DNA of 64,000 nt, from assembly GCF_041053105.1 (NCBI RefSeq), contig NZ_CP163444.1, forward strand, positions 5,394,001-5,458,000, given 5' to 3'. Shown here piece after piece: positions 1 to 64,000 of this stretch (position 1 is its first letter; each line of letters begins with the position of its first letter). The DNA comes from Streptomyces sp. R44. Lineage in GTDB: Bacteria; Actinomycetota; Actinomycetes; Streptomycetales; Streptomycetaceae. A program made the translations under genes and the position numbers. Under the pieces are notes generated by a model. The model searched no databases, was not told the origin of the DNA, and saw nothing but the letters and a program-made list of their open reading frames with translations.

Positions 1-116
1 GGAATTCCGGCCCGTCCCAGCGAACGGGCGGCGCCGAGGGTGCCGTGATGGAAGGGGTTCCGGTCGAGCCGCACAAGGACGGTGGGGACGCTGGTGTCGA
101 AACGCTGGCGCGGCAC
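1..116 (-). CDS. ATP-grasp-like protein, N-terminal end only (runs off window)
   Basis: This is the first 38 codons of a minus-strand gene whose remainder lies left of the window. The GTG start at 116 has a GAAGGG Shine-Dalgarno six bases upstream. The translation begins PRQRFDTSVPTVLVRLDRNP and continues FHHGTLGAARSLGRAGIP. From memory this matches the N-terminus of actinobacterial ATP-grasp proteins (phrase family 'DTSVPAVLLRLDRNPFHHG'), which ligate carboxylates to amines or otherwise use ATP to activate a carboxylate. The gene is divergent from the GH26 gene at 272, so it may be part of the same surface-polysaccharide locus. The family call rests on a short N-terminal segment only, with no ATP-binding residues visible. 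Confidence 0.55.
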   Translation of the reverse strand, partial: MPRQRFDTSVPTVLVRLDRNPFHHGTLGAARSLGRAGI

Positions 117-271
117 GGCATGCCCTTCATCTCGGTGCCCCAACTGGGCGATCAAATCCTCTAATGGACTACTGATCAGATGGAAGCGGACTTCACGGTC
201 GGCTTATTAGGAATACTTTCTGAGCATCGGATTGACGGATCATCAAATGGCGTAAAGGTGAAGGAGTGGCC

Positions 272-1924
272 ATGGCAGCTGCGTACCGGAGAACATCGAG
301 AAGATGGCTGGGGGTGTTCACCGCCGGTCTCCTCGCCACGGGCTCAGTCGTGCTCGCGTCCCCCGCCCACGCCACCGAATCCACGACGCCGAAAGACCCG
401 GTACCCACCCTCGCCACCGCCATGGGGGCCTTCCTCGACTCGGGCGACCGCGGGGTCGCCCGCATCGGGCAGCTCCAGCGGTGGCTCGGCGGCCACGAAC
501 TCCGTGTCGGCCACACCTACCTGCCCGGCGACCTCTGGAAGAACATCGAGGGACCCCCCGGCTTCCTCGACGCCTGGGCCGACTGGCGCAACGAGCGCAC
601 CGACCGCATGCTCGTCCTCAACGTCCCTATGCTGGAGCGCAACGAGGCCCGCGTCTCCGACCGCGAGGTCCGCCGCCAACTCCAGCTCGGCGCCGCCGGC
701 TACTTCGACCACCACTTCACGACCCTCGCCGAACGCCTCGTCGAGGAGGGGGCCCGCGACACCGTCATCGTCCTCGGCTGGGAGATGAACGGCACCACCT
801 ACACCCACCGGTGCGCCCCCGACCCCGTCGCGTGGAAGAAGTACTGGAACCGCATCGTCACCGCGATGCGTGCCGTGCCGGGCCAGAAGTTCCGCTTCGA
901 CTTCAACCCGAGCCGTGGCCTCGACGCGATTCCGTGGACCGAGTGCTACCCGGGCGACGACGTCGTCGACATCATCGGCATGGATTCGTACGACCAGCCG
1001 TCGGGGAGCAGTTTCGACCGGCACGTCAGCGAACCGTACGGGCTCCAGAAGCAGGTCGATTTCGCCGCCGAACACGGAAAGCAGATCTCCTATCCCGAAT
1101 GGGGGCTCTTCCGGAACGGCGACAACCCGGAATACATGCGGCGCATGCTGGACTGGATGAAGCAGCACAAGCCGCTGTACCACACCATCACCGACTACTG
1201 TCCGCACGGCGTCTGGCAGTGCGACGACAACCCGCAGTCGTCGCTGGTGTTCCGGCAGGCGCTGTACGGCACGGAACCGGAACTCCCGACGGATCCGGTG
1301 GACCCGACGGACCCGGTCGACCCGACGGATCCGGTGGACCCGACTGATCCGACTGATCCGACGATCCCGGAACCGAAGCCTGAACCGAAGCCGGAACCCA
1401 AGCCGGAACCGAAGCCGGAACCGAAGCCGGAGCCGAAGCCTGAGCCGAAGCCTGAGCCGAAGCCTGAGCCGAAGCCTGAGCCGAAGCCTGAGCCCAAGCC
1501 GGAACCGAAGCCGGAACCGAAGCCGGAACCGAAGCCGGAGCCGAAGCCGGAACCGAAGCCGGAGCCGAAGCCGGAGCCGAAGCCTGAGCCCAAGCCGGAA
1601 CCGAAGCCCGAGCCGAAGCCCGAGCCGAAGCCCGAGCCGAAGCCTGAGCCGAAGCCTGAGCCCAAGCCGGAACCGAAGCCGGAACCGAAGCCCGAGCCGA
1701 AGCCCGAGCCGAAGCCCGAGCCGAAGCCCGAGCCCAAGCCGGAACCGAAGCCCGAGCCGAAGCCGGAACCGAAGCCCGAGCCGAAGCCCGACTGCTGGAC
1801 CCTGGACCTCGGTTCATGGGTGGAGCACTGGCTCGGTGGGTCCGTCTGTGTCCCGGAGAGCAACTGGAAGGACGACGTCGACCTCGACTGGAAGGACAGC
1901 CTGAAGGAGGTCTGGCCCTTCTGA
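272..1924 (+). CDS. Secreted GH26-type endo-mannanase-like glycosidase with PEPK spacer and Trp/Cys C-terminal module
   Basis: The product is 550 aa. I chose ATG 272 over the in-frame GTG at 266 because AAGGAG (261-266) sits five bases before it and would overlap the GTG. Residues 1-34 form a signal peptide (Arg-rich start, AHA cleavage). Residues about 45-335 are a GH26-like beta/alpha barrel: GWEMNG carries the likely acid/base Glu171 and SYPEWGLF the likely nucleophile Glu276. A (TDPVDP)n linker follows, then 35 perfect PEPK tetrapeptides (residues about 366-505) and a 44-residue tail rich in Trp and acidic residues with two Cys. There is no LPXTG motif or C-terminal membrane helix. The enzyme is exported and probably cuts a beta-mannan or the polysaccharide made by the facing operon. 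A close paralogue without spacer and tail lies at 19811. The GH26 family is assigned from motifs; substrate is inference. Confidence 0.82.
1367..1786 (+). repeat. Tandem 12-bp repeat encoding (PEPK)35
   Basis: Exactly 420 bp, or 35 in-frame copies of a 12-bp unit of the form CCGGARCCGAAG, with third-position variation (CCT/CCC/CCG, GAA/GAG) arranged in blocks that suggest recent slippage. It encodes an alternating Glu/Lys polyproline rod, of the kind that spans cell walls. The minus-strand frames across it (GSGFGSGF and similar) are artefacts of the repeat. Confidence 0.95.
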
Positions 1925-1951
1925 CGCCCCACGCGCCGGCGGTGGCGGAGC

Positions 1952-3103
1952 TCATCCGCCACCGCCGCCGCGGCGGAGCAGCCGTGCCACCCAGGTCCGT
2001 TCCCGGGCCTGCCGGGCCGCCCAGCGCCGGGCGTCGGCCGCGCCCGCGCGCAGCCAGAGGAGCGGGGCCGTACCGCGCCCGGTGAGGAGCAGCCGGCGGT
2101 TGCGGACCGGTTCGGGACGCCAGTGCTGCTTGTACGACTCGCTGCCCCGCAGCATGCTGAGCGTCGCCCGCCCGCCCGCGCTGGTCTCGCGCGCCCCGTG
2201 CCGCAGCAGCATCGTCGCCACGTCGACCTTGCGGGCGCGCAGCGCCGGGTCGGCGCCGTACAGATAGCCGCCCGCGAGCCGGGGGGACATCAGGGTCAGG
2301 TCGGCGGCGACCACGTCCCCGGCGAGCCGGAACTCGGTGACCATCGCGTCGCCGCGCTCGACCATGGGCCGCACGGCCCGGGTGAGGTGCTGGGCGAAGC
2401 GTTCGCTGGTGTGCTCGGCGGTCACGCCCCGGCCCTGCCACTGGAGTCGATGGAGCTTCAGGAGCCGGTCGAGGGCGGCCGGGACCTCCTCGCCGGACAC
2501 CACGCGCGCGTCGATGCCGAGCGCGTCGAGCTTGCGGAGCTTGGCGCGGACCCGCTGGGCCTTCCCCGACGGGATCCGTTCGAGAAGCCCCTCCATGGGG
2601 ACGGCGGGCAGCTCCAGGCAGAGCGAGTCGGGCAGCCGGCGGCGCGGGCCGCGCCAGTGGACGAAGACGCGTTCGCTGGCCGCGCCGGGCCGGACCTCCC
2701 GCAGGTCGAGGACCGCGCCGCGGGCGGCCCGGGCGAGGGCCCCGGCGAGGGCGGGCGCCGCCTCCGGGCAGTCGTCGTCGAGGAGGACGTCCGTGAAGTC
2801 GGTGATGGTGCCGCCGAGCTGGGTGAGGGCGGGCAGCGGCCCGCGGGCCCGCATCAGGGGCGCGGCGGCGACGAGTGCGCCGTCCCCGCGCCGTACGAGC
2901 ACCACCCGCAGCGCACCGGGCCTGCCGTACGAGAGCCACCAGGAGTGCAGCCAGGAGTGGGACTGGAAGGGGGTGGCGGAGGAGCAGCGCCCGTACAGCG
3001 CCGTCCACTCGGCCGAAAGCCGCCCGAACTCCTCCTCGTCACGGCAGATCTCGGTCCGCAGTGCTCTCCGGTCGGGCTCCACCGTCGGCGTTCTCGGGCT
3101 CAC
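1952..3103 (-). CDS. FemAB/CelD-like acyltransferase (Acetyltransf_6, GNAT superfamily)
   Basis: The 383-aa product is the last gene of the polysaccharide operon. The GTG start at 3103 overlaps the stop of the Wzz-like gene as GTGA, so translation is probably coupled. The protein starts after a short tail with an acceptor-type segment (TPFQSHSWLHSWWLSYG) and ends with the block RATLSMLRGSESYKQHWRPE, typical of the GNAT subgroup named after CelD/BcsL of cellulose biosynthesis. These enzymes are cytoplasmic and are thought to acylate sugars or transfer amino-acyl groups. Here it probably decorates the repeat unit. Acceptor and donor cannot be read from the sequence. No truncation is apparent. 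Confidence 0.75.
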   Translation of the reverse strand: MSPRTPTVEPDRRALRTEICRDEEEFGRLSAEWTALYGRCSSATPFQSHSWLHSWWLSYGRPGALRVVLVRRGDGALVAAAPLMRARGPLPALTQLGGTITDFTDVLLDDDCPEAAPALAGALARAARGAVLDLREVRPGAASERVFVHWRGPRRRLPDSLCLELPAVPMEGLLERIPSGKAQRVRAKLRKLDALGIDARVVSGEEVPAALDRLLKLHRLQWQGRGVTAEHTSERFAQHLTRAVRPMVERGDAMVTEFRLAGDVVAADLTLMSPRLAGGYLYGADPALRARKVDVATMLLRHGARETSAGGRATLSMLRGSESYKQHWRPEPVRNRRLLLTGRGTAPLLWLRAGAADARRWAARQARERTWVARLLRRGGGGG

Positions 3104-3777
3104 ACCGCCTCCGCCGGGTGCGTGGCGGCCGCCGGGGCGGGCACCGCGGCGGATGCGGAGGAGGCGGTGGACTGCCGGGAGTGCCGGGCCCCGTCGCGCG
3201 TGGCGGCGCGCTTCGGGCGGACCAGGAGGACCAGGCCGCCGAGGAGGCCGCCCGCGCAGCCGCCGACGAGCGCGGAGAGCGGCGCGGACGGGGAGACGGG
3301 GGCGACGGGCTTGGTGGCGCGGGAGAACTGGACGACCTTCACCCCGGTGTTGCCCGCGACGTGGCTGCTGTCGAGGACGAGCGCCCGGGCCACCCCGTCG
3401 GCCATCGAGACCGCCTGGGCGGGCTTCGCCGACCGCGCGGTGATCGAGATCATCGGCGCGTCCGGGGAGGTCGCCGCCTGCACGTTCTTCCGCAGGGTGT
3501 CGGCGGTGACCCCGGCCCACACCTGGGCGTCGCCGGTCACCGCGATGTCGGTGGCGACCCGCCCGTACGCCTGCGCGAAGCCGAGCACCGCCGCCGGGTC
3601 CGACTTCTCGGCCGGTACGACGATGACGTAGCTGGTCGCCGCGTACTCCGGGGTCTTCAGGACGCCGTAGCCGCCGCCCAGGACCGCGCCGGCGAGGACG
3701 GCCGCCGGGAGGACCGCCCAGCGGCCCGGGAACCGCAGACCGGCGGGGAGGAACGCGCGGGGTGGGGTGGTGTTCAT
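3100..3777 (-). CDS. Wzz/YveK-like polysaccharide chain-length regulator
   Basis: The product is 225 aa from ATG 3777. It has an N-terminal membrane segment (residues about 19-41), a periplasmic-type domain of about 120 residues beginning TPEYAATSYVIV, and a second membrane segment near residues 165-188 rich in Gly/Leu, followed by a short basic tail. This two-helix layout is that of the Wzz/capsular chain-length family (PF02706). There is no fused or neighbouring BY-kinase, so it resembles the kinase-less co-polymerases. It should work with the Wzy-like protein at 7610 to set polymer length. The stop overlaps the next start (GTGA). Confidence 0.8.
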   Translation of the reverse strand: MNTTPPRAFLPAGLRFPGRWAVLPAAVLAGAVLGGGYGVLKTPEYAATSYVIVVPAEKSDPAAVLGFAQAYGRVATDIAVTGDAQVWAGVTADTLRKNVQAATSPDAPMISITARSAKPAQAVSMADGVARALVLDSSHVAGNTGVKVVQFSRATKPVAPVSPSAPLSALVGGCAGGLLGGLVLLVRPKRAATRDGARHSRQSTASSASAAVPAPAAATHPAEAV

Positions 3778-3789
3778 GGTCGGGCTCTC

Positions 3790-4917
3790 TCACTTCGAGG
3801 GGGTGCCGTGGACGGCCTGGTCGTAGAGGGACATCAACTGCCGTGCGCTGTGCGCGATGTCGTAGCGGCGGGCGGCCACCGGCAGCGGGAGCCGGGCGAG
3901 CCGGGCGTCCCGGATGCCGCGCAGCGCCGAGATCAGCTCGGGTACGGACTCGCCGATCCGGCGCGCGCCCGGTGCCGCGTCCGGGGGCAGGTCGTCGATC
4001 GCCGGGCAGGCCACGTACAGCGCGGGAAGGCCCGCGGCGAGCGCCTCGACGACCGCGAGCCCGAAGGTCTCGTCGGGGGAGGTGGACACGAACACGTCCA
4101 TCGCGGAGAGGAGTTCGGGCAGCGTGGGCCCGAGCGGGGCCACCATCGGCGGGTCCTCGCAGGCCCCGAAGAACGTGATCCGGCCGGCGGCCCCGCACTC
4201 CCGGGCGATCCGCAGCAGCTCCGCGCGGTGCTCGCCCTCGCCGACGAGGAGCAGCCGGGCCTCCGGCACCGAGGCGACCGCCCGGACCAGCCGGTCGAAC
4301 CGCTTCCCGGGCGTGAGCCGTCCGACGCCGCCGACGACATAGGCGTCCTCGGGGATGCCGAGGACGCCCCGGGTGAGGCGCCGGGCGCGCGCGTCGAAGG
4401 CGAACCGGCCGGTCTCGATGCCGTTCGGCACCACCCGGATGCGGTCCGGGGGCACCCCCCAGTCGGCGAGCCGGCGGGCGACGCTGGGCGAGACGGCGAC
4501 CGTGGACGTGCCGAGCCGCTCGGACGCGAGGTAGAGGGCGCGGGTGCCCGCCGAGAGGGGACGCCCCTCGATCTGGGTCTCGCCGAGGGAGTGCTCGGTG
4601 GCGATGACCCGGCGGACCCCGGCGATCCGGGCCGCCGTCCTGCCGTACACGCACGCCCGGTAGAGGTGCGTGTGGACGAGGTCGTAACGGCCCTGCCGGA
4701 CGATCCGGGCGAGCCGCGGCAGCGCCCCCAGGTCCCGGTTCCCGGTCATCCCGAGGTGGGTGACGGGCGTGCCGTCGGCCTGGATGCCCGCGGCGACCGC
4801 GCCCGGATTGGTGAGCGTGACGACCTCGCTGCGCGTCGGCAGGTGGCGGAGCAGGAGCCGCAGCTGCTGCTCGGCGCCGCCGATGCCGAGGCCGGTGATG
4901 ACGTGCAGGACCTTCAC
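3790..4917 (-). CDS. Glycosyltransferase family 4 (GT-B fold)
   Basis: The product is 375 aa. The GTG start at 4917 overlaps the stop of the deacetylase gene as GTGA. The N-terminus (KVLHVITGLGIGGAEQQLRL) is the classical GT4 nucleotide-free domain start, and the C-terminal half carries the EX7E-type donor-site motif in SPDETFGLAVVEALAAG. It is a cytoplasmic or membrane-associated retaining transferase that adds one sugar to the polyprenyl-linked repeat unit. The sugar cannot be inferred. It is the second GT4 of the operon, with the other at 10362. Confidence 0.87.
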   Translation of the reverse strand: MKVLHVITGLGIGGAEQQLRLLLRHLPTRSEVVTLTNPGAVAAGIQADGTPVTHLGMTGNRDLGALPRLARIVRQGRYDLVHTHLYRACVYGRTAARIAGVRRVIATEHSLGETQIEGRPLSAGTRALYLASERLGTSTVAVSPSVARRLADWGVPPDRIRVVPNGIETGRFAFDARARRLTRGVLGIPEDAYVVGGVGRLTPGKRFDRLVRAVASVPEARLLLVGEGEHRAELLRIARECGAAGRITFFGACEDPPMVAPLGPTLPELLSAMDVFVSTSPDETFGLAVVEALAAGLPALYVACPAIDDLPPDAAPGARRIGESVPELISALRGIRDARLARLPLPVAARRYDIAHSARQLMSLYDQAVHGTPSK

Positions 4918-5714
4918 GGCGCACCGACCGCGGCCTGGCCGTGCGGGGCGGGGAGCAGGTCGCCGGGGTGGCGGCGGCGCAGCGGGTGCAGGAGGCGCTT
5001 GGCGGTGAGCCGCCAGGGGGTGTCGTTCTCGCCGATGTGGACGCGGGGCAGGGCGTACGTGCCGGTGTGCGGGCCCGGGTCGATCGCGCAGGCGTAGCGG
5101 TAGCCGGCCTTGCGTACGGCGCGGATCGCGCGCGGGTCGACCTGCCCGTACGGGTAGCAGAAGCCGTCCACCGGGCGGCCGGTCATCTCCTCCAGGAGCT
5201 CACGGCTCTGCCGGGTCTCGGCGGCCAGCGTCGCGTCGTCGGCCTCGGTGAGCGGGACGTGCCGCAGGCCGTGCGAGCCGATCTCCATGCCGGCGTCGGC
5301 GATGCGCCGGATGCCGTGCTCGTCGAGCAGCGCCTTGCGCGGCCCGTCGGTGTCCCAGCCGTTCTCGCCGCCGAGGCGGCCCGGCAGGACGTACACCGTC
5401 GCCGTGAAGCCGTGCCGGCGCAGCAGTGGCAGCGCCGAGTCGAGGAAGTCCGCGTACCCGTCGTCGAAGGTCAGGCCCACGAGCCCCTTGGCGCGCCCCT
5501 CGGCGGTGGCGGCGAGCAGCTCCCGCACCGAGACCCCGCGCAGCCCCCGGTCGCCGAGCCAGTGCAGCTGCCGGGCGAAGCGCACGGGGGAGACGGTCAC
5601 CCGGTACGGATCGTCAGCGGTGTCCGTGATCGAGTGGTACATCGCCACCCACAGGGGCGGCTTCCACAGGGGCGGCTTCGGCAGCGGACGGCGCAGCGCG
5701 GTGGCGGCGGGCAT
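4914..5714 (-). CDS. Polysaccharide deacetylase (NodB homology, CE4)
   Basis: The product is 266 aa from ATG 5714, which has a good GGAGGA Shine-Dalgarno at a proper distance even though it lies 101 bases inside the preceding flippase gene. The NodB signatures are clear: VAMYHSIT at the domain start, TFDDGYADF (motif 1, catalytic and metal Asp) and SHGLRH (motif 2, metal His pair), then GFCYPYGQ (motif 3). It would remove N- or O-acetyl groups from the nascent or exported polysaccharide. No signal peptide is obvious, which suggests a cytoplasmic role or export by an unrecognised route. The stop overlaps the next GTG start. Confidence 0.87.
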   Translation of the reverse strand: MPAATALRRPLPKPPLWKPPLWVAMYHSITDTADDPYRVTVSPVRFARQLHWLGDRGLRGVSVRELLAATAEGRAKGLVGLTFDDGYADFLDSALPLLRRHGFTATVYVLPGRLGGENGWDTDGPRKALLDEHGIRRIADAGMEIGSHGLRHVPLTEADDATLAAETRQSRELLEEMTGRPVDGFCYPYGQVDPRAIRAVRKAGYRYACAIDPGPHTGTYALPRVHIGENDTPWRLTAKRLLHPLRRRHPGDLLPAPHGQAAVGAP

Positions 5715-7617
5715 GGGGGGTCCTCCGGAAGGCGGAGCGGGGCAGGGGCGGGATCTCGGGCGCTTTGGCGGCGCAGGCGATGAAGAGCAGGAAGACGCCG
5801 ACGACGACCAGTCCCGTGACGGCGACGGCGAGGACGGCGGAGCCGACGGCGAGCTGGCAGAGCCAGCCGGCGCCGGTGGCCCAGGCGCTCGCGGTGGCGA
5901 GCCGGAGCAGCCCCTCGCCGAGCCGGCCGACGTGGATCGGGACGGCCTGGCGGTGCGCGCCCCGCAGCAGCAGGACGGCGCTGAGGGTGATGCCGAGGGC
6001 GTTGGCGGCGGCGATGCCGACCGCGCCCCAGTAGTGGGCGCCGGGGACGCCGGCGGCGGCGGTCGTGAGGAGCCCCGCGGCCATGGCGGCGGCCGGGTAC
6101 CAGAGCGGGCGGGCCGCGGAGAAGTAGCAGCGGACGAGGGCGCCGACCATCGTCTGGCCCAGCAGGCCGAGGGCGTACACCCGCATGACGGCGGCGGTGG
6201 CGGTGGTGTCGGCGCCGGTGAACTCACCGCGCTCGAAGAGCAGTTCGACGATCCGGGGGGCGGCGGCGATCACCGTCGAGGAGCCGACGAGCACGACGAC
6301 GGCGGCGAGCAGCAGATCCCGCTCGACCCGGCGGCGGGCCGCCTCGGGATCGCCCGCCGCGAGCGCGCGGGCGACCACCGGGAAGCTGACCGTGCACAGC
6401 ATCAGGGAGAGGATCATCGGCATCTGCGCGACCTTCTGCGCGTAGTTCAGATGCGAGATGGCGCCGGCGGGCAGCGGCGAGGCGAGGAACCGTTCGATCA
6501 GGGTCTGGGACTGGCGGCACAGCGAGAACGCGACGACGGGCGCGATCAGTCCGAGGACCAGGACGCGCCCCTCGCCGGTGACGGCGGGCGCGGACGGCCT
6601 GTACCGGGGTGTCCGCAGCTCCCGCAGCAGCGTCGGGGCCTGTACGAGGACCATGAGGACCCCGCCGACGGCGACCCCGGCGGCGGCGGACCGCACGCCC
6701 CACGGCCCGCGCAGCACCAGGACCGTGCCGATGATCCCCACGTTGTACGCGACGTAGATCGCCGCCGGCGGCAGGAACCGGCCGTGCGCGCGGAGCGCCG
6801 CCGAGCAGTACCCCACCAGGGCGAAGGACAGCACACAGGTCCCGGTGAGCCGGGTGCAGTCGACGGCGAGCGCCGGGTCGGGAAGCCCCGGGGCGAGCGC
6901 GGCCACCAGCAGCGGCGCCGCGACGATCAGGACGACGGCCGCGATGCCGAGCGCGAGGACGATCCGGGGGAGCGTCCCGCGCACCAGGGCACGCACCGGG
7001 TCGTCGGAGAGCCCGGCCGAACGGCGGGCCAGGGCACGGGAGAAGGCCGGCACCAGGATCAGCGCCATCGCGTCCTCGATGAGCAGCGTCGAGGCGAACT
7101 CGGGCACCGTCCACGCCACCAGGAACGCGTCGGTCCCGGCCCCGGCCCCGAAGTACCCGGCCATGATCTGGTCCCGCACGAGCCCGAGGAGCGCCCCGGC
7201 CGCGGTGAGCCCGGCGGTCACGGCCGCCGCCTTCGCGAGGAACCCGCCGCCTCCGGGGGCGGCGGCACGCGCGTGGGCCCGGCGGCCGGGGGCCGGCGCG
7301 GCGCGCGGCGCGGCGGCCGGAACCGCGCCGGGCTGACGCGTCACCCACCGGGCCCCGGCGATCAGCCCGGTGGCGGACGGCCGCGCACCGGCCTCGGCGC
7401 GGGCGGCCCGGACGGCGGCGGGCCCCGCCCCCGCCGCCGAACCGTCCCCCGGCAGCACGACGGCCCCCGGGGGCCACGGGGAGTCCGTGGGGCCCGGAGG
7501 CGTGGTCGGCCAGGGGTCCGTCAGCGGGGCGCCGCAGGGCGGCCGGGGCGAGGGGGGTGGCCCGTCGGCCCACGGCGCGTCCGTGGGCTCCGGTTCCCCG
7601 GCCCACGGGTCACGCAC
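5614..7617 (-). CDS. MurJ/MviN-type lipid-linked oligosaccharide flippase (Wzx role)
   Basis: The product is 667 aa from GTG 7617, overlapping the stop of the ligase gene by eight bases. Residues 1 to about 125 are a Pro/Gly/Ala-rich hydrophilic extension of low complexity. From about residue 126 (GGGFLAKAAAVTAG, then LGLVRDQIMAGYFGAG) the protein follows the MurJ/MviN fold with about 12-14 membrane helices. A short basic and Ala-rich tail follows. In this setting it most likely flips the polyprenyl-linked repeat unit. Typical MurJ proteins are about 500-550 residues, so the N-terminal extension is the unusual part. Its last 101 bases overlap the deacetylase start in another frame. Confidence 0.83.
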   Translation of the reverse strand: MRDPWAGEPEPTDAPWADGPPPSPRPPCGAPLTDPWPTTPPGPTDSPWPPGAVVLPGDGSAAGAGPAAVRAARAEAGARPSATGLIAGARWVTRQPGAVPAAAPRAAPAPGRRAHARAAAPGGGGFLAKAAAVTAGLTAAGALLGLVRDQIMAGYFGAGAGTDAFLVAWTVPEFASTLLIEDAMALILVPAFSRALARRSAGLSDDPVRALVRGTLPRIVLALGIAAVVLIVAAPLLVAALAPGLPDPALAVDCTRLTGTCVLSFALVGYCSAALRAHGRFLPPAAIYVAYNVGIIGTVLVLRGPWGVRSAAAGVAVGGVLMVLVQAPTLLRELRTPRYRPSAPAVTGEGRVLVLGLIAPVVAFSLCRQSQTLIERFLASPLPAGAISHLNYAQKVAQMPMILSLMLCTVSFPVVARALAAGDPEAARRRVERDLLLAAVVVLVGSSTVIAAAPRIVELLFERGEFTGADTTATAAVMRVYALGLLGQTMVGALVRCYFSAARPLWYPAAAMAAGLLTTAAAGVPGAHYWGAVGIAAANALGITLSAVLLLRGAHRQAVPIHVGRLGEGLLRLATASAWATGAGWLCQLAVGSAVLAVAVTGLVVVGVFLLFIACAAKAPEIPPLPRSAFRRTPHARRHRAAPSAAEAAPVEAAPVGGDVPLDHGHR

Positions 7618-8917
7618 GCCTCACCTCCGCCAGCGACCACCAGGCCGCCAGACCGAACACGACGGACATCAGGACCGTCGACGGGCCGCCGATGTCCGCG
7701 TAGAAGAAGTCGATGAGCTGCCAGGCGAGCAGGCCCGTCGCGACGAGCGCGCAGTCCGCGCCGAGCCGCTGCCGCCGCAGCGCGCCGACCAGCAGCGCCA
7801 CCCAGCTGCCGGCCAGGGCGAGCAGCCCCACCAGGCCCTGCTCGCTCAGCACGAGGAGGTACATGTTGTGCGGGGACAGCAGCGGCTGGCGCGCGAAGGC
7901 CGCCCCGGCACCGGCGGTGTCGCTGCCGGAGGAGAGCGCGAGGGAGGCGTTCGAGTCGCGGTACCGGGGGAAGCCCTTGAGGCCGACGCCCGTGACCGGC
8001 TCCGCCCGCCACATCCGGCCCGCCGCCGCCCACATCGTGTACCGGTCGGTCACCGACTGGTCCGGTGCGGCCGTCACCTGCGTGATGCTGGCGACCCGCT
8101 CCTCCACCATCTCCGAACCGATCCCGAGGCCGCCGACCAGGACCACCCCGAGTGCGGCCGCCACCAGCGCCACCCGCGCCGCCCGCCGGACCCCCGCGAG
8201 CAGCAGCTGGATCGCGCAGGCGAGGACGGTCGCGATCCACGCGCCCCGGCTGAACGACAGCACCAGCGGCAGGAAGAGCAGCCCCGCGCAGACCGCCGCG
8301 GCCGTGCGGACGCGCCCGGGACGGCTGCCGAGCGCGATCCCGACGGCGACGACGAGCCCGTACGCCACGACCGTCGCCATGCCCATCACGTCGGTGGCGC
8401 CGAAGGTGCCGACCGCCCTGACGTCCTCGCCCTGGTACGAGGCTCCCGTGCCGGTCAGGTACTGGGCGACGCCCACCGCGCCCTGGAGCAGCGCGAACGC
8501 GACCAGCCCCCAGGCGATCACGGCGAAGTCCCGCCGGTCGCGGATCATCAGGAGCACGGCCGCCGGCACGAGCACGAAGATCTGCACGTAACGGGCGACG
8601 CCCGGCAGGCTCGCCGCCGGGTCGTGCGAGGTGATCGCGGCCAGACAGATCCCGAGCACCGGCAGCCCGAGGACGACGGCCGCCGCACGGGTCAGCGGCC
8701 GGGCCCCGCCGCGCAGCACCCGCACCAGACAGATCAGGACGAGCAGTCCGGAGGCCGCGTCCGCGACCGTCCCCGTGCCGCCGGTGCCGCCCTGCGCGCC
8801 GCCGTCGCCCGGGACGAGCAGCAGCGCGATCACCGCGAGGACCGGGGACAGTGCCCCGGCCCGGCGGGCCCAGTCCCGTACGTCCGGCACCGCCGGAACC
8901 GTCACGGCCGTGGCCAT
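7610..8917 (-). CDS. O-antigen ligase/Wzy-like polymerase
   Basis: The product is 435 aa from ATG 8917, with GGGGAG seven bases upstream and two bases after the stop of the preceding gene. It has about 11-12 hydrophobic segments and a large loop between residues about 265 and 350 that ends in LSPHNMYLLVLSEQGLVG, the hallmark of the Wzy_C/O-antigen-ligase family (PF04932). It would polymerise or ligate repeat units on the outer face of the membrane. In a Gram-positive cell the polymerase role is more likely. It is placed between the initiating transferase and the flippase, as expected of a Wzx/Wzy pathway. Confidence 0.83.
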   Translation of the reverse strand: MATAVTVPAVPDVRDWARRAGALSPVLAVIALLLVPGDGGAQGGTGGTGTVADAASGLLVLICLVRVLRGGARPLTRAAAVVLGLPVLGICLAAITSHDPAASLPGVARYVQIFVLVPAAVLLMIRDRRDFAVIAWGLVAFALLQGAVGVAQYLTGTGASYQGEDVRAVGTFGATDVMGMATVVAYGLVVAVGIALGSRPGRVRTAAAVCAGLLFLPLVLSFSRGAWIATVLACAIQLLLAGVRRAARVALVAAALGVVLVGGLGIGSEMVEERVASITQVTAAPDQSVTDRYTMWAAAGRMWRAEPVTGVGLKGFPRYRDSNASLALSSGSDTAGAGAAFARQPLLSPHNMYLLVLSEQGLVGLLALAGSWVALLVGALRRQRLGADCALVATGLLAWQLIDFFYADIGGPSTVLMSVVFGLAAWWSLAEVRRA

Positions 8918-8919
8918 CC

Positions 8920-10365
8920 TCAGCTCCCCGCGGGTCGGACGAGCCCGGCCGCCGTGCGCAGCAGGATGCAGACGTCCTGCCAGAGCGACCAGTGGTCGAT
9001 GTAGTGGTTGTCGAAGCGGCAGCGGTCCTCGATCGAGGTGTCGCCGCGCAGCCCGTGCACCTGCGCCAGACCCGTGAGCCCCACCGGCATCCGGTGCCGG
9101 GCCGCGTACCCCGTGTGGATCTTGCTGAACTGGGCCACGAAGTACGGGCGTTCGGGCCGGGGCCCGACCAGGCTCATGTCCCCGCGCAGCACGTTCCACA
9201 GCTGCGGGAGCTCGTCGAGCGAGGACTTCCGCAGGAAGCTGCCGGCCGCGCTCATCCGCCGGTCGCCCGCCACGTTCCAGCGGGTCGCCGACTCGGTCTC
9301 GTCGGAGGGGCGCAGCGTACGGAACTTGAGCAGCGTGAAATGGCGCCCGTGCTGGCCCACCCGCTCCTGCCGGAAGAGCACCCCGGGACCGTCCGAGAGC
9401 CGCACCGCGAGCGCGCAGAGCAGCAGCACCGGCAGCGCGAGCGCGAGCGCGGGCGCGGCGAGCACGATGTCGAGGGCCCGCTTCGCGGCCCGGCCGCGCC
9501 GCTCGCCCAGCGGCACGACCCGCTGCCAGGCGTACCCCCACATGTGCGCGCCCATCGGCCCGTCCTGCTGCCGGCCGACCCGCCAGGTGGCGCAGCCGTA
9601 CTGCTGGAAGAGCGACACCAGACCCGGGTCGTCGTCGAGGAACACCGCGTCGCGCACGGTGTTCTGGATGACGGCCCGGTGGATCTCCTCGGTCGTGGTG
9701 AGCACCGGAAGCCCGGCCTCCCCGCCGCTCCGGGCGCCGCCCTGCTCCGGCACACCGACGATCCCGACCGGTCGCACGCCGTACTCGGGGTGCTGGGCGG
9801 CCGCCGCGGCGAACCGGCGCGCGGCACCGGTCCCGCCGATGACGAGCGCCGACCGCGGCCGCTCCCGGGCGATCCGGCGCCGCCGCCCGAGCAGCACCGC
9901 GCGGACCAGACACACCAGGGCGACATGTAGGCCGTACGCGGCGCAGAGCCGCAGCGGGCCGATCGCCAGGGCGGGGGAGTACGCGGCGGCCGCGGCCGCC
10001 GCCAGGCACCAGGCGAACCCGGCGCGGGAGCCCAGCGCGGGCAGTTCGTCGAGGGCCCGGGTGTGCGCGGCCGGCCGGTAGAGCCCGGCGTGCCCGTCGA
10101 GGACGAGGACGACCGCCACGACCGGCAGCATGAGCCGGACGTCCTGGTGCGCCGCGCTCAGCACCGACGCGGCGGCGAGGACCGCCAGCGCGTCGACCGC
10201 CACGAGCGCCGCCACACCGGAGCGTTGCCGCACGCGGCGGTGGCGCGGCAGCGCGAGCCGGCCGGGCGCCCCGCGGCGCGGCGCGAGGGAGACCAGGCCG
10301 AAGGCCTGGCCCGCCGTGGGCCAGGGGCCCGGCGAGGAGGGAACGCTGGTACTTTCCGTGGTCAC
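8920..10365 (-). CDS. Exopolysaccharide polyprenyl glycosylphosphotransferase (initiating enzyme)
   Basis: The product is 481 aa from GTG 10365, overlapping the upstream stop as GTGA. The N-terminal half carries several membrane helices (about residues 50-190), then a CoA-binding-like domain (ALVIGGTGAARRFA). The C-terminal 200 residues are the Bac_transf domain (PF02397): KRALDIVLAAPALALALPVL helix, FRQERVGQHGRHFTLLKFRTL, and SLDELPQLWNVLRGDMSLVGPRPE. It transfers a sugar-1-phosphate from a nucleotide sugar to undecaprenyl phosphate and so starts the repeat unit. The WbaP/WcaJ-type large topology fits. UppS at 59595 would supply the lipid precursor. Confidence 0.9.
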   Translation of the reverse strand: MTTESTSVPSSPGPWPTAGQAFGLVSLAPRRGAPGRLALPRHRRVRQRSGVAALVAVDALAVLAAASVLSAAHQDVRLMLPVVAVVLVLDGHAGLYRPAAHTRALDELPALGSRAGFAWCLAAAAAAAYSPALAIGPLRLCAAYGLHVALVCLVRAVLLGRRRRIARERPRSALVIGGTGAARRFAAAAAQHPEYGVRPVGIVGVPEQGGARSGGEAGLPVLTTTEEIHRAVIQNTVRDAVFLDDDPGLVSLFQQYGCATWRVGRQQDGPMGAHMWGYAWQRVVPLGERRGRAAKRALDIVLAAPALALALPVLLLCALAVRLSDGPGVLFRQERVGQHGRHFTLLKFRTLRPSDETESATRWNVAGDRRMSAAGSFLRKSSLDELPQLWNVLRGDMSLVGPRPERPYFVAQFSKIHTGYAARHRMPVGLTGLAQVHGLRGDTSIEDRCRFDNHYIDHWSLWQDVCILLRTAAGLVRPAGS

Positions 10366-11498
10366 TGCGCAATCGGCTCTCTGTGCTCGGCCCCCCGCAC
10401 CCCGGCCAGCTCGCGGTAGACGTCCGCGACCGCCGCGCCCGTGCGCCGGACATCGAATCTGCTGAGGACGTGCTCGTGGGCCTCGCGGCCCAGGCGGTGC
10501 CGCAGCTCCGGTCGGCCCAGGAGGCGGACCAGAGCGGCGGCGAGCGCGGCCGGGTCCTCGGGCGGGACCAGGCACAGGGGTTCATGGGCGGGCGGCAGGC
10601 TCTCCCGCGCCCCGTCCACGTCGCTGACGACGACCGGCCGGCCGGTGGCCATGGCCTCCAGGGGCGCGAGCGCCATTCCCTCCCAGCGGGACGGCAGGAC
10701 GGCCACGTCGGCGGCCCGGTACCACGGCACGGTGTCCTCGACGGCCCCCGTGAACCGCACCGAAGGGCCCGCGAGGGCCCGCAGCGCCTCCTCGTCCGGG
10801 CCGTCGCCGACCAGGACGAGCCGGGCCGCGGGCACCTCCGCGAGGACGGCGGGCCAGGCGGCGAGCAGGACGTCCTGCCCCTTCTGGCGGCAGAGCCGGC
10901 CCACGCAGACGACGGTGGGCGCCGGGTTGCCGGGCGGGCCCCCGGTCGCGAACCGGGCCGTGTCCACCCCGTTGTGGACGACGGACCAGTCCGCCGATAC
11001 CCCGGCCTCCTCGCCGGTACGGCGCTCGGCCTCGCTCACGCAGAGGATCCGGTCCGTCCAGCGGGCGCCGAACCGCTCCCAGCGCCGGGCGAGCGCGGCG
11101 GTCCGCCCCTGGACGGCCTCGAAGGACCAGGCGTGCGGCTGATAGACCGTCGGAATCCGTCCCCGCACGGCGAGTCGGGCGCACAGCCCGGCCTTGGCGC
11201 TGTGCGCGTGGACGAGCCCGGGACGGACCGCACGGATCAGCCGCGCCAGGTCCCGCGTCTCACGGAGGACGGCGGGACCGGGGTCGCGGCCGGCCCGCCA
11301 GTCATGGGTCTCGGCGCCCTCGGCGCGGACGGCGGCCGAGAGCCAGGTGCCGGGCGGGCAGACGACCGCGACCCGCAGGCCGGCGGCGCGCTGGGCGCGG
11401 ACCAGGTCGACGACGACACGGGCGACCCCGCCGTCGCCGGGCTGGACCGCGTGCAGGACGGTGACGGACCCGAGGTCCGCGTCAAGTGGTGACAGCAC
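10362..11498 (-). CDS. Glycosyltransferase family 4 (GT-B fold)
   Basis: The product is 378 aa. GTG 11498 is chosen because it is the only start before the conserved VTVLHAVQPGDGGVARVVVD strand and lies one base from the previous stop. It has no clear Shine-Dalgarno and may depend on coupling. Donor-site motifs are HNGVDTARF, VGRLCRQKGQDVL and PSRWEGMALAPLEAMATG (EX7E). It adds a sugar to the lipid-linked repeat unit directly after the initiating enzyme in gene order. The donor is unknown. Confidence 0.86.
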   Translation of the reverse strand: MLSPLDADLGSVTVLHAVQPGDGGVARVVVDLVRAQRAAGLRVAVVCPPGTWLSAAVRAEGAETHDWRAGRDPGPAVLRETRDLARLIRAVRPGLVHAHSAKAGLCARLAVRGRIPTVYQPHAWSFEAVQGRTAALARRWERFGARWTDRILCVSEAERRTGEEAGVSADWSVVHNGVDTARFATGGPPGNPAPTVVCVGRLCRQKGQDVLLAAWPAVLAEVPAARLVLVGDGPDEEALRALAGPSVRFTGAVEDTVPWYRAADVAVLPSRWEGMALAPLEAMATGRPVVVSDVDGARESLPPAHEPLCLVPPEDPAALAAALVRLLGRPELRHRLGREAHEHVLSRFDVRRTGAAVADVYRELAGVRGAEHREPIAQ

Positions 11499-11499
11499 G

Positions 11500-12558
11500 T
11501 CAGCGCCGGACGTCCGCCTGGAAGAAGACCGCGCCGAGCCAGACGGTGTCCTTCCGGCTGCCGACCCGGACGTGGACCCGGTCGCCCCCCGCGCGCAGCG
11601 CCCCCCGCAGGTCGAACACGTCGGAGTCGTATCCGAGGGTGTTCGTACGATCGGGCCGTCGTACGGTACGGGCGGCACCGAATTCCGTGATGCTGGAGTT
11701 CAGCACGTCGTCCGCGGAATTGGCGGAATCGGAGAGACGGGTGCTCTTCGACCGGCTCGTTTCCACCGCCAGGTAATCCCCGGAAGTGCCGCGGTCACCG
11801 TCATAGGCGATCAACCCGAGACGCCCGGACACACCCTTGGGAAAACGGTTTCCGTCGAGCGGTACCCGCAGCTCGCCGGCGCGCGGACCGACCGTTCGGA
11901 AACCGTCCCAGACGCTGATCCTGCGCAGCGGTTCCGAGGCCTTCTCGTACGCGGCGACGAGCGTCCAGCCGCCCCAGCCGCCCACCGTGGAACGGCCCAT
12001 GGCCACATTGACCTGGGCGACGGTCCACAGCCCCGGGTGCGAGCGGCGGACCAGGTCGGTGACGTCGGCGGAGGCCTGGAAGGCGTCGGCGCCGTCGGCC
12101 GTGCGATGGCCGATCAGGGAGTCCGCGCGCAGCGCCTTGTACTGCCCGCCCGGCTCGGCGATCAGGACGCGGCCGTTGTCCTTCGGCGGCTTCTGCTCGC
12201 CCACCCGCAGGTTCCCGCCCCAGTAGAGACGGGCCCAGGTCACCCGGGCCCCGGCGGGCACCGGGAGTTCGGCGCGGCTGGAGTTGTACGTGTTCGGGTC
12301 GCGGTCCACGTCGACGTACCTGATGGTGGCGCCGTCGTTGGCCCGCTCGGTGCCCTTCGCGCCCTTCGCCGAGGTGTTGGCGGCGCGCACGATCCCCCCG
12401 TGCTGCAGGGCCTGGTGGCGCGCGGCGAAGGGGACGCGGCTCGCCTCCCGCGGCTGGGGTGCGGCTGCGGAGGCGCCGGGCAGCGCGGCGGACAGGGCCG
12501 CACACGACACGGCGCACAACGCGCTGCGACGCACAGCAAGAAGCGCTGAATTCCGCAT
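11500..12558 (-). CDS. Secreted DUF3344-like protein, first gene of the polysaccharide operon
   Basis: The product is 352 aa from ATG 12558, preceded by GGAGAA. Residues 1 to about 32 form a signal peptide (LSAALPGASA). The mature part has ANTSAKGAKG, ATIRYVDVDRDPNTYNSSRA and VTWARLYWGG, then WDGF and GRLGLIAYDGDRG blocks. From memory this is the beta-rich domain of the DUF3344 family, which is often found at the N-terminus of large surface proteins, here standing alone. There is no anchor motif. Its place at the head of an exopolysaccharide operon suggests a secreted partner or binding protein of the polymer, but no activity can be read. The operon promoter probably lies near 12680. Confidence 0.68.
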   Translation of the reverse strand: MRNSALLAVRRSALCAVSCAALSAALPGASAAAPQPREASRVPFAARHQALQHGGIVRAANTSAKGAKGTERANDGATIRYVDVDRDPNTYNSSRAELPVPAGARVTWARLYWGGNLRVGEQKPPKDNGRVLIAEPGGQYKALRADSLIGHRTADGADAFQASADVTDLVRRSHPGLWTVAQVNVAMGRSTVGGWGGWTLVAAYEKASEPLRRISVWDGFRTVGPRAGELRVPLDGNRFPKGVSGRLGLIAYDGDRGTSGDYLAVETSRSKSTRLSDSANSADDVLNSSITEFGAARTVRRPDRTNTLGYDSDVFDLRGALRAGGDRVHVRVGSRKDTVWLGAVFFQADVRR

Positions 12559-12940
12559 ACAGGTTCTCCGCTTTGATGAGAGAAGGGAGGGAAGACCCGA
12601 GTAGGCCGGGGGAGAAGAAGGTGTCGTCCGCACGAAATGGGTGAACGCGCGGCGGGCCCGGAAGCAACGTTCGGGAACGTTATAACCCCGATGCGGGGCG
12701 ATAGTAAGCATTAGATGCCCGGAAACGCTAACTCCCGTATCCGCGCGGCCGGTTCCTCGTTGTGCGTGTTGCGCCATTCCACGCCCAGTCCCTCCAATGG
12801 CCCTCTTATGGCCCAAAGATCGGTTGAACGTCACCCGTTCGGGAGAGCAACCGATGAAAAGCCGGGGCGTTGTTGAGGGAGCCGGGCCGAACAGTCCGCG
12901 CAGTCCGAGTTGGATGAATTCGATCGAGGAGCACCTCCCC
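12559..12940. promoter_or_regulatory. Divergent intergenic region between the polysaccharide operon and the first chaplin
   Basis: No gene is seen in these 382 bases. On the minus strand GTTATAAC (12679-12686) could hold a -10 hexamer, with two AACGTT boxes at 12666-12671 and 12676-12681, exactly one helical turn apart, overlapping the expected start of transcription. That would leave a leader of about 110 nt before ATG 12558. On the plus strand a sigma-BldN-like promoter is listed separately at 12829. The strand and hexamer assignments are inference from sequence alone. Confidence 0.4.
12829..12857 (+). promoter_or_regulatory. Possible sigma-BldN-type promoter for the first chaplin
   Basis: CGTCAC (12829-12834), a 17-base spacer, then CGATGA (12852-12857). 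As I recall, sigma-BldN promoters have -35 near CGTAAC and -10 near CGTTGA with about 16 bases between. Each hexamer here differs by one base and the spacer is one longer. Chaplins are known BldN targets, and the better copy upstream of the second chaplin (16805) supports the reading. Confidence 0.4.
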
Positions 12941-13180
12941 ATGTCCCGTATCGCCAAGGCCGTTGTCCTGACCGTAGGTGCCGCCGCCGCCGTCGCCGGT
13001 ACCGCCGGTGCCGCCTCCGCCGACGCCGGCGCCGAGGCTGCGGCCGTGAAGTCCCCCGGTGTCATCTCCGGCAACGTCGTCCAGGTTCCGGTCCACGTGC
13101 CGATCAACCTCTGCGGCAACACCGTCAGCGTCATCGGCGCGCTGAACCCGACCTTCGGCAACACCTGCATCAACGCCTGA
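12941..13180 (+). CDS. Short chaplin (ChpH-like)
   Basis: The product is 79 aa from ATG 12941, with GAGGAG nine bases upstream. A signal peptide ends near residue 28 (AGAASADA). The mature protein is one chaplin domain (PF03777): SPGVISGNVVQVPVHVPINL, CGNTVSVIGALNPTFGNTC, INA. The two Cys of the domain are present, so it belongs to the disulfide-forming short chaplins rather than the ChpE type. Secreted chaplins assemble into amyloid-like fibres that coat aerial hyphae and spores. Terminated by the strong hairpin at 13207. Confidence 0.95.
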   Translation: MSRIAKAVVLTVGAAAAVAGTAGAASADAGAEAAAVKSPGVISGNVVQVPVHVPINLCGNTVSVIGALNPTFGNTCINA

Positions 13181-13206
13181 TCTCGCACGCCTGATCGGTC
13201 CTTCCG

Positions 13207-13250
13207 AAGCCGGTGCGCCCACCCCGCCGGGGTGGGCGCACCGGCTTTTT
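13207..13250 (+). terminator. Rho-independent terminator after the first chaplin
   Basis: A long perfect stem (AAGCCGGTGCGCCCACCCC paired with its complement) with a four-base loop is followed by TTTTT. It lies 26 bases after the chaplin stop. Confidence 0.9.
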
Positions 13251-13456
13251 CCTTGCCGGCACTGGTCCGGTCCTCGTTCGGACGCACCCTCGTGCGCCGT
13301 TCGGTGCAACGGCGTACGCCCCTCAGGGGGACAGGCCGCGAGGGTGGATTCACTCGAACGGAGGCGTGGCGCTCAGTAGTTCTGCGGTTGCGGAGGGCTA
13401 TACCCGCAGGCACCGTGAGAGAGCAGTTGTCCGACGCATAAGGAAAAGGAACATAT

Positions 13457-14383
13457 ATGCGTCCCCTGGCTACACGCCGCCTCACCGCCCTGGCGATATC
13501 CGCCGCCATCACCCTCGGCACGGCGGGACCCGCCTTCGCCGGCGAACACCACCCGTCCACCGCGGCCGACCGGGCCGCCCACGCGCCCCTCCCCGACGCC
13601 GCCGCCCTCCTGGCCCAGGCCGAAGCGCTCGGCGACCTCGGTTCGGTGACCACTCCCGTGACCGAACTCGTCACGGCCGCGCTCAAGGCCGACTCCGGCC
13701 AGCTGTCCGCCGCCGACGTCGAGTCCCTCAAGAGCAAGATCGCCGCGGCGGTCGACCAGGCGAAGGCCACGGTCCAGGCCCCGCTCCCGGACACCCCGGC
13801 GACCCCGCCGGCGGCCGATCTGCCCGTGACCCTCCCGGTCACGCCGCCGGCCGCGGACCTCCCGGTGAAACCGCCGGCCGCGGACACCCCGGTGAAACCG
13901 CCCGCGGCCGACCTTCCGGTCACCCCGCCCACGTCCGACCTGCCGGTGAAGCCGCCCGCGGCCGACCTTCCGGTGAAGCCGCCCGCCGCCGAGCTCCCCG
14001 CCACGCCCCCGGCGGCCGACCTTCCGGTGAAGCCGCCCGCCACGCTGCCCGTCGCGGCCGACGCGGCGGCCCTCGCGGACGGCAAGGCCGCGCCCGCGGA
14101 CGTCGTGTCCGACGCGCTCGCGAGCGTCGAGAAGGCCGTCGCCGGACTGCTCGCCGCCGTCACCTCCGGGGACGCCGGCGGAGTCGTACCGCAGGTCACC
14201 TCGACCCTGACCTCGCTGGTCAACCTGGCCGTCGCCACCGTGCTCGGCAGTGGGCTGCCCGCACCGGACCTGCCCGGTCTGCCCAAGCTCCCGGCGCTCC
14301 CGGTCACCGCGCCCGAGCTGCCCGTCGACCCGCCGGTCGCCGCGCCCGAGCTGCCGGTCAAGCCCCCGCTCCCCCTCGGGTAG
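13457..14383 (+). CDS. Secreted Pro/Ala repeat protein of the chaplin island
   Basis: The product is 308 aa from ATG 13457, with AGGAAAAGGA upstream. A signal peptide ends near residue 29 (GPAFAGEH). The mature protein has a helical Ala-rich part (residues about 40-105), a repeat region (about 112-200) built from units like PPAADLPVKPPAADTPV, a second helical part with ALASVEKAVAGLLAAV, and a C-terminal LPxLPxLPVTAPELPV stretch. There is no Cys and no LPXTG motif. I do not recognise a functional family. The composition and position between chaplins suggest a wall or sheath-associated structural protein. The shadow frames over this repeat (PPPAR, GRSAAGG) are not genes. Confidence 0.75.
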   Translation: MRPLATRRLTALAISAAITLGTAGPAFAGEHHPSTAADRAAHAPLPDAAALLAQAEALGDLGSVTTPVTELVTAALKADSGQLSAADVESLKSKIAAAVDQAKATVQAPLPDTPATPPAADLPVTLPVTPPAADLPVKPPAADTPVKPPAADLPVTPPTSDLPVKPPAADLPVKPPAAELPATPPAADLPVKPPATLPVAADAAALADGKAAPADVVSDALASVEKAVAGLLAAVTSGDAGGVVPQVTSTLTSLVNLAVATVLGSGLPAPDLPGLPKLPALPVTAPELPVDPPVAAPELPVKPPLPLG

Positions 14384-14395
14384 CACCCGCGCACC

Positions 14396-14427
14396 TGTGC
14401 CGGTCCGGCGTCCGCCGGACCGGCACA
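14396..14427. terminator. Hairpin after the Pro/Ala repeat gene
   Basis: A stem of TGTGCCGGTCCGGC with its complement and a short loop starts 13 bases after the stop. No T-run follows, so termination is likely but not certain. Confidence 0.6.
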
Positions 14428-14539
14428 GACGTGTGCGATCGGCAAATCACACCGGCCCGCATCGATCGGGTGCAGTACCGAGAAATCCCTCCTCCCGGAG
14501 TTTCCGGGGCGCTCACTCCTCGTTACAGAAGCAGAACGA

Positions 14540-14569
14540 TGTACAGGATTCGGCCAAGAACCCTGTACA
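14540..14569 (+). promoter_or_regulatory. Inverted repeat TGTACAGG-N14-CCTGTACA upstream of a secreted protein gene
   Basis: A perfect 8+8 bp inverted repeat with a 14-base spacer (14540-14547 and 14562-14569) ends 37 bases before ATG 14607. It could be an operator or an RNA hairpin in the leader. No known regulator with this exact site is recognised. Confidence 0.5.
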
Positions 14570-14606
14570 GAACGTGACTTGAAAGCACAGAGGAAGGATT
14601 CACTCC

Positions 14607-14882
14607 ATGAAGCCCACCAAGGTCGCCGCGGTCGTCGCCGGTTCCCTCATGGCCCTGGGTGCCGCCGCGCCCGCCATGGCCCAGGAGGCGCTGACCCCCA
14701 CCAGCCTGAACGGTGGCCTCGAAGCGATCGCCGCCAACGGGCTGAAGAGCGACATGCTGAGCAGCACCACGGACGGCTCCCCGGTCCAGACCGTGACGAA
14801 GGCGGCGGACCAGCTGAACACCGCCACCAAGGGCGCCCCGCTGCTCGGTGGCCTCCCGGTCCCCGGCGGTCTGGGCGGCTGA
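14607..14882 (+). CDS. Small secreted protein of the chaplin island
   Basis: The product is 91 aa from ATG 14607, with GAGGAAGG upstream. A signal peptide of about 25 residues (APAMA|QEA) leaves a mature peptide of about 66 residues without Cys that ends in GAPLLGGLPVPGGLGG. I recall similar Streptomyces secreted peptides with an LLGGLP-type Gly/Pro/Leu end, sometimes mislabelled as ATP-binding proteins; no biochemical role is known to me. Probably a wall or aerial-sheath component given its neighbours. Expression may be controlled through the inverted repeat at 14540. Confidence 0.75.
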   Translation: MKPTKVAAVVAGSLMALGAAAPAMAQEALTPTSLNGGLEAIAANGLKSDMLSSTTDGSPVQTVTKAADQLNTATKGAPLLGGLPVPGGLGG

Positions 14883-14950
14883 CGGCACCTCAGCACCACT
14901 GCCCCCACGGGCATTTACGGCGGTCTCCGTGCCGCTGTTCCTCACGGTCG

Positions 14951-14976
14951 GCTGATCGAATGATTTTCTGATCAGC
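14951..14976. terminator. Weak hairpin after the small secreted gene
   Basis: GCTGATC (14951-14957) pairs with GATCAGC (14970-14976) across a T-rich 12-base loop. The stem is only 7 bp, so the role as a terminator is uncertain. Confidence 0.3.
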
Positions 14977-15115
14977 TGCCGTGTGGCCCCGGCGGCACGC
15001 CGGGCGCCGACCCATACCCTCTGGCCGATCCCTCGTGAACTTCGGTGTGGATCAGGCCGGTCGGAGCGAGGGGGGATCCTCGCCGGTCTCTCCCTTTATC
15101 CAGAGGAAGAGCGGT

Positions 15116-15955
15116 ATGCGGTCCATCATCAGCAGGAAAGTACTCACCGCGGCGGCAGCGACCGGCATCCTGTCGCTGAGCGGCGGATTCGCCCTGGCCG
15201 CGAACGCCCACGCCGGTACGGGCGACGGGCCCGGACCGGGCGTGGCCGGGCATGTCCAGGCCCCCCTCCCGGCCGACGTGTGCGGCAAGAGCATGGAACT
15301 CGGCGGCTTCGTCGCGGAAGCCGTCGGCGACCTCTGCGACCAGGCGGAGGAACCCGGCGGCTACGGCGAGGAGCCGGGTCCCACGCATCCGCCCCACACG
15401 ACGCCGCCGACGCACACCAAGCCCCCCACGCACACGACGCCGCCGACGCACACCAAGCCCCCCACGCACACGACGCCTCCCACCCACACGACGCCGCCGA
15501 CGCACACCACCCCTCCCACGCACACCACACCTCCCACCCACACCACCCCGCCGACCCACACGAAGCCCCCCACGCACACCAAGCCCCCCACCCACCCGGG
15601 CCCCGGTGACTGCGACGAGGACTCGGGTTACGGGTACGGGTGCGAGGGCCCCACGAGTCCGCCGAGCTCGACGCCCCCCACGCACACCACCCCTCCCACC
15701 CACACCACCCCGCCCACGCACCCGGGCCCCGGTGACTGTGACGAGGACTCGGGGTACGGCTGCGAGGGGCCGACGGACCACCCGCCCACGGACCACCCCT
15801 CGTCGCCCGGCCACCCCGGCCACCCGGGACACCCCCAGCTCCCCGAGACCGGTAGCGAGCCCATGCTCATGGGCGCCGCCGCCGTCAGCGCCGCCCTGAT
15901 CATCGGCGGCACCGTCGTCCACCTCCGCGGTGGACGCATCGCCCGCCGGCACTGA
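15116..15955 (+). CDS. LPETG-anchored surface protein with a divergent chaplin-like module and PPTHT repeats
   Basis: The product is 279 aa from ATG 15116, preceded by AGAGGAAGAG. A signal peptide ends near residue 33. Residues about 40-75 read PGVAGHVQAPLPADVCG and KSMELGGFVAEAVGDLC: the Cys-Cys spacing (18 residues) and the Gly, Ala and PGVA-G-VQ positions match the chaplin domain of the neighbouring chaplins. A wall-spanning region of about 18 PPTHT/PPTHP units follows, interrupted by two CDEDSGY-GCEGPT inserts. The C-terminus has LPETG, a membrane helix (AAAVSAALIIGGTVV) and a basic tail, the sortase signal. Long chaplins use LAXTG, so the LPETG variant is notable. Likely covalently fixed to peptidoglycan. 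Confidence 0.85.
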   Translation: MRSIISRKVLTAAAATGILSLSGGFALAANAHAGTGDGPGPGVAGHVQAPLPADVCGKSMELGGFVAEAVGDLCDQAEEPGGYGEEPGPTHPPHTTPPTHTKPPTHTTPPTHTKPPTHTTPPTHTTPPTHTTPPTHTTPPTHTTPPTHTKPPTHTKPPTHPGPGDCDEDSGYGYGCEGPTSPPSSTPPTHTTPPTHTTPPTHPGPGDCDEDSGYGCEGPTDHPPTDHPSSPGHPGHPGHPQLPETGSEPMLMGAAAVSAALIIGGTVVHLRGGRIARRH

Positions 15956-15980
15956 TCCCGCGGTCGAGCACCGCGTCAAC

Positions 15981-16012
15981 CAGGGCCCTCGCCTTCACCG
16001 GTGAGGGCCCTG
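15981..16012 (+). terminator. Terminator-like hairpin after the LPETG gene
   Basis: Perfect 10-bp stem CAGGGCCCTC / GAGGGCCCTG around a 12-base loop that can extend the stem. It lies 25 bases after the stop, without a long T-run. Confidence 0.65.
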
Positions 16013-16072
16013 CGCGTTAGTGCACATGGGTTAGTCCCGCGACGTTTCGGCCAAGGGGCTCGTTCTCCTCGT

Positions 16073-16585
16073 ATGACTCTGCGTTCTCACGCGGGCATGG
16101 GACTCCTCATGACCGCATTCGCCTCCGCCGCCCTGGCCTCCCCCGCCGCCGCCGTCGAGGCGCCGGTGATCGTCCCGCTCCAGGGCCTCGATCCGGTCCT
16201 GCCGATGGACGCGCCGACGGTGGCGACCGGCGTTCCCGTACCGATGCCCGGCGCGCCCACCGGCTTCCAGAAGGGCCTCGGCGCGCTCCCGGACGTCGCC
16301 CTGCCCAGCGTCCCGCTCACCGGCACCCTGCCGGAGACCGTCGTCGACGCGCCGCTGCCCGAGCTCCTCAAGGGCAGCGAGCCCGGCCATGCCCTGCTGA
16401 GCAGCCCGCACCGGGAGATGAAGGCGGCCACCCCCGGCGCCGTCGTCGGCAACCCGCTGGAGGCCCCCCGCGGCAACGGCCTCGAAGCCATTCCCGACCT
16501 GACGGAACCCCAGGTCGGTCTGCTCACCCCGGTGCTCAGCGGGGCCCTCGACCCCCAGCTGGGTCTGGCGCCGAACGCGGGCTGA
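16073..16585 (+). CDS. Small secreted protein of the chaplin island
   Basis: The product is 170 aa from ATG 16073. A signal peptide covers about 28 residues (ASAALASPAAAVEA). The mature chain is rich in Pro, Leu and Val (LQGLDPVLPMDAPTV, ALPDVALPSVPL) and has no Cys and no anchor. It shares the phrase NGLEAI with the secreted protein at 14607 (NGGLEAI), which is weak evidence of kinship. I recognise no domain. The Shine-Dalgarno is poor and distant, so the exact start is less certain. Confidence 0.65.
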   Translation: MTLRSHAGMGLLMTAFASAALASPAAAVEAPVIVPLQGLDPVLPMDAPTVATGVPVPMPGAPTGFQKGLGALPDVALPSVPLTGTLPETVVDAPLPELLKGSEPGHALLSSPHREMKAATPGAVVGNPLEAPRGNGLEAIPDLTEPQVGLLTPVLSGALDPQLGLAPNAG

Positions 16586-16887
16586 CGCGAGCACCGTCCC
16601 CCGTTCATTCGTACGATCGTTGACCGGGCGGGTGAAGACACGATTCTTCCCCGCCACCCCAAGGGATGTCGGTCGTTGCAAGAGAAGGCTTGTCGCATGG
16701 CCGAGGCCCGCGGGCCGAAGGCGTTCCGTCGTATCCGGCGGCGGACGGCATTCGGGCCGCGGGCCATTTCTTCGATTTTCCTTCTTCTCGTTCGGCCCAA
16801 TGGCCGTGACCCGGAACGGGGAACGGCGTTGAACGGGAGTGACGGCCGTGATTCCTGCGGTCGCTTTCCACGTCCAAGGAGTTCTTG
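16586..16887 (+). promoter_or_regulatory. Intergenic region upstream of the second chaplin
   Basis: These 302 bases hold no convincing gene; short frames here lack signal peptides and coding character. The informative part is the promoter-like sequence listed at 16805. The remainder is unusually AT-richer than its surroundings around 16765-16800 (TTTCTTCGATTTTCCTTC), which may help promoter opening. Confidence 0.45.
16805..16832 (+). promoter_or_regulatory. Sigma-BldN-like promoter for the second chaplin
   Basis: CGTGAC (16805-16810), exactly 16 bases, then CGTTGA (16827-16832). This matches the sigma-BldN consensus as I recall it (CGTAAC-N16-CGTTGA) in 11 of 12 positions. The start codon is 55 bases downstream. 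BldN control of chaplins is established in Streptomyces. Confidence 0.6.
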
Positions 16888-17160
16888 ATGTCTCGCATCG
16901 CGAAGGCTGCCGCTGTTCTCGCCGGCACGGGTGCCGTTGCCCTCAGCGGAGCCGGCCTGGCCGTCGCCGACTCGGGCGCCGAGGCCGTCGCCGCCCACTC
17001 TCCCGGTGTCGCCTCCGGCAACGTCGTCCAGGTCCCGGTCCACGTGCCGGTCAACCTCTGCGGCAACACCGTCAACGTCATCGGGCTGCTGAACCCGGCG
17101 TTCGGCAACACCTGCATCAACGCCGACGGTGGCCACGACGACGGCGGCTACGGCGGCTGA
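16888..17160 (+). CDS. Short chaplin with Asp/His/Gly-rich tail
   Basis: The product is 90 aa from ATG 16888 (AAGGAG six bases upstream). A signal peptide ends near residue 28 (GLAVADSG). The chaplin domain is SPGVASGNVVQVPVHVPVNL then CGNTVNVIGLLNPAFGNTC, nearly identical to that at 12941, with both Cys. Unlike usual short chaplins, which stop a few residues after the last Cys, this one continues with DGGHDDGGYGG, an 11-residue hydrophilic tail. It should be a secreted aerial-sheath fibre subunit. Followed by a very strong hairpin at 17171. Confidence 0.94.
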   Translation: MSRIAKAAAVLAGTGAVALSGAGLAVADSGAEAVAAHSPGVASGNVVQVPVHVPVNLCGNTVNVIGLLNPAFGNTCINADGGHDDGGYGG

Positions 17161-17170
17161 TCCCCCGCTT

Positions 17171-17215
17171 CACACGGATGTCCCCCCGGCCGTCGGCCGG
17201 GGGGACATCCGTGTG
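17171..17215. terminator. 21-bp perfect hairpin between convergent chaplin and melC2
   Basis: The arms 17171-17191 and 17195-17215 are perfectly complementary over 21 bp with a 3-base loop (GTC). It begins 10 bases after the chaplin stop and ends 7 bases before the melC2 stop codon, so it probably terminates both convergent transcripts. Confidence 0.85.
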
Positions 17216-17221
17216 TGGGGG

Positions 17222-18088
17222 TCAGGCGTACCGGTAGATCCGGCTGTGGTCGAACATCGACGCCGGGGTCACGCCCCAGGGCGCCATCGGCTCGTGCCGG
17301 GCGGCGACCTTGCGGTACTGGGAGTCCCCCAGGGGCGGCGGTTCCGCCGGCAGATAGCCGGCGCCGGGGTTCCGCTGCTGCCAGCGCGACCAGACCAGGT
17401 CGACGAAGGAGTGGTGCAGCCAGAAGACCGGGTCGTTCACGGAGCCGCCGCCGAGCATCAGACCGCCGACCCAGCGGTGCACCCGGTTGTGCAGCCGGAA
17501 CCGCTCGTTGCCCCGGCCCGGCGCCCAGCCCTCCAAGGCGTTGCGGAAGCCGCTCGCGCTCGTCGAGTTCCAGGGGGCCGCGTCGTACACCCGCTCGCGC
17601 ATCACCGCGTCCAGCTGGGCCGGGGTGGGGAGCGTGATCGGGTCGCGAGGACGGCCGAAGTCCCTGGTCAGATAGCGGACGTCGGTCATCGACTGGGTGA
17701 TCGTCCACCGTCCCGTGGCGTGCGCGAACGGGCCCGTCATCACCTGGAGGTCGGCGCGGCGGCCGTTGCCGCCCATGAAGTCCTCGCGCCAGATCGAGGA
17801 CGCCGGCGAATTGTCCCGGGTCCAGTCCCAGTACGGGACGGAGACCGTCGGGTCGATCCGGCGCAGGGCCGTCTCGAAGTCGAGCAGGAACTTGCGGTGC
17901 CAGGGCAGGAAGCTCGGGGTCATGTGGGCGATCCGGAGCCGGCCGCCCCCGTCGGCCGTGTAGTAGTCGATGTGGGTGCGGACGAAGCGGTCGTACGCAC
18001 CGGTGCGCTTGAGCTCCAGGACGGCGGCGACGAACTTGCGGCGCTCGGCGCCGGTCAGATCGCGCTGGTTCTTACGCGTGTACACCAC
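17222..18088 (-). CDS. melC2: Tyrosinase, copper monooxygenase
   Basis: The product is 288 aa from GTG 18088; a second GTG directly follows and gives the classical numbering (His38, 54, 63). GGGAGGGAG lies upstream. All six copper ligands are visible: CuA in RTHIDYY, RIAHMTPSFLPWHRKF; CuB in RLHNRVHRW and FWLHHSFVD. It hydroxylates monophenols and oxidises o-diphenols to quinones, giving melanin. MelC2 has no signal of its own and is exported with MelC1, whose gene overlaps this start by 17 bases. The CuB pair is shifted by about 10 residues against the reference Streptomyces enzymes because of insertions before it. Confidence 0.95.
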   Translation of the reverse strand: MVYTRKNQRDLTGAERRKFVAAVLELKRTGAYDRFVRTHIDYYTADGGGRLRIAHMTPSFLPWHRKFLLDFETALRRIDPTVSVPYWDWTRDNSPASSIWREDFMGGNGRRADLQVMTGPFAHATGRWTITQSMTDVRYLTRDFGRPRDPITLPTPAQLDAVMRERVYDAAPWNSTSASGFRNALEGWAPGRGNERFRLHNRVHRWVGGLMLGGGSVNDPVFWLHHSFVDLVWSRWQQRNPGAGYLPAEPPPLGDSQYRKVAARHEPMAPWGVTPASMFDHSRIYRYA

Positions 18089-18488
18089 GCGGGCTCCCTC
18101 CCGTCGGGTCGGTGGGGACGCCGTGGGCGCCCGCGAGCGGGGAGAGCCGGGCCGTGCCCAGCTCGTCCACGGCCGTGCGGGTGGCAGCCAGGGGCGTCGG
18201 ACAGGACTCGTAGTGGTCGATCGGGGTGACCCAGCCGCCGTCGGCGCAGCGCATCAGATGCAGCGGACGGCCGTCGACGAGGGCGGTCGGCTCGCCGCCG
18301 GGGCCGGAGAAGCCCAGGAGGCGACGGCCCCGGTACATCTCGTCGAAGGCGTGCGCATCGCGCGTACCCCCCGACGCGGGTCGGGCCGATTCCGGTCGGG
18401 TCGCGACACGGCCGAGCGCACCGCCGGTGAAGGCGGTGACGGCCAGGGCGAACAGGGACCGCAGTGCGACGCGGCGCGGGACGATCAT
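18072..18488 (-). CDS. melC1: Tyrosinase cofactor MelC1, copper chaperone
   Basis: The product is 138 aa from ATG 18488, with GGAG upstream. The N-terminus (RRVALRSLFALAVTAFTGGA) is a twin-arginine-like export signal, as in known MelC1. The body has AFDEMYRGRRL, the family signature, with a Tyr/His/Met/Cys-rich surface (LHLMRCADGG, DHYESCP) for copper handover. MelC1 forms a complex with apo-MelC2, inserts copper and carries it through Tat. It is the first gene of the melC operon and may be controlled through the dyad at 18514. Confidence 0.92.
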   Translation of the reverse strand: MIVPRRVALRSLFALAVTAFTGGALGRVATRPESARPASGGTRDAHAFDEMYRGRRLLGFSGPGGEPTALVDGRPLHLMRCADGGWVTPIDHYESCPTPLAATRTAVDELGTARLSPLAGAHGVPTDPTGGSPRGVHA

Positions 18489-18513
18489 CAGTGATCTCCT
18501 GGTGGTCGGCTTA

Positions 18514-18526
18514 TGCCCTCAGGGCA
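18514..18526. promoter_or_regulatory. Palindrome TGCCCTCAGGGCA upstream of melC1
   Basis: A perfect 6+1+6 dyad lies 25 bases before the melC1 start. The arrangement TNCCC-N3-GGGNA resembles copper-sensor CsoR operators, as I recall them from Streptomyces, and tyrosinase needs copper. The regulator is inference. Confidence 0.4.
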
Positions 18527-18638
18527 CAACGATGAAAACCCGGGTTCGTTGCGGTGGAAATGGCAGCGGCGTGAATGTCGGCCGTTCGAGTGAATTCGGC
18601 ACGGGGAAAGGGTGGTTGGAGCACTAGCATCCGGTTTC

Positions 18639-19142
18639 ATGACCACTTCCAACGTCGTTTCCTCGGCGCGCAGCGCCTCTCCGCTGGGAACTCTCACGGT
18701 GATTCCGTGGTCCAGCGAGCCCTCCGCCGAATCGGCGGGCACGCCGTTCCTGATGGCGTATTCGCTCGGCGACGGCCGGGACGGTCCCGAGGCCGGTCAG
18801 CAGGCGATGCGGACGGCCCTGGAGTCGATGGGCCTCTCGGTCGGCGACCGGCTCTTCGATCTGGAGAAGGACGCCGGGATCAAGGCCTCGCTGCTCGTCG
18901 AGGCCGGTTCGGCCGTGCTCACGCTGCCCTTCCTGAAGGTGCAGTGCCCGGTGCCGGACGAGTGGCAGGCGGCCGCCCGCGAGCAGGGCAAGGTCTACTT
19001 CCTCTGCTCCGTGCGGCCCTGGGCCGAGGGCGTGCCCGGGGAGCCCGTCGAGGAGGAGCGGCTGAAGGCCTTCGTCTCGGACGAGGAGATGCTCGCCGAC
19101 AGCGCCCACGTCCTGCTGCCGGTCCGCCGCGTCCAGGGCTGA
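18639..19142 (+). CDS. DUF5949-like protein
   Basis: The product is 167 aa. ATG 18639 has no Shine-Dalgarno but TAGCAT lies eight bases before it, which suggests a leaderless transcript. Conserved phrases are LGTLTVIPWSSEP, LMAYSLGDGRDGPEAG, VLTLPFLKVQCPVPDEWQAA and RPWAEGVPGEPV. From memory these match the Streptomyces family DUF5949, function unknown. It has no signal peptide or membrane helix and is predicted cytoplasmic. It precedes the VKOR gene by 19 bases and may be co-transcribed with it. Confidence 0.7.
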   Translation: MTTSNVVSSARSASPLGTLTVIPWSSEPSAESAGTPFLMAYSLGDGRDGPEAGQQAMRTALESMGLSVGDRLFDLEKDAGIKASLLVEAGSAVLTLPFLKVQCPVPDEWQAAAREQGKVYFLCSVRPWAEGVPGEPVEEERLKAFVSDEEMLADSAHVLLPVRRVQG

Positions 19143-19161
19143 CCGGGAAGGGGGCGGCGTC

Positions 19162-19809
19162 ATGGCGACGGCGAACGTACGGGGCGGGGTGCCGGGTCAG
19201 CGGCAGGAGGAGGCCGGGCCGGAGACCGGAGGGCCGATCGGCGCGAGCCGGGCCCTCGCCCGGCTGCTGCTCGTCACCGGTGCGGCGGGCGTGCTCGCCG
19301 CCTGGGTGATCACGATCGACAAGTTCCTGCTCCTGGAGGACCCGGGCTTCCAGCCCGGGTGCAGCCTGAACCCGGTCGTGTCCTGCGGCAACATCATGAA
19401 GAGCGAGCAGGCGGCGGTGTTCGGCTTCCCGAACCCGATGCTCGGACTCGTCACGTACGCCGTCGTCGTCGCCGTCGGTGCCGGGCTCCTCGCCGGGGCC
19501 CGCTACCGGGGCTGGTTCTGGCTCGGCCTCAACGCCGGGATGCTCTTCGGGGTCGGCTTCTGCACCTGGCTGATGTACCAGTCGCTGTACGAGATCAACT
19601 CGCTCTGCCTGTGGTGCTGCCTGGCCTGGGTCGCGACCATCGTCATGTTCTGGTACGTCACCGCCCACAACGTCCGGGAGCGCGTGCTGCCCGCCCCGGC
19701 GGGGCTGCGGACCTTCCTCGGCGAGTTCACCTTCGCCCTGCCCGTCCTGCACATCGGGATCATCGGGATGCTGATCCTGACCCGCTGGTGGGACTTCTGG
19801 ACGAGCTGA
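19162..19809 (+). CDS. Vitamin K epoxide reductase (VKOR) family protein
   Basis: The product is 215 aa from ATG 19162, with GGGAAGGGGG upstream. It has four or five membrane helices. The loop Cys pair is in GCSLNPVVSCGNIMKSE and the redox CXXC in NSLCLWCCLAW. Bacterial VKORs reoxidise a DsbA-type partner through menaquinone and so drive disulfide formation outside the membrane. Chaplins and other nearby secreted proteins need disulfides, which makes the location sensible. No thioredoxin-like partner is fused or adjacent. Followed at one base by the GH26 paralogue. Confidence 0.92.
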   Translation: MATANVRGGVPGQRQEEAGPETGGPIGASRALARLLLVTGAAGVLAAWVITIDKFLLLEDPGFQPGCSLNPVVSCGNIMKSEQAAVFGFPNPMLGLVTYAVVVAVGAGLLAGARYRGWFWLGLNAGMLFGVGFCTWLMYQSLYEINSLCLWCCLAWVATIVMFWYVTAHNVRERVLPAPAGLRTFLGEFTFALPVLHIGIIGMLILTRWWDFWTS

Positions 19810-19810
19810 C

Positions 19811-20827
19811 GTGCGTCACCTCCCCTCCTGGTTCACCTGGCCGCGAGCCGCACTGACCGTGCTGCTCGCGGCCGTCGCCGTCCTCCTGCTGGTGCTGCTG
19901 CCCGGCCGGACCGGCACGCGGACCGTGCCCGAGGCGGCGCCCGAGCCGCTGACGGGTGTCCCTTCGGGGTTCTTCACCGGCTCCGACGAGGCCGGGGTGC
20001 GGCGGATCGCCGAGGTGCAGGAGTGGCTCGGCGGCGGCTCGCTGACGGTCGGTCACACCTATCTGCCGGGCGACCGCTGGTCCAACATCGAGGGGCATCC
20101 GGCGCTCTTCGCGCCCTGGGCGCGCTGGAAGGCGGAGCGGCCGGGCCGTCTCTTCGTGCTGAACGTGCCGCTGCTCGACCGGAACGAGGCCGGGCTGCCG
20201 GACACGGAGGTGCGGGCGGAGCTGCGGCAGGGTGCCGGGGGCGCGTACGACGGGCATTTCCGGACGCTGGGGGAGCGGCTCGTCGCGCACGGGCTCGGCG
20301 ACGCGGTCCTGGTGCTCGGCTGGGAGATGAACGGCACCACGTACAGCCATCGCTGCGGCCCGGACCCGACGGCCTGGAAGGCGTACTGGCGGCGGGTGGT
20401 GGGGGCGCTGCGGGAGGTGCCGGGGCAGCGGTTCCGCTTCGACTTCACGCCGAGCCGGGGTCTCGACGCCATCCCCTGGCCGCACTGCTACCCGGGCGAC
20501 GACGTCGTCGACATCATCGGGATGGACGCCTACGACCAGCCGGCCGGGCTCTCCTTCGAGGAGCAGGTGGACGAGGAGTACGGGCTCGCGCACCATGTGC
20601 GGTTCGCGGCGGCGCACGGCAAGCCCGTCTCGTACCCGGAGTGGGGGCTCTTCAGGAACGGGGACAACCCGGCCTATGTACGGGGGATGCTGGACTGGTT
20701 CGCGGCGCACCGGCCCGTCTACCAGACCGTCACCGACTACTGCCCGCACGGGGTGTGGGAGTGCGCCGACAATCCGGAGTCGGCGCGGCTCGTCCGGGGC
20801 GCGCTGGGGGCGTCAGGCCGGCGGTGA
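19811..20827 (+). CDS. Membrane-anchored or secreted GH26-type glycosidase
   Basis: The product is 338 aa from GTG 19811, one base after the VKOR stop. The N-terminus has a hydrophobic segment (residues about 12-31) with LLLVLLPGR, which may be an uncleaved anchor. The catalytic domain (about 50-330) is closely related to the protein at 272: GWEMNGTTY with Glu172, [14 protein letters not shown] with Glu277, and identical phrases such as RGLDAIPW and [13 protein letters not shown]. It lacks the PEPK spacer and the C-terminal module. It overlaps the convergent TetR gene by 15 bases. Likely acts on the same beta-mannan-like substrate at the cell surface. Confidence 0.8.
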   Translation: MRHLPSWFTWPRAALTVLLAAVAVLLLVLLPGRTGTRTVPEAAPEPLTGVPSGFFTGSDEAGVRRIAEVQEWLGGGSLTVGHTYLPGDRWSNIEGHPALFAPWARWKAERPGRLFVLNVPLLDRNEAGLPDTEVRAELRQGAGGAYDGHFRTLGERLVAHGLGDAVLVLGWEMNGTTYSHRCGPDPTAWKAYWRRVVGALREVPGQRFRFDFTPSRGLDAIPWPHCYPGDDVVDIIGMDAYDQPAGLSFEEQVDEEYGLAHHVRFAAAHGKPVSYPEWGLFRNGDNPAYVRGMLDWFAAHRPVYQTVTDYCPHGVWECADNPESARLVRGALGASGRR

Positions 20828-21415
20828 GGGCGTCAGGCCGGTCTTGAGGGTGTCGACCGTGCGGTTCAGGAGGGCGACGAGGTCCTCGCTGCGGCCGTGC
20901 TCGGCCCAGTGGACGGTCGCCTCGCGGAGCGCGCCGAGGACCGCCGCCGTGAAGATCCGTACCTCCAGGTCGTCCGCGTCCCGGCCGGTGCGGTCGGCGA
21001 TCGCGTGGGCGAGGCGGCGGCCCGTCACCGCGGTGGTCTCGGTGAAGCGGGCGCGTACGGACGGGATCTCCACCATGAGCCGGGCGCGCAGCCGGGTCTC
21101 CTCGGGCTCCTCGTCGAGGGCGGCGCGGACGGCTTCGAGGACGACCGCACGGAGCGATTCGAGCGGCTCCTCGCCGGCGGGGCGGGCGCGCAGCCGGGCT
21201 TCGAGGAGCTCGTCGTTCTCGTCGGTGAGGACGATGTCCTCCCGGACCGGGAAGTAGCGGACGACGGTGGAGGGGGAGACCTCGGCGGCCGCGGCGATGC
21301 GTTCGGTGGTGGTCGCGTCCCAGCCGTGCTCGGCGGCGAGCCGGTAGGTGGCCCTCCGGATCGCCGCGCGGGTCTTCGCCTTCTTGCGTTCGCGGAGGCT
21401 GGGGCGTTCGTTCAT
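20813..21415 (-). CDS. TetR-family transcriptional regulator
   Basis: The product is 200 aa from ATG 21415. The N-terminal helix-turn-helix is typical: RAAIRRATYRLAAEHGWDAT then TTERIAAAAEVSPSTVVRYF. The all-helical C-terminal ligand domain (RARLMVEIPSVRARF onwards) looks like the MftR/AcrR-like actinobacterial group. It lies 17 bases after the TrhA gene on the same strand, so the two are probably one transcript. The dyad at 22135 upstream of that unit is a good candidate for its operator, which would make it autoregulatory. Confidence 0.9.
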   Translation of the reverse strand: MNERPSLRERKKAKTRAAIRRATYRLAAEHGWDATTTERIAAAAEVSPSTVVRYFPVREDIVLTDENDELLEARLRARPAGEEPLESLRAVVLEAVRAALDEEPEETRLRARLMVEIPSVRARFTETTAVTGRRLAHAIADRTGRDADDLEVRIFTAAVLGALREATVHWAEHGRSEDLVALLNRTVDTLKTGLTPSPPA

Positions 21416-21432
21416 GGGTTCATCGTCCCAGG

Positions 21433-22119
21433 TCAGGCGTGCTGGTAGGCCACCAGCGAGATGCCGACGTAGTGGACGATGAAGGCCGCGAGGGTCAGCG
21501 AGTGGAAGACCTCGTGGAAGCCGAACCAGCGCGGGGAGGGGTTCGGGCGCTTGATGCCGTAGATGACGCCGCCCGCGCTGTAGAGCAGTCCGCCGACGAT
21601 CACGAGGACGAGGACGGCGATGCCGCCGGCGCGCATGAAGTCGGGCAGGAAGAAGACGGCGGCCCAGCCCATCGCGATGTAGCAGGGCGTGTACAGCCAG
21701 CGAGGGGCGCCGACCCAGAAGACGCGGAAGGCGATGCCGGCGGCGGCCGCGACCCAGACCGCCCACATGAGCGGCTTCGCCGTGGAGTCGGGGAGGAGCA
21801 GCAGGGTGAGCGGGGTGTAGGTGCCCGCGATGATCAGGAAGATGTTGGCGTGGTCGAGGCGTCGAAGTACGGCCTCGCCGCGCGGGCCCCAGTTGCCGCG
21901 GTGGTAGAGCGCGCTGATGCCGAAGAGCAGGCAGGCGGTGAGGACGTAGATCCCGCAGGCGATGCGGGCGCGGGGCGAGTCGGAGAGGGCGACGAGGGTG
22001 AGGCCCGCGACGATCACGGCGGGGAACATGCCCGCGTGCAGCCATCCTCTGAGCCGGGGCTTCGTCGGGAGCGACGCGGTGCGCTCGATCGGGGTCACTT
22101 CCGGCGTGGCTGCAGTCAT
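21433..22119 (-). CDS. trhA: TrhA/hemolysin III family membrane protein (PAQR superfamily)
   Basis: The product is 228 aa from ATG 22119 with seven hydrophobic segments. Family signatures are SALYHRGNWG (first His), RLDHANIFLIIAGTYTP (Asp/His), and FHEVFHSLTLAAF (two His near the C-terminus), the metal-binding set of the PAQR fold. The biological role of TrhA is not firmly known; membrane energetics or fatty-acid homeostasis is proposed. Transcribed with the TetR gene and away from PEP carboxykinase. Confidence 0.88.
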   Translation of the reverse strand: MTAATPEVTPIERTASLPTKPRLRGWLHAGMFPAVIVAGLTLVALSDSPRARIACGIYVLTACLLFGISALYHRGNWGPRGEAVLRRLDHANIFLIIAGTYTPLTLLLLPDSTAKPLMWAVWVAAAAGIAFRVFWVGAPRWLYTPCYIAMGWAAVFFLPDFMRAGGIAVLVLVIVGGLLYSAGGVIYGIKRPNPSPRWFGFHEVFHSLTLAAFIVHYVGISLVAYQHA

Positions 22120-22134
22120 GAGACGGAATCCTAG

Positions 22135-22148
22135 CTACGGCTCCGTAG
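22135..22148. promoter_or_regulatory. Probable TetR operator upstream of trhA
   Basis: Perfect dyad CTACGG-CT-CCGTAG lies 16 bases upstream of the trhA start and within the trhA/pckG divergent region. TACGG..CCGTA is a common TetR-family operator core, and the TetR gene is the next gene in the trhA operon. Confidence 0.5.
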
Positions 22149-22317
22149 GTAGTGGATATGAGTGGCGATGCTCACATGTGCACCCCCCTGGACATATGGG
22201 CGAATCCGTCGGATGATCAAATGAGTGCGGTCGGCACCGGATGAGCAGCTACGACGCATCCGGGTCGCAGCCCCCACGGGGCATACAGCGGAATACACCC
22301 CTCAACAAGGAGCAATC

Positions 22318-24135
22318 GTGGCGCGCGACAACGCGGCTCCCCTTCCCACCCAGCACCAGGAGCTCGTCTCCTGGGTGAACGAGATCGCCGAGATCACCCA
22401 GCCGGACAACATCGTCTGGTGCGACGGCTCCGAGGCCGAGTACGAGCGCCTGTGTGAGGAGCTCGTCGCCAAGGGGACCTTCAAGAAGCTCGACCCGGTC
22501 AAGCGCCCGAACTCGTACTACGCCGCCTCCGACCCGTCCGACGTCGCGCGCGTCGAGGACCGGACCTTCATCTGCTCCGAGAAGGAGGAGGACGCGGGCC
22601 CGACCAACCACTGGAAGGCCCCGGCGGAGATGAAGGACATCTTCGCGGGCGAGAAGGGCATCTTCCGCGGCTCCATGCGCGGCCGCACCATGTACGTCGT
22701 GCCCTTCTGCATGGGCCCGGTCGGCTCCCCGCTCTCCGCCATCGGCGTCGAGATCACCGACTCCGCGTACGTCGCCGTCTCCATGCGCACCATGACCCGC
22801 ATGGGACAGGCCGTCCTCGACGAGCTCGGCACCGACGGCTTCTTCGTCAAGGCCGTCCACACCCTCGGCGCTCCGCTCGCCGAGGGCGAGGCCGACGTGC
22901 CGTGGCCCTGCAACTCCACCAAGTACATCTCGCACTTCCCGGAGACCCGCGAGATCTGGTCGTACGGCTCGGGCTACGGCGGCAACGCCCTGCTCGGCAA
23001 GAAGTGCTACGCGCTCCGCATCGCGTCCGTCATGGCGCGTGACGAGGGCTGGCTCGCCGAGCACATGCTGATCCTCAAGCTGACCCCGCCGCAGGGCGAG
23101 GCCAAGTACGTCGCCGCCGCCTTCCCGTCCGCCTGCGGCAAGACCAACCTCGCGATGCTGGAGCCCACGATCTCCGGCTGGACGGTCGAGACCATCGGCG
23201 ACGACATCGCCTGGATGCGCTTCGGCGAGGACGGTCGCCTCTACGCGATCAACCCCGAGGCCGGCTTCTTCGGCGTCGCGCCCGGCACCGGCGAGCACAC
23301 CAACGCCAACGCCATGAAGACCCTCTGGGGCAACTCCGTCTTCACCAACGTCGCGCTCACCGACGACGGCGACGTCTGGTGGGAGGGCATGACCGAGCAG
23401 GCGCCCGCCCACCTCACGGACTGGAAGGGCAACGACTGGACACCGGAGTCCGAGACCCCGGCCGCCCACCCCAACGCCCGCTTCACCGTCCCGGCCGGCC
23501 AGTGCCCGACGATCGCCCCCGAGTGGGAGGACACCAAGGGCGTCCCGATCTCCGCGATCCTCTTCGGTGGCCGCCGCGCCTCCGCCGTCCCGCTGGTCAC
23601 CGAGTCCTTCGACTGGAACCACGGCGTCTTCCTCGGTGCGAACGTCGCCTCCGAGAAGACCGCCGCCGCCGAGGGCAAGGTCGGCGAGCTGCGCCGCGAC
23701 CCCTTCGCCATGCTGCCGTTCTGCGGCTACAACATGGGCGACTACATGGCCCACTGGGTCAAGGTGGGCGCGAACGCCGACCAGGCGAAGCTGCCGAAGA
23801 TCTACTACGTGAACTGGTTCCGCAAGAACGACGCCGGCAAGTTCGTCTGGCCCGGCTTCGGCGAGAACAGCCGCGTCCTGAAGTGGATCGTCGAGCGCCT
23901 CGACGGCAAGGCCGAGGGCGTCGAGACCCCGATCGGCATCCTGCCGACCGCCGAGTCCCTCGACACCGACGGCCTGGACCTGCCGGCCGAGGACCTGGAG
24001 TTCCTCCTCAAGGTCGACCGTGACGTGTGGCGCGAAGAGGCCGCCCTCGTCCCGGACCACCTGAACACCTTCGGCGACCACACGCCGAAGGAGCTGTGGG
24101 ACGAGTACAACGCGCTCGTGGAGCGCCTCGGCTAG
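22318..24135 (+). CDS. pckG: Phosphoenolpyruvate carboxykinase, GTP-dependent
   Basis: The product is 605 aa from GTG 22318, with AAGGAG five bases upstream. It converts oxaloacetate plus GTP to PEP and CO2, the first step of gluconeogenesis, or runs in reverse. Key sites are visible: [17 protein letters not shown] (oxaloacetate loop), [18 protein letters not shown] (Mn and substrate Lys), [15 protein letters not shown] (P-loop with the hyperreactive Cys), [10 protein letters not shown] (metal Asp pair), and [10 protein letters not shown] (guanine/GTP contact). Full length for the family. A single-gene unit, cytoplasmic. Confidence 0.97.
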
Positions 24136-24212
24136 TCCCTCTCGAACTCGTGGTGGGCTGCCCCGAAACACCGCCCTGACCAGTGGGGTCACGACGGTCC
24201 ATCACGACGCAA

Positions 24213-24248
24213 CCGGCCCCCGGAGCCCCCTCAGGCTCCGGGGGCCGG
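24213..24248. terminator. Bidirectional hairpin between pckG and the convergent operon
   Basis: 15-bp perfect stem CCGGCCCCCGGAGCC with its complement and a 6-base loop, placed between two converging genes. Confidence 0.75.
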
Positions 24249-24261
24249 CGCATGTCCGCGC

Positions 24262-24852
24262 TCAGTTGCCCCGCTCCTCCACATAGCGGGTGTGGACCTC
24301 CTGGCGGATCGCCTCCGCGTCCCGCAGGGCGGCCGCGATCGCCGTCATCTCCTCGTGGAGCGCGGTCAGCTGGCGTTCGAGGTGGCTCTCCGGAGGCTCG
24401 GCGCCCGGCGTGAACCGCGACCACCACCGCGTCCGTACGAAGGTGTCGACGGCCTCCGGGACGTCCTGGCGGACCGCGCGGGCCAGGACGTGGAGGTGGT
24501 CCGGGTCGCTCACCCAGCCCGGTTCGAGGAGGGCCTCCACCAGGGTGTCGAGCGCGGACACCTTCTCCCGGGTCTCCGGCGGCAGCTCCACCTCGGTGAG
24601 GTACGTGCGGAGGGTCGCGAAGTCGGCCCGCAGCGCGTCGAGTTGCTCGTCCGCGCCCGGGAAGTGCGGGGTGTCCGGGCGCTCCGGCGGGGCGATCAGC
24701 GCCCCCGCCGCGTACAGTCCGCCGACGACGAGCGGCCACAGGCCGCCCGCCGCGCCGGTGAGGGTGATCCCGACACCGGCCAGACCGCAGACGCTGCCGG
24801 TCAGGTTCTTGCGGGACTCGACGTACCCGAGCAGGCGGCTACTGGTACCCAC
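24262..24852 (-). CDS. Small membrane protein of the TelA/VWA operon, function unknown
   Basis: The product is 196 aa from GTG 24852, overlapping the VWA gene stop by 14 bases. Residues about 18-55 form two hydrophobic helices (GSVCGLAGVGITLTGAAGG and LWPLVVGGLYAAGALI). The rest is hydrophilic and helical, rich in Glu/Arg/Leu (QLTALHEEMTAIAAALRDAE), probably a cytoplasmic coiled coil. I do not recognise a named family. As the last gene of a conserved-looking operon it may be a membrane partner for the TelA-like and VWA proteins. Confidence 0.75.
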   Translation of the reverse strand: MGTSSRLLGYVESRKNLTGSVCGLAGVGITLTGAAGGLWPLVVGGLYAAGALIAPPERPDTPHFPGADEQLDALRADFATLRTYLTEVELPPETREKVSALDTLVEALLEPGWVSDPDHLHVLARAVRQDVPEAVDTFVRTRWWSRFTPGAEPPESHLERQLTALHEEMTAIAAALRDAEAIRQEVHTRYVEERGN

Positions 24853-26419
24853 GGATCTCCTCGAAGGCGCCGTCGAGCGAACCCTGGTGGGCGTCGAAGA
24901 GCTTTCCGCCGGTCAGGCTCGCGATGTGGTCGAGCTCGCCCCGGTCGGAGTCCCCGAAGAGGATCGGGAAGACCGGCGTGCGCTGCTGCTCGGCCGGGAG
25001 GGAGCGGTAGAAGGTGTCGAAGGCGGACGCCGGATCGCCGTCGTTCTCCCCGTCCGTCATCAGGACGACCGAGGTGAACGTGTCGGCCGGCGTCTTCCCG
25101 AGGAACGTGTACGCCTCCTGGAGGCTGGAGTAGATCGCCGTGCCCCCGGAGGCCGAGAGCTTCCCCGCGTCGTCGCGGATCGCGTCGAGCGCCGCCTTCG
25201 GGGAGGCCGGGTCGACCGTGTGCGTACGGACCTCGTCCTGCTTCACGGAGGAGCCGAAGGGCATCAGGGTGACCTCCTCCCGGTCCCGGAAGTCGCCGGT
25301 CAGCTCGATGAGCGCCGACTTCAGCCGATCGAGCCGCTCGCCGGCCATGGAGCCCGAGGTGTCGAGCACGTACACCGTGCGGGAGGGCCTGCGCAGGGCG
25401 TTGTCGTACGCGTCGAGCAGATCGTCGGCGACCGCCCGGCTGCCGGGGAACGGCAGCTCGCGGCGCGGGTCCCGGGCGAGCGCCGGGGCCGGACCGACCC
25501 CGGCGACCACCGGGCGGCGCAGCGTCGTCCCGGTGATCCGCCGCTGGGCCTCCGGGGTGCGCAGCCAGGTGGTGAGCCGGTTCGCCGCCTCCTTCGCCTC
25601 GGGGCGGGCGGAGGTGAGCAGGGTCAGCGGGTAGTCGGCGGTCACGACACCGTCGGACGGCCGGATCACGGTGAGCTTCTCGGGCGCGGACAGCAGCACG
25701 GACTCGTAGTTCACCAGCGCGTCGACGTCGGTGCGGCGGGCGTAGGCGGTGGCGAGCCAGCCCGAGGAGCCCGAGGTCAGCTTCTGGCCGGTGAAGAACT
25801 CCTTGAGCTTCGGGGTGGCCCGGGTGACGTCCTGCTCGGTGAGGGCCGACTGCGCGCCGGACAGGCCGGAGGCGACCGAGACGAGCGCGGAGAAGCCCGA
25901 GTTGGAGCGCTTCGGGTCCGTCATTCCGTACGTCAGCCGGCCGTCGGCGACCGCCCGGTGCAGCTGCGACCAGGTCACCTTCGCCGGGTCCCAGCCGAGC
26001 CGGGCGACGGCCGCGGGCCGCACGCCGAGCGCCACCGGCGAGGTCATGATCGGCGTCTCGTTGGTGATCTTCTTCGCGGTGTCCGGGCGGAGCCGCAGGT
26101 AGTCGTTGGAGGAGAGCCAGATGGCGTCGTACGCCTTGTCGGCCTCGCCGGACGCGATGCGCTGGACGGCGTCCAGGGTGCCGGCGTACGTGGGCCGGAC
26201 GGTGATGCCGGTCGCCTTGCCGGCCTCGTCGAGGACCGGGCCCATGTCGGCCAGCTCGGAGGAGGCGAGGACCCGGAGGGTGCCGGCCTTGAACTCCGTG
26301 CTCTGCGCTTCGGGGCGGTCGTCCCCGCCGCCGGAGCAGGCGGTGGCGAGGAGGGCGAGCGCGAGGGCGGCGACGGTCGCGCGGGCGGTGACGGCGGCGC
26401 GGGCGGTGCGGCCGCTCAT
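24839..26419 (-). CDS. Lipoprotein with substrate-binding-like and von Willebrand A domains
   Basis: The product is 526 aa from ATG 26419, which overlaps the TelA gene stop as ATGA. LLATAC places the lipid-modified Cys at residue 28. Residues about 40-320 resemble a periplasmic substrate-binding fold (LRVLASSELADMGPVLDEAG, AYDAIWLSSNDYLRL, TSPVALGVRP). Residues about 347-525 are a VWA domain with the MIDAS motif DTSGSMAG (353-360), plus a Thr in GGTAIYSSL and Asp in LMTDGEND. It is therefore an extracytoplasmic metal-dependent binding protein. It sits with a second substrate-binding-like protein and TelA; the ligand is unknown. Confidence 0.85.
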   Translation of the reverse strand: MSGRTARAAVTARATVAALALALLATACSGGGDDRPEAQSTEFKAGTLRVLASSELADMGPVLDEAGKATGITVRPTYAGTLDAVQRIASGEADKAYDAIWLSSNDYLRLRPDTAKKITNETPIMTSPVALGVRPAAVARLGWDPAKVTWSQLHRAVADGRLTYGMTDPKRSNSGFSALVSVASGLSGAQSALTEQDVTRATPKLKEFFTGQKLTSGSSGWLATAYARRTDVDALVNYESVLLSAPEKLTVIRPSDGVVTADYPLTLLTSARPEAKEAANRLTTWLRTPEAQRRITGTTLRRPVVAGVGPAPALARDPRRELPFPGSRAVADDLLDAYDNALRRPSRTVYVLDTSGSMAGERLDRLKSALIELTGDFRDREEVTLMPFGSSVKQDEVRTHTVDPASPKAALDAIRDDAGKLSASGGTAIYSSLQEAYTFLGKTPADTFTSVVLMTDGENDGDPASAFDTFYRSLPAEQQRTPVFPILFGDSDRGELDHIASLTGGKLFDAHQGSLDGAFEEIRGYQ

Positions 26420-27633
26420 CCGAGACCGCCCTCGGTCGCGCCGGTGCGGTGGCTGCGCTCCAAGTGGGCGCTCGCCTCCTGGAGTTCGGCCGACAGCGAC
26501 GCGACCGTCGCCGCCATCGACTCCGTCGCCCGCACCTTGTACGTGTCGATGGCGTCGAGCGTCCGGTAGATCTGCTGGAAGGCGGTACGGAGCGTCTCCG
26601 CGCCCACCGCCGGGTCCGCCGCCAGGGCCTGGATGTCCCCGGCCTGACGCTCCAGCATCTCCGCGTTGCCCCGGACGATGTCCTCGGTCGTCGAGCGCAG
26701 CGCGATCACCTGCTCGGTGACCTTCCGCTGGTTCTCCAGCGCCGAGGCCAGCATCACCGCGATCCGCAGCGCCGACAGGGTCGTCGTCGCCGCCCGGTCC
26801 ACGCCCTTGATCAGCTCGTCGTTGTTCCGGCGGACCACGTCCATCGCCAGATAGCCCTGGGCGCAGACGGCGAGCTGGGTCAGCAGGTCCTGGTGCTTCT
26901 GCCGGACCGGGAAGAGGACGTCGGCGCGCAGCGCGTCCGCCTGCGCCGGGTCGGGTGTGAGGGCGATGCGCTCCTCCACGGCCGCGTCGAGCGCGTCGGT
27001 GAGCACCGCGTACTCCTGGAGCTTGCCCATGGTCTCCCACAGCCGGGCCCGCTCGGTCTGCAACGCGGCGTTGTCGCGGCTCAGTTCGTCCTGGCCGCTG
27101 CGCAGCGAGCCGACGATCCGGTTCAGGGTGGCCTGCGAGGACGCGTACTTGGCGACGTGGTCGCGCAGCTTGTTCCCGCCGGGCAGTTTGGAGAGGAGGC
27201 CCTTGAAGCCCTTGGCGGGGGTGTCCCGGGGGTCCAGGCCCTCGACCGTGCGCCGCAGTTCGACGAGGGAGGAGCCGACGCGGGTCTGCGCGTCGCCGCC
27301 GCCCGCGCCCTCGCCGAGGGAGCGGATCGTGCGGTCGAGCATCCGGTTCGACTGCTGCGCGGCGGAGCGGATCTCGCCCGCGCCGAGCGCCGCGATCTCG
27401 TTGATGCGGCCGGTGAACTCGGGGGAGCGCGGGTCGAGTCCGGACAGTGAGCCGACGTACTCGACGGCCCGGCGGGACATCTCCGTACGGACGGACTCGT
27501 CCAGCGGCACCAGGCCGGAGGCCTGCTCGGCGCGGACGGCGGGCACGGGCTCGGGCGGGGTCAGGACGAGCGGGGCGTCCTGCCCGGGCGGTGTCAGGGC
27601 CATCGTTCTTCTCGGATCCTCGGGCGTGGTCAT
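26416..27633 (-). CDS. TelA-like toxic-anion-resistance family protein
   Basis: The product is 405 aa from ATG 27633, overlapping the upstream stop as ATGA. It is nearly all alpha-helical and coiled (SSQATLNRIVGSLRSGQDEL, ENQRKVTEQVIALRSTTEDI) with no membrane segment, matching the PF05816 family over its whole length. TelA proteins were named for tellurite resistance, but most homologues are linked to cell-envelope stress rather than tellurium. It is flanked here by two extracytoplasmic binding proteins; a cytoplasmic partner role is inferred. Confidence 0.85.
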   Translation of the reverse strand: MTTPEDPRRTMALTPPGQDAPLVLTPPEPVPAVRAEQASGLVPLDESVRTEMSRRAVEYVGSLSGLDPRSPEFTGRINEIAALGAGEIRSAAQQSNRMLDRTIRSLGEGAGGGDAQTRVGSSLVELRRTVEGLDPRDTPAKGFKGLLSKLPGGNKLRDHVAKYASSQATLNRIVGSLRSGQDELSRDNAALQTERARLWETMGKLQEYAVLTDALDAAVEERIALTPDPAQADALRADVLFPVRQKHQDLLTQLAVCAQGYLAMDVVRRNNDELIKGVDRAATTTLSALRIAVMLASALENQRKVTEQVIALRSTTEDIVRGNAEMLERQAGDIQALAADPAVGAETLRTAFQQIYRTLDAIDTYKVRATESMAATVASLSAELQEASAHLERSHRTGATEGGLG

Positions 27634-28766
27634 GCGGTGTCCCCCTGGTCGCGGGCCCGCAGCGCCATCTCGTGCAGCACCTTGCTGGTGGGCACGGGCG
27701 CCTGGCGGACTCCGGTCAGCGTCTGGTTGAGGTACGCGGTCTGGCCGCCGGTCGCGGCGGTGAACTCGCTCGCGGCGCCCTGCGGACGGAAGCCGTGGCG
27801 GACCGCGAGCTTGCGCAACTCGGGGTCGGCGGAGAGCAGTTCACCGAGCGCGCGGCCGTTCTCGGTGAGCGGTACGAGGGTGTGGTCGCTGTTGACGGTG
27901 GTGTCCGGGTAGAGGACGACGAGGTCGCCCATGGGCCGCCCGGCGAGCAGTTGGGAGGCGACCTGCGACTCGTACACGAGGACGAGCGGGTTGCCGACGC
28001 CGCTGACGAAGTCCCGGAAGGGCGCGTCCGAGCCGGACTGCTGGGCGCCCTGCACCTGCACCAGCTTGCGCATGAGCGGGGCCGTGCGGTCGACGGCGGC
28101 CTTGTTCCCCGCGACCCGCCCGCCGTCGGCGACATAGCTCGCGGCGGCGAGGTAGAGGGCGCCGGAGCTGGAGGCGACCGGGTCGGTGGAGGTGATGAAG
28201 AGGGTGCCGCTCAGCTCGGCGTGCCCGCCGGAGCCCTTGAGCTGCTGCCAGGTCCGGTCGGCGCGGGCCGCCGCGAGGTAGGCGTCCATCTTCAGGGTGC
28301 CGCTCGTCCCGCGCGGGCCGAGGGTCGCCAGGCCGTTGCCGGCGAGGACCTGTGCGGCGGCGCTGTGCGCGACGACGACGAGGGGCGAGTAGAAGGGCCG
28401 CAGCGGCGCGGAGGCCGCCTTGTCCTTCGTCCTCCGCTGCGCCTTGGCGCGGATCTCGTCGGCCGGGCCCTTGGAGGACGGGAAGGCGAAGTCGTAGCCG
28501 TCGAGCGGCAGTTCCTCCATGTCCCAGGACCCGGAGGTCTCGGTGGCCACGGTGAAGCCCTTGGCGGCCAGGGCCTTCACCACCTGTGGATCGGCGAAGA
28601 ACTCGGCCTTCTCCGATCCGATGACTCCTCGCACGGTCTTCGTTGCCGTGCCTGTGTCCTTGTCGCCGCCCGTCACGAGGACGGCGGCCACGCCGCCGAG
28701 GAGCAGGACGGCCAGGACGATTCCCAGGATGCGTCTCACGCGGGCAGCGTGCTCGCGGAAACCCAC
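27630..28766 (-). CDS. Membrane-anchored substrate-binding-like protein, first gene of the TelA operon
   Basis: The product is 378 aa from GTG 28766. One N-terminal membrane helix (ILGIVLAVLLLGGVAAVLV) anchors an extracytoplasmic domain with the type-2 periplasmic-binding look: VRGVIGSEKAEFFADPQV, DFAFPSSKG, SPLVVVAHSAAA, GNPLVLVYESQVA. There is no permease or ATPase nearby, so it is unlikely to serve an ABC importer. It overlaps telA by 4 bases. The Shine-Dalgarno is weak, so an alternative start cannot be ruled out. Confidence 0.75.
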   Translation of the reverse strand: MGFREHAARVRRILGIVLAVLLLGGVAAVLVTGGDKDTGTATKTVRGVIGSEKAEFFADPQVVKALAAKGFTVATETSGSWDMEELPLDGYDFAFPSSKGPADEIRAKAQRRTKDKAASAPLRPFYSPLVVVAHSAAAQVLAGNGLATLGPRGTSGTLKMDAYLAAARADRTWQQLKGSGGHAELSGTLFITSTDPVASSSGALYLAAASYVADGGRVAGNKAAVDRTAPLMRKLVQVQGAQQSGSDAPFRDFVSGVGNPLVLVYESQVASQLLAGRPMGDLVVLYPDTTVNSDHTLVPLTENGRALGELLSADPELRKLAVRHGFRPQGAASEFTAATGGQTAYLNQTLTGVRQAPVPTSKVLHEMALRARDQGDTA

Positions 28767-28886
28767 ATTCCAGGGGGAGTCGGGTGTACGGGGGGTGAAG
28801 GAGCGATCCCGGTACCGAACCGGAGCGCGGGCTGCCGTATCCCGGGTGTTCGGGGGTTTCTCTTCGGGGGGCCGGGTTGGTGGGCG

Positions 28887-28920
28887 CCCGGGCCGCGCGG
28901 TTCGTGCCGCGCGGCCCGGG
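28887..28920 (-). terminator. Terminator-like hairpin after the 28925 gene
   Basis: 14-bp perfect stem CCCGGGCCGCGCGG / CCGCGCGGCCCGGG with a 6-base loop, immediately downstream of the minus-strand gene ending at 28925. Confidence 0.6.
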
Positions 28921-28924
28921 GCCG

Positions 28925-29320
28925 TCAGGGGGCGGAGACCAGGGTGGTGTCCCCGGCCAGCGCCGCGGTGTGCGCGTCCATGCGCCCGGCGGCGAGGATC
29001 GCGGCGGCCGTGTCGGCCCGGGAGGCGGCGACGACCAGTGCGCGGCCCGCGAGGGCGTGCGCCTTGCGGTGCAGGTCCTGCGCGGACGAACCGCTCAGCC
29101 CCGCGTGCCGCGCGGGCGGTGCGCCGCGCAGCCGCGCCACCTGCCGGGCGATGAGCTCGCCGGCCTCCGTGTCGCCCAGCTCGTCGGTGACGGCGAGCAG
29201 GGCGGCGAGGTGTCCTGCGAGCTGAATGTCCAGCTCCTCCTCGCGGGAGCGGTGCGGGTACGTGTCCTGGGCGTCGTCGGCCATCCGGTGGACCGACTTG
29301 GTGCGGATCGGTTCGTACAT
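28925..29320 (-). CDS. Hypothetical helical protein under a Fur-like operator
   Basis: The product is 131 aa from ATG 29320, with AGGAGG nine bases upstream. The start fits better than an upstream in-frame codon. The sequence is soluble and mostly helical (EEELDIQLAGHLAALLAVTD, AGRALVVAASRADTAAAILA). There is no Cys and only a few scattered His (for example SVHRM, YPHRS, AGHLA), with no metal-binding motif that I can recognise. I know no family for it. It is a single-gene unit. The palindromic box at 29360 overlaps its likely promoter, so it may respond to metal or peroxide. Confidence 0.65.
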   Translation of the reverse strand: MYEPIRTKSVHRMADDAQDTYPHRSREEELDIQLAGHLAALLAVTDELGDTEAGELIARQVARLRGAPPARHAGLSGSSAQDLHRKAHALAGRALVVAASRADTAAAILAAGRMDAHTAALAGDTTLVSAP

Positions 29321-29359
29321 GGGGATGGCCTCCTGAGGTGCTCTGCAGGCCATCCTAGC

Positions 29360-29374
29360 TTAGATTCGGTCTAA
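29360..29374 (-). promoter_or_regulatory. Fur-family-like box in the promoter of the 28925-29320 gene
   Basis: TTAGATT-C-GGTCTAA is a 7-1-7 inverted repeat with 5 of 7 pairs matching, the layout of Fur/PerR/CatR boxes. On the minus strand it lies just upstream of a possible -10 (TAGGAT at 29352-29357). Which Fur-family member binds is unknown. Confidence 0.45.
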
Positions 29375-29400
29375 AGTTGAGCGTCGTCCGGAGTGGTGGG

Positions 29401-30612
29401 CTACGGCTGGCTGTAGCCGTCCAGGAAGCGGCCGATCCGCGTCACCGCGTCCGCCAGGTCCGCTGCCGCCGGCAGCGTGACGATCCGGAAGTGGTCCGGC
29501 TCGTGCCAGTTGAAGCCCGTCCCGTGCACCACCATGATCTTCTCGGCCCGCAGCAGGTCCAGGACCATCTGCCGGTCGTCCTTGATCTTGTAGACGTTCG
29601 GATCGAGACGCGGGAACAGGTACAGCGCGCCCTTCGGCTTCACGCACGTCACGCCCGGGATCTGCGTCAGCAGCTCGTACGCCGTGTCCCGCTGCTCCAG
29701 GAGCCGCCCGCCCGGCAGCACCAGGTCCTCGATCGACTGCCGGCCCTGGAGCGCGGCGGCCACCGCGTGCTGCGCCGGCATGTTCGCGCACAGGCGCATG
29801 TTGGCCAGGATCGTGAGGCCCTCGATGTACGAGGACGCGTGGTGCTTCGGGCCGCACACCGCGAGCCAGCCGGAGCGGAAGCCGGCCACCCGGTAGTTCT
29901 TGCTCATCCCGTTGAAGGTGAGGACGAGGAGGTCGGGGGCGATCGCGGCGGTCGGGGTGTGCGTCGTGCCGTCGTAGAGGATCTTGTCGTAGATCTCGTC
30001 CGAGCAGACCACCAGGCTGTGCCGGCGGGCGATCTCCGTCAGCGAGCGGAGCATCTCGTCGTCGTAGACGGCGCCCGTCGGGTTGTTCGGGTTGATGATC
30101 ACGATCGCCTTGGTGCGGTCGGTGATCTTCCGCTCGATGTCCGCGAGGTCCGGCATCCAGTCCGACTGCTCGTCGCAGCGGTAGTGCACGGCCGTACCGC
30201 CCGCGAGCGAGACCGAGGCCGTCCACAGCGGATAGTCCGGGGCCGGCACGAGGACCTCGTCGCCGTCGTCGAGCAGCGCCTGCATCGACATCTGGATCAG
30301 CTCCGAGACGCCGTTGCCGAGGTAGATGTCCTCGACGGAGAGCGGGATGCCCTTCGTCTCGTAGTGGCTCATCACCGCCCGGCGGGCCGAGAGCAGCCCC
30401 TTCGCGTCGCCGTAGCCGTGCGCCTCGGAGAGGTTGCGGAGCACGTCCTCCAGGATGGCGGGCGGACACTCGAAGCCGAAGGCGGCCGGGTTTCCGGTGT
30501 TCAGCTTGAGGATGCGATGACCCGCGGCTTCGAGCCGCATCGCCTCTTCGAGCACCGGACCCCGGATTTCGTAACAGACGTTGGCGAGCTTCGTGGACTG
30601 GATCACCTGCAT
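29401..30612 (-). CDS. PLP-dependent aminotransferase, AlaA-like (glutamate-pyruvate)
   Basis: The product is 403 aa from ATG 30612. Fold-type I class I/II aminotransferase: the PLP Lys is K238 in FNGMSKNYRVAGFRSGW, with INPNNPTGAVY (cofactor Asn/Tyr) and VVCSDEIYDKI (Asp for the ring nitrogen). The N-terminal phrase RGPVLEEAMRLEAAGHRIL and the KLNTGNPAAFGF block are those of the AlaA/aspartate-like group that makes alanine from pyruvate. It is cytoplasmic. It is divergent from the gene at 30738. Confidence 0.9.
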   Translation of the reverse strand: MQVIQSTKLANVCYEIRGPVLEEAMRLEAAGHRILKLNTGNPAAFGFECPPAILEDVLRNLSEAHGYGDAKGLLSARRAVMSHYETKGIPLSVEDIYLGNGVSELIQMSMQALLDDGDEVLVPAPDYPLWTASVSLAGGTAVHYRCDEQSDWMPDLADIERKITDRTKAIVIINPNNPTGAVYDDEMLRSLTEIARRHSLVVCSDEIYDKILYDGTTHTPTAAIAPDLLVLTFNGMSKNYRVAGFRSGWLAVCGPKHHASSYIEGLTILANMRLCANMPAQHAVAAALQGRQSIEDLVLPGGRLLEQRDTAYELLTQIPGVTCVKPKGALYLFPRLDPNVYKIKDDRQMVLDLLRAEKIMVVHGTGFNWHEPDHFRIVTLPAAADLADAVTRIGRFLDGYSQP

Positions 30613-30724
30613 GACGAGAGCTTACGGCGGGGGCGGTCGCGATGCGGAGTGTTCTGGGACACGTCGGACAGCGGGGCGGTGTGCCGAGGTGTGACCCGGA
30701 TCGCATCGACGGTGACGTGCTCCC

Positions 30725-30730
30725 TACAAT
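30725..30730 (+). promoter_or_regulatory. -10 element TACAAT, leaderless start
   Basis: TACAAT is followed by seven bases and then ATG 30738, so the transcript should begin at or next to the start codon. No good -35 hexamer is visible. Confidence 0.5.
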
Positions 30731-30737
30731 CCGGGCC

Positions 30738-31211
30738 ATGAGCCACCACGACCCCGGAGCCGCCGCACCGCGGCGCGCCCGCCGCCGCCACGCCCCCGCA
30801 CGCCGGGGCCGCGGTGCCGTGTGGCTGCTCGCCGGGGGCTGCGTCACCGTTCTCGGTCTGGCCGCCGCGCTGCTCACCGGCGGCCTCGGCAAGAGCGGCG
30901 GCACGCGGTCCCCCGCCGACGACGGGGCGGACGGGCCGCCCGCGATGATCCAGGCCGACCCCTCCGAAGGGACCTCGGACACCTCGGGGACGGGGAACTT
31001 CGGCGCCCCGGGCTCTTCGGGCGGCGGCGCCACGTCCGTGCCCGGCGGCACGCACCCGTCCGTGTCGCCTTCCGTGAAGACCACGGTCACCGCTGCTCCG
31101 TCCGGGTCCGCGACCACCGCCCCGCCGACCGCCGACCCGTCCGCCACCGCGTCGGCCGACCGGCTGGGGAAGCCGGGGAAGGGGCGGGGGGCGACCAAGC
31201 GGCCTCGGTAG
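30738..31211 (+). CDS. Small single-pass membrane protein with disordered Ser/Thr/Pro tail
   Basis: The product is 157 aa from ATG 30738. A basic cytoplasmic start (RRARRRHAPARRGRG) precedes one membrane helix (AVWLLAGGCVTVLGLAAALL, residues about 27-46), then about 110 residues of Gly/Ser/Thr/Pro-rich, probably disordered and external sequence. There is no lipobox or catalytic motif. Hypothetical. The start is leaderless by the -10 at 30725. It precedes the mannosyltransferase gene by 111 bases, in which the element GGTAGGGACCGG is repeated imperfectly. Confidence 0.65.
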   Translation: MSHHDPGAAAPRRARRRHAPARRGRGAVWLLAGGCVTVLGLAAALLTGGLGKSGGTRSPADDGADGPPAMIQADPSEGTSDTSGTGNFGAPGSSGGGATSVPGGTHPSVSPSVKTTVTAAPSGSATTAPPTADPSATASADRLGKPGKGRGATKRPR

Positions 31212-31322
31212 GGACCGGGCGGCCTCGGTGGGGAAGGGCACCCCCGGCAGGGACCAGGCGCCCCCGGTAGGGACCGGCCTCGGTTCGGGGGATCCCGGGC
31301 CGTCGGGATAGGTTGGCCGGTC

Positions 31323-32804
31323 ATGTGGGCTTTCAGTGCCTCCGGATGCCGGTGGCTCGGTGCGGGCGGGTCGCTCGCCGTGGCCGTCGGCGGATACGCG
31401 GCCGGCACCCTTCCGGTCCTCGGCGGTGGGCCGCTGTGGCAGCCGCGCGGCTCGGCGGCCGAGGTGGCCGGCGCGGTCCTGGCGACCCTCGGACTGACCC
31501 TGCTCGTCGCCGCCTGGTGGCGCTACGGCGTCCTCCTCGCCCGCGGCCTGCGGGACGGGGTGCTCGCCACCCTCGCCTGCTGGACCGCGCCGCTGCTCCT
31601 CGCCCCGCCGCTGCACAGCGCCGACGTCTACAGCTACATCGCCCAGGGCGCGATGGTCCTCGAAGGCCACGACGTGTACGGGGCCGGGCCCGCCGTCCTC
31701 GGCCCCGGCGACCTCGGGGCCGACGCGGCGGCGAGCGTCGGCGGGAACTGGACCCACACCCCCGCGCCGTACGGACCCGCCTTCCTGCTCCTCGCCGCGG
31801 GCATCGTGAAGCTGACCGGCGGGGCGGTCGTGCCCTCCGTCCTCGGCCTGCGGCTCGTCGCCCTCGGCGCGCTCGCCCTGATCGTCTGGGCCGTACGCGG
31901 CCTCGGCGGCGGGGGCGGCGGCCGTGACGGGGCGCTCTGGCTCGCCGCCCTCAACCCGCTGCTCCTCGTCCACGTCGTCGGCGGCATGCACAACGACGGC
32001 CTGATGATCGGCCTCATGCTCGGCGGCGTCCTGCTCGCCACGCGCGGCCGGTGGGTGCTCGGCAGCGTCCTCGTCGGCTTCGCGATGATGGTCAAGTCGC
32101 CGGCGGCCGTCGCGCTGCTCTTCATCGGCGTGCTCCTCGCGCGCGGCGGCGGCGTACGGGGCCTGCTGAAGGGTCTCGTCCTGCCGGGGGCCGTCGCGGG
32201 CGCCGTGGCGGCGGGGGCCTCGGTCCTCGCCGGGACCGGGTTCGGGTGGCTGCGGACCCAGAGCGTCGCCGCGGCCATCCACACGCCGCTGTCCCTGACG
32301 AGCGACCTCGGCCTCGGGCTCGGGCTGCTCCTCGGGGGCGAGGCGGAGCCCGTGAAGGGGGTCGTGCAGAAGCTGGGGCTGCTGCTCGCCGTCGGGGTCA
32401 TCGTGGCGCTCGCCCTGCGGGCCCACCGGGGGCGTCTCGACCCCGTCCTCGGGCTCGGGCTCTCGCTGGTCGCGCTCGTGGCGCTCTCGCCGATGGTGCA
32501 GCCCTGGTACCTGCTGTGGGGGACGGTCGTCGTCGCGGGCGTCGCGTGGCGGAGCCGGGCGGGGCAGGTCCTCGCGGTGCTGTCGGCGGCGCTGGTGTAC
32601 GAGACGCAGCCGTCGGGACACACGCCGTGGTACGGGTTCGTGTCGGCGGGGCTGGTGCTGGTGGTGGGGCTCGTGTGGGTGCGGCGGGAGCCGTGGGGGC
32701 CTGGAGCGGGCGGTGCCGGCGAAGGTACCGTGCCGCCCCAGCGCACGCGCGGTACGCGATCGGCGCCGGCCCGGGACTCAGCGGGGCTGCGTCCGTCTGA
32801 CTGA
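31323..32804 (+). CDS. Polyprenol-phosphomannose-dependent alpha-1,6-mannosyltransferase (MptA/MptB-like, GT-C)
   Basis: The product is 493 aa from ATG 31323, apparently leaderless (TAGGTT eight bases upstream). About 12-13 membrane helices. The first external loop has HSADVYSYIAQGAMVLEGHD then VYGAGP, the GT-C acidic motif of the actinobacterial mannosyltransferases that elongate lipomannan-like glycans, and a second loop has THTPAPYGPAF. It uses polyprenyl-phospho-mannose at the outer face. The 3' end overlaps the convergent deacylase gene by 27 bases and codes for a hydrophilic tail. Confidence 0.83.
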   Translation: MWAFSASGCRWLGAGGSLAVAVGGYAAGTLPVLGGGPLWQPRGSAAEVAGAVLATLGLTLLVAAWWRYGVLLARGLRDGVLATLACWTAPLLLAPPLHSADVYSYIAQGAMVLEGHDVYGAGPAVLGPGDLGADAAASVGGNWTHTPAPYGPAFLLLAAGIVKLTGGAVVPSVLGLRLVALGALALIVWAVRGLGGGGGGRDGALWLAALNPLLLVHVVGGMHNDGLMIGLMLGGVLLATRGRWVLGSVLVGFAMMVKSPAAVALLFIGVLLARGGGVRGLLKGLVLPGAVAGAVAAGASVLAGTGFGWLRTQSVAAAIHTPLSLTSDLGLGLGLLLGGEAEPVKGVVQKLGLLLAVGVIVALALRAHRGRLDPVLGLGLSLVALVALSPMVQPWYLLWGTVVVAGVAWRSRAGQVLAVLSAALVYETQPSGHTPWYGFVSAGLVLVVGLVWVRREPWGPGAGGAGEGTVPPQRTRGTRSAPARDSAGLRPSD

Positions 32805-34370
32805 CCGGCCCGCCAGTACGTCCGTCCTCCGGCCGTCCTCCACGACGAACCTCCCGTCGATCAGCACGTGCGGGATGCCCACCGGCAGGGTGCGCGGGTT
32901 CTCGTACGTCGCGCCCGCGGCGACCGTCGCCGGGTCGAAGAGGACCAGGTCCGCCACATGGCCCTCCCGCACCAGGCCCCGGTCCGGGAGGCGGAGGCGG
33001 GCCGCCGGGCGGGAGGTCAGATGGGCGACGCACTCCTCCAGGGAGAGGACGCCGAGCTCGCGCACGTACCGCCCCAGGTACTCCGGGAACGTGCCGTACG
33101 CGCGCGGGTGCGGCTTGAGGCCCTGGAGGATGCCGTCCGAGCCGCCCGTGTGCACCCGGTGGCGCATGATCGTCCGGACGTTCTCCTCGTGGCCGACATG
33201 CTGGAGGATCGTCGTGCCCAGGCGGTCCTCCAGGAGGAGCCGGCGGGCGGTGGGCCAGCCGTCGACGCTGCGGCCCACGTGCTCCGCCAGTCCCCGGTCC
33301 GTGACGCCCGAGATCTCGATCGTCGCCCAGTCGACCGGCACCCCGTGGCAGCCGTCCGAGCCGAGCTCCTCCAGGTGGTGCCGGATCCGTTCCGCCGTCG
33401 CGTCGTCGCGGAGCCTGGCCAGGGCCGCTTCCGGGCCGCCCTCGCTCGCCCAGCTCGGGAGCAGCGCGAGCAGGGTCGTGCTGCCCGGGGTGTACGGGTA
33501 CGTGTCGAGGCTGATGTCGGCGCCCGCGTCGAGGGCCGCGTCGAGGAGGGCCAGCAGCTCCGGGGCCCTGCCCTCGTTCACGCCGAAGTTCATCGTGGCG
33601 TGGGCCAGGTGCAGGGCGCAGCCCGCCTCCCGGGTGAGCGCCACCATCTCCTCGTACGCGCGCAGCGCCCCCGCCCCGTACGAGCGGTGGTGCGGGCAGT
33701 AGTAGCCGCCGTACTCCGCGACGACCCGGCACAGCTCGGTGAGCTCGGCGTCCGGGGCGTACATGCCGGGGGTGTAGGTGAGGCCGGAGGACATGCCGAC
33801 CGCGCCCTGCTCCAGGCCCTCGGCGACGAGCCGGCGCATGCGGTCGAGCTCGGGCGCCGTCGCCGGACGGTCCTCCCAGCCCATCGCGTACATGCGGACC
33901 GTGCCCTGGGGGATCAGGTACGCCGCGTTCACCGCGATGCCCCGGTCGAGCCGGTCCAGGTACTCGCCGACCGTGCGCCAGTCGAAGTCGACGGACGTGT
34001 CCCCGGGCGCACCGCCGTTCCAGCCGGTGATCGCCCGGCGGACCTCGTCGAGCGTGCGGTCGTCGACGGGGGCGTACGACAGGCCGTCCTGGCCCAGGAC
34101 CTCCAGGGTCACGCCCTGCGCGGCCTTCGCGCTGTGGTCCGGGTCGCGGAGCAGCGCGAGGTCGCTGTGGGCGTGCATGTCGATGAAACCGGGGGAGAGG
34201 ACGAGGCCCTCGGCGTCCAGGACGCGGCGGGCGGTCGGGCGCTGGCAGCCGGCCGCCGCGGCCTCCTTGACGATCGAGACGATCCGGCCGCCCTCGACGC
34301 CGACGTCGGCCCGGTAGGAGTCGCCGCCGCTGCCGTCGACGACCTCCGCGTCACGGAAGACGAGGTCCAT
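32778..34370 (-). CDS. N-acyl-D-amino-acid deacylase (D-aminoacylase)
   Basis: The product is 530 aa from ATG 34370. Amidohydrolase fold: PGFIDMHAHSDLALL has the metal HXH, then GITLEVLGQDG-type VTLEVLGQDGLSY, and later YCPHHRSYG, LHLAHATMN and RVHTGGSDGI (metal His and Asp). The length matches the D-aminoacylase family (about 480-530). It frees D-amino acids from N-acyl forms. It lies next to a D-serine dehydratase-like gene on the same strand, so the two probably act in succession. Cytoplasmic; no signal peptide. Confidence 0.88.
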   Translation of the reverse strand: MDLVFRDAEVVDGSGGDSYRADVGVEGGRIVSIVKEAAAAGCQRPTARRVLDAEGLVLSPGFIDMHAHSDLALLRDPDHSAKAAQGVTLEVLGQDGLSYAPVDDRTLDEVRRAITGWNGGAPGDTSVDFDWRTVGEYLDRLDRGIAVNAAYLIPQGTVRMYAMGWEDRPATAPELDRMRRLVAEGLEQGAVGMSSGLTYTPGMYAPDAELTELCRVVAEYGGYYCPHHRSYGAGALRAYEEMVALTREAGCALHLAHATMNFGVNEGRAPELLALLDAALDAGADISLDTYPYTPGSTTLLALLPSWASEGGPEAALARLRDDATAERIRHHLEELGSDGCHGVPVDWATIEISGVTDRGLAEHVGRSVDGWPTARRLLLEDRLGTTILQHVGHEENVRTIMRHRVHTGGSDGILQGLKPHPRAYGTFPEYLGRYVRELGVLSLEECVAHLTSRPAARLRLPDRGLVREGHVADLVLFDPATVAAGATYENPRTLPVGIPHVLIDGRFVVEDGRRTDVLAGRSVRRTQPR

Positions 34371-34399
34371 GTCCTGCCCCCTCTGGTGGTCCTCGGCGA

Positions 34400-35674
34400 T
34401 CAGAAGAAGGTGCGGATGTGGTCGACCACCGTGCCGTCCGCCTCGACGAGCGGGATCAGCTGCCACTTGTCGAAGATCGTGCAGGGGTGGGAAAGGCCCA
34501 TCCCCACCCAGTCGCCGACCTCCAGGTCCGCGCCCGGTCCGGTGGCGAGCCAGGTGTGCTGGTCGGAGAGGCCCGTGACGGTGATGCCCTCCGCGGGGCG
34601 GATCTCACCCGTGCGGCTGTCGCGGACGACGTGCGCCTCGGGGAGGTGCAGGTCGTGGGCGGCGTCCCGCTTGCCCGCGTTGGTGAAGGCCTGCTCGGCC
34701 GTGGGGCGGGAGACGACCTGCGACCAGAGCCGGAACGCCGGCTGGAGCGCGCCCTCCTCGGGGATCCGGTTGAAGGGGGTGCGGTTGCGGTACTGGCCGT
34801 CGTCGTGGGAGACGTACGCGCCGGAGCGCAGCAGCTTGAGGACCGGGAGGGAGAGCTCGGGGATCTCCGCGAAGACCTCGGCGACCGTGTCGAACCACTC
34901 GCTGCCGCCCGCGCTCACGATGATCTCGCCGATCGCCGGGTCGAAGCGGCCGGCCTTGTCGAAGTCGGCGGCGAGCCCGACGAGGCGGTGCAGCCACTCC
35001 CGCACGCTGTCGGCGTCGGCGCCGGGCATCGTGCCCTCGTACCCGGCGACGCCGACGAGCCGCAGGGTGGGGGCGGCCGCGACGGCGTCGGCGACGGCCG
35101 CGCACTCCGCCTCCGTCCGGACGCCCGTCCGCCCGGTCGCGCCGGCGGCCAGCTCGACGACGACGTCCACGGGGCGGGCCGCGCCGGCCGCGCGCAGGGC
35201 CTCGTCCATCAGCTCGACGCCGCGCACGGAGTCGACGTAGCAGACGAGCCGGAAGGCGGGGTCGGAGTCGAGTTCGGCGGCGAGCCAGCGCAGCGCGACC
35301 GGGTCGACGACCTCGTTGGCCAGGAAGATCCGGGCGATGCCGTGGGCGCGGTAGACGCGGGCCTGGTGGGGGACGGCGGCGGTGATGCCCCAGGCGCCGT
35401 GCTCCAGCTGCCGGTCGAAGAGCTGGGGGGCCATGGAGGTCTTGCCGTGCGGGGCGAAGGCCAGGCCGTGGCGCTCGGCGTAGGTCTCCAGGAGGCGGAG
35501 GTTGTGCTCGACGGACTCGGCGGAGAGGGCGAGGACCGGGGTCGTGTAGCCGCCGGTGAAGAGGTTGCGCCGCTGGGCGGAGAGTTCGCCGACGGTCAGG
35601 CCCTCGGCGTCCGGGGGCAGGGCCTTGAAGCGGTGGTCGACGCGCTCGTTCGCCAGGTCGGGCGTGCGCGGCAT
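34400..35674 (-). CDS. D-serine/D-threonine dehydratase-like PLP enzyme (alanine-racemase fold, DSD1 type)
   Basis: The product is 424 aa from ATG 35674, with GAGGAGG six bases upstream. The PLP Lys is about K78 in FAPHGKTSMAPQLFDRQ at the start of the fold-type III barrel. The C-terminal beta domain has GLSHPCTIFDKWQLIP, whose His and Cys match the Zn ligands of the eukaryotic-type D-serine dehydratases. It should deaminate D-serine or D-threonine (or a related hydroxy-amino acid), giving a 2-aminoacrylate intermediate that RidA (37961) would clear. Divergently transcribed from the kinase-IclR-RidA unit. Confidence 0.82.
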   Translation of the reverse strand: MPRTPDLANERVDHRFKALPPDAEGLTVGELSAQRRNLFTGGYTTPVLALSAESVEHNLRLLETYAERHGLAFAPHGKTSMAPQLFDRQLEHGAWGITAAVPHQARVYRAHGIARIFLANEVVDPVALRWLAAELDSDPAFRLVCYVDSVRGVELMDEALRAAGAARPVDVVVELAAGATGRTGVRTEAECAAVADAVAAAPTLRLVGVAGYEGTMPGADADSVREWLHRLVGLAADFDKAGRFDPAIGEIIVSAGGSEWFDTVAEVFAEIPELSLPVLKLLRSGAYVSHDDGQYRNRTPFNRIPEEGALQPAFRLWSQVVSRPTAEQAFTNAGKRDAAHDLHLPEAHVVRDSRTGEIRPAEGITVTGLSDQHTWLATGPGADLEVGDWVGMGLSHPCTIFDKWQLIPLVEADGTVVDHIRTFF

Positions 35675-35694
35675 GAGGCCTCCTCGTCGTGGGG

Positions 35695-35727
35695 CGTTGC
35701 GGAACGGTCGTTGCGGGATGTGCAACG
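35695..35727. promoter_or_regulatory. Cluster of IclR-like half sites between divergent D-amino-acid genes
   Basis: CGTTGC at 35695-35700 and 35709-35714, followed by GCAACG at 35722-35727, giving the dyad CGTTGC-N7-GCAACG, with another ATTGCG just after. IclR-family operators are of this TTGC/GCAA type, and the IclR gene (37191) belongs to the divergent transcript. It lies between the starts at 35674 and 35812. Confidence 0.6.
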
Positions 35728-35811
35728 CTCATTGCGCATGGTGCTGATGGCTGTCTAACATCCGGGCCAAGGCCGGGTCAATGGACCCGTACGAGTCCGA
35801 GGAGCCCGGGA

Positions 35812-37194
35812 GTGAGCGGACCCGCGCGCGTGTCGTCGCCCCCGGACGTCGTGTGCCTGGGCGAGTCCATGGTCGCCTTCCTGCCGACCCGGCCGGGCCG
35901 CCTCGCCGACGTACCCTCCTTCACCCGCGCGATCGGCGGCGCCGAGTCGAACGTCGCCTGTGCGCTGGCCGCCGCCGGGCACCGGGTGCGGTGGGTCGGG
36001 CGCGTCGGGCGGGACGGCTTCGGCGAGCACCTCGTCGACACGATCGCGGGGTACGGGGTCGACGTGGGCGCGGTCGGGCGCGACCCGCACCGTCCGACCG
36101 GCGCCTACTTCCGTACGGACGAGGACCGGGCCACCGACGCGCACGAGGTCGTCTACTACCGGGCCGGCTCGGCCGCCTCGGCCATGTCGCCGGCGACCGT
36201 CCCGTACGCCTCGGTCGCCGACGCCCGGATCCTCCACCTCACCGGCATCACGGCGGCGCTCTCGGCGGACTGCCTGTCCCTGATGCGCGCGCTCACGGCC
36301 CCGCGGCCCGGCCGGCCGCTCGTCTCGTTCGACGTGAACCACCGGGCGGGGCTGTGGCGCGACGACAGCGCCCCCGAGGTGCTCCTCGAACTCGCGCGGC
36401 GGGCGGATGTCGTCTTCGTGGGCGCGGACGAGGCGGAGGTGCTGTGGGGCGTGGCCGATCCGGCGGCGATCAGGGAGGTGCTCGCGGAGCCGGCGGTGCT
36501 GGTGGTGAAGGGGGGAGCGGGGAGTGCGGTGGCGTTCGAGCGCGGCGCGGCCTCTTTCCCCACCCTGCCCCTTCCCGAACCGGGGGCTCCGCCCCCGGGC
36601 CCCCGCGCCTCAAACGCCGGCGGGGCTGGAATTCCAGCCCGTCCGGCGTTTGAGGACACGCCCGGAGGGCGTACGGGGGGCTGGGGGCTCGCCCCCAGTT
36701 TCGGGAAGGGGCGGGGTGGGGGAGAGGCCCCGCGCAGCGGCCCCGCGCCCGCACCGGACCAGGCACCGGGCCCCGCAACGGGCCCCGCACCCGCGCCGGG
36801 CCACACGCCGGGCGCCGTACCGGGCCAGGCGCCGGGCCACGCGGCCGGCCACGCGCCGGGCGCCGTACCGGGCCGAGCGCGAGGCACCGCCACCGCCACC
36901 GACACCGTCACCCCCGCTCCCGCCCCCCGCGTCGCCGTCGTCTCCCCCGTCGGTGCCGGGGACGCCTTCGTCGCCGGGTTTCTGTCCGCCACCCTCCGCG
37001 GCCTCGGCATGGCCGCGCGCCTCCGGCACGGGCATCTCGCCGCCGCCGCCGCGCTCGCCGTGCCCGGGGACTTCGCCGCGCCGCCCCGCCGGGAGCACGC
37101 CGACCGGCTGGCCGCGCTCGACGACGCCGCCTGGGGCACACTTCACCTCGGCCCCGGCTGGACGGGGGACGACCAGGAGGTACGTACGCCATGA
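35812..37194 (+). CDS. PfkB-family sugar kinase (KdgK-like) with in-frame palindromic repeat insertion
   Basis: The product is 460 aa from GTG 35812 (GAGGAG seven bases upstream). N-terminal ribokinase-fold features are DVVCLGESMVAFLPTRPG and GGAESNVACALAAAG; the catalytic GAGD is in VSPVGAGDAFVAGF. This resembles 2-keto-3-deoxygluconate kinase and relatives, usually 310-340 aa. Between residues about 243 and 372, just before GAGD, is an extra segment of about 130 residues: the first part (ASNAGGAGIPARPAFED) is the translation of a dispersed Streptomyces palindromic repeat (36558-36722), the rest is low-complexity (APGHxPGAVPG). The reading frame stays open. Whether the kinase is active is open. 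It overlaps iclR by four bases. Confidence 0.75.
   Translation: MSGPARVSSPPDVVCLGESMVAFLPTRPGRLADVPSFTRAIGGAESNVACALAAAGHRVRWVGRVGRDGFGEHLVDTIAGYGVDVGAVGRDPHRPTGAYFRTDEDRATDAHEVVYYRAGSAASAMSPATVPYASVADARILHLTGITAALSADCLSLMRALTAPRPGRPLVSFDVNHRAGLWRDDSAPEVLLELARRADVVFVGADEAEVLWGVADPAAIREVLAEPAVLVVKGGAGSAVAFERGAASFPTLPLPEPGAPPPGPRASNAGGAGIPARPAFEDTPGGRTGGWGLAPSFGKGRGGGEAPRSGPAPAPDQAPGPATGPAPAPGHTPGAVPGQAPGHAAGHAPGAVPGRARGTATATDTVTPAPAPRVAVVSPVGAGDAFVAGFLSATLRGLGMAARLRHGHLAAAAALAVPGDFAAPPRREHADRLAALDDAAWGTLHLGPGWTGDDQEVRTP
36558..36722. repeat. Dispersed Streptomyces palindromic repeat inserted in the kinase gene
   Basis: 165 bp. The outer ends CCCCACCCTGCCCCTTCCC and its near complement (21 of 22 bases including the following GAA) bracket a hairpin region; the centre at 36611-36652 is a near-perfect 42-bp palindrome beginning CAAACGCCGG and centred on GGAATTCC. 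I recognise this as the common Streptomyces intergenic element (CAAACGCCGG... GTCCGGCGTTTGAGG). It is normally intergenic. Here its length is a multiple of three and it is read through in frame. Confidence 0.85.
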
Positions 37195-37964
37195 GCCAGA
37201 CCGTCGACCGGGCGCTCAGCATCCTGCCGCTGCTCGCCCAGGGACCCGCCGACCTCGGGCAGGTCGCCGAGCGGCTCGGCGTGCACAAGTCCACCGCCCT
37301 GCGGCTGCTGCGCACGCTCCACGAGCACGGGCTCGTCCACCGGCAGCAGGACCAGCGCTACCGCCTCGGCGCCCGGCTCTTCGCGCTCGCGCAGGAGGCC
37401 GTCGAGAACCTCGACGTCCGGGAGATCGCCCACCCCTACCTCACCGCCCTCAACGAGCGGATCGGGCACACGATCCACCTCGCCGTGTACGAGGAGGGCG
37501 AGGTCGTCTACATCGACAAGGTCGAGTCCCGCTACCCGGTCCGCATGTACTCGCGCATCGGCAAGCCCGTCGCGATCACCGTGGCCGCCGTCGCCAAGCT
37601 GCTCCTCGCCGACCTGCCCGAGCCGGAGCGCCGCGCGGTCGCCGCGAAGCTCGACTACCCCCCGTACACCCCCCGTTCGACGCCGAACGCCGCCGCCTTC
37701 CTCAAGGAGCTGGCGACCGTACGCGAACAGGGCTGGGCCACCGACCTCGGCGGCCACGAGGAGTCCATCAACTGCGTCGGCGCGCCCATCCGAGGGGCCG
37801 ACGGGCGGGTCGTGGCCGCGATGTCGGTCTCGGCGCCCAACGTGGTCGTCACGGCCGAGGAACTCCTCACCCTCCTCCCGCAGGTGCGCGGCACCGCGGA
37901 CGCCATCAGCCGCGAGTACTCCGGCACCGCTCCGACGAAGGAAACAGAGGAACCGACCGCATGA
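37191..37964 (+). CDS. IclR-family transcriptional regulator
   Basis: The product is 257 aa from ATG 37191, overlapping the kinase stop as ATGA. The N-terminal winged helix reads VDRALSILPLLAQGPADLGQ then VAERLGVHKSTALRLLRTL. The effector domain (residues about 75-250) has HTIHLAVYEEGEVVYIDKVE, the NCVGAPIRGADGRVVAAMSV signature and YP-type contacts. It probably represses or activates the divergent D-amino-acid genes through the half sites at 35695. Followed by ridA, again overlapping as ATGA. Confidence 0.92.
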   Translation: MSQTVDRALSILPLLAQGPADLGQVAERLGVHKSTALRLLRTLHEHGLVHRQQDQRYRLGARLFALAQEAVENLDVREIAHPYLTALNERIGHTIHLAVYEEGEVVYIDKVESRYPVRMYSRIGKPVAITVAAVAKLLLADLPEPERRAVAAKLDYPPYTPRSTPNAAAFLKELATVREQGWATDLGGHEESINCVGAPIRGADGRVVAAMSVSAPNVVVTAEELLTLLPQVRGTADAISREYSGTAPTKETEEPTA

Positions 37965-38371
37965 CCGAGAAGACCGCTCTCACCCCCGCCACCCACACCG
38001 CCCCGCCGGCGAGGTTCTCGCACGGCGTCCGGAAGGGCAACATCCTCCAGGTCGCCGGCCAGGTCGGTTTCCTGCCCGCCGTCGAGGGCCGGGCCCCGAC
38101 GGTCGCGGGGCCGACCCTGCGCGAGCAGACCCTCCAGACCTTCGCCAACGTCAAGGCGATCCTGGAGGAGGGCGGCGCGAGCTGGGACGACGTGATGATG
38201 ATGCGCGTCTACCTCACGGACGTGGACCACTTCGCCGAGATGAACGAGATCTACGACCAGTACTTCGAGGACCAGAACCTCAAGGCCCCCGCCTCGGCCC
38301 GCACCACCGTCTACGTCGGCCTCCCGGCCGGCCTCCTCATCGAGATCGACGCGCTCGCCGTCCTCGACTGA
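37961..38371 (+). CDS. ridA: RidA/YjgF family enamine/imine deaminase
   Basis: The product is 136 aa from ATG 37961. The YjgF fold is clear: FSHGVRKGNILQVAGQVGF, LREQTLQTFANVKAILEEGG, and the substrate Arg with the conserved Glu near SARTTVYVGLPAGLLIEIDA. RidA hydrolyses 2-aminoacrylate and related enamines released by serine/threonine dehydratases. Co-transcribed with iclR and the kinase and facing the D-serine dehydratase-like gene, it should protect the cell from that enzyme's reactive product. Confidence 0.9.
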   Translation: MTEKTALTPATHTAPPARFSHGVRKGNILQVAGQVGFLPAVEGRAPTVAGPTLREQTLQTFANVKAILEEGGASWDDVMMMRVYLTDVDHFAEMNEIYDQYFEDQNLKAPASARTTVYVGLPAGLLIEIDALAVLD

Positions 38372-38374
38372 GCA

Positions 38375-38404
38375 GTGCCCCGGCCGCAGCGGCGGCCGGG
38401 GCAC
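38375..38404. terminator. Bidirectional hairpin between ridA and the carboxypeptidase gene
   Basis: 13-bp perfect stem GTGCCCCGGCCGC with its complement and a short loop, 3 bases after the ridA stop and just before the convergent gene's end. Confidence 0.75.
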
Positions 38405-38422
38405 CCCTTCACGTACGGGCCG

Positions 38423-39775
38423 TCAGGCCGCGCAGTACTGCGCCTGCTTGCCGATCGAGCGGTACATGCAGTCGGCGTTCTCCAGGAGCTGGAGGACGGC
38501 GTCGCGGTTGCGGCTCGTCTCGCGCTCGATGACCTCGTCGGGCGGGTAGAAGCCGCCGCCGCCGGACGACGGGTACATCTCGAAGGTGTACGCGAAGATC
38601 TTCTGCGCGCCCCACAGGTAGTCGTCGATCGAGCCGTCCGTGATGTACAGGTCGCTGGACTGCTCGGGCGTGTAGCCGTTGCTCGCGGCCATCTTGCCGC
38701 CGACGGTCGCGAAGGCGTCGCGGTCGTCCTGGGTCATGCCGGTGGTGGTGTTGGCCGTCGTCCAGCCGAAGGGCCAGAGGACCAGTTCGCTGTACGTGTG
38801 GAAGTCGATGGCCGCCGTGATCTGCTGCTTGCCGCCGACGACCCGGGAGCGGACGAAGTCGGCGACGACCTTCACCTCGGGGGCCGACTCGGGGGCCGTG
38901 CCCCGGTAGGTCTCGGAGCTCTTGGTGCCGGAGGAGCCGCCGCAGCAGCCCCACTTGTAGTCCCAGTTCCGGTTGAGGTCGGTGCCGATGTAGGAGGAGT
39001 TGGCGTTGGGCTGCCGGTTCTTGCGCCAGCTGCGGTACGAGCCGCTTGCGATGTCGTACTCGCCGCCGTCCGGGTTGAGGTCCGGGACGATCCAGATCTC
39101 CCGGTTGTTCACCATGCTGGTGATGCGGGAGTCCGTGCCGTAGCCCGCGCCGAGTTCGCGCAGCAGGTAGAGCGCCATCTCGACGGTGAGGTGCTCGCGG
39201 GCGTGCTGGTGGTGGGTGAAGAGGACCTCGGGCTCGTTCTCGTCGGTGGCGACGTTGTCGCTGATCTTGATGGCGACGATGTCCCGGCCCTGGTACGTCT
39301 TGCCGATGACCCGCTTGTTCATGATCGAGGGGTAGGCGGCGAGGCGCTGGTCGATCTCCGCGGTCATCTCGGCGTGGTTGTGGTACTTCGCGTCCGCGGA
39401 GGGGAAGTCGAGGGGGCCGGCGGTCTTGTCGGCCTCGGTGTTGCGGTTCGGCGGGCCGGGGAGCGCGACCGGCGCGTAGCCGAGGGCCTTGAGCCGGGCG
39501 AGCTGTTCGGTGTTGGCGCTGACGACGACCGAGCGGGCGTCGACCTCGTCGATCGAGACGCCGGTGGCGGTCAGCGCGCTGCGGGCGGCCGGGGTGGACG
39601 GTCCGGCGATCTCGTACTGCCGGATCACCTCCTCGGCGCCGGACGCGATGCGGGCGGCGGTCGGCGCCGGGTCGGCCCCGGCGGGGGTGCTGAGGGCGGA
39701 GAGGGGCGCCGCGAGGGCGAACGCCACGAGGGCCGCGAGGGTGGCGGTCCTTCTGCCGCGGAGGGGACGTCGCAT
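38423..39775 (-). CDS. Secreted M14 zinc carboxypeptidase
   Basis: The product is 450 aa from ATG 39775, with AGGAG five bases upstream. A signal peptide covers residues 1 to about 34 (PAGADP). A pro-region (about 35-120, [15 protein letters not shown]) precedes the M14 domain. Zinc and catalytic motifs are seen: [13 protein letters not shown] (HXXE), [17 protein letters not shown] (third zinc His) and YTFEMYP (catalytic Glu). [17 protein letters not shown] is the substrate-site stretch of the carboxypeptidase T/SG group, which cleaves C-terminal residues broadly. Extracellular digestive or processing peptidase. Confidence 0.92.
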
Positions 39776-39935
39776 GCTGTCTCCTGGGTGGGGAGTGTGG
39801 GGGAGTGCGACCGAGCCAAGTCGTGCGGTTGCCCGGGGGTGTGACTGCCTGGCAGTCGCTGCTTCCCGGGTACGTGCCTGTCCGGCCACATGGTCCGGCT
39901 ATGTCATGGACCGGTCAAGATAGCGAGTTCGGCCA

Positions 39936-39941
39936 TACTGT
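39936..39941 (+). promoter_or_regulatory. -10 element TACTGT, leaderless kinase start
   Basis: TACTGT fits TANNNT and ends five bases before GTG 39947, so transcription would start at the initiation codon. There is no Shine-Dalgarno. The -35 region is weak. Confidence 0.45.
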
Positions 39942-39946
39942 CCCGC

Positions 39947-41230
39947 GTGGGGACCCTCATCGGTAGATATGTCATCGAGCACAAGCTAGGCGAAGGCGGC
40001 ATGGGCACCGTCTATCTGGCCCGATCGCGCGGCGGGCGCGCCGTCGCCGTCAAGGTCGCACGGCCGGAACTCGCCTCCGACCCGTCCTTCCGCGCCCGCT
40101 TCCGCGCCGAGGTCGCCGCGGCCCGGCAGGTCGGCGGCTTCCACACCGCGCAGGTCGTCGACGCCGACCCCGAGGCGGAGGCCCCCTGGCTCGCCACCGC
40201 CTACATCCCCGGGCCCACCCTCTCCGGACTCCTCACCGCCCAGGGCCCCATGGACGAGGCCCGGCTCCGCTCGCTCGGCGCCGCGCTCGCCGAGGCCCTG
40301 GAGGCGATCCACGCCTGCGGGCTCGTCCACCGCGACCTCAAGCCCGGCAACATCGTCATGGCCGCCGACGGGCCGCGCGTCCTCGACTTCGGGATCGCCC
40401 GCGCCGTGGAGTCCACCCGGCTCACCGCCACCGGCAGCGCCTTCGGCACCCCCGGCTACCTCGCCCCCGAACAGGCCCTCGGCGAGGAGGTCACCGGCGC
40501 CGCCGACGTCTTCGCGCTCGGCGCCGTCCTCGTGGCCGCCGCGGGCGGGCGGCCCTTCGGGGACGGCACGCCGATGGGGCTCATGTACCGCTCGGTGCAC
40601 GAGGCCCCCGACCTCGGCGCCGTCCCGCAGGCGCTGCGCGATCTCGTGGGGCGCTGCCTCGCCAAGGACCCCGCCGAACGGCCCACGCCGGACGCCATCA
40701 TGGACGAGCTGGCGGGGACCTCGTACGAGCCCGCGGCCACACCTTCCGCACCTCCGGCGGTCCCGGACCCCCGGGTGACGCCGGGGCCCGTCGACGCGGT
40801 GCCCGCTCCGGTCACGCCCGTCGACGCGGTGCCCCCGCCGACGCCGGGCCTCCAGGACGCCGTGCCCGCGCCCGTACCGGCGCCCGCGCCCGTCCCCGTA
40901 CCGCATCCCGCCTACCGCCACGTTCCCCCGCCGCCCCTCGCCCCGCCGCTGCCCGCGCCGCAGTTCACCGCCGCCGACCGGAACTCCGGCGTCGACGTCG
41001 ACGGGACCGGCGTGTTCCTGAACTTCTTCGGCGAGGAGGCCGACTTCCTCTGGAGCGAGATCGGGGCCGTACGGTACGAGCGCATCCGGCGCGACCGGGT
41101 GCTGCGCGTCTCCGTCACCCTCTACGACGGCACGGTCTACGACTGCGAGGTCGACGGCCGCAAGGCCGCCCGGGTCGACGACTGGATCCGGCTGCTCGAC
41201 CCGGTGCTGCGCCACTACCTGCCGGCCTGA
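39947..41230 (+). CDS. Serine/threonine protein kinase (Hanks type)
   Basis: The product is 427 aa from GTG 39947, the start immediately before the conserved IGRYVIEHKLGEGGMGTVYLA loop. Kinase domain residues 1 to about 265: Lys in VAVKVARP, HRDLKPGNIVM catalytic loop, DFGIAR metal site, GTPGYLAPEQ activation segment. Then a Pro-rich linker (PVDAVPAPVTPVDAVPPP), and a C-terminal domain of about 90 residues (GVDVDGTGVFLNFFGEEADF then LWSEIGAVRYERI) that resembles a small beta-rich sensory or binding module. It has no membrane helix, so it is a soluble kinase. Target unknown. Confidence 0.88.
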   Translation: MGTLIGRYVIEHKLGEGGMGTVYLARSRGGRAVAVKVARPELASDPSFRARFRAEVAAARQVGGFHTAQVVDADPEAEAPWLATAYIPGPTLSGLLTAQGPMDEARLRSLGAALAEALEAIHACGLVHRDLKPGNIVMAADGPRVLDFGIARAVESTRLTATGSAFGTPGYLAPEQALGEEVTGAADVFALGAVLVAAAGGRPFGDGTPMGLMYRSVHEAPDLGAVPQALRDLVGRCLAKDPAERPTPDAIMDELAGTSYEPAATPSAPPAVPDPRVTPGPVDAVPAPVTPVDAVPPPTPGLQDAVPAPVPAPAPVPVPHPAYRHVPPPPLAPPLPAPQFTAADRNSGVDVDGTGVFLNFFGEEADFLWSEIGAVRYERIRRDRVLRVSVTLYDGTVYDCEVDGRKAARVDDWIRLLDPVLRHYLPA

Positions 41231-41238
41231 TGAGACGA

Positions 41239-41270
41239 CGCAGCGCCGCCGGGGGAGCGGCGGCGCTGCG
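41239..41270. terminator. Hairpin between the kinase and chitinase genes
   Basis: 13-bp perfect stem CGCAGCGCCGCCG with its complement around a 6-base loop, located between two converging genes. Confidence 0.75.
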
Positions 41271-41291
41271 CGGGTCTCGGGACGGGTTCCG

Positions 41292-43007
41292 CTACGGCAG
41301 GTTGTGCACGTGCGGGCCCACCGCGTTCGACCAGGCGTTGCCGGCCGTCGCGTCCCAGTTGGTCGACCAGGTCATGGCGCCGCGCAGCGACGGCCAGGTC
41401 TGGGCGGGCTTGAAGGTGCCGCAGCCGGTGCCCCGGGTCAGGCAGTCGAGCGCGTTCTTCACGATCTGCGGGTCGACGTAGCCGCTGCCCGCGCCCCGCG
41501 TGGAGGCGGGGACGCCCAGACCGACCTGGGACGGGTCGAGGCCGCCCTGGAGCTGGATGCAGGCGAGCGCGGTGAGGAAGTCCACCGAGCCCTGGCTGTA
41601 GACCTTGCCGTCGCAGCCGAGCATCGAACCGCTGTTGTAGTACTGGGTGTTGATCACCGTGAGGATGTCCTTCACGGCGAGCGCGGTCTTGAAGTACTCG
41701 GAGCTCGTGTTCTGCATGTCGATGGTCTGCGGGGCCATCGTCAGGACCATCGAGGAGCCCGCCTTGGCGGAGAGCAGGCGCAGCGCCTTGGTCAGGTACG
41801 TGGCGTTGACGCCGTGCTCCAGGTCGATGTCGATCCCGTTGAAGCCGTACTCCTGCATCAGGGCGTACGCGCTGTCGGCGAAGGCGGTCGCGGTGGCGTC
41901 ACTGTTGATGGTGACGTTGCCCTTCTCGCCGCCGACCGAGAGGATCACGGACTTGCCGGCCGCCTTCTTGGCCGCGACGTCGGCCTTGAAGTCGGCGGCC
42001 GAGGCGTAACCGACGGCCGGGTCGAGGTTGAAGGTGATCTGGCCGGGCGTGGCGGTGGAGTCGGCGAACGAGACCGCGATGATGTCGTACGCGGCCTGGA
42101 CGTCCCGCAGCTTCTGCTTCGCCGCGCCGTTGTCGAAGTTCTGCCAGTAGCCGGTGACGGCGTGCTTCGGCACGGCCGGGCCGGGGCCCGGGTCCGTGGG
42201 CTTGGCGGTGCGGGCCGTCACGGCGGCGGACTTCGCGGACTCGCCGGCGGAGTTCGTCGCGGAGACCTGGAACTGGTACGCGGTGTCGGCGGTGAGCCCG
42301 GTGACGGTGGTCGACGTGCCGGTGACCGTCTGCGGGTTGGCGCCGTCGCGGTACACCTTGTAGGCCGTGGCGCCGTTGACGGCGCCCCAGCTCAGGGCGA
42401 CGGAGCTGGTGGTGACCGTCCCGGCGGAGAGACCGGCCGGGGTGGCCGGGACGACCGGGTCGGGGTCCTGGCCGCCGCCCCCGTCGGGCCCGAAGACGCT
42501 CAGGTCGTCGACGAGGTAGGGGGAGGTGCCGTACCAGCCGTGGGTCCAGATCTCGACCGAGGTGGTGCTCGCGCCGGTGGTGAAGGTGGTGGTGAGCTGC
42601 TTCCAGGAGGGGCTGTCGGGCGTCCAGGTGGAGACGGTGCCGGTGCCGGTCCCGGTGTTGTTCGCGCCGAGGTAGGCGTAGCCGCCCTGGACCCAGGCGC
42701 TCAGCGTGTACGTCGAGTTGGGCTTCACGGTGACGGTCTGCGTGCACTGGGCGTAGTCGAGACCGGCCGGGCTGGCCTTGAGCGCGCCGGACCCGGTGCG
42801 GACCGGCGAGGAGACGACGGCGCCGCTCCCGGCGGAGCAGGACCAGTTGGTGAGGCCGTTCTCGAACCCGGCGTTCTTGGCGACGTTGACGTCCGCCGCC
42901 TGCGCGGTGCCGGCTCCGCCGACGAGGACGAGCCCGGAGCCGACGGCGAGCGCGAGGGCTCCGGCGAGCCGGCGCCGTCCGTGCGGGCGGGTGGTGGTGC
43001 GGTCCAC
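41292..43007 (-). CDS. Secreted GH18 chitinase with carbohydrate-binding and FN3 domains
   Basis: The product is 571 aa from GTG 43007. I prefer this start because GGAGG lies six bases before it; the alternative ATG 43013 directly abuts the Shine-Dalgarno. A signal peptide ends near residue 38 (GTAQA|ADVN). Domains: CBM-like jelly roll (about 40-175, NAGFENGLTNWSC), FN3 (about 190-270), GH18 (about 285-570) with SVGG and the catalytic DXXDXDXE in FNGIDIDLEHG, Glu acting as acid. Extracellular chitin degradation; DasR control is indicated by the operator at 43117. Confidence 0.93.
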   Translation of the reverse strand: MDRTTTRPHGRRRLAGALALAVGSGLVLVGGAGTAQAADVNVAKNAGFENGLTNWSCSAGSGAVVSSPVRTGSGALKASPAGLDYAQCTQTVTVKPNSTYTLSAWVQGGYAYLGANNTGTGTGTVSTWTPDSPSWKQLTTTFTTGASTTSVEIWTHGWYGTSPYLVDDLSVFGPDGGGGQDPDPVVPATPAGLSAGTVTTSSVALSWGAVNGATAYKVYRDGANPQTVTGTSTTVTGLTADTAYQFQVSATNSAGESAKSAAVTARTAKPTDPGPGPAVPKHAVTGYWQNFDNGAAKQKLRDVQAAYDIIAVSFADSTATPGQITFNLDPAVGYASAADFKADVAAKKAAGKSVILSVGGEKGNVTINSDATATAFADSAYALMQEYGFNGIDIDLEHGVNATYLTKALRLLSAKAGSSMVLTMAPQTIDMQNTSSEYFKTALAVKDILTVINTQYYNSGSMLGCDGKVYSQGSVDFLTALACIQLQGGLDPSQVGLGVPASTRGAGSGYVDPQIVKNALDCLTRGTGCGTFKPAQTWPSLRGAMTWSTNWDATAGNAWSNAVGPHVHNLP

Positions 43008-43362
43008 GTGCATCCTCCGGTGGGGGAGTTGGGGATGTGGAGGTGCCGTACGTCGTCGTACGGAGGGGAGGTGCGGGTACGGGGGTACCGGCGGTGGCCA
43101 CCGCTGTCGCAACAAGTTGGTCCAGACCAATCGCGTTGTCAATACCTCCGGCGGGGAAGGGCGTTCGGCCGGGCGCCGTGACGACCGGGGACGTGGGGTG
43201 GGGCCGCAATAAATGGAGGCAGCTTGGCGGATTGTGTGTTCACCACCCCGCGGGACGTGGATAAGGTGCAGAGGCGGCGGCACCCTGCGGTGACGCCGCG
43301 AACGCGGTAAGTGATCCGCGGCCGCCGGGGCGCCGGAGGCCGGAGGGGACGGGGGGTCCGAC
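43008..43362. promoter_or_regulatory. Divergent region between chitinase and pilus operon
   Basis: These 355 bases hold the DasR-like site (43117-43130), a -35-like TTGACA on the minus strand (43137-43142), and on the plus side a possible -10 TAAGGT near 43262. No gene is seen. Confidence 0.5.
43117..43130 (-). promoter_or_regulatory. DasR operator (dre-like) of the chitinase
   Basis: TTGGTCCAGACCAA is a near-match to the dre core TGGTCTAGACCA. It sits just downstream of the minus-strand -35 TTGACA (43137-43142), in the spacer/-10 area, which suits repression. DasR represses chitinases in Streptomyces and is released by glucosamine phosphates. Confidence 0.8.
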
Positions 43363-44439
43363 GTGCCGACAGCGATCGCCGTCACCGGCGCCGACCTGGT
43401 GCTGCCGGCGGCCGACCCCGGGACCCCGCAGGCCGCCGTGCTCCCGCCCCCCGAGACCCGCCCGCTCGACGCCTCCCTCGCGGACATGCAGCAGCTCCTC
43501 GCCCGCTACGGACACGTGGTCGTCGTCTGCCCCACGTCCGCGCCGACCGCCGTCGAGCACCGCCTGCACGCCGTCCGCGCCCTCCTGGAGAGCGACCGCA
43601 TCGCCCTGGTCAGGACCGACCTGCCGCCCCTCGGCGCGGCCGTCCTCGTCCGCCAGCTGCGCCAGCTCGCCGGCTGCGACTTCAGCCCCGGAGTCCTCGC
43701 CTCCGCCGCCCGGCTGCTCGCCCACTACATCTACGCCGGCGCCGTCCTCGGCTCCGTCTCCCGGCTCGACCGCGTCCCCGTCGGCCTCGGCTCCCACCTC
43801 AAGAGCTGGCTCCCGGGCGCCCACTTCGCCGTCCTCGCCGGACCCACGCCGCAGATCGTGCGGATCGGCGCCTCGGAAGAACCGCTCGCCGGACCGGAGT
43901 TCGCCACCGAACTCCTCCTCGCCCGCGGCCAGCTCCAGACCGACTGGCCGACCACCACCCTCGTACCCCGCTGGCGGATCCCCGGCCCCGTGCACGAGAC
44001 GGCCCTGCCCACGTCCTCGCCCGGCTGGTGGGGCACCGGCAAGCTCGTCGAGTTCGCCGCGTACCTGCCCGACCTGCCCGTCCTCCACCAGCTGGTCTCC
44101 TCCGTACGGCGCGAGACCTGCCACTGGTGCGGGATGGACCTCATCGGCGACCGCTGCGGCTTCTGCGCGGCGCCGCTGGCACCGGTGGCGCCGCCCGACC
44201 GGGGGACGTACTCCGTCGGCCCCGGACAGCAGGCGCTCGGGCCGGGACAGCAGACGCTCGGGCCCGGACAACAGGCCCTGGGTCCCGGACAACAGCCCCT
44301 GGGCCCCGGGCAGCAGGCTCTCGGTCCCGGGCCGCAGCCGGGACCGCACGCGCTCGGGCCGGGGCCGGGGCCACAGGCCGGTGCACCCGCCCGCGCCCTC
44401 GGGCCCGGCGGCCGTTCCGCCCGCGCCGCGCTGCCGTGA
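43363..44439 (+). CDS. First gene of the Tad/Flp operon: unknown protein with Cys4 zinc ribbon and GPGQQ repeats
   Basis: The product is 358 aa from GTG 43363. I do not recognise the N-terminal 240 residues (LLARYGHVVVVCPTSAPTAV, SHLKSWLPGAHFAVLAGPTP); it has no signal peptide or strong membrane helix. Residues about 247-265 form a CX2C...CX2C zinc ribbon (CHWCGMDLIGDRCGFC). The end has five heptapeptides LGPGQQ(A/T/P) and a Pro/Gly tail. The position directly before cpaB suggests an actinobacterial Tad-specific component; the function is unknown. Confidence 0.7.
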   Translation: MPTAIAVTGADLVLPAADPGTPQAAVLPPPETRPLDASLADMQQLLARYGHVVVVCPTSAPTAVEHRLHAVRALLESDRIALVRTDLPPLGAAVLVRQLRQLAGCDFSPGVLASAARLLAHYIYAGAVLGSVSRLDRVPVGLGSHLKSWLPGAHFAVLAGPTPQIVRIGASEEPLAGPEFATELLLARGQLQTDWPTTTLVPRWRIPGPVHETALPTSSPGWWGTGKLVEFAAYLPDLPVLHQLVSSVRRETCHWCGMDLIGDRCGFCAAPLAPVAPPDRGTYSVGPGQQALGPGQQTLGPGQQALGPGQQPLGPGQQALGPGPQPGPHALGPGPGPQAGAPARALGPGGRSARAALP

Positions 44440-44510
44440 GCGACCCCGTGCGCCCCGGCTGCCCCTCCCGCCCCCGCCCCACGTCTCCGACCGAGGAAGT
44501 ACGGCCATGA
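44436..44510 (+). CDS. Micro-ORF bridging two pilus genes
   Basis: A 24-codon frame from GTG 44436, which overlaps the upstream stop as GTGA, to TGA 44508-44510, which overlaps the cpaB ATG as ATGA. It reads MSDPVRPGCPSRPRPTSPTE and so on. The four-base overlaps at both ends would let ribosomes pass from gene to gene. It may serve only as a coupling device. There is no independent evidence of a functional peptide. Confidence 0.3.
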   Translation: MSDPVRPGCPSRPRPTSPTEEVRP

Positions 44511-45226
44511 ACTCCCGCCAGCGCCGCGGCGTGATCCTGTTGCTGCTCTCCGTCCTGTGCGCGCTCGGCGCGTTCGCCGGTGTCCTCGCCGTCATCAGCG
44601 ACGTGAACTCGAAGGTCGGCCCGGAGACCACGGCGTACCGGCTCAAAGACGACGTGGCGCCCTACAAGCCCCTGAAAGCGGGCGACTTCGAGAAGATCTC
44701 CATGCCGAAGCGCTGGCTGTCCCCGACCGCCGTCACCGACCTCCGCCAGATCGAGGGCAGGATCGCCGTCACCCGGCTCAGGGCCGGCTCGCTCCTCCAG
44801 ACCGACATGATCGTCGAACGGCCCCAGCTCAAGCCGGGCGAACAGGAGATCGCGATCATGGTCGACGCCGCCACGGGCGTCGCCGGAAAGATCAACACGG
44901 GCTCGACGGTCAACATCTACGCGACCTTCGCCGGCGAGAAGAAGGGCGACCCCGACCAGTCCCGCATGATCGTCGCCGGCGCACGCGTCCTCGACGTCGG
45001 CCGCCTCACCCCGGCCGCCGAGACCAACGACCGCGCCGGCCGGGCCACCTCCACCGTCCCCATCACGTTCGCGCTCTCCACCCTCGACACCCAGCGCGTC
45101 GCGTACGCCGAGTCCTTCGCCGAGCACGTACGCCTCGCCCTCGTCGCCCCGTCCGCCGACGGCACCCAGGGCGGCTCCCCGGCCGACAAGGGCGACCGCA
45201 CCTACACGCTCGACAAGGACAAGTGA
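44507..45226 (+). CDS. cpaB: CpaB/RcpC-like pilus assembly protein
   Basis: The product is 239 aa from ATG 44507 with GAGGAAG upstream. One N-terminal helix (GVILLLLSVLCALGAFAGVL) leads into the SAF-type domain (RLKDDVAPYKPLKAGDF, AIMVDAATGVAGKINTGSTVNIY) typical of RcpC/CpaB. In Gram-negative Tad systems this protein supports the outer-membrane secretin; in actinomycetes it is thought to act at the wall side of the pilus machine. Second gene of the operon. Confidence 0.83.
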   Translation: MNSRQRRGVILLLLSVLCALGAFAGVLAVISDVNSKVGPETTAYRLKDDVAPYKPLKAGDFEKISMPKRWLSPTAVTDLRQIEGRIAVTRLRAGSLLQTDMIVERPQLKPGEQEIAIMVDAATGVAGKINTGSTVNIYATFAGEKKGDPDQSRMIVAGARVLDVGRLTPAAETNDRAGRATSTVPITFALSTLDTQRVAYAESFAEHVRLALVAPSADGTQGGSPADKGDRTYTLDKDK

Positions 45227-45233
45227 GGCCGGT

Positions 45234-46484
45234 ATGACCACCAGGATCCTGCCCGCCGTCGGCGACCCCGACGCGGCCCGGTCCGTCAGTACGCTGCTCA
45301 GCCAGCTCCCCGACGCCGAACCCGCCCAGCCGGTCACCGACTCCACCCAGCTCGTCGACACCCTCGCGCGGCTCGCCGCCGCCTCCCTCGACGAACTCCC
45401 CGAGGTCGTCCTCGTCCACGAGCGGATCGGGCCCGTCCCCGCGCTCGAACTCGTCCGCGAGGTCGCCCTCCGCTTCCCCGCCGTCGGCGTCGTCCTCATC
45501 ACCGCCGACGCCAGTCCCGTCCTCTTCTCCGCCGCCATGGACTCCGGCGCCCGCGGCCTCGTCACCCTCCCCCTCGGCTACGAGGAACTCGCCAGCCGCG
45601 TCCAGGCCGCCGCCCAGTGGTCCCTGGGCGTCCGCCGCCACCTCGGCGGCGGCGCGGAGCGGATCACCGGCCCCGGCGGCACCGTCGTCACCGTCAGCGG
45701 CGCCAAGGGCGGCGTCGGCGCCACCGTCACCGCCGTCCACCTCGCCCTCGCCGCCCGCGCCGCCGGGCGCAGCGTCGCCCTCGTCGACATGGACCTCCAG
45801 AGCGGCGACATCGCCTCGTACCTCGACGTCCAGTTCCGCCGGTCCGTCGCCGACCTCGCCTCGATCGCCGACATCTCGCCCCGCGTCCTCCAGGACGCCG
45901 TGTACGTCCACGAGACCGGCCTCTCGCTGCTCCTCGCCCCGGCGGAGGGCGAGCGCGGCGAGGAGGTCACCGACCGCGCCGCCCGGCAGGTCGTCAGCGC
46001 CCTGCGCGGCCGGCACGAGGTCGTCGTCCTCGACTGCGGCTCCCGGCTCGACAGCGCCAACGCCGCGGCGATCGAGATGGCCGACACCGCGCTCCTCGTC
46101 ACCACCCCGGACGTGGTCGCGGTCCGGGCCGCCAAGCGGACGGTACGGATGTGGGAACGGCTCCAGGTCCGCAAGGCCGAGGAGACGGTCACCCTCGTCA
46201 ACCGCCACCACCGCTCCACCGAGATCCAGCCGCCCCTCGTCCAGAAGATCACCGGCACCCGGATCGCGGGCGTCGCCGTCCCGGCCAACTTCAAGGAGCT
46301 CGCGGCGGTCGTCGACGCCGGCCGCCTCCACGAACTCGACGCCAAGTCGACGGTCAAGCAGGCGCTGTGGAGCCTGGCGGGGGAACTGGGCCTGGTGCAG
46401 GCGGCGGGACAGCCCGGCAAGGAACTCGCCCGCGCGGGCGACCGGGGCTCCCTGGGCCTGCGCCGCCGCACCGGAGGCCGCTGA
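45234..46484 (+). CDS. cpaE: CpaE/TadZ-like ATPase
   Basis: The product is 416 aa from ATG 45234. Residues 1-130 look like an atypical response-receiver domain; the MinD-like part has a deviant Walker A in VTVSGAKGGVGATVTA (about residue 160) and Asp in VALVDMDLQSGD. TadZ/CpaE places the Tad machine at its cellular site. Homologues in Streptomyces are sometimes named septum-site determining (Ssd-like). It is a full-length member. Confidence 0.9.
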   Translation: MTTRILPAVGDPDAARSVSTLLSQLPDAEPAQPVTDSTQLVDTLARLAAASLDELPEVVLVHERIGPVPALELVREVALRFPAVGVVLITADASPVLFSAAMDSGARGLVTLPLGYEELASRVQAAAQWSLGVRRHLGGGAERITGPGGTVVTVSGAKGGVGATVTAVHLALAARAAGRSVALVDMDLQSGDIASYLDVQFRRSVADLASIADISPRVLQDAVYVHETGLSLLLAPAEGERGEEVTDRAARQVVSALRGRHEVVVLDCGSRLDSANAAAIEMADTALLVTTPDVVAVRAAKRTVRMWERLQVRKAEETVTLVNRHHRSTEIQPPLVQKITGTRIAGVAVPANFKELAAVVDAGRLHELDAKSTVKQALWSLAGELGLVQAAGQPGKELARAGDRGSLGLRRRTGGR

Positions 46485-46487
46485 ACG

Positions 46488-46856
46488 ATGCGCGCGGACC
46501 GGGACGACGACAGGGGGCAGGTGGCGGTGGAGTTCCTGGGAATGGTGCCGCTGATCCTGCTCACGCTGGCGCTGCTGTGGCAGGTGGTCCTGGTCGGGTA
46601 CACGTACACGCTTGCGGGGAACGCGGCGGACGAGGCGGCGCGGGCCGGGGCCGTCGGTGACGACTGCGGTGAGGCCGCGCGGCGTCACCTGGACGGCGCC
46701 TGGCTGGACGGCGCCGAGGTGAGCTGCCCGCCGGGCGACGGGATGGTGAACGCGGTGGTCACGCTCCAGGTCCCCGTCCTGGTCCCGGGCGTGGGAGGCC
46801 TCTTCCACGTGAAGGGCAAGGCGGGCGCCGTCGACGAGAGGGGCCGCACGCCATGA
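46488..46856 (+). CDS. TadE-like pseudopilin
   Basis: The product is 122 aa from ATG 46488. DDRGQVAVEFLGMVPLILL is the prepilin-like segment (processing expected after Gly, Glu at +5), then a membrane helix and a short external domain with a Cys pair in GDDCGEAARRH and AEVSCPP. TadE proteins are minor pseudopilins, processed by the prepilin peptidase (55897). Confidence 0.85.
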   Translation: MRADRDDDRGQVAVEFLGMVPLILLTLALLWQVVLVGYTYTLAGNAADEAARAGAVGDDCGEAARRHLDGAWLDGAEVSCPPGDGMVNAVVTLQVPVLVPGVGGLFHVKGKAGAVDERGRTP

Positions 46857-47239
46857 GAAGCGATTCCCGCGACGGGAGGCGCGACCGGGGCCAGGCCGCC
46901 ATCGAGTACCTCGGCTTCCTCCCGATCCTGCTCATCGTGGGGCTGGCGGGCCTGCAGCTCGGGGTCGCGGCGTACGCGGCCCAGCAGGCGGGCACGGCCG
47001 CGCGGGCGGCGGCGCGGGCGGCGAGCAGCGACGCGGAGGACGCGCCCACCGGACAGCAGGCCGGCTACGCGGCCGCCGACTGGGTCACCGGCGTGTCGGT
47101 CGACCCCGGCGGGGACGAGGTCGTCGCCACCGTCACCGTGCGCATCCCCTCGGTCGTCCCCTTCTGGAGCTTCGACGACATCACGAAGACCGCCACCATG
47201 CCGCTGCCCGAGACGCCCGACGAGGAGGACCTGCCATGA
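46853..47239 (+). CDS. Second TadE-like pseudopilin
   Basis: The product is 128 aa from ATG 46853, overlapping the previous stop as ATGA. RDRGQAAIEYLGFLPILLIV gives the Gly | XXXXEY-type prepilin site. The body is an Ala-rich helix followed by a small beta domain ending in FDDITKTATMPLP. It is probably the partner of the TadE at 46488. Confidence 0.85.
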   Translation: MRSDSRDGRRDRGQAAIEYLGFLPILLIVGLAGLQLGVAAYAAQQAGTAARAAARAASSDAEDAPTGQQAGYAAADWVTGVSVDPGGDEVVATVTVRIPSVVPFWSFDDITKTATMPLPETPDEEDLP

Positions 47240-48582
47240 GCCTGCGTGCCCGGATCAACGCCCCCGAGGACAAGGGCGGCAGCGCGGCCGCGCGCGAGGA
47301 CGGCCATCTCGTCGCCGCCTTCCGGGCCAAGCTCCTGGAGGAGATCGACCTCACCGAGATGTCCGCGCTCGCGGCGGCGGAGCGGCGGGCCCGACTGGAG
47401 CGCGTCCTCGGCCACATCATCAGCCGCGAGGGCCCGGTCCTCTCCACCGCCGAGCGGGCCCAGCTGATCCGCCGGGTCGTCGACGAGGCCCTCGGGCTCG
47501 GCGTGCTCGAACCGCTCCTCGAAGACGCCTCCATCACGGAGATCATGGTCAACGGCCCCGACCAGATCTTCATCGAGCGCGGCGGCCGCGTGGAGCTGCT
47601 CCCGCTCCGCTTCGCCTCGCACGAGCAGCTGATGCAGACCATCGAGCGGATCGTCTCCACCGTGAACCGCCGCGTCGACGAGTCGAACCCGATGGTCGAC
47701 GCCCGGCTCCCCTCCGGCGAACGCGTGAACGTCATCATCCCGCCGCTCTCCCTCACGGGCGCGACCCTCACGATCCGCCGCTTCCCCCGCGCGTACACGC
47801 TCCACGAGATGATCGGCCTCGGCTCCCTCGACGAGCAGATGCTGCTCCTGCTGTCGGGACTGGTTCAAGCCAAGTTCAACCTGATCGTCTCCGGCGCGAC
47901 CGGCACCGGGAAGACGACCCTCCTCAACGCCCTGTCCGGGCTCGTCCCCGAGGGCGAGCGGATCATCACCATCGAGGACTCGGCGGAACTCCAGCTCCAG
48001 CAGTCCCATGTGATCCGCCTGGAGGCCCGCCCGCCGAACATCGAGGGCCGCGGGGCCATCTCCATCCGTGACCTCGTCCGCAACTCCCTGCGCATGCGCC
48101 CCGACCGCATCATCGTCGGTGAGGTCCGCGGCGGCGAGACCCTCGACATGCTCCAGGCGATGTCCACCGGCCACGACGGCTCGCTCGCCACCGTCCACGC
48201 GAACTCGGCCGAGGACGCGCTGATGCGGCTCCAGACCCTCGCGTCGATGTCCGAGGTGAAGGTGCCGTTCGAGGCGCTGCGGGACCAGATCAACAGCGCG
48301 GTCGACGTCCTCGTACAGCTCACCCGGCATCCGGACGGCACCCGCCGCATCACCGAGATCGCGGTCCTCGCCTCGCACGGCCGGGAGAGGTTCCTGCTCG
48401 CCACGGTCTGCCGCTTCCAGGCGCAGCCGGTGGCGGCGGACGGGCGGGTGTACGGCAGGTTCACGTACCACCCGCTGCCCCGGCGCGTCGCCGAGCGCCT
48501 CTATCTGGCGGGCCAGCCCATCCCACAGGCCTTCGGCGTGGCCGCGACCGATGCCCACCTGGCGACCCGAGAGGCGGAGTGA
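47236..48582 (+). CDS. tadA: TadA/CpaF secretion ATPase
   Basis: The product is 448 aa from ATG 47236, ATGA overlap. A motif-rich T2SS/T4P ATPase: Walker [15 protein letters not shown] [18 protein letters not shown], Asp box [12 protein letters not shown], the Walker B/ASP region [19 protein letters not shown], and the His box [14 protein letters not shown]. The CpaF/TadA branch is confirmed by its length and N-terminal regulatory domain. It supplies energy for pilus assembly. Confidence 0.95.
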
Positions 48583-48725
48583 TGACACAGGCCGTGACAG
48601 CGATGACCGACGACCCGACATGGCGGCCGGGGGCCGGGGCGACGACGGACGACCCGACGTGGCGACCCGGGGGCGGCCTGACGGCCGAGGACCCGACGTG
48701 GCGGCCGGGGGAGCGGCGACGATGA
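48582..48725 (+). CDS. Micro-ORF with three DPTWRPG repeats between tadA and tadB
   Basis: A 47-codon frame from ATG 48582, overlapping the tadA stop (TGATG), to TGA 48723-48725, which overlaps the tadB ATG as ATGA. It encodes three (T/A)(D/E)DPTWRPG repeats ending GERRR, no hydrophobic segment. Either a real small protein or a coupling device. It is not in standard length-filtered gene calls. Codon use agrees with the neighbouring genes. Confidence 0.45.
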   Translation: MTQAVTAMTDDPTWRPGAGATTDDPTWRPGGGLTAEDPTWRPGERRR

Positions 48726-49666
48726 CGGATCCCTTCTGGCTGACGGTCGGCGTGACGCTGCTCGCGTGCGTGCTGGGCGTGGTCGGCGTCCAGGCGTACG
48801 CGAGCGGGGCACGCCGTCACGCGGCCCTCGTGGCCCGCCTGGACGAGAGCGGCGAACCGGAGGCCGTGACCGGCCGCCGCAGGCGCCGCTTCCGGGGCGT
48901 GGACCGGCGCGTACGGAAGACGGCGCTCGGCCGGAAGCTGGAGCTGCGGATCGCGGCGACGGGCCTCGACATCACGCCGGGCGAGTTCACGGTGGGCCTG
49001 GCGGCGACCGTGGCGGTCCTGTGGGTGGTGGGGCAGGCGGCGCTGTCGCCGTTCTTCGGCCCGATCTGCGGACTGCTCGGCGTCTGGGTGGCGATGGGCT
49101 TCCTCAACTGGCAGCGCCAGAAGCGCATCGAGCGGTTCATCAACCAACTCCCGGAACTCTCACGGATCCTGGCCAACGCGACCCAGGCCGGTCTGGCCCT
49201 CCGAATGGCACTGAGCCTGGCGGCCGACGAGCTGGAGGCGCCGGCGGGTGACGAGCTGGAGAAGGTGGCACAGCAGCTGGCGGTGGGAACGTCGCTGGAC
49301 GACGCGCTGGGAGAACTGGCGGAACGCCTCCCGTCCCGCGAACTGGTGGTCCTCGTGACGACCCTCGTCCTGGCCAACAGGGCGGGCGGCACGGTCGTCT
49401 CCTCGCTGCGGAACCTCACGGAGACCCTGGAGGAACGCAAGGAGACCCGGCGCGAGGTCCGCACCCAGCTCTCGCAGGTGAGCATGACGGCGTACTCCGT
49501 CCCGGTGATCGGGGTCGGCTCGCTCCTGCTGATCGACAACATGCAGCCGGGCGCTCTGGACCGCATGACGGCCTCGGGCATCGGGCAGGCCGCGGTGGTG
49601 GCGGCGTTCGCGCTGTACGTGGTCGGTTTCGCCGCCATCCGCCGTTTCTCGAAGATCGACGTGTAG
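48722..49666 (+). CDS. tadB: TadB-like inner membrane protein
   Basis: The product is 314 aa from ATG 48722. First membrane helix (LTVGVTLLACVLGVVGVQAY), then further helices and the T2SSF domain (INQLPELSRILANATQAGLA, LLLIDNMQPGAL near the C-term). It forms the platform of the pilus machine with TadC. In-frame starts upstream exist, but ATGA overlap with the micro-ORF and the domain start favour this one. Confidence 0.88.
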   Translation: MTDPFWLTVGVTLLACVLGVVGVQAYASGARRHAALVARLDESGEPEAVTGRRRRRFRGVDRRVRKTALGRKLELRIAATGLDITPGEFTVGLAATVAVLWVVGQAALSPFFGPICGLLGVWVAMGFLNWQRQKRIERFINQLPELSRILANATQAGLALRMALSLAADELEAPAGDELEKVAQQLAVGTSLDDALGELAERLPSRELVVLVTTLVLANRAGGTVVSSLRNLTETLEERKETRREVRTQLSQVSMTAYSVPVIGVGSLLLIDNMQPGALDRMTASGIGQAAVVAAFALYVVGFAAIRRFSKIDV

Positions 49667-49677
49667 GGACAGCCGAA

Positions 49678-50565
49678 GTGGACCTCCTCCTGGCCCTGCT
49701 GGCCGGCCTGGCAGTAGCGGGCATCGCCTACGGCCTGCGCCTGTACCGCGCGGACGCGAAGCTCCCGGACGACCTCAGACTCGCCCTGGAGGTCGGCGCG
49801 ACCCGGACGGGAGCGGTCGACTCGGCGGTGGACCGCCTCGGCATGCGCTGGTCGCCGGCCGTGCTCCGCCTGATGGGCCCGAAGCGCGTCAACGCGGTCC
49901 GCCGCCGGATCGACCTCGCGGGCAACCCCGGGGGCCTGACGATCGACCGGTACGGGGCGAGGCGGGCGGTCTACGGCTTCCTGGGCGGGCTCGGCGGCCT
50001 GGTGATGCTGAGCAAGGGCTCGTACGTGACGGCGCTGCTGCTCCTCGCCTTCGGCGCGTTCTGGACGGAGGTCGGGATCTGGTCGGCGGTCCGCATCCGC
50101 AAGGACCAGATCGAACGCACGCTGCCGGACTTCCTGGACGTCCTGGCGGTCGTGGTCAGCGCGGGGCTGGGCTTCCGGCAGGCGCTGGAGAGGGTGGCGG
50201 AGAAGTACGAGGGCCCGTGGGCGGACGAACTCCGCATCACGCTCCGCCAGATGGACATGGGCGTGAGCCGCCGGCAGGCGTTCGACGAGCTGCGCCGGCG
50301 CAACGACTCGGAGCAGGTGGCGCAGTTCGTGACGGCGCTGCAGCAGGGGGAGGAGCTGGGGGCCCCGATCGTGGACACCCTGATCCAGATCGCCAACGAC
50401 ATGCGGCGCACGGACGCCCAGAACGCCCGCCGCAAGGCCGCGAAGGCCGTCCCGAAGGCCACGATGGTGATCACGACCCTGATGGTCCCGGCGACGATGA
50501 TCCTGCTGGGGGCGGGCCTGTTCCTGGGCACGGGAACGGACTTCGGGTCGGTGACGGGCGAATGA
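49678..50565 (+). CDS. tadC: TadC-like inner membrane protein
   Basis: The product is 295 aa from GTG 49678. T2SSF domain (LPDFLDVLAVVVSAGLGFRQ, ALERVAEKYEGPWADEL) with helices at both ends (LGGLGGLVMLSKGSYVTALL; MVITTLMVPATMILLGAGLF). It is the second platform protein, next to TadB as usual. Confidence 0.88.
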   Translation: MDLLLALLAGLAVAGIAYGLRLYRADAKLPDDLRLALEVGATRTGAVDSAVDRLGMRWSPAVLRLMGPKRVNAVRRRIDLAGNPGGLTIDRYGARRAVYGFLGGLGGLVMLSKGSYVTALLLLAFGAFWTEVGIWSAVRIRKDQIERTLPDFLDVLAVVVSAGLGFRQALERVAEKYEGPWADELRITLRQMDMGVSRRQAFDELRRRNDSEQVAQFVTALQQGEELGAPIVDTLIQIANDMRRTDAQNARRKAAKAVPKATMVITTLMVPATMILLGAGLFLGTGTDFGSVTGE

Positions 50566-50659
50566 ACCGTGCGGTTGCGCTGACATATTCGAGGCAAACG
50601 ACTTCGCGGGCGCAACCCGATGTGCCAGAGTGCGGACAGAGTGTGAGGGGGTGGAGCTG

Positions 50660-50704
50660 ATGGACCGGATCGCCGCGACCGGCTGCCTCGGCCCCACCCG
50701 ATGA
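50660..50704 (+). CDS. Micro-ORF upstream of the pilin gene
   Basis: A 14-codon frame MDRIAATGCLGPTR from ATG 50660 with GGAG upstream, TGA at 50702-50704. It lies between tadC and the pilin. Its role, if any, may be as a leader peptide. It could be chance. Confidence 0.25.
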   Translation: MDRIAATGCLGPTR

Positions 50705-50779
50705 ACGGGCCCTGTCCGCCGACCCGCCCGTCGGCGTACGGTGCCCAGGCGCAGGCGTCCGAACGCGGAGGGGACCACG

Positions 50780-50998
50780 ATGAACGACGCGATGCTGAAG
50801 GCCCTGACGAAGGCCCGTGTGTGGTGGCTGGGCGACTGGGCAACCCGCCGGAGGGGGGACCGCGGGCAGACGGCGGTGGAGTATCTGGGGATCATTGTGG
50901 TGGTGGTGGCGATCGTGATCGCGATCACCGGCACGGACATCGGAAACTCCATCAAGAACGCCATCACTCAGAAGATCGCCGATCTGACAGGGAAGTAG
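50780..50998 (+). CDS. flp: Flp-type major pilin
   Basis: The product is 72 aa from ATG 50780, with GGAGGGG upstream. A 31-residue basic leader ends in RRRGDRG, followed by QTAVEYLGIIVVVVAIVIAI; this is the class Flp cut site G | XXXXEY and the hydrophobic pilin helix. The mature pilin would be about 40 residues, ending DLTGK. Cleaved by the prepilin peptidase at 55897. Confidence 0.93.
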   Translation: MNDAMLKALTKARVWWLGDWATRRRGDRGQTAVEYLGIIVVVVAIVIAITGTDIGNSIKNAITQKIADLTGK

Positions 50999-51008
50999 GG
51001 CGGCGCAG

Positions 51009-51645
51009 ATGGCGGAGCGATGACGGGCAGGCGTTTCCCGTCTACATCGCGGTCATTGCCGGGCTCCTGTTTCTGGCGTTCGCCTACTTCTTGGTGGGGC
51101 AAGCTGCGCTGACGCGGAACAGCGCCCAGACCGCTGCGGACGCGGCGGCTCTCGCAGCGGCTCAGGATGCCCGGGAGCAGCTGCGAGACGGCTGGATCGA
51201 GGTGCTCCTCGATCCGGGGCAGTGGAACAGGTTCCTTCAGAGCATGGCAAACATCGATGACGCCTCCGCGTGTCAGCAGGCAGAGGAGTTTGCGGCTCGG
51301 AACATGGCGGCACTCACGGGCAGCAAGTGTGTTCCTCTCGCTACCGGGGAGCATGGCTTCAAGGTGACAGTAAGCACGACAGGCCAAGAGCCGCGTGACG
51401 CTACGGCTTCTGCTGAAGCCGTGCTTGAACCGCGTTGCAGGTTCGACGAGCCGGAACCCCCTCCGGATCCACCGGAGTCCCCCCAGGGGCCGACACCGAC
51501 GGACCCCGGGGAAGGTGGCGAACAGCCGGACGACGGCAAGTCCGTGGTCAGCCTTGATTGCGATGGCGAGCCATGGTTGATCGATCCCGAAAGCCCGCGC
51601 CTCCCCGGTGCCGCAGATCTCTTCAGCGTCCGACTGTCAGAGTGA
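51009..51645 (+). CDS. TadG-like pilus protein with suspect 5' end
   Basis: The body is clear: DDGQAFPVYIAVIAGLLFLA then FAYFLVGQAALTRNSAQTAA, DAAALAAAQ, the TadG N-terminal prepilin-like helix, followed by an external domain with four Cys and a Pro-rich stretch. The frame DDG begins at 51019. No ATG, GTG or TTG in that frame occurs between the pilin stop and here. ATG 51009 has a Shine-Dalgarno (AGGG region) but is in the neighbouring frame and stops after four codons (M A E R); inserting one base near 51018 would give MAERDDGQAFPV. A one-base deletion (true or a sequencing error) is likely; the actual start is uncertain. Confidence 0.65.
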
Positions 51646-51673
51646 CCCGCGACGAGCAAAGGAAGCACGCTTC

Positions 51674-52258
51674 ATGAACGCGCGCTACGCAAGGAAGACC
51701 CGTAGAGGGGTGGTTGCAGCAGCGATCGCGTCCGTGGCACTTCTCGTGGCCGGCTGCGGCGCTGAAGAGAAGCCCCCTACGGACAAGCCCACTTCGACGA
51801 CGGTGGCTCCGCCGAAGGGAGGGGCCTCCACGCAGGGGTCGCAGGCGGCCGAGGAGCCGACGGAGACGCTTGCCGTCCTCAAGGGTAAGGACGGGGTTGA
51901 GCTTGACGTCACCGCTGCCGAGAGGGACGCAGGCGGGTTCCTCACCGTCAAGGGCGCGTTGAAGAACACTTCCTCGCGTTCAATCGCGCTCCCTGGCCAG
52001 ATTCGCGGTGACGAGACAGAGGTCATGAAGCACGGCAACTCCTTGGGAGGGGCCACGCTCATCGACGCCGCTGGGAAGAAGCGCTATTACGTCCTTCGCG
52101 ACACCGACGGCCGTCCATTGACGACCACCGGCCTTGACATCCTGCCCGCAGGGGAGACGGTCGCAGTGTTCCTGCAATTCCCCGCACCCCCCGCCTCCAC
52201 CACCGAAGTAAGCTTCCAGCTTCCCACCTTCGAACCCGCCACCCTCAAGCTCTCCTGA
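51674..52258 (+). CDS. Lipoprotein of the Tad region
   Basis: The product is 194 aa from ATG 51674. Lipobox LLVAGC (Cys at residue 29). A Thr/Pro linker follows, then a beta-rich domain (LDVTAAERDAGGFLTVKGAL, NTSSRSIALPGQIRG, FLQFPAPPASTTEVSFQLP) of an immunoglobulin-like type. It is attached to the outer face of the membrane and sits between the TadG-like and OmpA-like genes, so it is likely part of the envelope section of the pilus. No recognised enzyme. Confidence 0.72.
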   Translation: MNARYARKTRRGVVAAAIASVALLVAGCGAEEKPPTDKPTSTTVAPPKGGASTQGSQAAEEPTETLAVLKGKDGVELDVTAAERDAGGFLTVKGALKNTSSRSIALPGQIRGDETEVMKHGNSLGGATLIDAAGKKRYYVLRDTDGRPLTTTGLDILPAGETVAVFLQFPAPPASTTEVSFQLPTFEPATLKLS

Positions 52259-52267
52259 GGCGACGCC

Positions 52268-52891
52268 ATGACGACGACAAACCGCCGCCTCGCCGCTCTC
52301 GTGCTCGTCTGCGTCGCCCTGGGGCCGATCGCCGGGCCCGTCGCGTACGCCGACGACGGCCCCGGGCCCGCCGGGACCTCCTCGCCCGCGCCCGTCATCG
52401 ATCCCACCTCGCCCGGTCTGATGCTCCCCGACGGCGCCACCCTCGCCCCCGCCAAGGTCCTCGACATCAAGCAGATCGTCGAGGAGGACGGCGGCCAGCA
52501 GCGCCGGCAGGACACCAACGTGGACGTGACGTTCGCGCTGCAGGCCGAGGTGCTGTTCCCCAAGAACAGCGCCAAGCTCTCGCCCGACGCCACCGCCCGC
52601 ATCGCCGCCATCGCCGCCGAGATCAACAAGATGGGCTCCGGCCGCGTCCGGGTCTTCGGGTTCACCGACAACCTGGGCACGTACGAGCACGGGCTCAAGC
52701 TCTCCAAGGAGCGGGCCGTGGCCGTGCAGCAGGTGCTCGCGCGGGCCCTCGACCCGGGGACGAGTTTCGACATCCGCGGCTACAGCGAGGACTACCCGAT
52801 CGCGGACAACCGCACCGAGGAAGGCCGCAAGAAGAACCGGCGCGTCGAGATCTCCTTCCCCCGGACCACGTCCTCGTCCACCACGCCGTGA
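52268..52891 (+). CDS. OmpA-family peptidoglycan-binding protein
   Basis: The product is 207 aa from ATG 52268. Signal peptide about residues 1-28 (AYADDG). The OmpA/MotB C domain spans residues about 90-200: AEVLFPKNSAKLSPDATARI, RVFGFTDNLGT-type VFGFTDNLG, SKERAVAVQQVL, and NRRVEISF at the end (peptidoglycan diaminopimelate contacts Asp and Arg). It may fix the pilus machine to the wall. It ends 9 bases before the convergent DUF559-like gene. Confidence 0.87.
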   Translation: MTTTNRRLAALVLVCVALGPIAGPVAYADDGPGPAGTSSPAPVIDPTSPGLMLPDGATLAPAKVLDIKQIVEEDGGQQRRQDTNVDVTFALQAEVLFPKNSAKLSPDATARIAAIAAEINKMGSGRVRVFGFTDNLGTYEHGLKLSKERAVAVQQVLARALDPGTSFDIRGYSEDYPIADNRTEEGRKKNRRVEISFPRTTSSSTTP

Positions 52892-52900
52892 GCGCCCGGC

Positions 52901-53827
52901 TCAATCGGGCAGGCTCAGTTCCAGCGCCGCCCTGATCGTCGCCGTCATCCGCTCCGGGTGCTGGAACACCTCCCGTGCCGTGAACCGCAGCACCCGGCGG
53001 ACCTCCCGGCACGACTGGAGCGCGTTGAAGCGGGCGATGTCCCGTTCGTGGGCGCGGCGGGTGCCGTGGAAGGCGTAGCCCTCCACCTCGACCGCCAGGC
53101 CCGCGGTGCGGAAGAGGAAGTCCGGGCGCAGCGGGCGGCCGTCCGCCGTGAGGAGGGTCGGCTGGCACTCCGGGACCAGGCCCGTGTCGCCCATCCTCAG
53201 CCGGGCCACCGTCTCCGCCGGGGACCCCGACGCCGGTTCCGCGAGGCGCAGCCAGGCGCGGGCGCGGGCCGCTCCCCGGCGGGGTGCGGCGAGTTCGGCG
53301 GCCAGGTCGTCGTACCGGACCAGGGGCTCGCGGCGTACCCCTTCCACCACCCGCCGGGAGAGCGCGGAGTCCGCGACGACCACCGCCTCCTCCCGGGTGG
53401 CGGATGCCCGTATCAGGTCGCCGACCGTCCGCGTCGGGGTCGTCGTCCGGAGGCCCCGTCTGAGGGACCTGTCCCCGTCCGTCAGGTACGTCGTCGTGTG
53501 GATCCGTATCTCCGCGCCGCGCGAGGCTCCCGTCCTGCCCGGTGCCGTGAAGTCGAGGTGCCGGGAGGGGGACTCCAGCACCTCGATGCGGTGGAGTCGC
53601 GCCGCCGTCCCGTGGCTGCACACCAGCTCCGGGCGCAGGAGCTGGACGGCCGCCGCCCTCAGCCGCCAGTCCACCTCTCTCCCCGGGGCCGCCCACGCGC
53701 CCCGGCAGATCCGCTGCCAGCCGTCGCGGCGCAGTCGTCCGGCCAGCCGGCCCGGCGGCCAGCCCGCCGCGACCGCCCAGACCGTCAGGAGGACCCCGCC
53801 CCTGGCGAGGATCGCCAACTCGTACAT
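52901..53827 (-). CDS. AbiEi/DUF559-like endonuclease-domain protein
   Basis: The product is 308 aa from ATG 53827; a GTG at 53863 is also in frame and cannot be excluded. The N-terminus (GRLAGRLRRDGWQRICRGAW then AAPG) is a winged helix of the AbiEi-antitoxin type, and the middle is helical. The C-terminal domain has RPDFLFRTAGLAVEVEGYAF, HGTRRAHERDIARFNALQSC and VLRFTAREVF, the Vsr/DUF559 restriction-like nuclease core (PD-(D/E)XK with Asp and Glu in that stretch). The role is unknown; there is no adjacent partner toxin. Confidence 0.8.
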   Translation of the reverse strand: MYELAILARGGVLLTVWAVAAGWPPGRLAGRLRRDGWQRICRGAWAAPGREVDWRLRAAAVQLLRPELVCSHGTAARLHRIEVLESPSRHLDFTAPGRTGASRGAEIRIHTTTYLTDGDRSLRRGLRTTTPTRTVGDLIRASATREEAVVVADSALSRRVVEGVRREPLVRYDDLAAELAAPRRGAARARAWLRLAEPASGSPAETVARLRMGDTGLVPECQPTLLTADGRPLRPDFLFRTAGLAVEVEGYAFHGTRRAHERDIARFNALQSCREVRRVLRFTAREVFQHPERMTATIRAALELSLPD

Positions 53828-53949
53828 ACGCCCAACGATCCACGGAAGAGGGACACTTCGCACCCCTTGTGGAAAACCCGGCGAAAGACGTCGCCAGGAA
53901 AGCGTAAATCCGACGGGACATCCCCCTTCGGCGGGAGCATTCTGGACAG

Positions 53950-54336
53950 ATGACGGCGACCCCGGGCGTGAACCCGAACACCGCTCCGAGCGTGCAGTTG
54001 GTCAGTGATCTCGTGACCCGGATCCCGGAGTTCCGAGGGGTGTACGAGACCCATGTCTTCCATCAGGGCGGTGTCCTGCCGCACGTGTTCTTCTGGGACG
54101 TCGTCCAGGACACCGTCCGTTCCTTCCTCGGCGAGGCCCCCGGCGCCGCCGACTGGCGCCGCACGCTCGACTTCCTGGAGGAGCAGAGCGCGCGCGGTGT
54201 CCTCGGCATCGACGAGGTCATCGTCACCTCCTTCCTCGGTGACCTGCCCTCGCCCCAGGAGCCCGGGCACGCCATCGTCGAGCAGCTCGGTCCGGTCATG
54301 GCCGCGAAGTTCGTCCGCATAAGGCCCCTCGGCTGA
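53950..54336 (+). CDS. Hypothetical soluble protein
   Basis: The product is 128 aa from ATG 53950. It is soluble, with SDLVTRIPEFRGVYETHVFH, LPHVFFWDVVQDTV and FLGDLPSPQEPGHAIVEQLG; no signal, membrane helix or Cys. The phrase set is common in Streptomyces but I know no function. Divergent from the DUF559-like gene and 31 bases before the PIG-V-like gene. Confidence 0.7.
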   Translation: MTATPGVNPNTAPSVQLVSDLVTRIPEFRGVYETHVFHQGGVLPHVFFWDVVQDTVRSFLGEAPGAADWRRTLDFLEEQSARGVLGIDEVIVTSFLGDLPSPQEPGHAIVEQLGPVMAAKFVRIRPLG

Positions 54337-54354
54337 GCCTTCCGCAGTCCCCGG

Positions 54355-54360
54355 GATAAT
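54355..54360 (+). promoter_or_regulatory. -10 element GATAAT, leaderless start
   Basis: GATAAT (one base from TATAAT) is followed by seven bases and ATG 54368. It gives a probable leaderless transcript. No Shine-Dalgarno. Confidence 0.45.
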
Positions 54361-54367
54361 CGGGTGC

Positions 54368-55513
54368 ATGTCCCTGACCAGGCCCGATCCGAGCAAGCCC
54401 GGCCCGCCCCGACCCGGTCTTCCCCGTCCCGACCGTCCCACCCTCGCCGCCCTCGGCGGGTACGCCGCCGCCCGCGTCGTCGGGCTCGTCGTCCTCGCCG
54501 TCGCGGCCGGCGTCACCGGGAAGGACGGGCTGCACCGGCTCAAGGGGCGCTGGGACTCCGTCTGGTACGTGCGGATCGCCGAGCACGGGTACGGATACCA
54601 GGTCACCCTGCCCAACGGTGACGTCCATTCCGACCTCGCCTTCTTCCCGCTCCTTCCCGCCCTGGAGCGCGGCCTCTCCGCCGTCCTCCCCGTCGACGCC
54701 GCCACCGCCGGGCTCCTCGTCTCCTGGACCGCCGGTCTCGCCGCCGCCTGGGGGATCCACCGGTGCGGTGCCCATGTCTTCGGCGGAAGAGCGGGTGTCC
54801 TCCTCGCCGTCCTCTGGGGCGTCTACCCCACCGCCTTCGTCCAGTCGATGGCGTACACGGAGACGCTGTTCACGGCCCTCGCCGCCTGGTCGCTGTACGC
54901 GGTGCTCCGCGGGCGCTGGATCCTCGCCGGTGTCCTGTGCGCCGCCGCCGGGCTCACCCGGCCGACGGCCGCCGCGCTGATCGCCGCCCTCGTCATCACG
55001 GCCCTCGTCACCCTCGTACGGGAACGGCGGCTGCCCCCGCGGACGGTCGCCGGGGTGCTGATCGCCCCGCTGGGCTGGCTCGCGTACGTCGCCTACGTGG
55101 CGGTCCGCGAGGGGAGCCCGACCGCGTACTTCGGTGTCCAGGCCGCCTGGGGCAACTCCATCGACGGCGGTGTCGCCCTCGCCCGCTTCATCGCCGGGCT
55201 GCCCTGGCCCGCCGCCCTCGGGCTGTGCGCGGCGCTCGCGCTCCTCGGGTGGCTGATCGTCCTGTGCGTGCGGCAGCGGCAGCCGCTGCCGCTGCTCGTG
55301 TACACGATCGGCGTCGTGTTCGTCTCCCTCGTCGGCGCCGCCTACTTCGGTTCCCGGCCGCGCCTGATGATGCCGGCGTTCGGGCTGCTGCTGGCGCCCG
55401 CCGTGGGCCTCGCGCGCGTGCGGACCCGTATCGCCGTGCCCGTCCTCGCCGGGCTCGCCCTCGCCTCCGGTGTCTACGGGGCGTTCACGCTGCTCGGGTC
55501 GGGGCCTCCGTGA
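54368..55513 (+). CDS. PIG-V-like mannosyltransferase (GT-C membrane protein)
   Basis: The product is 381 aa from ATG 54368. A Pro-rich N-terminus precedes about 9-10 membrane helices. The first external loop has RWDSVWYVRIAEHGYGYQ, the acidic GT-C motif of the PIG-V/GPI mannosyltransferase-like bacterial family, and DLAFFPLLPALER. It likely transfers mannose from polyprenyl phosphomannose to a surface acceptor. It overlaps the convergent DUF192 gene by 29 bases. Confidence 0.78.
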   Translation: MSLTRPDPSKPGPPRPGLPRPDRPTLAALGGYAAARVVGLVVLAVAAGVTGKDGLHRLKGRWDSVWYVRIAEHGYGYQVTLPNGDVHSDLAFFPLLPALERGLSAVLPVDAATAGLLVSWTAGLAAAWGIHRCGAHVFGGRAGVLLAVLWGVYPTAFVQSMAYTETLFTALAAWSLYAVLRGRWILAGVLCAAAGLTRPTAAALIAALVITALVTLVRERRLPPRTVAGVLIAPLGWLAYVAYVAVREGSPTAYFGVQAAWGNSIDGGVALARFIAGLPWPAALGLCAALALLGWLIVLCVRQRQPLPLLVYTIGVVFVSLVGAAYFGSRPRLMMPAFGLLLAPAVGLARVRTRIAVPVLAGLALASGVYGAFTLLGSGPP

Positions 55514-55856
55514 GGTCCACGCGCACGCGTACCCCCGGTTCCAGCCCCCACCCGGCCATCGCGCCCGCCTCCGCCTCCAGGACGTGCCGGCCGCGCGGCC
55601 GGATCATCCCGAGCCGCCCCGGGCGCATCGTCACCACGGACCGGACCGTGAACGAGCCGTCCAGATAGGCCACGTCGATCGGGAAGCGCATGCCGAAGGT
55701 GTGCACGCTGTTCGTCCGGGTGATCAGCAGCGCCCCCGCGATGCCGTCCCGGCCCAGCAGTCCCCGTCGTCGTGCCCGGTACGAGGCCGCCACCTCCAGC
55801 GGGATCTCCACGGCGCCCAGCGCCAACGTCCCCGTCCCGTCCGCCCATTTCCCCAT
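55485..55856 (-). CDS. DUF192 family protein
   Basis: The product is 123 aa from ATG 55856. Signatures are EIPLEVAASYRARRRGLLGR, TNSVHTFGMRFPIDVAYLDG, and HVLEAEAGAMAGWGL near the end. DUF192 proteins are small beta-barrel-like proteins of unknown function, often secreted in other bacteria; this one has no signal peptide. Divergent from the prepilin peptidase. Confidence 0.88.
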   Translation of the reverse strand: MGKWADGTGTLALGAVEIPLEVAASYRARRRGLLGRDGIAGALLITRTNSVHTFGMRFPIDVAYLDGSFTVRSVVTMRPGRLGMIRPRGRHVLEAEAGAMAGWGLEPGVRVRVDLTEAPTRAA

Positions 55857-55883
55857 GCGGCAGACCGTAGCGGTCCGGGCGCC

Positions 55884-55889
55884 TAGGGT
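55884..55889 (+). promoter_or_regulatory. -10 element TAGGGT, leaderless prepilin peptidase start
   Basis: TAGGGT lies seven bases before GTG 55897. No Shine-Dalgarno. Confidence 0.4.
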
Positions 55890-55896
55890 CTCGTCC

Positions 55897-56634
55897 GTGT
55901 ACGTCACGCTGATCGCCGTCGCCGCCCTGTGGGGGGCCGCCGTCGGGCTGCTCGTGCCCCGGGCCGCGTACCGGCTCTCCGTCGAGCCGGAGGAGCCGTG
56001 GCGGGACCGCTGCCCCGCCGGGCACGTCCTCGTCGGGCCCGGGCGCGGCTGGCTCGGCGGGCCCGGGCGGCAGGCCTGCGCGACCACCGCGAGCCCGCTC
56101 CTCGCGCCGCTGCTCACCGCCCTCGCCTGCGCCGCGCTCGCCGCCGCGACCGGCGGGCCCCGGCCCGAGCTCGCGGTCTGGCTGCTCGGTGCGCCCCTCG
56201 CCGTGCTCCTCGCCTGCGTGGACGCGCGCGTGTACCGGCTTCCAGACGCCCTGACGCTGCCGCTCGCCGTCGCCGTACCGCTGCTCCTCGGCGTCGCCGA
56301 ACTCCTTCCGTACGACGCCGGATCCTGGATCCACGCGCTGCTCGGCGGGCTCGTCCTCGGCGGGGCCTACCTGCTGCTGTTCCGGATCAACCCGAGCCAG
56401 CTCGGCCTCGGCGACGTGAAACTGGCGGTCCCGCTGGGTGCGGCCCTCGGCTGGTACGGCTGGGGGGTGCTCTTCGCCGGGGCCTTCGCCGGCTTCCTCC
56501 TCGGCGCGGTGTACGGCCTCGGCCTCGTCCTGCTGCGCCGCGCCGACCGCTCCTCGGCGATCCCCTTCGGCCCCTTCATGCTCGGCGGCGGCCTGCTCGG
56601 CCTCCTCCTCGGCGCGTTCACCGCCCTCCCCTGA
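55897..56634 (+). CDS. Prepilin peptidase (TadV/CpaA, A24 family)
   Basis: The product is 245 aa from GTG 55897. Seven or eight membrane helices. Catalytic Asp in LLACVDARVYRLPDALTLPL and second Asp in LGLGDVKLAVPLG (GXGDVKL). The N-terminal loop has two Cys (RDRCPAGHVL, RQACATT), a trace of the methyltransferase-linked type. It would cut the Flp pilin (50780) and TadE leaders; it lies 5 kb outside the main pilus operon. Confidence 0.92.
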   Translation: MYVTLIAVAALWGAAVGLLVPRAAYRLSVEPEEPWRDRCPAGHVLVGPGRGWLGGPGRQACATTASPLLAPLLTALACAALAAATGGPRPELAVWLLGAPLAVLLACVDARVYRLPDALTLPLAVAVPLLLGVAELLPYDAGSWIHALLGGLVLGGAYLLLFRINPSQLGLGDVKLAVPLGAALGWYGWGVLFAGAFAGFLLGAVYGLGLVLLRRADRSSAIPFGPFMLGGGLLGLLLGAFTALP

Positions 56635-56645
56635 AGGCCCGCCCC

Positions 56646-56651
56646 TACCAT
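56646..56651 (+). promoter_or_regulatory. -10 element TACCAT, leaderless start of the DUF2079 gene
   Basis: TACCAT lies eight bases before ATG 56660. No Shine-Dalgarno in the 25-base gap after the prepilin peptidase. Confidence 0.35.
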
Positions 56652-56659
56652 CGCCGCAC

Positions 56660-58156
56660 ATGCGGACAATTGCCACCCATCCACCCGTACAAGACAGAGC
56701 GCTCGCGCGCACCGCCGCCTGGTACCGCAGCCCCGCGCTCATCCCCTGGGTCTGGGCCGCCGGGCTCTTCCTCCTCTACTCGGCCGTCGCCGTGCGCCGC
56801 CACCAGCTCCTGCGCACCACCGGCTACGACCTCGGCATCTTCGAGCAGGCCGTCCGCGCCTACGCCGAACTCCGGGCGCCCGTCGCCCCCTTGCGCGGCG
56901 AGGGCTTCAACCTCCTCGGCGACCACTTCCATCCCCTGCTCGCCGTCCTCGCCCCCCTCTACCGGCTCTGGCCCTCCCCGCTCTGCCTGCTCCTCGCCCA
57001 GTCCGCGCTGCTCGCCGTCGCCGTCGTCCCCCTCGCCCGCCGCGCCGGTGGCGTGCTCGGGACCGCCGCCGCCCACACCGTCGCCGCCGGTTACGGGCTG
57101 AGCTGGGGCATCGCCTCCGCCGCCGCCTTCGACTTCCACGAGGTCGCGCTCGCCGTCCCGCTGCTCTCCTTCTCCCTGGAGGCGCTCGCCCGGCGCCGCT
57201 GGGGGCAGGCGGTCGCCTGGGCGGCGCCGCTGCTGCTCGTGAAGGAGGACCTGGGGTTCACGCTCGCCGCCGTCGGCGCGTACATCGCGATCAAGGGGCC
57301 CCGCCGTCTCGGGCTGGTCACCGTGGCGGCGGGTGTGCTCGGCTCGGTCCTGGAGGTCGAGGTCCTGCTGCCCGCCTTCAACGCAGGAGGCGGATACGCG
57401 CACGGCGGCAACCTCGCCGACGCGCACGGCTCCCTGCTCTCCACCCTCGCCCACGCGCCGCTCGACATGCTCCGTCCCGAGGTCAAGGCGGTCACCCTGA
57501 TCCTGGTCTTCGCCCCGTCCGCGCTCCTCGCGCTCCGCTCACCGCTCGCCCTGACCGCCGTCCCCACCCTCGGCTGGCGGCTGCTCTCCGAGAACGGCTT
57601 CCACTGGGGGACGGCGTTCCACTACAGCGCGATCCTCATGCCGGTCGTGTTCGCCGGTCTCGTCGACGTGCTCGGCCGGAGGGACCCGGACCGGCGTGAG
57701 CTGCGGGCCGTCCTCACGACGGTGCTCGTCGTGACGGCCGTCCTGCTGCCGTCCTTCCCCCTCGCCCAGCTCGCCCAGCGGGCCACCTGGCACACCACGC
57801 CGCACGTGCGGGCGGCCCGCGCGCTGCTCGCCCGCATCCCCGACGGCGCCACCGTCGCCGCCTCCAACCGGCTCGCGCCGCAGCTCACCGCGCGCTGCAC
57901 GGTGGTCCTCTTCCCGACGTTCCCGGTGGGCGGCGAGCTCTACCGCTACGACGCCGCGCGCCTCCCGGCGCCGACCGCCGCGTGGATCGTCCACGACGAG
58001 CGGGCGCCCGAGGCCTGGCCGTACCCCTCGGGCCACTGGCCCTACCCCCTGGAGCGGCAGCGGGCCGAGCTGGAGGCCGCGACCCGGACGTACGGCTACG
58101 AGGTCGTCGCCCGCCGTGACGGCATCACCCTGCTGCACCGGCGGCCGGACGCCTGA
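56660..58156 (+). CDS. DUF2079 membrane protein
   Basis: The product is 498 aa from ATG 56660. About 10-12 membrane helices and the DUF2079 signatures TTGYDLGIFEQAVRAYAEL, GDHFHPLLAVLAPLYRLW, AAFDFHEVALAVPLL, LLVKEDLGFTLA. The N-terminal layout resembles GT-C glycosyltransferases, but activity is not shown for this family. I recall an S. coelicolor homologue called morphological-differentiation-associated (near SCO3558), in the same position relative to the 6C RNA and an aldo/keto reductase. Confidence 0.85.
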   Translation: MRTIATHPPVQDRALARTAAWYRSPALIPWVWAAGLFLLYSAVAVRRHQLLRTTGYDLGIFEQAVRAYAELRAPVAPLRGEGFNLLGDHFHPLLAVLAPLYRLWPSPLCLLLAQSALLAVAVVPLARRAGGVLGTAAAHTVAAGYGLSWGIASAAAFDFHEVALAVPLLSFSLEALARRRWGQAVAWAAPLLLVKEDLGFTLAAVGAYIAIKGPRRLGLVTVAAGVLGSVLEVEVLLPAFNAGGGYAHGGNLADAHGSLLSTLAHAPLDMLRPEVKAVTLILVFAPSALLALRSPLALTAVPTLGWRLLSENGFHWGTAFHYSAILMPVVFAGLVDVLGRRDPDRRELRAVLTTVLVVTAVLLPSFPLAQLAQRATWHTTPHVRAARALLARIPDGATVAASNRLAPQLTARCTVVLFPTFPVGGELYRYDAARLPAPTAAWIVHDERAPEAWPYPSGHWPYPLERQRAELEAATRTYGYEVVARRDGITLLHRRPDA

Positions 58157-58352
58157 CCTGCCGGAAAGCCGTCCCGCGGAGCCCCTCGCGTCAACGCCGC
58201 GCCCTTCGGCGGCGGTCCCTCTTCGGGGGGACGGAACTCCGCCGCCACGCCGGGGCGCAAACCCGCCACGGGGCCCCGGACCCCTTGTGCCGCCTGGGAT
58301 CCGGCCCATCCGGCGCGGTTCGTTCGGCGCACGTGGCGCGCAACACGACTAT

Positions 58353-58420
58353 CGAAGGGTTATGGTGGAAACCCCCCCTCGGGCCGGTCCGTATCCCCCC
58401 CACGGACCGGCCCGTTTTTT
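58353..58420 (+). ncRNA. 6C small RNA
   Basis: About 68 nt. The first element CGAAGGGTTATGGTGGAAA then seven C and TCG, the second a stem GGGCCGGTCCGT with a loop of ATCCCCCC and its complement, ending in TTTTTT. Two C-rich stem-loops with six or more C in the loop, and the terminator, are the defining features of the actinobacterial 6C RNA. The exact 5' end is not visible; a -10 may lie near GACTAT (58347-58352). The location beside an aldo/keto reductase and the DUF2079 gene is the S. coelicolor one (scr3559, as I recall). Known role: regulatory RNA, tied to development and growth control. Confidence 0.8.
58381..58420 (+). terminator. Terminator hairpin of the 6C RNA
   Basis: 12-bp stem GGGCCGGTCCGT / ACGGACCGGCCC with a C-rich loop followed by GTTTTTT. 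Confidence 0.9.
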
Positions 58421-58446
58421 GTGCTCGGGCTCCCCTCCGGGGTGCG

Positions 58447-59484
58447 TCAGCCCCGGCCGGCCCAGATGTTCGTGCCCTCGGTGTCGACGGCGAAGGAGTC
58501 GATCTCCTTCAGCTCCTCCTCCGACAGCGGCGCCCCGTGCAGGGCCGCCACGTTCTCCTCCAGCTGGGCGACGCTGGACGCGCCGATCAGCGCCGAGGTC
58601 ATCCGCTCGTCCCGCAGCACCCAGGACAGCGCCAGCTGGGCGAGGGACTGCCCGCGCCGCTCGGCGATGTCCGCGAGGCCGCGCAGCCGGCGCAGCACCT
58701 CGTCGGAGAGCAGGTTCGGGTCGAGGGACTTGCCCTGGGTGGCCCGCGAGCCCTCCGGGATGCCCTTCAGGTACTTGTTGGTGAGCAGCCCCTGCGCCAG
58801 CGGCACGAAGGAGATGCAGCCCATGCCGGCCGCCTCCAGGGTGTCGAGGAGGGCGTCCTCCTCGGTCCACCGGTTGATCATGGAGTACGAGGGCTGGTGG
58901 ATCAGGGCCGGGACGCCCATGTCCTTGAGGATCCCGGCCGCCTCGGCGGTCTGCTCGCTGTTGTACGAGGAGACGCCGACGTACAGCGCCTTGCCCTGCT
59001 GGACGGCGGAGGCCAGGGCCCCCATCGTCTCCTCCAGCGGGGTGTGCGGGTCGAAACGGTGCGAGTAGAAGATGTCGACGTAGTCGAGGCCCATCCGGTT
59101 CAGGGAGGCGTCGAGCGAGGACAGCAGGTACTTGCGCGAGCCCCACTCGCCGTACGGCCCGGGGTGCATCTCGTAGCCGGCCTTGGTCGAGATGATCAGC
59201 TCGTCGCGGTAGGGCGCGAAGTCCTGGGCGAAGAGCTTGCCGAAGTTCAGCTCGGCGGAGCCGGGCGGCGGCCCGTAATTGTTCGCCAGGTCGAAGTGGG
59301 TGACGCCGAGGTCGAAGGCGCGGCGCAGGATCGCGCGCTGGGTGTCGAGGGCCTTGTCGTCGCCGAAGTTGTGCCAGAGGCCGAGCGAGATCGCCGGGAG
59401 CTTGAGTCCGCTGCGGCCGGTGCGGCGGTACTCCATGGAGTCGTAACGGTCCGCGGAGGCGCGGTACAGGGGGGAATCAGTCAC
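58447..59484 (-). CDS. Aldo/keto reductase (YghZ-like)
   Basis: The product is 345 aa from GTG 59484. The AKR tetrad is visible: Asp and Tyr in FDLANNYG, Lys in LIISTKAGYE, His in DIFYSHRFDP. The opening MEYRRTGRSGLKLPAISLGL and the NADPH part (SALIGASSVAQLEENVAAL) agree with the YghZ/AKR14 group, which reduces methylglyoxal or L-glyceraldehyde 3-phosphate. Start codon lacks a good Shine-Dalgarno. Convergent with the 6C RNA. Confidence 0.92.
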   Translation of the reverse strand: MTDSPLYRASADRYDSMEYRRTGRSGLKLPAISLGLWHNFGDDKALDTQRAILRRAFDLGVTHFDLANNYGPPPGSAELNFGKLFAQDFAPYRDELIISTKAGYEMHPGPYGEWGSRKYLLSSLDASLNRMGLDYVDIFYSHRFDPHTPLEETMGALASAVQQGKALYVGVSSYNSEQTAEAAGILKDMGVPALIHQPSYSMINRWTEEDALLDTLEAAGMGCISFVPLAQGLLTNKYLKGIPEGSRATQGKSLDPNLLSDEVLRRLRGLADIAERRGQSLAQLALSWVLRDERMTSALIGASSVAQLEENVAALHGAPLSEEELKEIDSFAVDTEGTNIWAGRG

Positions 59485-59594
59485 GTATCTCTGCTTATCA
59501 CGGACTTGTGACAGTCCCGGGCTGGGAGCCCGTCGCCCGTCCGCAGTAGTGTGGCGGCTTCGGGGGCCGACACTGCATGGAGGGGTAAAGAACA

Positions 59595-60356
59595 GTGAAC
59601 CTGCGCGACCTGGTGTACGGGCTCTACGCACGCCGGGTGGAAGGCCGCCTCGACCACACCCAGGTGCCCAAGCACATCGGGGTCATCCTCGACGGGAACC
59701 GTCGCTGGGCCAAGGCGTCCGGCGGGACCCCCGAGCAGGGACACAAGGCCGGTGCGGACAAGATCCAGGAGCTGCTCGGCTGGTGCGCCGAGACGGACGT
59801 CGAGGTCGTCACGCTCTGGATGCTCTCCACGGACAACCTGAACCGCCCCGAGGAGCAGCTCGTCCCGCTGCTCGGCATCATCGAGAACGCGGTGCGCGCG
59901 CTGGCCGCCGACGGCCGCTGGCGGGTCCACCACGTCGGCACGATGGATCTGCTGCCCGCTCGTACGCAGACGGTGCTGAAGGAGGCCGAGCAGGCCACCC
60001 ACGGCAACACCGGGATACTCGTGAACGTCGCCGTGGGCTACGGCGGACGGCAGGAGATCGCGGACGCGGTCCGCTCGCTGCTCCTGGAGCACGCGGAGCG
60101 GGGGACGAGCTTCGAGGAGCTCGCCGAGATCGTGGACGTCGAGCACATCTCGGAGCACCTGTACACGCGCGGCCAGCCCGACCCGGACCTGGTGATCCGT
60201 ACCAGCGGGGAGCAGCGGCTCTCCGGGTTCATGCTGTGGCAGAGCGCCCACTCCGAGTACTACTTCTGCGAGGTCCACTGGCCGGCCTTCCGCAAGGTCG
60301 ACTTCCTGCGGGCGCTGCGGGACTACGCGGCGCGGCACCGGCGCTACGGCACCTGA
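59595..60356 (+). CDS. uppS: Isoprenyl transferase / (poly)undecaprenyl diphosphate synthase
   Basis: The product is 253 aa from GTG 59595, with GGAGGGG upstream. cis-Prenyltransferase motifs: PKHIGVILDGNRRWAKA (Asp for Mg, P-loop-like), TLWMLSTDNLNRP, and RTSGEQRLSGFMLWQ plus YFCEVHWPAFRKVDF at the C-terminal end. It makes long or short Z-prenyl diphosphates for cell-wall and surface glycan carriers. It would feed the phosphoglycosyl transferase and mannosyltransferases of this window. Confidence 0.93.
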   Translation: MNLRDLVYGLYARRVEGRLDHTQVPKHIGVILDGNRRWAKASGGTPEQGHKAGADKIQELLGWCAETDVEVVTLWMLSTDNLNRPEEQLVPLLGIIENAVRALAADGRWRVHHVGTMDLLPARTQTVLKEAEQATHGNTGILVNVAVGYGGRQEIADAVRSLLLEHAERGTSFEELAEIVDVEHISEHLYTRGQPDPDLVIRTSGEQRLSGFMLWQSAHSEYYFCEVHWPAFRKVDFLRALRDYAARHRRYGT

Positions 60357-60663
60357 CCGACTTCGGAGCCCCATCCGGACATTCCCGGTCGGAATCGATC
60401 ACCTGGTGTTCATGAACACGTCGTCATATGCCATGGCATGGCAAGGCGTGTTCGAGGGCATATCCCCAGTGAAGTGAGCGGCACGGAGACCGCCACCCGG
60501 GAGGCCCCTTGCACCAGGACGACCGTGCGGAACACGTACGGGAGAAGCGGAGGGCCGAGGTTCGGCCCGCGCAGCGCGGCCTGAGCCCGGTCCCATTCCG
60601 CAGCGACACCGGTTCCGTCGCACCCCGACCTCACAGGGGTCTTCAGAGGGGGTCTGTCCTTCC
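60357..60663. promoter_or_regulatory. Intergenic region upstream of phoH with nested palindromes
   Basis: These 307 bases have no gene with convincing start and coding character. A 12-bp perfect palindrome ATGCCATGGCAT (60428-60439) lies inside a GAACACG ... CGTGTTC inverted repeat (60414-60420 and 60447-60453). Downstream there is no recognised promoter. It may contain a regulatory site or a small structured RNA. Confidence 0.4.
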
Positions 60664-61989
60664 GTGGTGACCAGCACGAAGCGCCGCCTTTCCGACCGGC
60701 GCACCTATGTTCTCGACACCAGCGTCCTGCTGGCCGACCCCAACGCCGTCTCGCGCTTCGAGGAGCACGAGGTGGTGCTCCCGATCGTCGTCGTGACGGA
60801 GCTGGAGGCCAAGCGGCACCATCCCGAACTCGGCTACTTCGCCCGGCAGGCGCTGCGCCTGCTCGACGACTTCCGGGTCCGGTACGGACGCCTGGACGCC
60901 CCGCTCCCCATCGGGGACCTGGGCGGCACCCTGCGTGTCGAACTCAACCATTCCGACCCCGGCGTCCTGCCCGCCGGCTACAGGTTGGGGGACAACGACT
61001 CACGGATCCTCGCGGTCGCGCGCAACCTCCAGGCGGAGGGGTACGACGTCACGGTCGTCTCCAAGGACCTGCCGCTGCGCATCAAGGCCTCCTCGGTCGG
61101 GCTCCTCGCCGAGGAGTACCGGGCCGAGCTCGCCATCACGGACACCAACGGCTGGACCGGGATGTCCGAGCTGGCGCTCTCCGGGGAGCAGGTCGACCTG
61201 CTCTTCGAGCAGAACACGCTGTACGTGCCGGAGGCCGCCGAGCTTCCGGTCCACACGGGCCTGGTGCTCCAGTCCGAGCGCGGCAAGGCGCTCGGCCGGG
61301 TCACCGCCGAGGGGAACGTACGACTGGTCCGCGGCGACCGGGAGGCCTTCGGGCTGCACGGCCGCAGCGCCGAGCAGCGGATCGCGCTCGACCTGCTGCT
61401 CGACCCGGACGTCGGCATCATCTCCATGGGCGGCCGGGCCGGCACCGGCAAGTCCGCGCTCGCGCTCTGCGCGGGCCTGGAGGCGGTCCTGGAGCGCCGG
61501 CAGCACCAGAAGGTGATGGTCTTCCGTCCGCTGTACGCGGTCGGCGGCCAGGAGCTCGGGTACCTGCCGGGCAGCGAGTCCGAGAAGATGAGCCCGTGGG
61601 CCCAGGCCGTCTTCGACACGCTGTCCTCGGTCGCGGGCCGGGAGGTCATCGAGGAGGTGCTCGGCCGCGGGATGCTGGAGGTCCTTCCGCTCACCCACAT
61701 CCGGGGCCGCTCCCTCCACGACGCCTTCGTCATCGTGGACGAGGCCCAGTCCCTGGAGCGGAACGTCCTGTTGACCGTTCTGTCCCGTATCGGGGCGAAT
61801 TCGCGGGTCGTCCTGACTCATGATGTCGCCCAGCGCGACAACCTCCGGGTCGGCCGGTACGACGGAGTCGTCGCCGTGGTCGAGAAGTTGAAGGGCCATC
61901 CGCTCTTCGCCCACGTCACGCTCACCCGCTCCGAGCGCTCGCAGATCGCCGCGCTCGTGACGGAGATGCTGGAGGACAATCAGCTCTGA
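60664..61989 (+). CDS. PhoH-family ATPase with N-terminal PIN domain
   Basis: The product is 441 aa from GTG 60664. PIN nuclease domain at residues about 10-150 ([33 protein letters not shown] acidic ladder) and PhoH helicase-like part (Walker [14 protein letters not shown] near residue 262, [12 protein letters not shown]alker B). This is the PhoH2 layout, RNA helicase plus RNase, seen in actinobacteria. Cytoplasmic. The usual partner PhoAT-type antitoxin is not adjacent. Confidence 0.9.
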
Positions 61990-62366
61990 CCGATTAGTAC
62001 CCGTCTGTACGGGTAAGGCAGTTGGCGCCGCCCGGCGAAGCGCAGGAGCTTAGCCGGGCGGCGCCCTGCTGTCCCGTGGATCCGTCAAAACACCTGCGCC
62101 CACCGAGGTGTGAGCTTTCACACGCAACACGGAATTGCCTTGCGGCCTCGCCGTCCGGCAGAGTCTTGCTTCCGTCAGGCCCCGCATACGGCACACGTGC
62201 ACCCTCAGGGGTGCGCACAGCACCACACAACTCCACAGCCGTCGTCGTATGCCGCCCACAGCACCACGGGCCCGTGTCTTCTGTGACCCCGTACGTCGGA
62301 GACCAGTGCCAGGGGCAAGATTTCGCCCGCGTGGTCACCTGTGCGGGCGTGCTGGAAGGAAACCGT
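61990..62366 (+). promoter_or_regulatory. Region between phoH and the lysozyme-like gene, with a long leader
   Basis: 377 bases. The 5' part holds the hairpin at 62024. A possible promoter TTGCCT (62135-62140), 18 bases, CAGAGT (62159-62164) would give a leader of about 195 nt before GTG 62367, long enough to hold a control element. I looked for the ydaO/c-di-AMP riboswitch known before such hydrolases and did not find its conserved blocks. Confidence 0.4.
62024..62065. terminator. Hairpin after phoH
   Basis: 13-bp perfect stem GGCGCCGCCCGGC and its complement with a 16-base loop, 34 bases after the phoH stop. No T-run. Confidence 0.65.
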
Positions 62367-63077
62367 GTGAGCCGGATCTCGGTCCGGGGATTCGCGGTGG
62401 CTTCGGCCACTGCGGTCACCACTGTCGGCGCCATCGCCGGTGTTGCCACGGGCAACGCCGCGCAGCCCTCGGGCGACAACTTCGAGGCCACCGCTGCGGA
62501 CACCTCGCTGCTCGCGGACATCCCCGCGGGAGAGCAGGCCCAGGTACAGGTCTCGTCCCTCGCGGAGCAGGCCGACGTCCAGGCCGCCGCCGCCGACGCC
62601 GCCGCGAAGAAGTCCGCGGAGGAGTCCGCCCGCATCCGCGCGGCCAAGGACGCCGAGGCGAAGAAGGAGGCCGCCGACAAGGAGGCCGCCGAGGCCAAGG
62701 CCGAGAAGGAGCGCAAGGAGGCCGAGGAGCGCGCCAACCGTTCCTCCATCCGCAGCGCCAGCACCTTCGCCACGCAGGGCTCCTACAGCGTCGCCGAGGT
62801 CAAGGCGATGGCCCGGCAGATGATGTCGTCCGACCAGTTCTCGTGCTTCAGCAACATCGTGGACCACGAGTCCGGCTGGAACTACCGCGCGACCAACCCG
62901 TCCTCGGGTGCCTACGGTCTCGTGCAGGCCCTGCCCGGCTCCAAGATGTCCACGGCCGGCGCCGACTGGCAGACCAACCCGGCCACCCAGATCAAGTGGG
63001 GCCTCAACTACATGGACAGCCGCTACGGCAGCCCGTGCGGTGCCTGGTCCTTCTGGCAGGCCAACCGCTGGTACTAG
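62367..63077 (+). CDS. Secreted lysozyme-like transglycosylase (SLT domain)
   Basis: The product is 236 aa from GTG 62367, with GGAAGGA upstream. Signal peptide about residues 1-31 (GNAAQ). A Lys/Glu/Ala-rich coiled coil (AAAKKSAEESARIRAAKDAE) spans about 75-120. The C-terminal lysozyme-like domain (about 135-236) has NIVDHESGWNYRATNPSSGA (catalytic Glu), YGLVQALPGSKM and WGLNYMDSRYGSPCGAWSFW, with two Cys. It cuts peptidoglycan strands outside the membrane. Full length for the Streptomyces family. Confidence 0.88.
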   Translation: MSRISVRGFAVASATAVTTVGAIAGVATGNAAQPSGDNFEATAADTSLLADIPAGEQAQVQVSSLAEQADVQAAAADAAAKKSAEESARIRAAKDAEAKKEAADKEAAEAKAEKERKEAEERANRSSIRSASTFATQGSYSVAEVKAMARQMMSSDQFSCFSNIVDHESGWNYRATNPSSGAYGLVQALPGSKMSTAGADWQTNPATQIKWGLNYMDSRYGSPCGAWSFWQANRWY

Positions 63078-63100
63078 ACCCAGCGCGCTCAACCTCCGGG

Positions 63101-63129
63101 AGCCCCTCGCCGTCCTACGGTGAGGGGCT
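63101..63129 (+). terminator. Terminator after the lysozyme-like gene
   Basis: 12-bp stem AGCCCCTCGCCG / CGGTGAGGGGCT (one G-U) around TCCTA, followed by TCTTG, 23 bases after the stop. Confidence 0.75.
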
Positions 63130-63186
63130 TCTTGCGTGTAGGTTCGCGAGAAGACGGAGCGGGCGGCGGGGGGAAGAGGAAAGAGA

Positions 63187-64000
63187 TGTCCGGAGTGCCA
63201 GGCTGGCTGGGCCGGCTGGGCGAGAGCCTGAGCCGCATGGGAGAACGACTCGACGAGCGCCGGGCCGAGGCGGAGCGGGAAGACCCGCTCGGACCGCCGT
63301 ACGGCCACGACGTCCCGTACGAGGCCGCGCCCGCGGCTCCCGTACGGCCCGACGTCGACCCCGACACCGCCGCGCCGCTCCCGGAGCCCGAGGCCGCCGC
63401 GGCGGCCGACGCCCCCGCCGAGCAGGGCCGTTCCGTCCCCGCACCCCCCTCGTACGCACCGGCCGTCGCCGCCCGGCCCGACCCCGTCGCCGCCATCCCC
63501 TGGGGCATGCGCGTGGCCGCCGAGGCGGGCTGGCGACTGCTCGTCCTGGCCGGCACGGTCTGGGTGCTGATGAAGGTGATCAGCTCCGTGCAGCTGGTCG
63601 TCCTCGCCTTCGTCGCCGCGCTCCTCGTCACCGCGCTGCTCCAGCCCACCGTCGCCATGCTGCGCCGCAAGGGGCTGCCCCGCGGGCTCGCCACCGCCGT
63701 CACGGCCGTCTCCGGCTTCGTCGTGATGGGCCTGGTCGGCTGGTTCGTGGTCTGGCAGGTCATGGACAACATCGACAACCTGTCCGACCGCGTCAAGGAC
63801 GGCATCGAGGAACTCAAGCACTGGCTGCTCGACAGCCCGTTCCACGTCACCGAGCAGCAGATCAACGACATCGCCAAGAACCTCAGCGAGGCCATCGGCG
63901 CCAACGCCGAGCAGATCACCTCCGCCGGACTCCAGGGCGTCACCGTCATCGTGGAGGCCATGACCGGCATCCTGCTCGCCATGTTCTGCACCCTCTTCCT
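63187..64000 (+). CDS. AI-2E/PerM-family transporter, 3' end outside the window
   Basis: The frame is open from ATG 63187 to the right edge (271 codons visible). A hydrophilic, Pro/Ala-rich N-terminal part (residues about 15-110) leads to membrane helices (LLVLAGTVWVLMKVISSVQL, VVLAFVAALLVTALLQPTVA, AVTAVSGFVVMGLVGWFVV) and the cytosol-facing part with DGIEELKHWLL, of the AI-2E transporter type (PF01594). The substrate is not known. Complete proteins of this family are about 350-450 residues, so about a third is missing. Confidence 0.82.

Follow-up and report, generated by a model that had tools for sequence, protein, structure and literature searches.

How the chaplin sheath is attached to the hyphal wall is, to our knowledge, not settled. 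A locus of Streptomyces sp. R44 raises this question in a particular form: what is the role of a protein that carries a chaplin-like module near its N-terminus, ends in an LPETG sorting signal and is encoded between two chaplin genes? The original prediction for this locus suggested that the protein could act in the wall as a receptor or nucleator and capture chaplin fibers through a matching fold. Analysis of the 64-kb stretch of DNA that holds the gene (the window) and of related loci points to a different answer. It appears probable from the sequence comparisons that, in one Streptomyces clade, a long chaplin with a single module was put to a new use, its module having become an acidic loop that is closed by a disulphide, is probably non-amyloid and sits on a stalk anchored in the wall. 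The protein is referred to here as chaplin-derived, and not as a chaplin, because the features that define a chaplin fail in it.

Layout of the stalk protein

The chaplin-derived LPXTG-type stalk protein has 279 aa and is encoded on the + strand by an open reading frame that runs from an ATG at 15116 to a TGA at 15955 (15116..15955) and is preceded by GAGGAAGAG. Its parts follow one another on the same strand. The signal peptide, MRSIISRKVLTAAAATGILSLSGGFALAA (residues 1-29, with a presumed cleavage site; 15116..15202), is strongly kept across the family, and its N-terminal start resembles that of long chaplins. The module consists of an N-terminal arm, PGVAGHVQAPLPADV (residues 41-55; 15236..15280), which is shortened compared with chaplins and reads GH at the first GN turn, and a Cys loop, CGKSMELGGFVAEAVGDLC (residues 56-74; 15281..15337), with a Cys step of 18 residues. 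The stalk (15338..15838) is rich in Pro, Thr and His, with PPTHT repeats and two acidic inserts that each contain a Cys pair (CDEDSGYGYGC and CDEDSGYGC). Stalk length ranges from 60 to 270 residues in the 27 complete family members, the stalk start being fixed at residue 60 for two members without the Cys.

The sorting signal (15839..15952) begins with LPETG (residues 242-246), which is followed by a hydrophobic segment and the basic tail RGGRIARRH. The protein scored 10.1 bits with Pfam Gram_pos_anchor and 11.8 with TIGR01167, both below the cut-offs. With its signal peptide, LPXTG motif, hydrophobic segment and basic end, the sequence has all the parts of a sortase-anchored layout, and LPxTG is present in 27 of the 27 readable members. 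Judged by these motifs, the protein would be exported, and a sortase would link it to peptidoglycan via LPETG. There are 12 sortase matches in the genome of Streptomyces sp. R44, and the class E sortases of S. coelicolor are described as selecting LAXTG (PMC5148588). The LPETG signal had been set apart from the LAXTG of long chaplins. It is indeed present, but an LPXTG signal also occurs outside the divergent form: LPHTG ends two single-domain long chaplins (loci are labeled L and genomes G), namely L024, whose chaplin domain is intact, and L019, whose domain is nearly so, with GD at the second turn.

Distribution and gene order

A protein search returned eight relatives. Seven are named hypothetical, uncharacterized or LPXTG anchor and one is nameless; among the matches listed, none carries a chaplin name. 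Likewise, no description of such a protein was found in the open-licence literature, among the matches listed. Within the genus, at least 8 of 199 genomes carry the family among the matches listed, loci L013-L042 (G000, G004, G015, G076, G143, G149, G162, and G185). The remaining matches in L013-L042 are long chaplins that resemble the family in signal peptide and linker; two of them, L031 and L032, are without a chaplin domain.

Scanning named genome contigs yielded 37 loci. The set of 33 sequences used below was obtained by leaving out L111-L113 (two-domain long chaplins), L115 (another family) and L109, which is truncated at 36 aa, and by adding the window protein. L109 was counted for synteny and upstream elements only, which brings these counts to 34 loci. 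Four sequences (L090, L096, L104, and L105) stop at a contig end, 36 residues in the stalk of L108 are masked or unknown, and L092 and L110 appear frameshifted. L026 (G149) is a diverged extra copy that lies elsewhere, with a Cys step of 17, no common neighbors and a frame lost downstream. L107, whose record bears the title Microtetraspora glauca NRRL B-3735, has the same Streptomyces locus, perhaps because the strain was misnamed. L115 encodes, from 8001 onwards, an LAETG-anchored protein whose chaplin-like module, PVNVCGSIGGLDPIQELTAGC, is eroded in another way; this protein falls outside the stalk-protein family.

As predicted, the stalk gene lies between two true chaplins. The upstream short chaplin (12941..13180, +; start inferred, scanned as 12857-13180) scores 95.4 bits with the chaplin profile PF03777, and the downstream short chaplin (16888..17160, +) scores 98.5 bits; a tyrosinase gene lies beyond the latter. 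The proposed survey of chaplin neighbors gave a uniform result. A chaplin is found upstream of the family gene in 34 of 34 loci, window included, and a chaplin and tyrosinase are found downstream in 29 of the 29 loci that are long enough. This conserved order could reflect a working link with the sheath, which speaks against the reading preferred here. Together with the chaplin homology of the module, it counts in favor of a possible receptor or nucleator, in which the module would dock short chaplins and start fibers at the wall through a matching fold or mixed disulphides.

Three more apparently secreted proteins (308, 91, and 170 aa) are encoded between both chaplins. The one encoded at 13457-14383 (+), between the upstream chaplin and the stalk gene, is Pro-rich with ADLPV(K/T)PPA repeats and no Pfam match, and is unmatched in 9 of 34 loci (L083, L089, L102-L106, L110, and L114). 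The 91-aa protein encoded at 14607-14882 (+) belongs to no family, shows 84-90% identity in six syntenic loci and is matched in 33 of 34 loci, the exception being L106. The third (16073-16585, +), between the stalk gene and the downstream chaplin, has no known family either and has no match in L103 and L110 despite contigs of sufficient length. Near the left edge of the window, 266-1924 (+) encodes a 552-aa open reading frame with a long PEPK repeat. About 2.5 kb ahead of the window start, at L063 4263-5458, another true chaplin stands beside a gene that we take to be rodlin-like; the ORF list shows no long chaplin beside this pair. An Rfam scan gave no match above a gathering score, and a mir-278 match at 17164-17223, below its gathering score, was taken as a chance hairpin match.

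Homology of the module to the chaplin domain

The loop CGKSMELGGFVAEAVGDLC and the chaplin sequence CGNTVNVIGLLNPAFGNTC have the same Cys, Gly2, Gly9, Ala14, Gly16 and second Cys at an 18-residue step, which bears out the alignment with the neighboring chaplins that had been proposed. The PF03777 match covers residues 29-74 and begins at the end of the signal peptide. Against a cut-off of 21, hmmscan gave 18.5 bits for the full stalk protein and 20.3 bits for its first 86 aa. When all six frames of the whole genome were searched, the module scored 21.5 bits and ranked 10 of 12, behind nine true chaplin domains. A syntenic orthologue, L084, scored 34.9 bits and is thus clearly above the cut-off. 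Ten relatives were scanned with PF03777; besides L084, four scored below 21 bits and five had no match. At E 0.1 or better, 16 of 32 members matched, including the window protein, and the other 16 did not.

A module-only profile was also compared with a chaplin profile by hhalign. The input consisted of 15 family modules without the signal peptide and 54 true chaplin domains; L026 was left out for its 17 step, its non-syntenic position and the frame lost downstream. The comparison gave a probability of 88% and a score of 27.9 over 38 columns with 26% identity. None of 600 shuffles matched this score: 300 rounds of column shuffling gave at most 15.5, and another 300 in which the Cys kept their places gave at most 18.0. 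The original prediction, which was to fall if the profile gave no significant match, thus withstands the check, with 18.5-21.5 bits and 0/600 shuffles.

Could the module nonetheless be unrelated to chaplins and resemble their loop by chance or convergence? The window protein alone stays just below the Pfam cut-off, the identity is low at 26% over 38 columns, and 16 of 32 members have no PF03777 match at E 0.1. However, the shuffles, the 34.9 bits of L084, the same architecture, a similar signal peptide and the chaplin neighbors all argue for common descent and make a chance likeness very improbable. Homology of the module to the chaplin domain is well supported, though half of the members are too distant for the Pfam model. 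The claim that an LPETG-anchored protein carries a divergent chaplin module is therefore upheld by the profile match, by L084 and by the conserved synteny.

Conservation of the loop and loss of the turns

Of the 33 family sequences, 31 retain both Cys. The 18-residue step is seen in 25 of 33; four sequences have a step of 17, and single sequences have steps of 15 and 13. L110 has the 18 step despite a frame change upstream. L108 and L114 have lost the loop with both Cys and retain the signal peptide, the stalk and LPDTG. The expectation that Cys spacing would be conserved in orthologues therefore holds for most of the family but not for 8 of 33 sequences, two of which are without the pair.

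Three GN motifs at the turns are given as a hallmark of chaplins (PMC13251363). In the window protein these turns read GH, GK and GD, so that none of the three is GN. None of the 33 sequences has GN at the second turn, and one of them (L110) has it at the third, with the loop-less pair counted as absent. At the first turn, GN is clear in L084 only; eight others have a GN nearby whose register is unsure. Two chaplin domains in the same genome, L007 and L009, are without Cys and keep GN, and thus form a mirror image of the stalk-protein module.

The loop has conserved features of its own. Counting the first Cys as 0, position 5 is Asp or Glu in 26 of 32 and position 16 is Asp in 27 of 32, where chaplins have Asn. 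Cys56, Gly63, Gly71, Leu73 and Cys74 are conserved at 91-94% in 32 family sequences, and the family's own consensus (LG, AVGDLC) is retained. This conservation together with the Asp/Glu changes suggests that the loop is under its own constraint and not in plain decay. Loop positions shared with chaplins are somewhat more conserved than the rest (p 0.04), but this difference disappears when the Cys are excluded (p 0.18).

How does the chemistry of the module compare with that of chaplins, whose domain spans 40 residues and is hydrophobic and beta-prone? Chou-Fasman beta propensity was 0.90-0.96 in 11 modules and 0.98-1.15 in 54 true chaplins, without overlap, and acidic residues numbered 2-6 per module (n=11) and 0-3 in the 54 chaplins, a set that favors canonical chaplins because it was gathered by a pattern requiring GN turns. 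The window module has a beta propensity of 0.96 and a net charge of -4. Its GRAVY of 0.32 lies inside the chaplin range of 0.15-0.96, and AGGRESCAN averages overlap too, so beta propensity and acidity alone separate the modules from chaplins. The Chou-Fasman, hydropathy and AGGRESCAN averages are to be taken as provisional. The claim that hydrophobic beta-forming residues are partly replaced by acidic ones fits the acidity and beta propensity, but overall hydropathy overlaps that of chaplins. AlphaFold models were too poor to read, both for the module (pLDDT 54, helices only) and for a true chaplin modeled with nine sequences (pLDDT 45, short helix and hairpin); there is at most a hint that the module may be helical rather than beta as in the hairpin of the true chaplin. 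A sequence search of solved structures with the true chaplin as query gave no match.

These results bear directly on the receptor or nucleator. Besides homology and gene order, this model can draw on the Cys pair in 31 of 33 sequences, on the proposal of Sawyer et al. 2011 that intermolecular disulphides act as nuclei (PMC3079736) and on a statement that long chaplins promote the assembly of short chaplins (PMC13293333). However, all 33 sequences are without the second GN turn and 32 of them without the third, the module is acidic with lower beta propensity, and the loop is missing in 2 of 33 and slips in length in 6 others. Nucleation by a matching fold, as originally proposed, is partly contradicted, for the parts presumed to define the fold (the GN turns and the arm) are those that changed. 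A receptor or nucleator is therefore quite unlikely, and the upstream elements of the gene count against it as well.

Upstream elements

The consensus for sigma-BldN is CGTAAC-N16-CGTTGA (PMC2375139), and chaplin and rodlin genes of S. venezuelae are reported to be driven by this sigma factor (PMC4125116, PMC4255298). A relaxed pattern, CGTNAC-N15-18-CG(T/A)TGA, has two matches in the window, one ahead of each flanking chaplin: CGTCAC-N17-CGATGA (12829..12857, +) upstream and CGTGAC-N16-CGTTGA (16805..16832, +) downstream. Among related loci, 22 of the 32 upstream chaplins and 26 of the 28 downstream ones are preceded by it; these counts are not independent because the pattern was widened after the two chaplin promoters had been seen. 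The narrower CGTNAC-N16-CGTTGA occurs four times in the 8.9-Mb genome, including the site of the downstream chaplin, as against one match for a reversed-pattern control. Upstream of the stalk-protein genes, the relaxed pattern was found in 0 of 34 loci, which argues against a receptor or nucleator; the pattern is likewise missing from ten of the 32 upstream chaplins and from two of the 28 downstream ones.

The stalk gene is preceded by an element of a different kind. The sequence TGATCGAATGATTTTCTGATC (14953..14973, +) lies within a GCTGATC-N12-GATCAGC inverted repeat, occurs once in the genome and, with up to 3 mismatches, is found no more than 300 bp from the start in 34 of 34 loci. It may be an operator, part of a promoter or a terminator. 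A terminator-like match at 14945-14958 overlaps it, at no more than chance level. No sigma-70-type promoter was found in 12600-17300, and the stalk gene may be transcribed from an upstream gene. This difference from the upstream elements of the neighboring chaplins is consistent with the preferred reading of a wall-anchored stalk in a new use.

Rates of change and origin

In the family, the signal peptide had a dN/dS of 0.19 (dN 0.04), the module one of 0.48 (dN 0.25) and the sorting signal one of 0.29 (dN 0.14). L110 and L092 were dropped from these rows for their lost frames, and for the module L108 and L114 also, as they have no Cys pair. The flanking true chaplin domains gave dN/dS of 0.54 (n 32) and 0.37 (n 28), with dN of 0.09 and 0.05 and low dS. 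Relaxed selection on the module had been expected beforehand, but its dN/dS of 0.48 is not set apart from those of the flanking chaplins and shows no relaxation, because dS is also low in the flanking chaplins. In absolute terms, the module changes faster than they do.

Is the module then a relic that decays without function, with selection acting on the wall-anchored stalk alone? The loss of the loop in L108 and L114, which keep stalk and LPDTG, together with a comparable loss in L031 and L032, fits this explanation, and so does the higher dN of the module (0.25, against 0.14 for the sorting signal and 0.04 for the signal peptide). However, a module dN/dS below 1, both Cys in 31 of 33 sequences and the retention of a consensus of its own argue for continued constraint. 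Simple decay is thus unlikely. The same losses agree with the preferred reading, an acidic loop in a new use on an anchored stalk, in that stalk and anchor outlast the module in L108 and L114 and, in another chaplin slot, in L031 and L032.

A tree of signal peptide plus sorting signal recovered the family as one clade (100/100). It was built from 70 columns and 51 rows, each from the stalk-protein family or of long-chaplin type, and 25 of its 45 inner branches are open. The family and the one-domain group with LRQTL may or may not form a single clade (AU p 0.455). Other genomes of the genus encode long chaplins that have one chaplin domain, a Pro/Thr linker and an LPHTG, LAQTG, LAETG or MAETG signal. 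L031 and L032 encode a signal peptide, a PPT stalk and LPPTG beside a short chaplin; their chaplin domain is lost, and they have neighbor genes in common with single-domain long-chaplin loci. Anchored stalk proteins have probably lost the chaplin module more than once.

Possible role at the hyphal surface

On the preferred reading, the extended stalk would hold a small acidic loop, closed by a disulphide that its Cys motif suggests, at the hyphal surface. The loop would not polymerize into the chaplin sheath, because the turns are lost and beta propensity is lower. The protein would take part in the surface coat as a hydrophilic stalk layer or as a contact module under or beside the sheath.

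A further model would make the protein a wall-fixed thiol dock. A loop without amyloid turns, carrying its Cys pair on a stalk, would form mixed disulphides with short chaplins and thereby create sites that tie the sheath to the wall, while long chaplins of several lineages would have become plain wall stalks. This model as a whole is speculative and improbable. Docking by disulphide exchange in itself is conceivable because the Cys are kept and because Cys of ChpH is reported as required in vivo although fibers arise in vitro without disulphides (PMC3079736).

What can be gained from such a family? The loci provide a natural series from intact through divergent to missing module with a like stalk and anchor, which would allow the role of the module to be told apart from that of the anchored stalk. 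A further type is also useful because ChpA-C are described as the only functionally characterized sortase-dependent surface proteins of Streptomyces known to the authors of PMC13293333.

Comparison with known systems

Sortase-anchored surface proteins outside Streptomyces offer partial likenesses. CwpA and CwpB of Actinoplanes missouriensis have been compared with long chaplins, and CwpB resembles the stalk protein in that two Cys are kept without surrounding GN motifs (PMC13251363). According to their authors, CwpA and CwpB have no chaplin domain; they are SrtE-dependent and have hydrophobic properties like those of long chaplins (PMC13251363). SspA of A. missouriensis, a spore-surface protein with a sortase signal and predicted disorder, can be set beside the stalk protein by its description; its authors report no conserved domain besides the sorting signal (PMC13293333).

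The long chaplins ChpA-C have PF03777 domains and a class E sorting signal. They share with the stalk protein the type of signal peptide, an N-terminal chaplin-family module, a long linker and a C-terminal sortase signal, and their genes likewise lie in a chaplin gene region. However, ChpA-C have two chaplin domains and LAXTG, whereas the stalk protein has one module and LPETG. Unlike ChpA-C, the stalk protein has lost the second and third GN turns, is acidic and has no detected sigma-BldN-type site. The single-domain long chaplins L019, L024, L025, L030, L034, and L038 resemble it in having one module, a sorting signal and an adjacent short chaplin, and their linkers often contain Gly-Tyr-Gly, as in the stalk protein. 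They differ from it in that their chaplin domain is intact or nearly so and in that they occupy another chaplin slot.
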